Virus record (IMG/VR): IMGVR_UViG_3300007755_000009
Location: 1-31,171 of that record
Source of the DNA: a virus
DNA length: 31,171 nucleotides
Strand: one strand, 5' to 3'
Shown here piece after piece: positions 1 to 31,171 of the stretch. The position numbers and the translations under genes were made by a program. The notes below the pieces were generated by a model, which was not told the DNA's origin, did not search any database, and saw only the letters and a list, made by a program, of their open reading frames with translations. Position 1 is the first letter of the stretch; each line of letters starts with the position of its first letter.

Positions 1-171
1 GGTGCACAAGGTGATCAAGGTGATCAAGGTATACAAGGTGAACAAGGTGATCAAGGTATACAAGGTGATCAAGGTATACAAGGTGAACAAGGTGCTCAAG
101 GTTTAAAAGGTGATCAAGGTGATCAAGGTATACAGGGTATACAAGGTGTAAAAGGAGATACAGGTAACCAA
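1..171 (+). repeat. Tandem 9-bp repeats coding Gly-X-Gln triplets
   Basis: The unit is GGTGATCAA / GGTATACAA / GGTGAACAA repeated with small variations. Longer blocks such as GGTGATCAAGGTATACAAGG recur almost exactly. Near-identity at the DNA level means copy number could change by slippage or recombination. The repeats are in frame and end at GGTAACCAA. Confidence 0.85.
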
Positions 172-240
172 CATCTAAGTAATGTATCTTCTATTGAAAA
201 AGATACAGATGGATACTTAGTTATTACTTTAAAATCATAG
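1..240 (+). CDS. Collagen-like tail fibre protein, C-terminal end (5' truncated)
   Basis: The frame is open from base 1 and stops with TAG at 238-240, so only the last 79 residues are here. About 19 consecutive Gly-X-Y triplets (mostly GDQ, GIQ, GEQ) run to about residue 57. A short non-repetitive tail follows and ends in YLVITLKS. Collagen-like Gly-X-Y stretches form triple helices and are common in phage fibres and other adhesive virion proteins. The X position is often Asp, Glu or Ile and the Y position is nearly always Gln. A structured non-coding region and a terminator follow directly, so this is the last gene of its transcription unit. Being a virion fibre is inferred from the family and the phage context; the N-terminal part that would fix its attachment is outside the window. 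Confidence 0.75.
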
Positions 241-243
241 ATT

Positions 244-421
244 TTGGACTATTGTGACTGCATCATTACTTTACGCATAAAGTGCTTTCTAAGTCCAAGG
301 CTGCCCATAATGGGGCTAAGTGTAAAAGGGTAGGGCAGGTTAGGTCAATTTGTTTTCGGTGGAAAACTCTTTAGACACCCTGCCCGCGCTCTCTTTGGGA
401 CATTAATTCGTCCCTTTTTTG
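244..421 (+). ncRNA. Candidate structured RNA (multi-hairpin 3' UTR or small RNA)
   Basis: This intergenic stretch contains a series of perfect inverted repeats. A 7-bp stem TTGGACT (244-250) / AGTCCAA (292-298) encloses a 6-bp hairpin ACTTTA-CGCA-TAAAGT (268-283). A short GCCC/GGGC hairpin follows at 303-316. A 7-bp stem GGGCAGG (333-339) / CCTGCCC (379-385) encloses GTTTTC-GGTG-GAAAAC (352-367). A terminator hairpin closes the region at 397-420. The nested arrangement is more than a terminator needs. It could be a stable 3' end of the fibre mRNA, a processed small RNA, or a regulatory structure. I recognise no known RNA family and see no separate promoter. Confidence 0.4.
397..421 (+). terminator. 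Intrinsic terminator
   Basis: GGGAC (397-401) and GTCCC (410-414) form a 5-bp GC-rich stem with an 8-base loop, followed directly by TTTTTT (415-420). It closes the fibre-gene transcript. A copy of the TGACATATCT motif lies 13 bases further on. Confidence 0.75.
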
Positions 422-433
422 TATATGCCAGTA

Positions 434-443
434 TGACATATCT
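434..443 (+). promoter_or_regulatory. TGACATATCT motif (candidate phage promoter element)
   Basis: Exact copy of the recurring TGACATA(A/T)CT motif, 13 bases after an intrinsic terminator and 82 bases before the start at 526. A partial second copy, TGACATACT, follows at 453-461. This is where a promoter for the next transcription unit is needed. A CATACT hexamer 17 bases after ATGACA could act as a -10 box here, but most other copies lack one. Confidence 0.5.
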
Positions 444-525
444 TAGTCGAAATGACATACTATAGTTAATTCCATAGAGAAAATAACCTAGAGTTTAATT
501 ACGATGATATATCAAGGAAAAGAAA

Positions 526-1233
526 ATGGACCCATTTATACTTTTATTAAAACAATTAGCCACATTAGTTTCTAATAATTCAGATACATTAACAACATTA
601 GTTGTAGCTTTTTTAGGATATTTAGCTTATAAAAAAACTAATTTACAAACACTAGAACATAGAACTTCTTTAGCTGATAGAGTAGAGAAGATTGAAAAAG
701 AAATACAAACACCTACCTTAAGCTATACTGACTTAAAGAAAGAAGTAGCTGAAAGATCTTCTGTCAGAGAAGTACTAAAAAAATTATTGAGCAATGCCGG
801 GGCTAACAGAGCCTATCTCTTTAAATTCCATAACGGTACCAAATATTACACTAACAAACATCAAACTCGTTGTACTTGTGAGGTCGAAGTAGTGAGCGGA
901 GGCACAACTCCTATTATGGCACTATATCAAAATGTACCAGTACACGGGCATCCTTTTATATTAGATAAGTTATTAGAGGGTGAAGCCGCTGTTACAAAAG
1001 TAAAGGATATACCTCAAGAATTTACTATTGAAAAAAATATGTATCAAAAAAGTGATACCAAGGCTATTGCAACTATTCCTATCCCTGATCCGGATAGCGG
1101 TTTATTAATTGGTTTTATTGGAGTATCTTGGACTACTAAACGAACTAAAAAGGGAGAGACTTTATTTCCATTTATGGAAAATGCAGCTACTGATATTCAG
1201 TCTATTATAAATTTACCTGAAGATGATAGCTAG
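526..1233 (+). CDS. Membrane-anchored GAF-like domain protein
   Basis: 235 residues. A hydrophobic segment at about residues 20-36 is a likely membrane anchor and is followed by Lys. A short charged helical or coiled-coil stretch follows (about 40-80). A globular domain (about 80-230) resembles GAF-type sensory domains: the helix VREVLKKLL, then RAYLFKFHNG with an FHNG motif at 101-104, and late beta strands around IATIPIPD and GLLIGFIGVSW. GAF domains bind small molecules or mediate dimer contacts; no ligand can be assigned. The AAGGAAAAG site upstream supports this ATG. The stop overlaps the next start by 11 bases, so the two products are probably co-translated and may work together at the membrane. 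The GAF call is a fold-level impression, not a close match. Confidence 0.6.
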   Translation: MDPFILLLKQLATLVSNNSDTLTTLVVAFLGYLAYKKTNLQTLEHRTSLADRVEKIEKEIQTPTLSYTDLKKEVAERSSVREVLKKLLSNAGANRAYLFKFHNGTKYYTNKHQTRCTCEVEVVSGGTTPIMALYQNVPVHGHPFILDKLLEGEAAVTKVKDIPQEFTIEKNMYQKSDTKAIATIPIPDPDSGLLIGFIGVSWTTKRTKKGETLFPFMENAATDIQSIINLPEDDS

Positions 1234-2053
1234 TAATTCAAAAGCTTTCCTGCTTTTATTAGCAGGAACAGCTCTCTTTGTGGCCGGTAATGCTGCCTTT
1301 TTTAGCATCACTGGCCTTTCTCATTTTTTTGCAGGAGCATTTTGGTCTGTTATAATTATGGCTTCTTCTTTAGAACTAGGAAAATTAGTAGCAGCTAGTT
1401 TTTTATATCGTTTTTGGGATAAAATAAATACAGTATTAAAAGCTTATTTATTAATTGGAATTATAACTTTAGTAGGAATAACTTCTACAGGTATATTTGG
1501 TTTTTTATCTAAAGCTTATCAAGGATCTACATTAGAGCTAGAGCAAAGTAATTTAGAAACTAAATTTTTAGAAGAAAGGCTTGCACAGTTAAAGGAAGAT
1601 AAGGTATATTTACAACAAGAATTAGAGGAACAAATAAGTACTTTGCCTCCTAATTATATTACGGCAAAGCGTAAATTAAGAGAACAATACTCTCCTCAAG
1701 TGCAAGCTTTATCTGAAGATATTATAAAGGTTACTTCTAATTTGGGAGAGTTAAAACAAAAATTACTTACTACCGGAGTTGATGTGGGACCTCTTCTATA
1801 TGTGGCTAACGCCTTTGATACAACTATGGATAATGTAGCAAAATGGTTAATTTTTATTTTAATCTTTGTATTCGATCCACTTGCTTTAGCTCTTGTAATT
1901 GCGGTTAATATAGTATTAGAAGAACACCATCATACTAAGGTTTTATCTATAAATTTAGAGGATACTCCACCTAAAAAGAAGCAAAGAGGAAAAGAAATTG
2001 AATTTCAAAAAGAGGCAAAAAGTAAACCTAAATCAGGATTCCAGCCTTACTAA
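1223..2053 (+). CDS. Four-helix membrane protein with long coiled coil
   Basis: 276 residues. Hydrophobic segments lie at about 8-28, 36-58 and 72-96, and a fourth at about 206-232. Between helices three and four is a long Glu/Gln/Leu-rich coiled coil (about 103-185). The C-terminal tail is basic (PPKKKQRGK). This topology puts the coiled coil on one side of the membrane, so it may act as a sensor, spacer or oligomerisation rod. The ATG lies inside the end of the upstream GAF-like gene (11-base overlap). I do not recognise a family with a known role. A holin, superinfection-exclusion or host-takeover membrane protein would all fit, and none can be preferred from sequence. Confidence 0.65.
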   Translation: MIASNSKAFLLLLAGTALFVAGNAAFFSITGLSHFFAGAFWSVIIMASSLELGKLVAASFLYRFWDKINTVLKAYLLIGIITLVGITSTGIFGFLSKAYQGSTLELEQSNLETKFLEERLAQLKEDKVYLQQELEEQISTLPPNYITAKRKLREQYSPQVQALSEDIIKVTSNLGELKQKLLTTGVDVGPLLYVANAFDTTMDNVAKWLIFILIFVFDPLALALVIAVNIVLEEHHHTKVLSINLEDTPPKKKQRGKEIEFQKEAKSKPKSGFQPY

Positions 2054-2056
2054 CTA

Positions 2057-2066
2057 TGACATATCT
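2057..2066 (+). promoter_or_regulatory. TGACATATCT motif
   Basis: Exact motif copy in the 33-base gap before the tail-fibre-like gene at 2087, just ahead of its AAAGAGG ribosome site. There is no room for a separate -10 box before the ribosome site, so if this is a promoter it must act as a single-element type. Confidence 0.45.
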
Positions 2067-2086
2067 ATCTAAAGAGGTAAATTAAA

Positions 2087-3010
2087 ATGCCAGCATATGG
2101 ACCATTAAATATAACAACTAGAGAAGAAAAAGGGTTTCCTTTATCAATTGCTGAACTTGATAGTAATTTCAAGCAGATAGCTAATTATGTAGCCAATGAG
2201 TTCACAGGAGAATTCATTGATGACAGATTAGTAGACCTTTTAGTAGATTCTAATACATCAGGAATTGATATAGATTACGATGATGATCAAGATCAATTAA
2301 CTTTATCTGTTGATTTATCAGAGTTACTAGTTGAACAGTTAGTTCCATTATTCGAGGGCGGTACTGGTATTTCTGCAGAAGAAGATGCAGTAAATAATCA
2401 AGTTCTTTTAAATATAGATTTTACAGAATTTGATACAGATGATATCACTGAAGGAACCTCTAATATATTCTATACGGACGATAGAGTTGCCTCAAAATTA
2501 CTAACTGATTATACTACAAGTGATGAGAAAGCTACTGCTGGAGTGGATGATGATAAGCTATTAATTTATGACAATATATCTGGTACTCTGCAAAAGATTT
2601 CTCCAAAATATGTTGGTATACAGGAAATAGCGGGCATGCAGGATCTCGGAGATATAGATTATACAGCATCAACCTTACTAGTAGCAGATGGAGATTCTTT
2701 TGAACAAATGGCTCTTGGAGGAGATGCTTCTTTAACCCTACTAGGGGATACTGCCTCTCTACAGTTAAATGCAATACGAAGCGCCGAAAATAATGAACCA
2801 GTTTTAGCCTGGGATGAAAATGATGGCGCCCAATGGAAAATGAAATCAAAAGTGGATACTAATGATACTTATCAGGATTTACCTATTGTGGGTTTCTATA
2901 CAATTAGTGGCGCTGGAGCTTTACCAAGTGACGTAACTGATCTGGGCAGCGGAGTGGGATCACTTTGTCATAATACAGATGATGGCGTACTGTGGGTAAG
3001 ATTAACTTAA
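2087..3010 (+). CDS. Tail-fibre-like virion protein
   Basis: 307 residues, acidic and rich in Asp, Thr and Ser. The N-terminal LSIAELDSNFKQIANYV resembles the start of many phage fibre proteins (an E-x-D-x-N-F pattern). Near residues 125-140 is ITEGTSNIFYTDDRV, a close variant of the ItEGs-tNlYyTdaRV repeat common in fibre and baseplate proteins. The C-terminus is Gly-rich and ends in DDGVLWVRLT, as in receptor-binding or fibre ends. AAAGAGG precedes the ATG at good spacing. It follows a TGACATATCT motif, so it may start a transcript. The fibre assignment is by motif; the receptor is unknown. Confidence 0.65.
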   Translation: MPAYGPLNITTREEKGFPLSIAELDSNFKQIANYVANEFTGEFIDDRLVDLLVDSNTSGIDIDYDDDQDQLTLSVDLSELLVEQLVPLFEGGTGISAEEDAVNNQVLLNIDFTEFDTDDITEGTSNIFYTDDRVASKLLTDYTTSDEKATAGVDDDKLLIYDNISGTLQKISPKYVGIQEIAGMQDLGDIDYTASTLLVADGDSFEQMALGGDASLTLLGDTASLQLNAIRSAENNEPVLAWDENDGAQWKMKSKVDTNDTYQDLPIVGFYTISGAGALPSDVTDLGSGVGSLCHNTDDGVLWVRLT

Positions 3011-3026
3011 TATAGGAACTAAGTAT

Positions 3027-3221
3027 ATGGCAATATTACCAAAATATACAACCGATTCTAAACGTAAAAAACCAGAAATATCCTTTAATAAAGAAGATTT
3101 TGAATTTCTTCTTAAAACCTTACAATCGGCAAATATTCGATTAAAAGATTTGGAACAAGCTGTTATTACTATCGGTAAACTACAGGAAACGTACAAATCA
3201 ATAATCGAAGCACAGAAATAG
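3027..3221 (+). CDS. Small helical hypothetical protein
   Basis: 64 residues, Lys/Glu-rich, with a predicted helical C-terminal two thirds (FEFLLKTLQSANIRLKDLEQ). No recognised domain. It starts 16 bases after the fibre-like gene with only a weak purine stretch (AGGAACTAAG) upstream. The -1 frame is open across its last 14 codons and continues without a stop into the next gene, so it may be the N-terminal part of a larger product made by frameshifting (see findings). Confidence 0.5.
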   Translation: MAILPKYTTDSKRKKPEISFNKEDFEFLLKTLQSANIRLKDLEQAVITIGKLQETYKSIIEAQK

Positions 3222-3316
3222 CAGATTATCTGCAAACCTTCCCTCTAAATGATGTCAGAGAAAGTCTTCGAGGAGATTTTCTACATTATTCAGCATATCT
3301 GGGGTTTAGTGAATTA

Positions 3317-4048
3317 ATGGAAACCAATCCCACTCCTACTCCTGGAGCAGAGGATTATAAAGCAAATACGATCCTAAAAACCATGATGCAGGACCATTTT
3401 CGTTTACAATATGAACGTGAAGAATTAATGGGTTTTGCTGCATATCAAATGGGTATTCCCGCAGAAGCAGTTTATATAGAATATGAAGGATTACCGAATA
3501 AATCTAATTTATTCTTAGTTAATCCCGATATTAAACCTGTAAAAGGAAAAGAAAAAAGTTTTATGTTAAAACTTATTAAATGTCCTAATTCTCCGGTAGC
3601 TTATAATATAGGAATCTTTAACAGAGAATTTAAAGTCACATCTTCTAATGCACCTGAGATCAGTATGATTCCTTTAGATAATGTGCAGGAATTTGACCCG
3701 ACTTTTGACTTTTCTGCAAATTTACAAAGAATTATATGGGCCAGTCGTGGTATTATTCCAGGTAATCCAGATTCAGTTCCTATGAACTACATAAATATAA
3801 GTAATGTAATAGAATCAAATAAAAAAATAAGTAGACAATTTAAATGCTATATTCAAGCAACAGAGATAGAAAAAATAGCAGAAACATTTGAAAGAGTAGG
3901 AGATATTACTCTTCACAAGAATGGAGCTCAAAATCTTATAGTAAATCTTTTAGATTTACTTAGTGTTAATTTTGAAAAGGATTGGATTAAATTACCTCCA
4001 GTAAATTTATTTAGAGAAAATGCAACAAAAGGCTTGCATGTTAACTAG
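3317..4048 (+). CDS. Hypothetical protein, possible virion/baseplate component; start uncertain
   Basis: 243 residues from the ATG at 3317. No domain recognised. It has mixed alpha/beta composition, with a PVAYNIGIFNREF stretch and a C-terminal helical part. The ATG is poorly supported: the nearest G-rich site (GGGG, 3301-3304) is 12 bases away. The same frame is open upstream back to 3179 and reads as ordinary protein (STEIADYLQTFPLNDV, then RESLRGDFLHYSAYLGFSEL), but it contains no ATG, GTG or TTG. The true product may therefore be longer by about 30-45 residues, through a rare start codon or a -1 frameshift from the preceding 64-residue gene. Confidence 0.55.
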   Translation: METNPTPTPGAEDYKANTILKTMMQDHFRLQYEREELMGFAAYQMGIPAEAVYIEYEGLPNKSNLFLVNPDIKPVKGKEKSFMLKLIKCPNSPVAYNIGIFNREFKVTSSNAPEISMIPLDNVQEFDPTFDFSANLQRIIWASRGIIPGNPDSVPMNYINISNVIESNKKISRQFKCYIQATEIEKIAETFERVGDITLHKNGAQNLIVNLLDLLSVNFEKDWIKLPPVNLFRENATKGLHVN

Positions 4049-4089
4049 AAATAGTTGTAATTTTTCGTACCTAAAATAAGGAGAAACTA

Positions 4090-4356
4090 ATGAGTTATAA
4101 AGTAAAACCTAAAAAAGATCGGCTTATAATTGTGGCCGAAAAACAAAAAGACGTTACAGATGGCGGTATTATTATACCTGAAAAATCTAAAGGACGTCCA
4201 CACAAAGCAGTAGTTACTGAGATAGGTCCTGATGTTAAGGATATAGTCGTTGGAGAAAAAATAGTATTTTCTAAATACGCTGGTACAGTTGTTAATTTAG
4301 ATGATGAAACATTTCTCATAATAAGAGAAGAGGATGTAATAGCCTCCTACGAATAA
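4090..4356 (+). CDS. groES-like: GroES-like co-chaperonin (Cpn10)
   Basis: 88 residues, close to the usual 95-100 of GroES. The N-terminal KVKPKKDRLIIVAEK matches the Cpn10 signature (P-x-x-DR-hydrophobic). VTDGGIIIPEKSKGRP (about 22-37) is the mobile loop with the GGI-hydrophobic element that docks on GroEL. KAVVTEIGP, VGEKIVFSKYAGTVV and ETFLIIREEDVIASYE are the conserved strands and the C-terminal Asp-x-x-Ala-type ending. It would cap host GroEL and widen or retune its chamber for phage proteins. Precedents are T4 gp31 and related phage co-chaperonins, needed for capsid protein folding. AAGGAG lies upstream at good spacing. No phage GroEL is seen here, so a host GroEL partner is assumed. 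Confidence 0.9.
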   Translation: MSYKVKPKKDRLIIVAEKQKDVTDGGIIIPEKSKGRPHKAVVTEIGPDVKDIVVGEKIVFSKYAGTVVNLDDETFLIIREEDVIASYE

Positions 4357-4358
4357 GC

Positions 4359-4685
4359 ATGCCAGTACGTAAATGGACAGAAGATAAAATAGTAGATGCT
4401 ATTCAGGAACTAGGACAAAGTAAATGCTATTCTACATACGTAAAGCAAACTAATGGCGCTTTATGGAAAGCGGCTCAACGTCACTTTGGTTCATGGGGAG
4501 CTGCTGTGGAAGCAGCTGGGTTTGATTATGAAACTGTAATTCGTTGGGGGCCTAGAGAAGCTCCCAACAAAGGAACTGGTGGAACTTGTACTTATCCGGG
4601 TTGTATTAAGAAACATCATGCAAATGGCCTATGTCAAGGACACGATAATATGTATAGGCATAAATTAAAACATAGTAAGACATAA
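4359..4685 (+). CDS. Small DNA-binding protein: homing-endonuclease-associated repeat plus zinc motif
   Basis: 108 residues. Residues 5-57 (KWTEDKIVDAIQEL, then ALWKAAQRHFGSWGAAVEAAGF) fit the homing endonuclease-associated (HNH) repeat, a helical DNA-binding element with the W...FGSW...A...AG pattern. The C-terminal part has Cys77, Cys82, Cys92 and His95 in a C-x4-C-x9-C-x2-H arrangement with a GLC-x-x-H core, likely a zinc site. No nuclease catalytic HNH or GIY-YIG block is visible, so it is either a stripped homing endonuclease or a phage regulator. It starts 3 bases after the GroES stop and is likely co-transcribed with it. Confidence 0.65.
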   Translation: MPVRKWTEDKIVDAIQELGQSKCYSTYVKQTNGALWKAAQRHFGSWGAAVEAAGFDYETVIRWGPREAPNKGTGGTCTYPGCIKKHHANGLCQGHDNMYRHKLKHSKT

Positions 4686-4687
4686 CT
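4678..4687 (+). promoter_or_regulatory. AGACATAACT, one-mismatch copy of the motif
   Basis: Nine of ten bases match TGACATAACT. It overlaps the stop of the zinc protein and lies 5 bases before the ATG at 4693. That is too close for a leader carrying a ribosome site, so it may be chance or a different kind of site. Confidence 0.25.
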
Positions 4688-4692
4688 AGAAT

Positions 4693-5832
4693 ATGAGTTA
4701 CATAAGAAGAGATAAACGTAAATATATTAGAAAGCCCATCTCTGGTGATAGAGTTATAGAACCTGCTGCTAAAAAAGCAGAACAGGAAGATATAACTGAC
4801 ATTACCTTAGTAGAAAGTCTTTATGATGATGAAGTCCGTTTAGCTCTTCTGGAGACCGCTGAGAAAGATCTAAAAGAATTGGAAGATTTGGTAGATAAAG
4901 CAATGAATGATCTAACTATCTTAATGGATCCGGGTCAAACAGCAATGGTTCAAGCAATATCTGTATTAAAAGCTGAGCCTTCCCTTTTGTTGGATGGTAA
5001 AACTATTGAAATGGCTTTAGATTTAGCTATGGATGGCTTTACACATGGGGTGGGTTTTGATCCTGTTGCAGCTGCTTTAGGATTACACGGAGCTACTGAT
5101 GGTGTTCCGAATGCCCCTATTCCTACTGTATTTCAAGATTGCCAAGCTATGCAGAATTTAGAAGGCATCAGCAGTCCTAGTGATCCTAATTATGAGACTT
5201 CTAAAATAGATGATATTTCTAGGGAAGTACATCAAACTAATTCTTTAGATATTCTTGGAAAACTTTACAGAATTTTTAAATATTTTCCAGGTTTGGACAT
5301 TGTTAAGTTTCTTAAAAAAATTAGAAATAGATGGGTTAGGCGACCAGTTAATAAAGCAATTCGTTGGGTAAATTGTAATATGGTAAACCCTGCGTGGTTT
5401 CTTTTATCTGGAGAAGCTAAAACCTGTTCTGAGGAAGATGAGGCAGAAGATCCTTTAGATGTAGATGAGGATACTTGGATGGATGCGGATGATATGGAAG
5501 CAACAGGCATGGACTGCCTGGAAGCAGCAGCCACTGTAATGACATATTGCGAAACCAGTCTCAGAGGTAATCAAGAAGTTAGAACCATGTTTAATGCCCG
5601 GGAACAACGAGCAGAACATGAGGCTATCAAATTTGGTACAATATGTAATAGTATTAAAAATAAGGATCATTTCGAAAATAGAATTGATAATTTATATCAA
5701 TCTACAAAGAATATACCTAGGTATAAAAAACGATTTTATGACCATCGAGATGCTTTTATGGGGCAGAATGAGAAACAAAGATTTAAACTTAAATCAAAAG
5801 CTGCCTATGAGGCACAGCAACAAGGAAATTAA
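4693..5832 (+). CDS. Hypothetical protein, probable virion component
   Basis: 379 residues, unrecognised. The N-terminus is basic (IRRDKRKYIRKP), followed by an acidic helical part (about 35-80). A Gly-containing middle (MDGFTHGVGFDPVAAALGLHGATDG) and a basic amphipathic helix region near 195-225 (FLKKIRNRWVRRPVNKAI) come next. A strongly acidic segment (about 245-270) precedes a charged C-terminal helical part. Five or six Cys residues are scattered in the second half. The mix of acidic and basic helices and the location in a late block suggest a structural or inner-virion protein, but this is only inference. No strong ribosome site precedes the ATG. Confidence 0.5.
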   Translation: MSYIRRDKRKYIRKPISGDRVIEPAAKKAEQEDITDITLVESLYDDEVRLALLETAEKDLKELEDLVDKAMNDLTILMDPGQTAMVQAISVLKAEPSLLLDGKTIEMALDLAMDGFTHGVGFDPVAAALGLHGATDGVPNAPIPTVFQDCQAMQNLEGISSPSDPNYETSKIDDISREVHQTNSLDILGKLYRIFKYFPGLDIVKFLKKIRNRWVRRPVNKAIRWVNCNMVNPAWFLLSGEAKTCSEEDEAEDPLDVDEDTWMDADDMEATGMDCLEAAATVMTYCETSLRGNQEVRTMFNAREQRAEHEAIKFGTICNSIKNKDHFENRIDNLYQSTKNIPRYKKRFYDHRDAFMGQNEKQRFKLKSKAAYEAQQQGN

Positions 5833-5834
5833 TT

Positions 5835-6089
5835 ATGTCATATACCGATATTTATCGACGTGAAATTTATTTGGGCGATTACCGGGTAGAATGGGCAGAT
5901 CAAAAAATTATTGTGGTTTGTTCCTGCTTAAAGGCCCCAGAATTAGACATTTTCTCAGATAGTTATACTTTATGTCCGCATTGTGGAAGAAGATACTCTA
6001 TTTCAGAAATAGTAAAAGTAGAATTACCCGATGATGTAATACAAGAAGCACGCGATCAAGGAGACGTGCTTGACATAATGGAGGACTAA
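5835..6089 (+). CDS. Small zinc-ribbon protein
   Basis: 84 residues. Cys29, Cys31, Cys47 and Cys50 (VVCSCLKAP, then TLCPHCGRRY) form a C-x-C...C-x2-C zinc-ribbon-like site. The C-terminus is acidic (QGDVLDIMED). It starts 2 bases after the previous stop. Small zinc ribbons of this kind bind nucleic acid or serve as protein-assembly modules; the role here is unknown. Confidence 0.6.
   Translation: MSYTDIYRREIYLGDYRVEWADQKIIVVCSCLKAPELDIFSDSYTLCPHCGRRYSISEIVKVELPDDVIQEARDQGDVLDIMED
6071..6080 (+). promoter_or_regulatory. TGACATAATG, partial copy of the motif
   Basis: Eight of ten bases match TGACATAACT (the TGACATAA core). It lies in the end of the zinc-ribbon gene, 10 bases before the ATG at 6091 and overlapping its GGAGG site. 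Low weight alone. Confidence 0.2.
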
Positions 6090-6090
6090 T

Positions 6091-6489
6091 ATGGGATTTT
6101 TATCTAAAAGAATTAGGGAACTAATAAAGAAAAAGAAACGACAGAAGCAGGCAGTTATAAAGAAAACAACTTTTAAAGATGTTTCTTTTATGTCAGCAAA
6201 TTCAACTGCAATAGAACTTACTGAATTTGTAAATACAAGAATTAATACTTTAACAGCGCAAGCTGGTTCAGATGAGGTAACCGTTGAAGATTTTAGTATT
6301 CAATATATTGATCGAACTGTAAAGGAAGATTATAAGAGTACAGTAGTTTATGAATCAATTAGAGTAGATAATAATGATTGGATGACTGAAAAAACAATAG
6401 AAGAAAGCGAATTAAACTCTAATAAAAACAGAGATGCATTAACATTTTATATGATAATTATAGAATATATAACAGTAAAGAGGTCTTAG
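6091..6489 (+). CDS. Hypothetical protein with basic N-terminus
   Basis: 132 residues, unrecognised. The first 30 residues are very basic (RIRELIKKKKRQKQAVIKK). The rest is an alpha/beta domain with Thr/Glu-rich strands and a hydrophobic C-terminal strand (ALTFYMIIIEYITVKRS). GGAGG precedes the ATG at good spacing. It overlaps the GTG start of the ClpP-like gene by one base (TAGTG), so their translation is probably coupled. Confidence 0.5.
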   Translation: MGFLSKRIRELIKKKKRQKQAVIKKTTFKDVSFMSANSTAIELTEFVNTRINTLTAQAGSDEVTVEDFSIQYIDRTVKEDYKSTVVYESIRVDNNDWMTEKTIEESELNSNKNRDALTFYMIIIEYITVKRS

Positions 6490-7112
6490 TGAATAGAATA
6501 ATTTTTATAACAGAAAATATTGTTTCTACTTCTGGGGAAGATACAAGAGAAAACTCCCTTATTGGAAGAGTAGCGGCACAAATAATAGAATTAAATAGCA
6601 TGTCAACAGAAGATCCTATCTATGTTGTTATAGACACAGATGGGGGAAACTTAAAAACAGCCTTATCTTTGTTTGATATATTAAGATCCTCCATTGCTCC
6701 CGTACATACTTTGGGGTTGTCCGAGGTATCTTCGGCAGGTGTCCTTATTTTCCTTGCAGGGGATAAGCGTATAGCTTTTCCTCGCACACAATTTATGACA
6801 CATCCCAGTACTTTAAATGTAACTGGATCTTCGTTAGATTTTAAAACAACTAGTGAAACTCTAAGCAGTCAAGGCGAAATTGTAAAGGATTTATTCAAAG
6901 ATCGAGCTAATATAAGCAAAAAGAAATTTGAAAAACTTCATTCGAAGGTAAACTTTATGTGGGCTGATAGAGCTAAAAAAGAAGGTATTGTTACACAAAT
7001 TGAACATAAGCTGCCCATAGAACTGATACAACATAAAACAGATAAAAACTTTGCAGAAGCAGCAATGCATTTACAAGGTTTAGCTGAAATTATAGGAATG
7101 ATGCAACAATGA
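6489..7112 (+). CDS. ClpP-like serine protease (S14 fold)
   Basis: 207 residues, the usual ClpP length. DPIYVVIDTDGGNLKTALSL (about 42-61) matches the ClpP S/D-GG oxyanion region. GLSEVSSAGVLIFLAG holds the nucleophile Ser82. FPRTQFMTHPST holds His105. WADRAKKEGIVTQI (158-171) corresponds to the E-A-x-x-x-G-hydrophobic-hydrophobic ending. The third catalytic residue, Asp in family members just before this segment, aligns with Val154/Asn155, so the triad looks incomplete or rearranged. Start is GTG at 6489 with AAAGAGG upstream. It could process virion proteins, redirect host Clp complexes, or be inactive. A separate prohead protease lies at 17891, so this is probably not the capsid maturation enzyme. 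Confidence 0.8.
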   Translation: MNRIIFITENIVSTSGEDTRENSLIGRVAAQIIELNSMSTEDPIYVVIDTDGGNLKTALSLFDILRSSIAPVHTLGLSEVSSAGVLIFLAGDKRIAFPRTQFMTHPSTLNVTGSSLDFKTTSETLSSQGEIVKDLFKDRANISKKKFEKLHSKVNFMWADRAKKEGIVTQIEHKLPIELIQHKTDKNFAEAAMHLQGLAEIIGMMQQ

Positions 7113-7474
7113 TACCCGTTGAAAGTTACGAAGAATTACCTCAGCCCGTAAGAGCTATGGCTAAAAACTTCTATGAAGCAGATGTCAATGAGCCCGAAGT
7201 GTACGAGGTTGATATGGAAGAATACGATAACTTAGCAACTACCGATGATGTAGTTACTCAATTGCTTTTTTGGCGTAATGAGCATAAGTTCTATGCAGTA
7301 GTAGCAGGAGATGCTAAACGAAAAATACAATCTAAACATATTGTACATGATCCTTACTATAAACCATGTGCTATTCTTGCCTTTTATGAAATAGATGAAA
7401 CTATGATTCCTTTATGGAATCAAAAGTATTCTAATAAAACTATTACAAAAGGTATACTGGAAATGGATGTCTAA
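7109..7474 (+). CDS. Hypothetical protein
   Basis: 121 residues, acidic, unrecognised. An N-terminal YEELPQPVRAMAKNFYEADV stretch leads to an alpha/beta domain with aromatic residues (QLLFWRNEHKFYAVVAG). It overlaps the ClpP-like gene by ATGA, and its last codons overlap the next gene by 8 bases, so it belongs to the same translationally coupled run. Confidence 0.5.
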   Translation: MIPVESYEELPQPVRAMAKNFYEADVNEPEVYEVDMEEYDNLATTDDVVTQLLFWRNEHKFYAVVAGDAKRKIQSKHIVHDPYYKPCAILAFYEIDETMIPLWNQKYSNKTITKGILEMDV

Positions 7475-7688
7475 TCATTCTCTAGTAAGATATATACCTA
7501 TGCGGAAAGAATTATGTTCTTTAGCTAAAAAAGGTAAATTAGATTTCTTAAAAGAATACAAAGAGATTAAAATGTTTCTTAAGTTATATAAGGATTCTGG
7601 ACCTAGGTGTAATTATCTACTAAGTGTGTGTAAAGTGATAGATATGGATCCAGAAATAAAGGCACAAATAGAGGCTTTGAATGAGTAA
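7467..7688 (+). CDS. Small basic helical protein
   Basis: 73 residues, Lys/Leu-rich and predicted helical (LAKKGKLDFLKEYKEIKMFLKLY), with two Cys near the C-terminus (RCNYLLSVCKVIDM). No domain recognised. The ATG at 7467 overlaps the end of the previous gene and the stop overlaps the next start by 8 bases. Confidence 0.5.
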   Translation: MSNHSLVRYIPMRKELCSLAKKGKLDFLKEYKEIKMFLKLYKDSGPRCNYLLSVCKVIDMDPEIKAQIEALNE

Positions 7689-8472
7689 AGATGACATAAC
7701 TAATAAGGACATAGTTCCCGATAAGGTAGAAAAAGCTTTGGCTAAGATGGGTAAAGATGACCTAGTGGCCTTAGTTGATCTACCTAAAACAACAGAGATT
7801 GAAAAGATACTTGCTGCCTATCCTGAAGAGGTTAGGGAGGATATAAAGCTTAGTAGAAAGCAAGTGACAAGCTTGTTAAAGCATTCTAAGATCTCTACTT
7901 TCGGAGTAAATAATACTTTACCCATGCTGTGTCATGGCGAGGAGTGTCCAGTATATAAGACTTGTTTCTTTTATAAAGCTGGAATTGCTCCCAAGGGGGA
8001 ACGCTGTCCCGATGAAATTATGTATCTAGATCAAATGATACCTCAGTTAATTACTGATATGGGTGTTGACTTAGAAAATTATTTAGAAGTAAGTATGGTA
8101 CAAGAATATGCAGCAGCCTTACTCGATAAACGGAGAGCACAGAATATGATAGCTTTATATGGAGATGTAAAAGAAGTAGCAACTAGCGTTATTCAAGCCA
8201 CAGGTACGGCTTTGTATACAGAGCAGGCTACTCCTTATGTAGACATAAAAGCTAGATCTTCTAAACTTTTAACACAACTAAGAAAAGAATTATTAGCAAC
8301 AAGAGAACAACGTGCTAAGTATAAACTTACGGATGAAACAGATCCTTCAACAAGGGCTGCAGAAATGCGTGAGAAATTTGAAAAATTAGTTGAAATAGAG
8401 CAAGAAGAAAAAAAGATCACCGAACAGAGTCTTGACGAAGCCTTTAAAGAGGATGTGAAAAATGATAGCTAA
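7681..8472 (+). CDS. Cys-rich DNA-packaging-like protein, candidate small terminase
   Basis: 263 residues. The N-terminal 70 residues are helical and charged. Cys84, Cys89, Cys95 and Cys109 (CHGEECPVYKTC, then PKGERCPDE) form a likely metal-binding knuckle. The following helical part includes ATGTALYTEQATPYVDIKA, then LRKELLATREQRAKYKL. This resembles the C-terminal region of P27-type small terminases, which carries a 'G...y...P' stretch before a terminal Leu/Arg helix. The C-terminus is a charged coiled coil. It lies upstream of the large terminase in a phage that otherwise shows no small subunit. The small-terminase idea rests on this loose resemblance and on position. A metal-binding virion protein is the alternative. 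Confidence 0.4.
   Translation: MSKDDITNKDIVPDKVEKALAKMGKDDLVALVDLPKTTEIEKILAAYPEEVREDIKLSRKQVTSLLKHSKISTFGVNNTLPMLCHGEECPVYKTCFFYKAGIAPKGERCPDEIMYLDQMIPQLITDMGVDLENYLEVSMVQEYAAALLDKRRAQNMIALYGDVKEVATSVIQATGTALYTEQATPYVDIKARSSKLLTQLRKELLATREQRAKYKLTDETDPSTRAAEMREKFEKLVEIEQEEKKITEQSLDEAFKEDVKNDS
7692..7701 (+). promoter_or_regulatory. TGACATAACT motif inside a gene start
   Basis: Exact copy 11 bases inside the coding start of the gene at 7681, where GAC ATA ACT encodes Asp-Ile-Thr. A further GGACATAG follows. It could drive the genes from 8462 onward or be a coincidence of coding. Confidence 0.35.
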
Positions 8473-9085
8473 ATCTACATTAGCCGTAATGGCTGGGTTA
8501 GGAGCCGCCGGAATGGCCGGATCATGGTTAAATAGCCCCGGAAAGAGTGTAGCAAAGACTCCGGGAAGCCAAAGTATGACATCTTCAAAAGCATTTAGAG
8601 AAGCGGGTTTTTGGAGAAGACAGGCAACTGTCGCTACCTTAGGTATTACAGGACAGGGTGTTGGAGGAATTGGCGCTCTTACTGGCTATTGGGGAGAAAG
8701 ACTTCCTGATATTGCTAAGTCTACTATGACTAAACCAGTCGGAGTAGGTGCAGTTACAGGTGCCGGAATTGGGCTAGCAGGTTCGTTACTAATAGGTGCT
8801 TTTTCTAAGACACCTATAGGAGGAGCAGCTCTCGCAGCAACTGGTATTGGCGCTGTAGCAGGAGCATATACAGCTCGAAAAGTTCAATTACAAGTAGTTA
8901 ATGCCGCTAATACAGCAAGACGAGCAGCATACCAGAAACAAGTTCCAGGTAACCGTGCTAGAGGAGGAGGAGCAGGTTATCGTATGTGGTCAAATCAGCG
9001 CACTAAGGGTAAACCAGGGCATTTAGGTATGAGTGGAAGTTTGCCTTTTGCAATGCACAAAGCCAGACATAGGAGTACAGTATAA
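8462..9085 (+). CDS. Gly/Ala-rich hydrophobic protein, possible ejection or inner virion protein
   Basis: 207 residues. Several Gly/Ala-rich hydrophobic segments (about 8-22, 57-75, 96-138) contain repeated small-x-x-x-small patterns typical of helix packing in membranes. A basic stretch follows (ARKVQLQVVNAANTARRAAY) and the tail is Gly/Arg-rich (RARGGGAGYRMW, then FAMHKARHRSTV). It overlaps the upstream gene by 11 bases and the next gene by one base. Paired Gly-rich membrane-active proteins next to packaging genes are often pilot or ejection proteins that enter the host envelope. That role is inferred, not shown. Confidence 0.5.
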   Translation: MIAKSTLAVMAGLGAAGMAGSWLNSPGKSVAKTPGSQSMTSSKAFREAGFWRRQATVATLGITGQGVGGIGALTGYWGERLPDIAKSTMTKPVGVGAVTGAGIGLAGSLLIGAFSKTPIGGAALAATGIGAVAGAYTARKVQLQVVNAANTARRAAYQKQVPGNRARGGGAGYRMWSNQRTKGKPGHLGMSGSLPFAMHKARHRSTV

Positions 9086-10128
9086 TGCCTTTACAGACAG
9101 AAGCTAGTGTTATGAGCAAAGCTCTTACAGGCACAGGGGGAGGCCTTGCAGTGGGTGGCGCTTATATGGGAATTGAAGGCGCTACAGGTGTAAATCCTCT
9201 AAGCCTGATGCCTACCCCGTGGACAGGTGCTATGTATGGTGGGTTTATCTTTAATCCACTTACAGCAGCTAAAATGGCCAAGCAGGGTATTTTTGGTGCT
9301 GGAGGTGACTTTGTTGGAAAAGTTAATAAAATTCCTAAAGGTTTAGCAAAAGGATATTACACTACGCCTAACTTATTCGGGGACGGCGGAAGAATGTATA
9401 AAGCAGGTACCGCAGCAACTACTCGTTTTGGGGGAATGCTTGGTTATAAAACTTTGCTCCTAGGTATGGGAGAAGGCGCTGGTATGGGAGCTAGAGCTTC
9501 TATTGGCAACGTTATGCTTTCCGGTATACAAGCTTTAGGACAGGGTATTTCTGCTAAAAGCACTGACTGGGCAAAATATGAATTTGTACAGACTATGTCT
9601 AATGCTAGAAGTTTGGGATTAGCAGGAATGGCAAACTTGTCCGAAAAGAGTGTAGGCTCCACAGTTGGTAAAGATTTAATAGCAAGCAAGCTATACAAAA
9701 TGGGAGGAGTAGACGTGGCCGGTGCTAAAGTTATAGAGTCTGGGGTAAAAGGAAAAACTACAGTTAATATTACAAAAGATATGATGAAAAAGGGATTACA
9801 AGTAGGTGCTACAAGCGGAGGTGCTCGTTTATTTACAGCAGCTTTAGGATTATACTCTACATATGCCTGGTTTGAATTATTTGGAGGTATAGCAAAGGCA
9901 GCAGGAAGTATTGCTGTAGAAGGAGTAGGAGAAGCAGCTAGATCTTTTTTTCAATATGTAAAAGAAATTCAACGTCCAGAGTTTGGAAGAGGACGTTTAC
10001 ATATGGCTATGGCATCTGCTGGAGCTGCAACAGAAAGGCAACGAGCAGTCCGAGCTACGTATGGTAATAAAATTAATCCAACAAATAGATTAATGGGTAC
10101 AGAAGCAATGTACCATCATTCAAGATAA
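9085..10128 (+). CDS. Gly/Ala-rich hydrophobic protein, second of a pair
   Basis: 347 residues, same character as the preceding gene: many Gly-Ala-Met hydrophobic segments (about 14-40, 122-150, 240-275) separated by basic loops. The C-terminal part is basic and helical (GRGRLHMAMASAGAATERQR, ending EAMYHHSR). It starts by TAATG overlap with the upstream gene, so the two are probably made in fixed ratio. It may be a paralogue or partner of that protein. A membrane-penetrating ejection protein is the best guess; no enzyme domain is visible. Confidence 0.5.
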   Translation: MPLQTEASVMSKALTGTGGGLAVGGAYMGIEGATGVNPLSLMPTPWTGAMYGGFIFNPLTAAKMAKQGIFGAGGDFVGKVNKIPKGLAKGYYTTPNLFGDGGRMYKAGTAATTRFGGMLGYKTLLLGMGEGAGMGARASIGNVMLSGIQALGQGISAKSTDWAKYEFVQTMSNARSLGLAGMANLSEKSVGSTVGKDLIASKLYKMGGVDVAGAKVIESGVKGKTTVNITKDMMKKGLQVGATSGGARLFTAALGLYSTYAWFELFGGIAKAAGSIAVEGVGEAARSFFQYVKEIQRPEFGRGRLHMAMASAGAATERQRAVRATYGNKINPTNRLMGTEAMYHHSR

Positions 10129-10139
10129 TAGGAATAGTT

Positions 10140-10307
10140 ATGGTAAAAGTTACACCTAAACATGAAAACGAATCTGTAGAGGGAATGCTTCGCAGATTTA
10201 AGAAAAAAGTCGATCAATCAGGAGTTATGCAAGAACTTTGGCACAGAAGATTTTATATAAAACCAAGTCTAAGGCACAAATTCAAAAAAGTAAAACCCTG
10301 GTCTTAG
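10140..10307 (+). CDS. rpsU-like: Ribosomal protein bS21 (phage-encoded)
   Basis: 55 residues. Sequence features of bS21 are clear: the basic N-terminus VKVTPKHENESVEGMLRRFK (ESVEGMLRRFKKKV matches the family's E-x-hydrophobic-x-x-hLRRFK helix), GVMQELWHRRFYIKPS (family G-hydrophobic-x-E-x-x-R-R-x-FYxKPS), and a Lys/Arg-rich end. AGGAATAG sits just upstream at good spacing. bS21 binds the 30S platform next to the 3' end of 16S rRNA and assists initiation. Phage copies are known in some large and marine phages and are thought to replace host bS21 and bias translation. It lies between the hydrophobic pair and an intein-like gene that overlaps its end in the -1 frame. Confidence 0.9.
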   Translation: MVKVTPKHENESVEGMLRRFKKKVDQSGVMQELWHRRFYIKPSLRHKFKKVKPWS

Positions 10308-11077
10308 GCCAAGGTCAACTTTTAATGCTCGCTTCAGGTGAAATAGTTTCCATAGAAGATCTTGGAAACTATTCTCCTTATCCATCCATCATAGCCTGGA
10401 AAGATGAATTTACATTTAATCGTATTGTATCTATTAAAAAAGTTAAAGAAAATATTATGCATTTACGATCATCTCATGGTAGAAATTTATATTGCGGGAA
10501 AGATACAAAATTAACTCGCGGACCTCTTTGCAAAGAAGAGTACTTAACAGCGCAATCACTTAAAGAATATCCAGAAACTTTTAGAGGCTCTCCTAGGGAA
10601 GTTAATGCATGTGCTTTTAGGCATCTGCCCTTTTTTGGAACGTGGTCTCCTTCTAAACTATATTTAGATAGCCTAGGTAGTTCAATAATACGTGTTAATA
10701 ATAGTCGTCCTAACTACTACACAAAACAATGGGTACCCGCGGCTTTAACAAAATTAAGTCAAAGCGCCTTAACCTATATACTAGACAAATTTATTTTACC
10801 CTTACAAACATTAAAACACTTAACCACGGATAGTAAAGATATAATGATACAAACACTTAGTAAACTCTTTATACCTTTTGATGGACAAGTCAAAGGACAT
10901 AAAGCTGTACAAGGATGCGGTACTATTAAATTACCTGAAATATGTAAAGAGCTACCGGTGCTAAAAAAGGAAAGTATGCGTTTTGTAGAAGATACAGAGC
11001 AAACAGCTTTCATGCTTACTTTTGAAAATAATTCATCTCCCATAATTAGCGGATTACTTATATGTCTGAACAAATAG
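10238..11077 (+). CDS. Free-standing degenerate intein-like (Hint/DOD) protein
   Basis: 279 residues if started at TTG 10238; the first ATG is 10325 (residue 30). Residues about 18-108 read as an intein N-terminal Hint region: TLVLGQGQLLML, SGEIVSIEDL, then a strand-rich part with RIVSIKKVKENIMHLRSSHG and LYCGKDTKLT followed by EEYLTAQSL. Residues about 164-215 (QWVPAALTKLSQSALTYILD, then TTDSKDIMIQTLSKLFIPF) resemble the second half of a LAGLIDADG (DOD) endonuclease. The end (QTAFMLTFENNSSPIISGLL, then ICLNK) resembles blocks F and G. Splicing residues are lost: no Cys1, TxxH reads CGKD, the penultimate His is Leu, and there is no C-extein. It overlaps bS21 by 70 bases and the terminase by 16. 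Confidence 0.6.
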   Translation: MAQKILYKTKSKAQIQKSKTLVLGQGQLLMLASGEIVSIEDLGNYSPYPSIIAWKDEFTFNRIVSIKKVKENIMHLRSSHGRNLYCGKDTKLTRGPLCKEEYLTAQSLKEYPETFRGSPREVNACAFRHLPFFGTWSPSKLYLDSLGSSIIRVNNSRPNYYTKQWVPAALTKLSQSALTYILDKFILPLQTLKHLTTDSKDIMIQTLSKLFIPFDGQVKGHKAVQGCGTIKLPEICKELPVLKKESMRFVEDTEQTAFMLTFENNSSPIISGLLICLNK

Positions 11078-13419
11078 AAAAACCTATATTAGACGATGAA
11101 CAATTACTAGAAGCTAAGATTTTGGCAGACCCAGTTTACTTTGCTGAAATATATTTACGATCTCCCTCTAATCCCAATGAACCCCTAGAATTACGCTCCT
11201 ACCAGAAGAAGATATTAAGAGATAGAGCCTCTAAAAGAATTCTTAGAATTGGCCGTCGTGTTGGTAAATCTGTAACTATAGCTGTAGAAGCTATTTGGAA
11301 AGCTTATACTAATAAATATAGGGAGATTCTTATAGTTGCAGGCTATGATTCGCAGGTTCAAACTGTGTTTAATCTTATTAAGAACATGGTTAATGAATCT
11401 CCTGAAGTTTCCAAATCAATTGAGGGAACTAGAATGCGTCCTTACGAAATAAAATTTAAGAATAATTCTATTATTATGGGTTTTGTTGGAAATAATGCTG
11501 TTCGTGGTAAATGTCTTCCCGGCGATACTTTAGTAGTGATGGCGGATGGAATAACATTAAAAGAAATTAAAGATATAAAAGAAGGTGATAAAGTTTTATC
11601 AGTAGACACGGAACTGACTGATAATAACGCTCGAGTTGGTACTGTTTCATCTATACACGATAACGGAATAAAAGATATATATGCTATTGAAAGCAGTAGT
11701 GAGCGCAGATTACATTTAACAGAAAACCATAAAGTTATGGCAATGTATAGAGGATGGATAGAGGCTAAAGATTTAAATACTGAGGAGGACCAGGGTAGTA
11801 AATCAGATTTTATAGCAACAGTACATCCTAATGGAAAAGCTTATTGGACAAGAGTTCAGAAATTTCATAAAATTGGAAAAGCAAAAACATATGATCTTAC
11901 AATTGACAAATATCATAATTTTATAGCCTTTAATCAAATTCCAAATTCTAGCGGTGCCGTAGTTACCCCTTATGGAGCAGATGCATTATCTTCTTTTAAA
12001 ATAGATGGCTTACACTCCGGAGGATTTCTTGTACATAACTCAGCTAGTGACTTATACATTGATGAGGTAGATTCTATTCCTAATGCCTTATTGGTAGAAG
12101 CAGTTCTTCCTATTGAGCAATCTTACACACATACTTCAATTACTGTGTCGGGTACTCCTACAGGTAAACGCGAATACTTTTATAATGTCAGTAAACATAA
12201 AGACGAAATGGGCTTTTCGGAGTGGCATATGCCTTCCAATGTTTCTCCCCAGTGGAGTGAAGAAAAAGCTAAACAAATTAGAATGGTTACTTCAGAGAGT
12301 CAATATCTTCATGAGTATATGGCAGAGTTTGGATCGATGGCTGAAGGTGTCTTTAAAAATCATTTTATTGATCAAAATTTATATGTCTATAGTTATAGTA
12401 GTTTGAAAGTAAATCCTAATAACTATTATATATTAGGGGTTGATTGGAATGAATCTCAGTTTGGAGTACAAGCAGTAATACTTGAATATATGAATGACAC
12501 AGAACACCTGCTACCCTATAATGGAGGAGAATGGAAAGATATCAACGGCGAGCCTAACAATCGAATTGAAAAGTCAGGCCTATTACGTGTATTCTATGCA
12601 GACGCTATTGATCCCGCTTCTTACACCAATATGGGTTCCGTTGACTTTATTTTAAAATTGATGAAAAAGATTCCTTTTAAATTAATGGCTTTTGATAAAG
12701 GACACGGGGAAGCTAATTATGAAATGTTACGTTTATCCTTAGAAAATGGAGTAGGCCCGATGGGGACATCATGTGCTGGTATGAAAAATTTTCTAAATAA
12801 TATGATATCAGTTGACATGGGAGGATCTACTGAAATTATTGATAAAATAACCGGAACTTCTACTAAAGCACCCACAAAAAATGTTATGGTGAAGAATGCC
12901 CAGTTAATGAATGAAAGTGGATTATTAGCTATTCCTGCGTGTGATTTAAAAGGTGGAATAGTTGAAGATGAGGAGCAAAAATTAATAGGACAAATGAGGG
13001 GTTATGTAGTAGAGCGAATTGGTAAGCAGGGAGAAGTGTATGCATCCACAGTTCGTGATGGCTTAGATCATAGATTAGATGCTATGATGCTAGGTATCTA
13101 TGCTTATACAATGGACACCTCAGTATTTCATAAAAGAGACTCTGATTTAGCTGCAGAAAATGTAGAAGGATTTGAAGGAATTTCTGCAGTAAAACCCGGA
13201 TGGAGAAGTGTGGAACAGAAAACTTTTAGACCAGAGGTACAACAACGGGATGACATGACTATATATAACCACGGGTCTATTTCACGCGGCGAACCTGAGG
13301 AATATGAATTAGATGGAAAGGGTAAACCTGTTCCTATAAAACAAAGAACTTTATTTAATCGTTCAGGTTTCAAACATACATCTAGATCAATTGTTAAACC
13401 AAAACGCAGGAGATTTTAA
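11062..13419 (+). CDS. terL: Terminase large subunit with in-frame mini-intein
   Basis: 785 residues before splicing and 609 after, a normal large-terminase length. The ATPase domain has Walker A GRRVGKS (64-70), and Walker B DLYIDEVDSI with Asp334/Glu335 directly after the intein. SITVSGTPTG (about 360) is the coupling motif. The RuvC-like nuclease has Asp461 in YILGVDWNESQFG, a middle acidic stretch near FYADAIDPAS and MAFDKGHGEANYEML, and DGLDHRLDAMMLGIY near the end. The protein drives DNA into the prohead by ATP hydrolysis and cuts the concatemer. The start overlaps the intein-like gene by 16 bases. Splicing of the intein is needed to join Walker A and Walker B regions, so packaging would depend on it. 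Confidence 0.93.
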   Translation: MSEQIEKPILDDEQLLEAKILADPVYFAEIYLRSPSNPNEPLELRSYQKKILRDRASKRILRIGRRVGKSVTIAVEAIWKAYTNKYREILIVAGYDSQVQTVFNLIKNMVNESPEVSKSIEGTRMRPYEIKFKNNSIIMGFVGNNAVRGKCLPGDTLVVMADGITLKEIKDIKEGDKVLSVDTELTDNNARVGTVSSIHDNGIKDIYAIESSSERRLHLTENHKVMAMYRGWIEAKDLNTEEDQGSKSDFIATVHPNGKAYWTRVQKFHKIGKAKTYDLTIDKYHNFIAFNQIPNSSGAVVTPYGADALSSFKIDGLHSGGFLVHNSASDLYIDEVDSIPNALLVEAVLPIEQSYTHTSITVSGTPTGKREYFYNVSKHKDEMGFSEWHMPSNVSPQWSEEKAKQIRMVTSESQYLHEYMAEFGSMAEGVFKNHFIDQNLYVYSYSSLKVNPNNYYILGVDWNESQFGVQAVILEYMNDTEHLLPYNGGEWKDINGEPNNRIEKSGLLRVFYADAIDPASYTNMGSVDFILKLMKKIPFKLMAFDKGHGEANYEMLRLSLENGVGPMGTSCAGMKNFLNNMISVDMGGSTEIIDKITGTSTKAPTKNVMVKNAQLMNESGLLAIPACDLKGGIVEDEEQKLIGQMRGYVVERIGKQGEVYASTVRDGLDHRLDAMMLGIYAYTMDTSVFHKRDSDLAAENVEGFEGISAVKPGWRSVEQKTFRPEVQQRDDMTIYNHGSISRGEPEEYELDGKGKPVPIKQRTLFNRSGFKHTSRSIVKPKRRRF
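11512..12039 (+). mobile_element. Mini-intein in terminase large subunit (residues 151-326)
   Basis: 176 residues. It starts with Cys1 (CLPGDTLVVMADG, block A), has the block B Thr70-x-x-His73 (LTENHKVMA), block F (KTYDLTIDKYHNFIA, 125-139) and block G (GGFLVHN, Asn176), and is followed by Ser+1. All residues for standard class 1 splicing are present. No endonuclease domain is present, so it cannot home alone. Insertion is between the VRGK and SASDLYIDE segments, just before Walker B, a conserved site also used by other terminase inteins. Unusually, about 30 residues (140-170 of the intein) separate blocks F and G, which are normally adjacent. Confidence 0.92.
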
Positions 13420-15797
13420 TGCCATCAGATATGGAACAACTAGCTCAAAGCTATTTGGACACATTACAAGAGAACACCGATGAAGCTGTAGACGAAGCTA
13501 AAGCAAAAGCTGAAGCAGAGTTACAAGCAACTGTTGATATTCTGATGCATAAAGGCGAGGCTATGACAGCTAAGCCGGATATAATTACTGCCACATCTCA
13601 TCCTATTTTGAAACTTGAATCTATCTTAAAAAATGCTCTTGCATATAAAGTAGGTGACTGGGGACGTGATCCTAAGATTAAAACTAAGGGAGGTAGTGAT
13701 TATTTTGAAATAAGGTATGGACAATTTCGCGAATTGGCAGCCAATGATTCAAATAAAATTATTATTGAAGATTATCCCGGTGATGATCCTTTAAGAATTC
13801 CCAGTGGCGGTCTGAAAAAAGCATCAAAGGAAAATGGCATAATTTATAGTAAAGATGCTAATTTTTGGATAGGACCTACTAAAGCTACTTTATTTTCCGT
13901 CTTTGATAAAGATACTTCTTACGACAATGTTAGTGGTAATAAAAAACAAACGGCTGTTTTTACCATGGCTGTTAGCTCTATAAAGTTAGAACCTAAAGAA
14001 GGAGAGCATGAGGATTTATGGAAGAATGGTGGAAAACTTATAATAGAGTTCTATAATAAACCTGGAAAAGGTTCTTCTTTCCCGAGTCCAGACTTTAAAC
14101 AATATGTACCATTAGAAGTTTCAGATAATCAGTATGACGAAGCCCCTCTTCTCTTAGGCCATTATGTTGATCCTACAAAGCCCAGTGTTGACGATATGAT
14201 GAGTAACCTCTTAGGAGGGTTTTCTTATGATGTAGGTAATGGGGTACTAAATACTGCGGCAGACACTACTAATGGATTCTTGCAAATAGCGCAGGACACT
14301 GCTGTTGATGTTCAATTTTATTGTTGTATTTTTTATGAAATTATGAAAAATCAACCAGAACTTTTAGATTATTTAGCAGAGCATGAACTTGATCCTAATA
14401 ACCTCTCTCCGGCTAAAATATGGTTACTTGAGCAAGAGCAAAAAGTTTTGACAAAAATAAAACCAATGCTTACTGGTAATATATCAAAATTAGAAAGCGG
14501 AATATCTCAGTTAGAAGTGGCCAGTGATTTTATTAATGCATTAGATGAAACTAGCACCTCTAGCAAAATTGAAAAAAAGATTTTAGATTCGATTGTAGAT
14601 ATGTATTTAGGGGGCGGAGAATGGTCACTTGCTACCATGACTTCGGCTTTAAATAAACTTGAAAAAAGACTTGAAAAGATTCTAGAAGAAATTGTATATT
14701 ACAAAGAGAATCCAATGTCATTGGAAGACTTCTTATCAGAGCAAAAGGCATGGCTAGACGATGTTAAAAGTATTGCACAAATATTATTAGTATTATTAGA
14801 AACAAAACACGGTAAAGTTGGTTTACCGGCTTTAGGTTTTAATATGATTGAATTAACTACCAATAGTGTTCAATTAATTTTAATGACAATGGTAGACGTT
14901 ATTAGAGAACATCTAATGACTCAATCGGTTAAATGGGTGGCTGACCGTAAGAAGGAATGGGAGGAAGAGGCTGATAAACAAGCCGCTGCCCAAGGACATT
15001 GCTTTGATACGGATGGACGTTATTTAACTGAATTTGGAGATAAAGAAACATGTGAAACTAATGGTGGTATCTGGAAACCTGGTAGTACTTATTATTCTGC
15101 TGCCGTAAAATGTTTACCTTGGGAAAAAGTTTTAATTATGTTAATAACTTCTATTTTCGGAAAAGATGGTTTCTTTAAATCCGTTCAGGCCTTTATTCAG
15201 CGTATAAAAAATATGATGCTTTTAAAACAGAAAAATAAAGCTATTAATGAAGCATGGAACAGTGATGATAAAGAAGTTGAAGAAAGTAGACTAGTACCCA
15301 TGCTTAAAGGATTAATTAATATGATTGATTGGTTATTAGCTTTAAATGCTGATGGTATTCTTATTTGTAATAAATATAAAAATAAAGATAAATCTAATTC
15401 TGAGCTTGATAAAGATGGAACTAGCCAAGAAACTACAATGCAAACAGGAAATGGCGAGGGTACCTATACTACAGGTACCGGTGTAAATGTCTCAGGAAAT
15501 ACAGGTTCACAAAATATAACTAATGTTAGCAGCGGTGGGGCAGGAAATTTTCTAACTTCTATGCCAACGGGGAATAAGATTGACATAACTAATAATGACA
15601 TAGACCCTATTGGTTTATTAGTTTTACAAGAAGATGCAGAGGTACAAAAATTTATGATGCAATACATGGGACTTTCTTCCGAGGAAGCTTCTGATGCTAT
15701 TCAAGGATCCAAGAAAGGCGAGTGTCTAAAGAGCATGTCTTCTGATGATATACAGGAACTTCAATCAATATTAAATAAAGCAGGAACAGATTTATAA
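13419..15797 (+). CDS. Large virion-like protein between terminase and portal
   Basis: 792 residues, unrecognised. It starts with a helical acidic segment (to about 45). A globular alpha/beta region follows (about 60-270). Long helical stretches (about 290-640) include hydrophobic segments such as IAQILLVLLETKHG and LPWEKVLIMLITSIFG. Cys528, Cys545 and Trp552 form a C...C-x6-W motif also seen in the protein at 24571. A Thr/Ser/Gly-rich, fibre-like linker (about 675-720) precedes a helical C-terminus. It is linked by TAATG overlaps to both the terminase and the portal. Position and size suggest a portal-associated or internal head protein. This is inference. Confidence 0.5.
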   Translation: MPSDMEQLAQSYLDTLQENTDEAVDEAKAKAEAELQATVDILMHKGEAMTAKPDIITATSHPILKLESILKNALAYKVGDWGRDPKIKTKGGSDYFEIRYGQFRELAANDSNKIIIEDYPGDDPLRIPSGGLKKASKENGIIYSKDANFWIGPTKATLFSVFDKDTSYDNVSGNKKQTAVFTMAVSSIKLEPKEGEHEDLWKNGGKLIIEFYNKPGKGSSFPSPDFKQYVPLEVSDNQYDEAPLLLGHYVDPTKPSVDDMMSNLLGGFSYDVGNGVLNTAADTTNGFLQIAQDTAVDVQFYCCIFYEIMKNQPELLDYLAEHELDPNNLSPAKIWLLEQEQKVLTKIKPMLTGNISKLESGISQLEVASDFINALDETSTSSKIEKKILDSIVDMYLGGGEWSLATMTSALNKLEKRLEKILEEIVYYKENPMSLEDFLSEQKAWLDDVKSIAQILLVLLETKHGKVGLPALGFNMIELTTNSVQLILMTMVDVIREHLMTQSVKWVADRKKEWEEEADKQAAAQGHCFDTDGRYLTEFGDKETCETNGGIWKPGSTYYSAAVKCLPWEKVLIMLITSIFGKDGFFKSVQAFIQRIKNMMLLKQKNKAINEAWNSDDKEVEESRLVPMLKGLINMIDWLLALNADGILICNKYKNKDKSNSELDKDGTSQETTMQTGNGEGTYTTGTGVNVSGNTGSQNITNVSSGGAGNFLTSMPTGNKIDITNNDIDPIGLLVLQEDAEVQKFMMQYMGLSSEEASDAIQGSKKGECLKSMSSDDIQELQSILNKAGTDL
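15581..15590 (+). promoter_or_regulatory. TGACATAACT motif, upstream of portal
   Basis: Exact copy within the end of the 792-residue gene, 206 bases before the portal ATG. TGACATAGAC follows at 15596-15605. Could provide an internal promoter for portal and downstream head genes. Confidence 0.4.
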
Positions 15798-17551
15798 TGG
15801 CCAAACGAACATTTTTCTCTTTTTTAAGAAGAGAACCTAAAGAAACTCTAGAAGATAAGATCGAACATGTCTTAAAAAAGAGAAATCAAACTGTTGAGCA
15901 AGATTCTTTACCTTTAAAACAAGTAAAGGATGCGCGTTCCTCTAGTTTATCAAGTATTCTTAAAACATTAAAATCAAACGTACTTAGCGCTTTTAAAGGA
16001 GGACAAAGAGGAATCTTTCGTGCTCCGGAGTGGGATATGGCTAAAGTTCAACTTGCTTTCACTAATGAATCAATGTTTAGACGTGCTATTGAAAAATACG
16101 TAGAACAGATTCGTAAGCAAAAATGGGAATTTATAGGAAATAATCCTAACACTGTTAAATATATTAGAAAACGTTTTGATCAAATTGCTACAGTACAGAA
16201 TAAACCTACTGATGATTTTTTAGATGAAATTGCTTTTAATATCGTATTATATAATAATGTAGTTATTATTAAACGCCGTAATAGAAAAGCATCTGGGGGT
16301 AAACCTCGTAAAACTTTTGATGGATATCAACGTGTACCTGTTGCCGGTTATAATGTTGTAGATTTAACAAGCATAGAGGTTGATAAAGATGATTTTGGTA
16401 ATGTTAGAAAATGGAGACAATTGCCGACCACAGCTAGTACTACTGCTAGTTTAATTTCTAGACTGGGCCAGAAAGAGGAGATAAAAACTCCAGAATGGCC
16501 ACCTCATAATGTTATCCATGTTAAAGATCGAGGATCATCTCCATCGCAATATTTCTTTGCAATGCCTATGTCAATACCAGTTTTAGCAGACATGGAAGCT
16601 CTACGAGAATTAGAAGAATTATCTTTATTAGAATCTATTAAGGTAGCAGTCCCAAAAATACATGCTAAGGTAGGCTCAAAGGAACAGCCCGGTACACAGG
16701 AACAAGTAGATGATTTAGCTTCTACTATTCGTAATATTACTGGGGATGGTATATTAGTTACAACTGAACGAGTTAGTTTAGATGATGTTGCAAAAGCTAC
16801 ACAAGCTAATAATATTTTAACAGCCTCTATATCTTATTTCAGAGCTCGTGTAATGGCCGGGTTAGGAATGTCAGGAATAGCAATGGGTGATGGATCTACT
16901 GCAAATAGATCTACCGCACAAACTTTAAGTGCAGAAATGCAAAGTACTTCTGCTAAATTTCAAAGAATTATTAAAAATGCTATAGAATTTTATATAATCA
17001 GAGAACTACTTTATGAAGTAGGTTACTCAGAGTTCACACTAGACGATGACAACATGGTATATTTATCTATTCCAGAAATCGATCTAGCTGAGAAAATTAG
17101 AAGAGAAGCTCATTATCTTAACCTATATAATAATAATACAATCACAGAAGACGAGCTTAGAAAAGAACTAGGTAGAGATATCCTAAGTGATGCAGAGAGG
17201 GAGGGACTATACATTAGTAAAATCCAAATACCTTTAGCAAAAGCAACTGCAGCGGTACAGACTAACGCGGCAGAAAACACTGCGGAGAATAATGCTAGAC
17301 CTAGTAACCAACATGGTACTCAATTAGCAAAACCAAATGTATCTAAAGATTATTACATAAAATTATGGGATACTTGCTTAAAAGCTGACTCTAAAGAGGA
17401 CCTTTACAGGATCCTAAGCGGGTCTAAGTTAGAGACGTATGACATAACTCTACTAAAGATGCTAGTGTCAGAGTACCTAAGAGACAACAAATTACCAGAT
17501 GCAGTAAATTCAATATTTACAGCACTCGAAGCTGATATAACCAAGGAGTAA
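15797..17551 (+). CDS. Portal protein
   Basis: 584 residues, in the usual portal range. An N-terminal basic/helical arm leads to a region with FRRAIEKYVEQIRKQKWEF (clip/wing start). DEIAFNIVLYNNVVIIKRRN and GYNVVDLTSIEVDKDDFG, then PPHNVIHVKDRG, follow the typical portal pattern. A helical stem region comes next (MEALRELEELSLLESIKVAV), then the crown-side helices around ANRSTAQTLSAEMQST and FQRIIKNAIEFYII. The dodecameric portal seats at one capsid vertex and is the channel for packaging and ejection. It sits between the terminase block and the prohead protease, the standard place. Confidence 0.88.
   Translation: MAKRTFFSFLRREPKETLEDKIEHVLKKRNQTVEQDSLPLKQVKDARSSSLSSILKTLKSNVLSAFKGGQRGIFRAPEWDMAKVQLAFTNESMFRRAIEKYVEQIRKQKWEFIGNNPNTVKYIRKRFDQIATVQNKPTDDFLDEIAFNIVLYNNVVIIKRRNRKASGGKPRKTFDGYQRVPVAGYNVVDLTSIEVDKDDFGNVRKWRQLPTTASTTASLISRLGQKEEIKTPEWPPHNVIHVKDRGSSPSQYFFAMPMSIPVLADMEALRELEELSLLESIKVAVPKIHAKVGSKEQPGTQEQVDDLASTIRNITGDGILVTTERVSLDDVAKATQANNILTASISYFRARVMAGLGMSGIAMGDGSTANRSTAQTLSAEMQSTSAKFQRIIKNAIEFYIIRELLYEVGYSEFTLDDDNMVYLSIPEIDLAEKIRREAHYLNLYNNNTITEDELRKELGRDILSDAEREGLYISKIQIPLAKATAAVQTNAAENTAENNARPSNQHGTQLAKPNVSKDYYIKLWDTCLKADSKEDLYRILSGSKLETYDITLLKMLVSEYLRDNKLPDAVNSIFTALEADITKE
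17440..17449 (+). promoter_or_regulatory. TGACATAACT motif near end of portal gene
   Basis: Exact copy 104 bases before the Com-like gene at 17554, inside the portal coding end (GAC ATA ACT = Asp-Ile-Thr). Suitable position for an internal promoter driving protease, scaffold and capsid genes. Confidence 0.4.
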
Positions 17552-17553
17552 GA

Positions 17554-17898
17554 ATGAATAAAAAGTATCTAGATTTTAGGTGTCCCGCGTGTGGCGCCTT
17601 GCTTTGTAAATACAAAGACGGTGAAAATCCTTATGCGGTAGAAATTAAATGCCAAAAGCGAGGATGTTCTCATATAAACGTAAAAGCAAACTGTGTTCCA
17701 ATAAACTTAGTGGAACTACGTTGTCAGGAATTAGACGAAAAGAAGTCTGAAAGATGGGGCGCACCCACACTATGTAATAAATTACTTGCAAAAATTGTTC
17801 CTGGAACAGATGTCGAAGTGAAGTGTCCTAGATGTAAAAAGATGACACGTAGCGTTGATCAATTTCCGGAACTTTTGTCGGAGGACACTTATGAGTAA
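17554..17898 (+). CDS. Tandem Com-like zinc-finger protein
   Basis: 114 residues. Two zinc sites resemble the Mu Com family. The first is FRCPACGALLCKY plus VEIKCQKRGCSHIN (Cys10, 13, 33, 38). The second is ELRCQ, then LCNKLLAKI and VEVKCPRCKKMTR (Cys57, 74, 91, 94). Com of phage Mu is a small zinc protein that binds mRNA and activates mom translation. Com-like fingers also occur near head genes of other phages with no tested role. GGAG lies upstream at good spacing. Its last 8 bases overlap the protease start. Zinc binding is likely; RNA binding and translational control of the downstream protease or scaffold are speculation. Confidence 0.6.
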   Translation: MNKKYLDFRCPACGALLCKYKDGENPYAVEIKCQKRGCSHINVKANCVPINLVELRCQELDEKKSERWGAPTLCNKLLAKIVPGTDVEVKCPRCKKMTRSVDQFPELLSEDTYE

Positions 17899-19030
17899 AC
17901 TATTAAAAAATGATTTCAGAGACGAAACTACTAGTGATTTTTCGAGTGTTTCGTATACTCCTAGCGGAGCAATTCCGGAATCTCTATTAATAACTGTTGA
18001 TGCAACGCATGCCGGTTATGTTAATAGAAATGGTTTTTGTTATGATTCAGGCGCAATGTCTTATGCTGTTTCCCAGGATGTGTGGATTAAACCTTTTGAA
18101 AAACCATTACTAAAAAATCACGATATGGAGAGCGAACCTCTTGGAAGAGTTTCTGCTTCTCGTTATATTAAAACATCCGAAGCTGAGGGCTTTACCCAAT
18201 TAGACGTTAAAGTTACTGACAAGGAAGCTATTCAAAAAATTATAGATGGACGATACTTAACTGTATCTACTCATGGAGCTCCTATGGAAGATGCTCCTGC
18301 TGAGCTACAATATGTCAAATGTTCTATTTGTGGAACTAATATTTTGACTGCCGATGAATGGTGCGGTCATATGCGTGGAAATGTTTACGAAAATGAAAAA
18401 ACTGGTAAAGAAGAAAAGTGCTTCTGGACTATAGGAGCCATGGACTATAAAGAAGTTTCGATCGTAAACGCACCCGCAGATTATCGTTCTGAAGAAGGTG
18501 CTGCTCAAATTGTTTCATATAGTATGATGGATGGTGAAAAACCCCTTCCTTATCATACAGAAGATAAACACAGAGAAGCATTAGTATTTTCTGACTCAGA
18601 AGTGGAGTATGCCACATCTGATAATATGGAAATTGAAAGTGTTGCTAACTCTATTCTCTGGGAAGCTGTAGATCATGATAAAGAAGCGTATATAGCAGCT
18701 AAAGGCTTAGTATATGTAAATACAGATAAAGAATCAGAGGATAATGAGAATAAACAAAAATTAAAAGGTGATAAGCCTGAGAATCCCCCAGTCAAACCTA
18801 CGATGGAAGATATTCTTACAAAGTATGATAGCTGGGAAGATCAAATTACAAAATATATAGAACAGTTAGGTAACTGGGATGGATTATCTCCAGAAGACCA
18901 ACAAGAAATTTTAGTATATACTGAAGCTACTTTTAAGGATAATCTTGAAACAGCTAAGGAACTTGCTAAAGAAACCGAAAAACAAGAACAGATTGATTCT
19001 GTTTTAAAGTCACTAGAACTTATCCAATAG
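17891..19030 (+). CDS. Prohead (head maturation) protease
   Basis: 379 residues from ATG 17891, chosen over an upstream TTG at 17855 because CGGAGGA precedes it at ideal spacing. Features of the phage maturation proteases include KPLLKNHDMESEPLGRV with His77 and RYLTVSTHGAPM with Ser126 or a neighbour. SICGTNILTADEWCGHMRG carries Cys144, Cys147, Cys158 and His160 (likely zinc). DYKEVSIVNAPAD has Glu188. The His/Ser/acid set fits a serine protease that cleaves scaffold and capsid arms inside the prohead. The C-terminal 180 residues are acidic and helical, like a scaffold-type extension. It is followed by the scaffold gene after 24 bases. Confidence 0.85.
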   Translation: MSKLLKNDFRDETTSDFSSVSYTPSGAIPESLLITVDATHAGYVNRNGFCYDSGAMSYAVSQDVWIKPFEKPLLKNHDMESEPLGRVSASRYIKTSEAEGFTQLDVKVTDKEAIQKIIDGRYLTVSTHGAPMEDAPAELQYVKCSICGTNILTADEWCGHMRGNVYENEKTGKEEKCFWTIGAMDYKEVSIVNAPADYRSEEGAAQIVSYSMMDGEKPLPYHTEDKHREALVFSDSEVEYATSDNMEIESVANSILWEAVDHDKEAYIAAKGLVYVNTDKESEDNENKQKLKGDKPENPPVKPTMEDILTKYDSWEDQITKYIEQLGNWDGLSPEDQQEILVYTEATFKDNLETAKELAKETEKQEQIDSVLKSLELIQ

Positions 19031-19054
19031 AATTTAATACGAGGAAATATCAAA

Positions 19055-19846
19055 ATGAAATTCGATGATTCTATTTTAGAAAACTTATCAGAAATGCTAG
19101 AAGATGCTTCTGCTGAAAAGCTAGAAAGAGTACGCCTTCTTATTGAGAAGAATACAAAAGTTTCTCAAGAAGTTAAAGACGGCTTTTTTGCAGCTATTGA
19201 CTCTATCGAACCAGTAGAAGAAAATTCTGAAAATGATGATAATAAAGATGTTCCGGAAGATCTTGTCGAAGCTTTAGCAGTTGATGGCATGGCTGAGTAT
19301 ATTGCTTCTGTAAAAGAAGAAGCCTATAATAAAGGCCTTGAAAATGCAAAGCCGACAGCAGAAGAGGAAGATGAAGCTGAAGAGGAAGAAGAAAAAGATC
19401 CTGAAGATGAAGAATCTAAAGAAGAAGCTGAGGCCGAAGAATCTGAAGAAGAGGAAGCTGAAGAAGAAGAAGAAGCTACTGAAACCGAAGATTCTGAAGA
19501 AGATAAATCTACGGAAGAAGAAGAACGAGTTCGCGAAGTATTAGTCGATTCAATCGTACAAAATGCTGTAGCACTGCGTTGTTCAGAAATTAACCTAGAA
19601 GATATCGGGAATTCCAGTAAGGAGTATAAAGAATCCTTAATAGAGAAAAATCTCGATGAACTCAAAACAATATTCAGAGACCTCTCTCACAAAATGACGG
19701 AGACTTTTGTAGAAGCTCCAACAGAGAGTCTGGATGACGAAACACTCTCAGAGGACAAACCTGATGGTTTGGACAAAGAAGAAGACAATGAAGGCGCCAT
19801 GAGCGACGCACGAAAAGTTATCAGATCTTATCTGAAACGTAAATAG
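19055..19846 (+). CDS. Acidic capsid scaffolding protein
   Basis: 263 residues, extremely acidic: about residues 98-160 are almost entirely Glu, Asp, Ala and Lys, and another acidic run lies near the end. N-terminal helices (LEDASAEKLERVRLLIEK) and a basic C-terminal end (DARKVIRSYLKRK) are typical of scaffolds, whose C-terminal basic helix binds capsid subunits. GAGGAAATA precedes the ATG. It lies between the protease and the head proteins, the standard scaffold position. It is expected to be degraded by the protease and absent from virions. Confidence 0.75.
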   Translation: MKFDDSILENLSEMLEDASAEKLERVRLLIEKNTKVSQEVKDGFFAAIDSIEPVEENSENDDNKDVPEDLVEALAVDGMAEYIASVKEEAYNKGLENAKPTAEEEDEAEEEEEKDPEDEESKEEAEAEESEEEEAEEEEEATETEDSEEDKSTEEEERVREVLVDSIVQNAVALRCSEINLEDIGNSSKEYKESLIEKNLDELKTIFRDLSHKMTETFVEAPTESLDDETLSEDKPDGLDKEEDNEGAMSDARKVIRSYLKRK

Positions 19847-19859
19847 GAGATAAATAAAA

Positions 19860-20882
19860 ATGGCTAACAAAATTAATTTTAGCGCACAGGGTGCTCCATC
19901 AAGAGACTTGAAGAGAGCCCCTTCGAAATATCAAAAATCCCCAGGTAGACCTAATATCAGTCAATCTGATGGGATCCGTCCTGCTTTTCCTTTAATGCCT
20001 TATAAGCATTTAGAAGAAAGTTTTTTGGACGTTAACACTGAAGACTGGGTTGTAATACCTAAAGGACGTATCGTATCTGCGATCACATCTAATGATGGTG
20101 ATCTCGGTGATGGTCTGGACTACTATGGTGTACCTAAAGGAATTATGGGACTGATGGTTCCAGCTAACGGTGGAGTTGCTAAAGAAGTAACATCACCTGT
20201 AGATGCTGCTACTAAAACTATTCCCGCAAACGCACCAATTGGTGTTGCAGAACATGACGTATACCAAGACCTCAGAGGCGAATACTTAAACTATGACATG
20301 AGAAGTAAAAACTACGGCGTATTAAGTCGTCAGTTAATTAAACTTCCTTGCGTTGATCTTACTGCATTAGATGCTTTTACTGGTATGGCTGCTGATTGCT
20401 TCTGTGATACTTCAGAAGGCGCTCCGGCTGCTGCTGGTTTAGCTGCCGCATCTGCTTACTTTGCTGTTAATCCTAAATTTTCTTGGTTAACTGTTAAAGA
20501 AGGTGCTACAGATGGTATTGCAGGTACAGAACTAAAATCTGATTACTATGGTAATTTTATGGCCGGATCAGGCGCTCAAGTAGTTGGACGTTTAATGGGT
20601 GTTGATTATCGTTTTAATAAAGATTTACTAGATACAGTACAATCTGTTTATGAAGATAATGCTGGTTACAGAGTTTCCGGAACAGGTACCATGGGTATTC
20701 CTCAGTTCTTATATGACTTTGCTTATGCGGCAATGACACAAGCTTTTGTTAAAGCTGGAACTTCTTGGACTGCTGAACTTGGTGACGGTGGTAATTATGC
20801 AGGTAAAGACGCAGCAGAAGTTGTTGCTCTTGCTGTAGCTGCTGGTGCATTTGGTGAAGCTTGGATCCAACTTAACGTTTAA
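19860..20882 (+). CDS. Head protein, paralogue A (tandem duplicate)
   Basis: 340 residues. It shares most of its length with the next gene: ANKINFSAQGAPSRDLK, SPGRPNISQSDGIRPAFPL, NTEDWVVIPKGRIVSAITSN, GEYLNYDMRSKNYGVLSRQL and VGRLMGVDYRF are near-identical in both, with the same ending GEAWIQL-x-V. It is Gly/Ala-rich and beta-rich. GGAGATAAATAAAA precedes the ATG. Location between scaffold and capsid genes argues for an abundant head component such as a decoration, minor capsid or vertex protein. I do not recognise the family. Paralogue B differs mainly by an inserted domain near residue 185, so the two may occupy different sites of the same lattice. Confidence 0.65.
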   Translation: MANKINFSAQGAPSRDLKRAPSKYQKSPGRPNISQSDGIRPAFPLMPYKHLEESFLDVNTEDWVVIPKGRIVSAITSNDGDLGDGLDYYGVPKGIMGLMVPANGGVAKEVTSPVDAATKTIPANAPIGVAEHDVYQDLRGEYLNYDMRSKNYGVLSRQLIKLPCVDLTALDAFTGMAADCFCDTSEGAPAAAGLAAASAYFAVNPKFSWLTVKEGATDGIAGTELKSDYYGNFMAGSGAQVVGRLMGVDYRFNKDLLDTVQSVYEDNAGYRVSGTGTMGIPQFLYDFAYAAMTQAFVKAGTSWTAELGDGGNYAGKDAAEVVALAVAAGAFGEAWIQLNV

Positions 20883-20900
20883 TCTAGGGGATAACTAATA

Positions 20901-22205
20901 ATGGCTAACAAGATTAACTTTAACGCAAAAGGAGCTCCGACTCGACCACTAAAAGGCGCACCATCTAAATACAGACTGTCTCCGGGTAGACCGAATATTA
21001 GTCAATCTGATGGAGTTCGTCCAGCATTTCCATTGCTGCCTTTTAAACATTTACCTGAATCTTTCCAGGATATTAATACTGAAGATTGGGTTGTGATTCC
21101 TAAAGGTCGTATTGTTTCTGCAATTACATCCAATGATGCTCCAGAAGGAGTTATTGGTGATGGGACAGACTATTATGGCGTTGCTAAGGGTATTATGGGT
21201 TTAATGGTCCCAGCAAATGGTGGAACAGCTAGAACAGTTACTTCGCCTTCAGATGCTGCAGACTATGTGATGCCTGCTAATAAACCTATTGGTGTTTCAG
21301 AGCACGATGTATATCAAGATATTAGAGGTGAAAATCTTAATTATGATATGCGTAATAAAAACTACGGCGTATTGAGCCGACAATTAATTAAATTACCTGC
21401 TGTAGATACCTACACATTCGATACTTTTATGGGACAAGCTGGTTTATTTGTTCCAGCTGTTGCTGGTGCAGAAGGCGGTGCTGAAGATTTAGACGGTAGC
21501 TATACTGCTGCATTAGATTTATCAGACGCAACTGCGACTCCTGTTACAGTGGCTTTTGCAACATATGCAGCTGCTCATGCTGGCGCTACTTTTAGTAGCT
21601 TAGGTGTGGTTACATATGACGGAGCTGACTTAACATTAGTTACTGATTATAGTGTTGATGCTGCTGGAGATATTACTTTCAGCACAGATCAAGGTACAGG
21701 TACAGAATCTGTTGTTATAAACTTTGTTTATGATCTTGCTAACGTAGGTTCTGTTGCTCCTGGATCTACTACAGATATTTCTGATACTGGTTACAAATCG
21801 GTTGAAAAAGAATATTCCTTCTATACCTTCAATAGTGAAGCTAGCCAAGGAACAGCAGGTTCATTCCTTAAATCTGATTACTACGGTAACTTTATGCCTC
21901 ATACAACTGACGATGCTCAATGTGTTGGACGTTTAATGGGCGTAGATTATAGATTTGGAAAAGACTTATTAGATACAGTGCAAACTGTATATGAAGATAA
22001 TGCAGGCTACAGAGTAGCCGGAACGGGCACCAAAGGCGTACCTCAATTCTTGTATAATTTTGCATACAATGCAATCAGTGCAGCCCTAGAGGCAGAAAGC
22101 AGCACATGGGAAAGCAAGTGGCCAGGCGCCGATCCAGCCGAAAAGATCTTAGAATTCTGCGAAGGCGGGGCGATCGGGGAAGCTTGGATTCAGCTCGACG
22201 TTTAA
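20901..22205 (+). CDS. Head protein, paralogue B with inserted Ig-like domain
   Basis: 434 residues, the longer partner of the preceding gene. The shared N-terminal (about 1-180) and C-terminal (about 290-434) parts flank an extra segment of about 90 residues (about 188-285). That segment reads as an Ig-like beta sandwich: TATPVTVAFATYAAAHAG, then FSSLGVVTYDGADLTLVTDY, then ESVVINFVYDLA. Surface Ig-like domains on capsid proteins are thought to bind glycans or cells weakly. Synonymous differences between the paralogues are common, so the duplication is old. GGGGATAAC lies upstream. The stop overlaps the start of a micro-ORF (TAATG). Confidence 0.65.
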   Translation: MANKINFNAKGAPTRPLKGAPSKYRLSPGRPNISQSDGVRPAFPLLPFKHLPESFQDINTEDWVVIPKGRIVSAITSNDAPEGVIGDGTDYYGVAKGIMGLMVPANGGTARTVTSPSDAADYVMPANKPIGVSEHDVYQDIRGENLNYDMRNKNYGVLSRQLIKLPAVDTYTFDTFMGQAGLFVPAVAGAEGGAEDLDGSYTAALDLSDATATPVTVAFATYAAAHAGATFSSLGVVTYDGADLTLVTDYSVDAAGDITFSTDQGTGTESVVINFVYDLANVGSVAPGSTTDISDTGYKSVEKEYSFYTFNSEASQGTAGSFLKSDYYGNFMPHTTDDAQCVGRLMGVDYRFGKDLLDTVQTVYEDNAGYRVAGTGTKGVPQFLYNFAYNAISAALEAESSTWESKWPGADPAEKILEFCEGGAIGEAWIQLDV

Positions 22206-22306
22206 TGAGAAATAGCATGAAAGCTATTTTTAAAACAGAACTCCAGATGAATAATCATAGAGAGTCTGCTTTAGAAAGTATTCACTTAAATATTGGAGAA
22301 AAATAA
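22205..22306 (+). CDS. Micro-ORF, 33 residues, before the capsid gene
   Basis: ATG overlaps the upstream stop (TAATG) and the TAA lies 2 bases before the capsid ATG. The peptide (MRNSMKAIFKTELQMNNHR and on to LNIGEK) is mildly basic and has no recognised family. The final codons (ATT GGA GAA AAA TAA) supply the GGAGAAAA ribosome site for the capsid gene, so translating this ORF could serve mainly to couple and boost capsid synthesis. Whether the peptide has its own role is unknown. Confidence 0.45.
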   Translation: MRNSMKAIFKTELQMNNHRESALESIHLNIGEK

Positions 22307-22308
22307 TA

Positions 22309-23673
22309 ATGAAAGTGACAAAACTAACAGCAAAGCAGGCTCACGCTCAAAAACTTATCTATGATATCTTTACTAACAATGGTATTGTTGGGATAGAAAC
22401 TGAAGATAAAGATGCGTTGAACTTGCATTTCGACTTCAAAGATGTGTTCAGTATTGGAAAACACATGGAAGCAGAAGGTATTGATGAATTTAAAGATGTA
22501 TTCTTTACAGAAGATCTTACAAGATTCATTGGTACAACTGTAACTTCCTTAGTGCAAGAAGCTATTGAACCAGACTTGCTAGTCGTTCCCAATCTGTTTA
22601 AACAGATTGCATATGAAGGCCCAGGTCGCACTGTAGAAATTGGTGCTATGGGTGCATTTCATGCTGCTGAAGTTCCTGAAGGTCAGGAATATCCAGAAGC
22701 TGATATGTCTTTCGGAGAAGGCCATATCATCCAACTTGGCATTGCTAAGCATGGATTGAAAATGCGCATGACACAAGAAGTGATTGATGACAACCTTTTC
22801 GATGTATTCGGAATGTGGTTGAGAATGTCTGGCCGTGCATTGGCAAGACATAAAGAAGAGTATGGTATCGCTCTATTAAATGATATGGGTCAAACCATTT
22901 TCAGCAATAGTGATGATTCCGGCGAATTAGGTTATACTAAAGGTCGCGGTATCGATGGTAAATTTAATGGTTCTATGACCATTAATGATGTCTTTGATAT
23001 GTGGGCTTATGGTTACTTAAGAGGCTTCAATTATGATACTCTTTTGATGAATCCACTTGCTTGGAAAACATTTATGAACGATCCTAAAATGCGTGAAATC
23101 TTATTCGCAAATGGTGTTATTGCTACTAACGGTTTACCAAACGGTGGCGGTACACAAACATTTGGAACAGGTTTTGGTGGATTAGGATACAAACAAGATC
23201 CAACTGGACGTAACCCACAAGAAGGTGGCGTTGCTGGTCCAAATCCGTTCGTAACAACTTTGAATCCTCTCGGCTCAAGTTTTAATATTGCGCCTAAATA
23301 TCTACCTTCACCTCTTAAAGTGATTGTTTCACCTCATGTTAAATATGCATCTGGTGCTACAGGCGCTAATGCTGGAGCTGATAATGTTGCAGATGATTCA
23401 AGCGTATACGTAACAGATATCATCATGGCTGATTCTCAAAATGCTGGTCTATTAATGACTAAAGAAGGCATTTCTGTAGATGAATGGAAAGATCCGGAAG
23501 TTGACATCCATGCTATGAAGATTAAAGAACGTTGGGGTATGGCACTTCTCGCTCAAGGTAAAGGTGTTGGTATTGCAAAAGACGTTGTTATCAAAGATAA
23601 CTATGTATTTGACAATGTTAACCAAGTATCTTTGAGTGGTGACACACCTGATGCTGGGCCCACTGCTTCTTAA
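22309..23673 (+). CDS. Probable major capsid protein (HK97 fold)
   Basis: 454 residues. The N-terminal about 80 residues are helical and charged (delta-like arm). ALEPDLL-type and VPNLFKQIAYEGPGRTVEIG, GAFHAAEVPEGQEYPEADM (E-loop-like), IAKHGLKMRMTQEVIDDNLF (spine-helix-like, a common 'k.g..l.iT.E.i.d...d' capsid pattern), YDTLLMNPLAWKTFM and PLKVIVSPHVKY then ITDIIMADS-like strands fit HK97-fold capsid proteins. A Gly-rich region lies near 280-320. It follows the scaffold and head paralogues and is closed by a strong terminator, as for highly expressed capsid genes. GGAGAAAA precedes the ATG. Possible protease cleavage near residue 80 cannot be placed from sequence alone. Confidence 0.8.
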   Translation: MKVTKLTAKQAHAQKLIYDIFTNNGIVGIETEDKDALNLHFDFKDVFSIGKHMEAEGIDEFKDVFFTEDLTRFIGTTVTSLVQEAIEPDLLVVPNLFKQIAYEGPGRTVEIGAMGAFHAAEVPEGQEYPEADMSFGEGHIIQLGIAKHGLKMRMTQEVIDDNLFDVFGMWLRMSGRALARHKEEYGIALLNDMGQTIFSNSDDSGELGYTKGRGIDGKFNGSMTINDVFDMWAYGYLRGFNYDTLLMNPLAWKTFMNDPKMREILFANGVIATNGLPNGGGTQTFGTGFGGLGYKQDPTGRNPQEGGVAGPNPFVTTLNPLGSSFNIAPKYLPSPLKVIVSPHVKYASGATGANAGADNVADDSSVYVTDIIMADSQNAGLLMTKEGISVDEWKDPEVDIHAMKIKERWGMALLAQGKGVGIAKDVVIKDNYVFDNVNQVSLSGDTPDAGPTAS

Positions 23674-23715
23674 GCATAGCTTAGTTTGACGTTACTTAAC
23701 TTGTAAATGACTAAG

Positions 23716-23748
23716 AAGAGGGGACTGAGTAATCGGGCCCCTCTTTTT
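23716..23748 (+). terminator. Strong intrinsic terminator after capsid gene
   Basis: AAGAGGGG (23716-23723) and CCCCTCTT (23738-23745) form an 8-bp stem with a 14-base loop, running into a T stretch to 23748. It ends the capsid transcript. A TGACATAACT motif starts 9 bases later. Confidence 0.85.
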
Positions 23749-23757
23749 GTGTCTGAT

Positions 23758-23767
23758 TGACATAACT
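23758..23767 (+). promoter_or_regulatory. TGACATAACT motif directly after terminator
   Basis: Exact copy (preceded by T, giving TTGACATAACT) in the 123-base gap between the capsid and next gene. It lies just after the terminator and 28 bases before the ATG at 23796. Position is as expected for a promoter restarting transcription. No TATAAT-like box lies 16-18 bases from TTGACA. Confidence 0.55.
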
Positions 23768-23795
23768 TAGAAAAGATAAACATAAGGAGCTAGAA

Positions 23796-24464
23796 ATGGC
23801 CAAAAATAGAAAAAAGTATATTAGATTAGCACAAGGGGAAGCAATGTGGCGACACCCTGCATCTAAAGTCTCGCTTACTGCTTTTACTACCGACTCTATT
23901 AAAAATGGAGATAATTGGGTAGAAGTTTCAGAAATTGCTGAAGAGTTTTTACCTGAGATAGACGCAGCAGTAAATTCAGGTACTTTAGATTATATTAGTA
24001 AACCTGACGAAAAGTATAAAGAAAAAAGTGTAAATACACCTTCAACTCCTCCTGTAACATCCAATAGAGGTCAATTCCGTTGGACAGATAAAGGTACTGG
24101 AGTAAAAGGTAAAGTCTTAAAAACACCCTCTTTCTCATATCACTCAATAGGTTTTAGTAATGATAGCGCAATCTATAAAAAAGCTTTTACTATTCTTGCA
24201 GGAACTCCCTCTAATGCTGTAAAAGAAATGCAATCAGTTTTAATAACTCTAGATAATAAACTAGATAAATTAGAATTTATTGAAGCTTGTCACAGTATAG
24301 AAAAAGAAGGTAAAAATCCTTCGATGCATCCAAGAGATGTTGTTATGGACTTTGTGTCTAACATCATGAACGACTTGGGTAAATCAACTGGGATTAGTTC
24401 TGTTAAAGTTGAGGATGAAAATCCCCCAGTCAAGGATGTAAAACCTTTACGCTTTGTTACTTAA
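23796..24464 (+). CDS. Hypothetical head-associated protein
   Basis: 222 residues, unrecognised. The basic N-terminus (KNRKKYIRLAQGEAMWRHP) precedes a small alpha/beta part. A Pro/Thr-rich linker (about 78-95) leads to a C-terminal helical part. Near the end is ENPPVK, also present in the prohead protease with a shared 14-base DNA string. AAGGAG lies upstream. First gene after the capsid terminator, so probably head completion or decoration. That is inference. Confidence 0.5.
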   Translation: MAKNRKKYIRLAQGEAMWRHPASKVSLTAFTTDSIKNGDNWVEVSEIAEEFLPEIDAAVNSGTLDYISKPDEKYKEKSVNTPSTPPVTSNRGQFRWTDKGTGVKGKVLKTPSFSYHSIGFSNDSAIYKKAFTILAGTPSNAVKEMQSVLITLDNKLDKLEFIEACHSIEKEGKNPSMHPRDVVMDFVSNIMNDLGKSTGISSVKVEDENPPVKDVKPLRFVT

Positions 24465-24568
24465 TGACAAAGAAAAATGACAAAGGCACAAAGAAACCTG
24501 GGCGGGTGGGAATTCGTCCAGGCGGTGCTTCTCTAAAAAGGAAGCAAAAGAAAACTAAGAGGACATAG
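24464..24568 (+). CDS. Very basic micro-ORF, 34 residues
   Basis: ATG overlaps the upstream stop (TAATG) and the TAG lies 2 bases before the next ATG. The peptide (MTKKNDKGTKKPGRVGIRPG and on to LKRKQKKTKRT) has about 14 Lys/Arg residues in 34 and no acidic residues except two Asp/Asn-region positions near the start. Such a peptide could bind DNA or RNA or a charged partner. The end of the frame also carries the AAGAGGA ribosome site for the next gene. Not recognised. Confidence 0.5.
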   Translation: MTKKNDKGTKKPGRVGIRPGGASLKRKQKKTKRT

Positions 24569-24570
24569 TT

Positions 24571-26004
24571 ATGGCTTTCAATATTTTAAAAACAGAATTT
24601 ACTGATGCATCTGGAAATCCAATTGCATTACTCGGGGCTGCTGATGTTCCAAAAGATTCTCCCCTAGACATTACATTTTCCTCAGAAGTAGCATCTTCCT
24701 CTCTATTATCGTACGCGGTAACTCTTTTTAGAACAATGCCTGATGGGGGTAACGAAACCCCAGTAGATATTGAATTATCTCTAATTGATCCGGGAACAAT
24801 TGTTAGAGTATCTCCTAAATCAGACCTGATTGCAGGAGCTTCATATGCTTTATATATTCCTAAAAGTAATTATGGTATAAAAGCAGCCGACGGAACCTCT
24901 TTACAAAATAGCTATTCTGCGACATTTACTGTTATTGAAGCCGTAACTCAAGTAGATCAAACGGGAGAAACAGTTGTAGAAGATATAGAAGCTATACCTG
25001 AAGAATTATATTTTGCCTCTGCAATTCCAGCAGAAGGGAGTATCATGCAGTATGGACTTGGAAGTCTAACGGTAAGCTTTGATGGTCGTGTACCTGAGGG
25101 AGGTACGTGCAGTGATCCTCAGCATAAAACATTAGTAAACTGTGAAGCAGCTGGTGAAACGTGGACACGAGATGTACAAGTATCTGCTTTAGCAAATCAT
25201 CCTTTAGGTTTTGGATTAAATCCAAAAGCATACTGGATTGATAACTTGCAAAATCCTTTCGTACTAGGAAAAGACGTATACCTAACGTCTAAAATTTTAT
25301 ATGATAATTTAGATCAAGAAGAAAAAGATCTATTAGCAGTTATAGGCGCGGATGCTTTAACCGTTGATAGCATAGCATGCATTAGTAAAACTCCAGATGA
25401 AGAGGGGTATATTACATTAGATTTTGATATTAATAGAACTTTTGAAATAGGATTTGATATATCAGTTAATGAACATACGCCTATTCTTTCTTTTATGAGT
25501 TTATTATCGCCTTTCTATGCCTCTATCAATGAAACAAAATTAGAAATTGGGCCTTTTGTAAATCAATACGATGATTTTACAGTAGCCTTATCCATACACC
25601 GTCATAGCATAACTGCTGCCCAATTATGGAATGGTACTATTGATTCTTTAAATGTGCCATTAAGAGTTACTGAATATGTAGTAGCGCGAACTAAGAAAGA
25701 TATTCTATCAACTTATTTTACTGATCCTACTGGCGCAGGAGCAGGTTCTATTTCTCTTGGAGACTTTAAAATGTCTGGAAGAAATCTTGCTCAATATCTC
25801 AAAGATAATATTGCAGCATTGGATCTTAAAATAGTAGCACTAGAGCATAAATTAAAAACAAAAGATTCTTCAACTAGTCCCTATACGGACCACACTCACC
25901 AAAGCTTACCCACAAGCACTACTAGTGCATCTCCGGGGGCAACTGGTGGGTCAGATTTCGAATCCAGAGGAATGAGCCGAGGATTTACTTCGAGGACTAA
26001 ATAA
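24571..26004 (+). CDS. Virion protein with bacterial Ig-like domain and Cys-Trp motif
   Basis: 477 residues. The first about 125 residues read as a bacterial Ig-like (Big_5/SbsA-type) domain: VPKDSPLDITFSSEV, GTIVRVSPKSDLIAGASYAL and YSATFTVIE are the usual strand pattern. A second domain from about 145 starts similarly (ASAIPAEGSIMQYGLGSLTV). Cys180, Cys191 and Trp198 form a C-x10-C-x6-W motif. The centre (about 225-400) is mixed alpha/beta. The C-terminus has a coiled-coil stretch followed by a Ser/Thr/Gly-rich tail. It lies between capsid and neck genes, so a head-surface or neck fibre protein is likely by context. Confidence 0.6.
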   Translation: MAFNILKTEFTDASGNPIALLGAADVPKDSPLDITFSSEVASSSLLSYAVTLFRTMPDGGNETPVDIELSLIDPGTIVRVSPKSDLIAGASYALYIPKSNYGIKAADGTSLQNSYSATFTVIEAVTQVDQTGETVVEDIEAIPEELYFASAIPAEGSIMQYGLGSLTVSFDGRVPEGGTCSDPQHKTLVNCEAAGETWTRDVQVSALANHPLGFGLNPKAYWIDNLQNPFVLGKDVYLTSKILYDNLDQEEKDLLAVIGADALTVDSIACISKTPDEEGYITLDFDINRTFEIGFDISVNEHTPILSFMSLLSPFYASINETKLEIGPFVNQYDDFTVALSIHRHSITAAQLWNGTIDSLNVPLRVTEYVVARTKKDILSTYFTDPTGAGAGSISLGDFKMSGRNLAQYLKDNIAALDLKIVALEHKLKTKDSSTSPYTDHTHQSLPTSTTSASPGATGGSDFESRGMSRGFTSRTK

Positions 26005-26471
26005 TGGCAATGAAACCATGGTCAGTTAGTTCCGCGGGCTCATCTGTAAAAAGATCATTTGAAAGTATTTTAGACAAATATGGTCATTTTGTTTTATATC
26101 GACGATATAATGTTGGAGAAAAAAGTGAATTTTATCATGAAGATACTGGCTCAAGTTCTGGAGGCCCTAAGTGGACCTTTGCTGATGAAATTATAAAAGT
26201 AAGACATGATCCCATGTCGGTCAGAGGGGCGGTTGGTGTTACTATTCAAAATTCTAAAATGTATATACCTCGTAGTGTAAAACCTAAACGAGGAGATGTT
26301 ATTATAGAAGTTGAATATAAGGAGACAGATTCAGCTCCATCTGAACATGAAATGTATACTTCTGATCATGTTGAGGCTTTTGAAATCGTGGAAGTAGATA
26401 CCAAACGTGGATTTCAAGGTAAGATAGAATTCTACTTAGTACAAATAGTTCCACACATGGGAGATTATTAA
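26004..26471 (+). CDS. Probable neck or head-completion protein
   Basis: 155 residues, unrecognised by motif. A beta-rich small domain (FVLYRRYNVGEKSEFYHE, KMYIPRSVKPKRGDVIIEVE, EIVEVDTKRGFQGKIEFYLV) lies just upstream of a putative tail terminator and the sheath. In contractile phages this slot holds head-tail connector or completion proteins. Start overlaps the previous stop (TAATG). Assigned by position and size only. Confidence 0.45.
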   Translation: MAMKPWSVSSAGSSVKRSFESILDKYGHFVLYRRYNVGEKSEFYHEDTGSSSGGPKWTFADEIIKVRHDPMSVRGAVGVTIQNSKMYIPRSVKPKRGDVIIEVEYKETDSAPSEHEMYTSDHVEAFEIVEVDTKRGFQGKIEFYLVQIVPHMGDY

Positions 26472-26472
26472 T

Positions 26473-27126
26473 ATGGAAAAATCACCGATTGACATAACTC
26501 TCTATAGAGAAGGAATCGACGGTGAAAGCATGCCGTTGACCATAAATGGTGAATCGGTAGTTGGAAACGTTGGTCCTCTCAAATATATTACTGAACTAGA
26601 AAAATGTTTACATCTTCTTAAGCCAAACTTAAGATTTGACGCAGCTTATCCAACATGGGTAACTGTTAAAGAGGATGAAAACAAAATTGAAAATGGAATT
26701 GTATGGAGCATTAACAGAATGTTACCAGTAAATTTAGGCGGTAAACCCGCTGCAAATCCAGAAGTAGGTACTAGAGAAGTTAAACCAAGATTACGAAATG
26801 ATATTATGTTGGATGATGGCACAGCTCTAAGAGTATTAGCTCAGAGATTTACTGCATTTTTTCAATTTGATATTTTTGCAAAAAGCCCAAATGAGGCAGA
26901 AGATTTAGCAGATTGGTTTCAATTTGCATTCATGGATCACTTTGGAGGTTTATTTGGATCTCATTACACTGTTTTTAGACAACGTACTAAGGATAAAGAG
27001 GTAGAGAAACTAAATCAAACTTTTAATGTAAGAAGCCTAGAGTATGCGATTGATGTGGAGAAATACACAGCTATTCCTGCAGATCTAATTGAAGTGATTA
27101 AAATTAAATTAAATGATGATGAATAA
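26473..27126 (+). CDS. Probable tail terminator / neck protein
   Basis: 217 residues. The C-terminal half (RFTAFFQFDIFAKSPNEAED, LADWFQFAFMDH, HYTVFRQRTKDKEVEKLNQT and FNVRSLEYAIDVEKYT) follows a pattern seen in tail completion proteins encoded just before the sheath: an FDI-x-A-x-x-x-x-x-A-x-x-L-x-x-x-F segment, then an R-x-x-D turn, then a paired-strand 'RSL.Y.v..E' segment. It would cap the tail tube and sheath and join them to the head. It starts 1 base after the previous stop and carries a TGACATAACT copy in its first codons. Function is inferred from this pattern and from position. Confidence 0.5.
   Translation: MEKSPIDITLYREGIDGESMPLTINGESVVGNVGPLKYITELEKCLHLLKPNLRFDAAYPTWVTVKEDENKIENGIVWSINRMLPVNLGGKPAANPEVGTREVKPRLRNDIMLDDGTALRVLAQRFTAFFQFDIFAKSPNEAEDLADWFQFAFMDHFGGLFGSHYTVFRQRTKDKEVEKLNQTFNVRSLEYAIDVEKYTAIPADLIEVIKIKLNDDE
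26490..26499 (+). promoter_or_regulatory. TGACATAACT motif inside gene start
   Basis: Exact copy 17 bases inside the coding start of the tail-terminator candidate (GAC ATA ACT = Asp-Ile-Thr), followed by the palindrome CTCTATAGAG. Could serve the sheath gene, 677 bases on, or be coding chance. Confidence 0.3.
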
Positions 27127-27176
27127 AAATAATACCACGAGTAAGCTAAATAACAATATTAAATGGAGATAAAGTT

Positions 27177-29537
27177 ATGGCAACACCAAAAGTAACTAGA
27201 ACTTTATATGACAACAACCTTGATAGATCGGTTCCACAGGGACCTACTAATCGACGAGTAGTAATTCTCGGTACCGCTACAGATGGACCGATGTATGAGC
27301 CTCTCCAAGTTAAGTCACCAGCAGAAGCTGAAGAGCTTTTTGGTGCATTTGGCGAAGGAACACTTGTTCGTGGTTTAAAAGAATGTATTGATGCTCAAGC
27401 AGGTAGTTCTGCTACACCAGATACCTGGGGTATGAGAATTGGTGGTGTAAATGCTACCAGAGCTATTACGGAGCTACAAGATGTAGGCGGAAATAAAGTT
27501 GCTGAAATCGAAGCGATCAATGAAGGTAGTGTATATAATGATGTAACAATTGAAAAGAAACAAGACGCTAACGGAGTTGGGTGGATTTATGTATATAATC
27601 CAAAAACTGAACTTAGTTCTAAATTTAGCGTTGATTTAACGATTGATGAATTAGCTGCGGCTATCAATGTCGATCCAAATACTAAAGATATTATCTTTGC
27701 TGTATCAGCTACAGCAGACAACGAAGCTTTATTAGAATTCTCAGCAGCTGCTGGAACATACTCTAATAACCAACTAAGCGTAAATATGGAAGAAGAAGCT
27801 ACCGACTCTTTATGGCCAGTTGCGCAAATTAATTCAGTATATACGGTTAGCGCTTCTGCAGAATATGAATTTACTGGAAGCGCAAGCTTTTCAATTCCTT
27901 CAGGTTCTGTTGCAGACGAAACAGCTGCTGATGACTTATTGAATAGCAATGGACAAGCATTTGAACCCATCACTGCTGGGGCCAATTTATTAACTGCTGA
28001 TGCCAACAAAGTTTATTACAAAGGTACAGAAATTGTATCCGGAGTACTAGCAAATGGTTCTGGAGAGGCCACGGTTGCAATTAGTTTTGATGCTGATATT
28101 CTCGGAGATGCTGCAATTGATATGACAAATGCAGTAGTTACTGTAACTGATGAAGCAGATGCTAATACTACAGAAACTTTTTCAGATGAAACTTTAACAG
28201 TAAGTGCTGTGAATGCGTGTTCTTGGGACCTATCAAGCGTTGCTTTTGCAGACAAAACTGTTACAGTATCAGTAGCATTTGATACTAGTGAAAACAAGAA
28301 AACAGTAGTAAAAGCGGATAACCCTGCAGGAGAATTTCAATATAAAATTGCATCTGCTGCTGGCAAATCTCTACGATTTGGTGCAGTTCCTTCCTATACA
28401 ATGGTACTACGTTATGCTCAGAAAAAATACTATGAAGAATCTGCTTATGAAGAATCTTCTAATAGTATTGTAATTGATGCTCCGGATCTTTCTGATACAA
28501 ATGTAGTATTAGGATTCTCTTACCTTTACTTAGCGGCTGACCCTTCATGGGCTAGTACTTATAGTTTAGCGGGTGGACAAGATGGAACAGTAATGACTAA
28601 CGATGAATTAAAATCTGACCTGGATGAAGCATACGAGCATTTTATCTATGATTTCTTTGATGTAATGTGTGTCACAGATCTGACAGCTGATGCTGTTCTT
28701 GCTGATGGAAATGCTGCTGGATATGCACCACAAATGTCAGCTTTTTTAGAAAAGTTTAATGGCGAAATGGTAGGTGTTATTGGCTTCGAACCCTTGGTAG
28801 GTAGCGGAGTTGGTGGACGAATCAAAAGATATGAAGATATATCTCATCCATCTACTGGTCGTGTAGCTAATTTAACTGTATCTGGTCTCGGTGGATCTAG
28901 TACAAATGCGGGAACTGTGTTATCTGATTTTCACCAACCCTTCATGTACGCAGTAGATCTAGAACCAATATTCTCAAAGAATGGTGTTCGATACTCAGCA
29001 ATCGGTACAGCAGCTGTTGCAGGTTTAATTGCAGCAATGCCTACTGAAGAAGCTATTTATAGACACTCAATTCCAGGAATGCAGGGTTTAAGATATCGTT
29101 ATACTGAAATTGATCAGATTAGCGGAAAACGTCAAGTCGACGTTCTTTCTGATTCTAGAATCGCGGTAGGAACTATTGATAATGGAGCTGTTAAATTAAC
29201 AGAATCAAGATCATTAGCAACTGCTGGATCAGACTTTGAAAACTTAATGACTGTCCTTATCTTGCAAGAAGCCTTGGATATCTGCAGAAGCGTAGCTAAA
29301 GACTTTATTGGTAAAGTTTCTAGTGCAGCTCTATTGCAAGCATTCCAAAGTTCTTTGGATAAGCAGCTTGGTGACGCACTTGTGCCTAGAGTCCTTCGCG
29401 GATTTAAAGCACCTGTGGTTATGACACCGGGTGAACGGGTTGTTGGAAAAATTACTATTCCATTAACCTTAAGTCCACAATTTGAAATTAGAGACGTACA
29501 TTACAATGTTCAGTTAACCGCTGATGACATTGCATAG
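27177..29537 (+). CDS. Tail sheath protein
   Basis: 786 residues. The N-terminus (RSVPQGPTNRRVVILGTATD, then GPMYEPLQVKSPAEAEELFG and GTLVRGLKECIDAQ) is the standard sheath start. The C-terminal part (GKRQVDVLSDSRIAVGTI, ENLMTVLILQEALDICRSVA, then FEIRDVHYNVQLT) matches the conserved sheath core and the handshake arm. Between them a region of about 150 residues (about 225-390) is beta-rich and Ala/Thr/Val-rich, likely an inserted surface domain. Contraction of this protein drives the tube through the envelope. GGAGATAAAG precedes the ATG. A 51-base gap separates it from the tail-terminator candidate. Confidence 0.92.
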   Translation: MATPKVTRTLYDNNLDRSVPQGPTNRRVVILGTATDGPMYEPLQVKSPAEAEELFGAFGEGTLVRGLKECIDAQAGSSATPDTWGMRIGGVNATRAITELQDVGGNKVAEIEAINEGSVYNDVTIEKKQDANGVGWIYVYNPKTELSSKFSVDLTIDELAAAINVDPNTKDIIFAVSATADNEALLEFSAAAGTYSNNQLSVNMEEEATDSLWPVAQINSVYTVSASAEYEFTGSASFSIPSGSVADETAADDLLNSNGQAFEPITAGANLLTADANKVYYKGTEIVSGVLANGSGEATVAISFDADILGDAAIDMTNAVVTVTDEADANTTETFSDETLTVSAVNACSWDLSSVAFADKTVTVSVAFDTSENKKTVVKADNPAGEFQYKIASAAGKSLRFGAVPSYTMVLRYAQKKYYEESAYEESSNSIVIDAPDLSDTNVVLGFSYLYLAADPSWASTYSLAGGQDGTVMTNDELKSDLDEAYEHFIYDFFDVMCVTDLTADAVLADGNAAGYAPQMSAFLEKFNGEMVGVIGFEPLVGSGVGGRIKRYEDISHPSTGRVANLTVSGLGGSSTNAGTVLSDFHQPFMYAVDLEPIFSKNGVRYSAIGTAAVAGLIAAMPTEEAIYRHSIPGMQGLRYRYTEIDQISGKRQVDVLSDSRIAVGTIDNGAVKLTESRSLATAGSDFENLMTVLILQEALDICRSVAKDFIGKVSSAALLQAFQSSLDKQLGDALVPRVLRGFKAPVVMTPGERVVGKITIPLTLSPQFEIRDVHYNVQLTADDIA

Positions 29538-29541
29538 AGTG

Positions 29542-29551
29542 TGACATATCT
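29542..29551 (+). promoter_or_regulatory. TGACATATCT motif before tube gene
   Basis: Exact copy 5 bases after the sheath stop and 105 bases before the tube ATG. A terminator-like hairpin (29605-29632) lies between it and the gene, so a transcript starting here would meet that hairpin as a leader. Confidence 0.45.
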
Positions 29552-29604
29552 AATATGAATAATTGATGAGGAAATAACTACCTAGAGCAGTTCCCAAAGT
29601 GTGG

Positions 29605-29634
29605 AGAGCCCTGTCAATTTTGATGGGGCTTTCT
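29605..29634 (+). terminator. Terminator-like hairpin in the sheath-tube gap
   Basis: AGAGCCC (29605-29611) pairs with GGGCTTT (29626-29632) with one G-T pair, and TCAA (29614-29617) pairs with TTGA (29620-29623) inside. The T run after it is short (TTTCTATT). It could end the sheath transcript, set the sheath:tube ratio, or act as a partial attenuator. Confidence 0.6.
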
Positions 29635-29655
29635 ATTAATTAGGAGAAAAATAAA

Positions 29656-30258
29656 ATGGCTTTTAAATCAAACCTTGAAACGAATCCAGGTCTAGTTACG
29701 ACTTTCTCTGGTTCAGACATTAAATCCGTATTTGGTAATGTTGAAATAGGAAATATCCAAGGAATATCTTGGTCAGTTAATAGGGAAGTTCGTCCTATTT
29801 TTGTATGCGGGGATCCAAACGCTCTTTCATACTCAAAGAACAAACGTGGTGTGGCAGGATCAGTTGTGATGACTTGTTTTGATCGTGCTGCTTTGCGGGA
29901 CATTATGGAACTTTCTACAGTTTATAGAACTGATCAAAGTTATAATCCTGGTAATGAGTTTAATACTACAGATAGTAATCCTTTTGGCGATGATTCTCGC
30001 GTAGCAGTTTATGCTGACGAAATCCCACCTTTTGATATTACTCTTTATGGTAAAAATGAATTCGGAAAACAAATGGTAATGCGTATATTTGACGTTACTA
30101 TTATTTCTGAGGGTGCTGGTATCTCTATTGATGATGGTATCCAAGAAGCTCAGTTTACCTATGTTGCTAGGCATATCGATGCGTGGCGTCCGGTTGATGG
30201 AACTGCTGCAGCTGGTGCGGATACTACAGGTATTCAATCTAGTGAAGCAATCATATAA
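29656..30258 (+). CDS. Tail tube protein
   Basis: 200 residues, the usual tube size, directly after the sheath. GNVEIGNIQGISWSVNREVR, then PIFVCGDPN, YSKNKRGVAGSVVMTCFDRA and ALRDIM follow the tube-family pattern of an 'IGNIQ.IS.S.hR...P' strand pair and a 'kg.R.iaGs.v...fd...l' segment. DEIPPFDITLYGKNEFGK and MRIFDVTIISEGAGISIDDG complete the beta barrel. Hexamers stack into the rigid tube inside the sheath. TAGGAGAAA precedes the ATG. The following partial gene is clearly related to it. Confidence 0.82.
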   Translation: MAFKSNLETNPGLVTTFSGSDIKSVFGNVEIGNIQGISWSVNREVRPIFVCGDPNALSYSKNKRGVAGSVVMTCFDRAALRDIMELSTVYRTDQSYNPGNEFNTTDSNPFGDDSRVAVYADEIPPFDITLYGKNEFGKQMVMRIFDVTIISEGAGISIDDGIQEAQFTYVARHIDAWRPVDGTAAAGADTTGIQSSEAII

Positions 30259-30281
30259 GAAACTGAACACAAGTCTAAACA

Positions 30282-30317
30282 TAAGATATGGGATGGAATC
30301 CTCTGTCCCATATCTTA
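30282..30317 (+). terminator. Perfect 12-bp hairpin before second tube-like gene
   Basis: TAAGATATGGGA (30282-30293) and TCCCATATCTTA (30306-30317) are perfect inverse complements with a 12-base loop. No T run follows, so it is not a classic intrinsic terminator. It may protect or process RNA, or control the next gene, whose ATG is 12 bases away with no visible Shine-Dalgarno site. Confidence 0.5.
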
Positions 30318-30325
30318 ACATATCT
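30316..30325 (+). promoter_or_regulatory. TAACATATCT, one-mismatch copy of the motif
   Basis: Nine of ten bases match TGACATATCT. It overlaps the end of the 12-bp hairpin and lies 3 bases before the ATG at 30329. This repeats the hairpin-then-motif order seen at 397-443 and 23716-23767, but its closeness to the ATG makes a promoter role less likely. Confidence 0.25.
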
Positions 30326-30328
30326 TAA

Positions 30329-31171
30329 ATGGCAAATAATACCAATAAAACAATTCCTGTTGATCAAGAAACAGTAGCGGAACAACGAGTAGCAGGTTCT
30401 GTTTATATGCCTGCACCTCCCAGACGAAACATAGCTTTCTCTGGAGCTGATGTCAATGCTTCTATTCTTACTTATGGTAAAATAAGTAAGGAAGCTTATA
30501 TCCCAATTACAAACTTAGCGGCTATCAGTTGTTCCGTACACAGGGACAAGGCACCAGTTAGACGCTTAGGAGAAGCTTCTGCTAAATCATATACTAAAGG
30601 AACAAGAACAATCGCTGGAAGTATTGTTCTTGTTAATTTTGATAGAGCAGGCTTCTATGAACTAATTGCTTCCAATCAAGCAGGATATAGGAGCAATAAC
30701 TTAGTATATGGTGATACCTCTAGTTTAGAAAACGGAGAGATTGCCTTTTCCGATGAAATTCCACCTTTTGATATTATGCTTCTTTTCAAAGAAGAAAAAT
30801 CCATAGGAGATGGCTTTGTTGGTGGAAAAAGTAAACTAAGTAGACAGGATTCTGACGAACAAGTATTATCCAAAATGCTAATTAAAAATGTTCGCCTAGT
30901 TGATGAAGGCGTAGTAACAGGCACTGATGAAGCATATTTAGAAACAACCTTCCAATATGTGGCTGAAGATTTAGAATACTTACGACCCACTGATGTACCC
31001 GATACCTCTATTCCTGAATCAATTGATGCTCCTTCTAATTCTCCTATAGAAATTGTACCTGCTGAGCCTTATAGATTATTTGGATATGAAAAAGGTGAAA
31101 CTTTTTATAATATTCAAAAACCAGAAGAATTTATATGGAGTAATACTAGAGTTGAAGTAGTACCCTTAACA
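30329..31171 (+). CDS. Second tube-like virion protein (3' truncated)
   Basis: 281 codons open to the window end. NIAFSGADVNASILTYGK, YIPITNLAAISCSVHRDKAP, VRRLGEASAKSYTKGTRTIA and GSIVLVNFDRAGFYELIASN match the tube protein at 29656 element by element, and SDEIPPFDIMLLFK corresponds to its DEIPPFDITLYGK. It is longer, with a Pro-rich linker after the barrel (TDVPDTSIPESIDAPSNSP) and a further domain beginning near YRLFGYEKGETFYN. This looks like a tube-initiator or baseplate-hub relative of the tube protein with an added C-terminal domain. No ribosome site is visible before the ATG and a 12-bp hairpin sits immediately upstream. Confidence 0.7.
   Translation, partial: MANNTNKTIPVDQETVAEQRVAGSVYMPAPPRRNIAFSGADVNASILTYGKISKEAYIPITNLAAISCSVHRDKAPVRRLGEASAKSYTKGTRTIAGSIVLVNFDRAGFYELIASNQAGYRSNNLVYGDTSSLENGEIAFSDEIPPFDIMLLFKEEKSIGDGFVGGKSKLSRQDSDEQVLSKMLIKNVRLVDEGVVTGTDEAYLETTFQYVAEDLEYLRPTDVPDTSIPESIDAPSNSPIEIVPAEPYRLFGYEKGETFYNIQKPEEFIWSNTRVEVVPLT

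Follow-up and report, generated by a model that had tools for sequence, protein, structure and literature searches.

The gene directly upstream of the large terminase subunit gene (terL) in the viral DNA analyzed here (the window, a stretch of 31,171 nucleotides) encodes a free-standing intein-like protein, apparently derived from an intein that phages domesticated and in which both catalytic activities, splicing and endonuclease, have been lost. Selfish splicing elements are usually viewed as parasites, whose persistence depends on homing or on their removal by splicing. This intein-shaped protein seems to have lost both tricks along with its host protein, and yet it has been kept beside a conserved mini-intein. 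In the open-access literature, no title among the matches listed dealt with a dead intein that exists as a separate gene and is conserved next to the terminase of phages.

An open frame at 10238–11077 (plus strand, as for all window features with coordinates below) translates into 279 amino acids from a TTG codon, and it is in this form that the gene was described in a first-pass annotation. The frame is indeed there, but its TTG start is doubtful: the annotation missed the ribosomal protein bS21 gene (10140–10307; PF01165, E 1.2e-14), which extends into the beginning of the intein-like gene and covers the first 70 bases of the frame in another reading frame. Initiation at TTG 10238 is possible, but this codon sits within the bS21 gene and the other members of the family begin later. 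Because 9 of the 11 full-length members begin with an ATG at the end of the bS21 gene, the start in the window is probably ATT 10280, the codon that matches these ATGs, with an AAGG motif 5 nt upstream. The gene would then span 10280–11077 and encode 265 residues; residue numbers given here are counted from this ATT. A frameshift fusion with bS21 was also considered and dropped, since nine members possess an ATG of their own. In locus L102, the outgroup of the family, the gene has a probable ATC start seven bases after an AGGAGG (L102:7060), and the phages with these probable ATC and ATT starts each have a bS21 gene of their own.

The fold of the window protein was predicted with AlphaFold2. 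The alignment supplied comprised family members only, 12 distinct ones including the window protein, and no templates were used; the resulting model has a pLDDT of 86.4 and a pTM of 0.85. When this model was compared with the PDB by Foldseek, endonuclease-bearing inteins came out on top (7qsu, E 4.1e-8; 7qst, E 3.7e-7), with query TM-scores of 0.63–0.65 but rmsd values of 6.5–6.9 Å. With VIA, the alignment to 7qst (PhoVMA) reached a Z-score of 17.4 over 232 residues at 3.6 Å and covered model residues 6–264. Hint-only inteins gave Z-scores of about 16 over 132–139 aligned residues, as expected if the predicted fold is of the Hint type, whereas 232–241 residues could be aligned with 7qst, 7qsu, 7qss, and 2cw7. 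The order proposed in the first-pass annotation, Hint-N, endonuclease-like middle, and Hint-C, is thus the one on which AlphaFold2, Foldseek, and VIA agree at the level of prediction, and the closest solved structures are inteins that bear an endonuclease. The predicted Hint-N part comprises model residues 6 to about 100 (10295–10579), as delimited by secondary structure and the VIA alignment. It is followed by a reduced LAGLIDADG (DOD) middle at residues 119–200 (10634–10879), in which the model contains a two-helix LAGLIDADG core formed by helices 126–136 (10655–10687) and 161–175 (10760–10804), the motifs being placed by eye. The Hint-C part, delimited from the model and alignments, occupies residues 228–264 (10961–11071) and ends in ICLN rather than VHN. 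In a structure search of BFVD, 194 matches reached E 0.001; named proteins near the top are, among others, helicases, terminases, polymerases, and DOD-type endonucleases, and we read these as intein hosts. The model obtained for the outgroup L102 was too poor to be used (pLDDT 56.7) and was set aside.

Downstream of the intein-like gene, terL (11062–13419; PF03237, E 1.2e-6; phrog_2, E 8.6e-26) is interrupted by a mini-intein of 176 amino acids (11512–12039; PF14890, E 1.2e-12). The first-pass annotation described this element as having functional splicing residues and no endonuclease, and this description extends to all 12 aligned members, in which the mini-intein occupies the same site, retains C1, TxxH, HN, and S+1, and has no endonuclease. 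It is nearly as conserved as the extein (70–91% versus 80–90% identity in six pairs). Its blocks F and G are separated by a long stretch, shorter in L102, which we take to be an insertion and which is longer than usual for inteins. One locus has a second terminase intein beside the mini-intein, 411 amino acids long, located at the Walker A motif and with LAGLIDADG_3 matches (L019:6768–8000). Other genes of these phages also contain inteins. A giant frame was found in L130 (positions 1–13167, in the 148-kb record G005) as well as in L131, L132, and L133; it encodes 4405 amino acids in G004 and G005 and 2451–2856 in relatives, among which is the phage of the window itself, with the frame lying outside the window. 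By eye, five inteins can be counted in L130, and one site is common to all four loci; the intein at this shared site keeps C1, the block B His, and HN, and its LAGLIDADG motifs look degenerate. A ribonucleotide-reductase-like frame of the same 148-kb record (L134:1287–5477, 1397 amino acids, recognized by eye) carries two inteins.

Sequence profiles failed to reveal what structure prediction suggests. The window protein matched no Pfam or PHROG family at E-values up to 10, the L102 protein had no Pfam family, and the eight members scanned against Pfam gave chance-level matches only (three families, each matched by a single member, at E-values no better than 0.07). Nothing convincing came from a PDB profile search either, the two matches being of chance quality (E 1.1 and 2). 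In hhalign comparisons, the family scored a probability of 1–2% against the inteins of the same phages, while the terminase mini-intein reached probabilities of 41% and 82% with two of these intein profiles. Descent of the gene from the terminase mini-intein or from the giant-protein intein of the same phages was rejected on these low probabilities. Against a profile of endonuclease-bearing inteins, hhalign gave a weak match (E 0.06), whose register is the one expected for the second LAGLIDADG helix. Because sequence profiles link the mini-intein, and not the intein-like protein, to other inteins, the intein ancestry of the gene rests on predicted structure. Intein-like proteins of this sort can therefore escape profile searches, and structure prediction is needed to find them.

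The VIA alignment with the Mtu RecA intein begins by pairing model residue 8 with intein residue 1, so that intein position 1 corresponds to V8 (10301–10303) in the window protein. This position is occupied by V, K, T, I, or L in the 11 members whose N-terminus is available, and by Cys or Ser in none; a Ser located two residues further on in 8 of the 11 is out of register with the structural alignment. According to the alignments, the block B equivalent (residues 67–76, GRNLYCGKDT, 10478–10507) shows GxxT instead of TxxH, and throughout the family (12/12) the motif is replaced by GxxT, PxxT, SxxT, GxxI, or GxxV. The terminal His-Asn is absent from the aligned columns in all 12 members. In the window protein, L263 stands in place of the penultimate His and N264 at the terminal Asn, and a single residue follows, which leaves no C-extein. 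The protein starts 1 to 7 residues before intein position 1 in 10 of 11 members (about 16 in L102) and, as counted on alignments, ends 0 to 6 residues past the terminal position; the gene has its limits close to those of the intein and amounts to an intein devoid of exteins. The ends of the LAGLIDADG helices were placed by eye with two columns of slack, in an uncertain register. Under this placement, the window protein has no catalytic acid, five of the 12 members keep one, near the end of helix 1 (L011, L014, and L102) or of helix 2 (L013 and L017), and no member has both. The losses of Cys1, of the block B Thr and His, of the penultimate His, of the C-extein, and of the LAGLIDADG acids, all of which the first-pass annotation had read from the window protein, are borne out by these comparisons. 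Two cysteines are invariant across the family, C72, just before the GxxT motif, and C262. The possibility that they form a new active site was rejected: the codon for C262 includes the TG of the ATG with which terL starts, an overlap that accounts for the conservation of this residue and deprives it of evidential value, so that only C72 is left. The loss of the terminal HN was perhaps also dictated in part by this overlapping start codon.

The gene was found in a group of uncultured phages, in the order bS21, intein-like gene, and terL with its mini-intein, and terminase alignments yielded relatives at 78%, 59–65%, and 43% terminase identity. One scan covered 22 terminase relatives, 19 of which have a complete copy of the gene; the others are a partial copy cut by the contig end (L011), a locus that begins inside terL (L099), and a doubtful match at 17% (L103). 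These loci collapse to 12 distinct members, which include that of the window and go down to 16% identity to the window protein, so that the frame is conserved in related phages, a point on which the reading of the first-pass annotation depended. The gene lies directly before terL and overlaps it in 11 of 11 members checked, by 16 nt in eight of them (11062–11077 in the window), 19 nt in two, and 31 nt in one, taking the nearest matching ATG as the terL start. In 14 records searched, all of which are fragments, the intein-like gene, an Intein_splicing match, and a PF01165 bS21 gene occur together in 11, and all are missing from the other three, which represent two lineages. Homologs beside intein-less terminase alleles, which the first-pass annotation proposed to look for, were thus sought, and the two intein-less lineages do not have the gene in the contigs examined; their upstream genes look similar by eye. 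In L021 and L022, the slot before the intein-less terL is filled by a small gene unrelated to the intein-like gene; that of L021 (3080–3406) is RAP-domain-like (PF08373, E 5e-5, just under the cut-off). Phages ME3 and KLEB27-3, whose terminases have inteins at other sites, have no such gene within 5 kb on either side of the match, so the presence of an intein in a terminase does not in itself call for this gene. Three family members were searched against annotated phages by tblastn; their best E-values, 0.05, 6, and 5, were not convincing. A family HMM run on frames of 40 amino acids or more in the collected loci (among them distant terminase relatives, from a search in which 80 of 201 loci were kept, and regions of ME3, KLEB27-3, and a Moorella phage) matched the clade described here and nothing else. 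No host was found, as a search of genome contigs with the terminase profile yielded 45 pattern matches and no relative. Phage bS21 genes are described as often located near packaging or capsid genes and as transcribed late in the phages studied (PMC9723584), which fits the context of the intein-like gene. The window also includes phage-encoded GroES-like (4090–4356; PF00166) and Clp-type protease (6489–7112; PF00574; head maturation protease in PHROG) genes.

The intein-like gene looks to be under purifying selection. Nei–Gojobori dN/dS ratios for six informative pairs were 0.16, 0.13, 0.26, 0.06, 0.22, and 0.35, values that are rough because synonymous sites are near saturation; a seventh pair, L017 and L096, is nearly identical and yields no ratio. 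The frames are intact in all 19 complete copies despite large divergence, whereas in a neutral control none of 2000 mutated copies stayed open for any of four pairs. Pairwise distances among the 12 members track those of the terminase extein (Pearson 0.89, Spearman 0.76), also when the outgroup L102 is removed (Pearson 0.91, Spearman 0.60), and none of 5000 label permutations reached the observed Pearson coefficient with or without L102. As judged from these distances, the gene has co-diverged with terL and shows no sign of recent mobility. It evolves faster than its neighbor, with 47–73% identity compared with 80–90% for the terminase in the same six pairs. The protein is basic in all 12 members, with 34 K+R versus 24 D+E in the window.

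Because homing needs nuclease residues, and splicing needs exteins and splicing residues, selection on this gene must act elsewhere, most simply on non-enzymatic binding. The explanation that we consider probable is that a complete intein, with its Hint domain and LAGLIDADG endonuclease, became a free-standing gene, that both its catalytic functions had disappeared by the time the sampled phages diverged, and that it would since have been inherited along with the terminase as a selected member of the packaging module. Its product may be translated just ahead of the terminase through the overlapping start and would work as a binding or scaffold protein, without enzymatic chemistry. We infer here the domestication of the intein by phages, the non-enzymatic binding, and the coupled translation; the partner is our guess, the most likely targets being the terminase, either its precursor or the mini-intein, or DNA at the packaging module. 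The constant pairing in the clade and the overlap of the genes favor the terminase or mini-intein, although the pairing could reflect common descent alone. DNA is a possible partner because the protein is basic, although the middle of the model has few strands that could make up a DNA-binding saddle. The suggestion of the first-pass annotation that a dead intein was retained as a regulator or DNA-binding protein therefore stands in its general part, a new role being favored by 12 members that have no catalytic residues and yet look selected, while for DNA binding in particular the basic charge and the scarcity of saddle strands point in opposite directions.

The same annotation also proposed a divided system, with a trans-acting homing partner beside a mini-intein. 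In such a system the endonuclease, active even now or surviving as a relic, would cut intein-less terL alleles and bring about the transfer of both its own gene and the mini-intein. The arrangement stands, as a free-standing homing-type gene does lie beside an intervening element without an endonuclease of its own, as in collaborative homing; a similar layout is described for ICP1, in which the terminase gene terL is split by an intron and has a free-standing T5orf172 homing gene as its neighbor (PMC10448857). The gene was seen only with the mini-intein in the 14 records, and an unrelated gene fills its slot in L021 and L022. What argues against this proposal is that no member has acids near both helix ends, so that an active nuclease was rejected and the protein could be a relic at most, that the dead copies look selected, and that distances follow the terminase; we regard such a system as quite unlikely. 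Decay of a selfish element into a functionless pseudogene would account for the lost catalytic residues and for divergence faster than that of the terminase, but it was rejected, as very improbable, in view of the 19 intact complete copies and of dN/dS ratios well below 1.

Two further readings accept a selected protein and assign it a more specific task. A dead Hint domain acting in trans might bind the mini-intein or the terminase precursor and delay or help excision, thereby timing activation of the packaging motor. The pairing with the mini-intein, seen in the 11 searched records with the gene as well as in the further loci inspected, the conservation of the mini-intein with its long F–G stretch, and the adjoining, overlapping genes, which suggest coupled production, all agree with this idea. 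However, the pairing also follows from common ancestry in one phage clade, the terminase inteins of ME3 and KLEB27-3 do without such a gene, and most known inteins splice without a partner, so that we consider it unlikely. The stricter form, a two-protein Hint system in which the dead intein times splicing of the mini-intein in trans and the motor remains inactive until capsids are ready, receives little credence from us; if true, it would be a case of an intein turned regulator of another intein. Small-terminase genes usually lie directly upstream of terL and overlap it, which is the position of the intein-like gene, and the protein is basic in all members; it might thus be an intein-derived, non-canonical small terminase or packaging-site recognition protein. 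This is improbable, given that Pfam detected no helix-turn-helix family in the eight members scanned, that the model has few saddle strands, and that a 263-amino-acid protein encoded at 7681–8472 is an alternative candidate. The latter, a Cys-rich protein with no convincing family match, is a possible small terminase; in L126 and L022, whose terminases have no intein, similar Cys-rich proteins can be recognized by eye upstream of the terminase.

Domestication as a non-enzymatic component of the packaging module can be set against several known systems. PhoVMA (PDB 7qst), the best VIA match, is a natural intein described as having a degenerated, inactive endonuclease domain and an active splicing domain (PMC8966425); it resides inside a host protein and splices, whereas the phage protein is free-standing and has no splicing residues. 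The Arth_1007 intein of Arthrobacter FB24 is reported to have neither a real host protein nor splicing residues and to be inactive (PMC3196547). It is a single case, with exteins of 66 amino acids, and is called a pseudogene in that account (PMC3196547), unlike the 12 selected-looking members of the phage family. In HK97, an HNH homing-type protein encoded directly upstream of the terminase is described as working with the packaging machinery (PMC10448857). That protein acts by cutting, whereas the phage intein-like protein has no nuclease residues. The transcription factor WhiA has lost its nuclease function and, in contrast to the phage protein, is not known to contain a Hint domain. It combines a homing-endonuclease domain with a helix-turn-helix domain (PMC11701221). 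At the ICP1 locus, where a homing gene adjoins an intron-interrupted terL and collaborative homing is described (PMC10448857), the partners are a T5orf172 homing gene and an intron instead of a nuclease-dead intein-like protein and a mini-intein. Yeast HO and WHO are free-standing, intein-derived proteins without exteins and without motif G, and WHO genes adjoin a host gene (PMC7282813). They share with the phage protein its free-standing, extein-less state, but they are described as having an active endonuclease and, at the C-terminus, a zinc finger (PMC7282813), whereas the phage protein ends at Hint-C and has no acids; no C-terminal zinc finger with CxxC motifs could be seen by eye in the family sequences. 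The closest parallels are thus yeast HO/WHO and the homing-type genes beside phage terminases, and HO and the HK97 HNH protein may be taken as earlier examples of homing-type proteins that came to serve their hosts. If confirmed, the protein described here would open to experiment the question whether an intein can turn into a regulator of virus assembly, and phages would have a non-catalytic equivalent of yeast HO.
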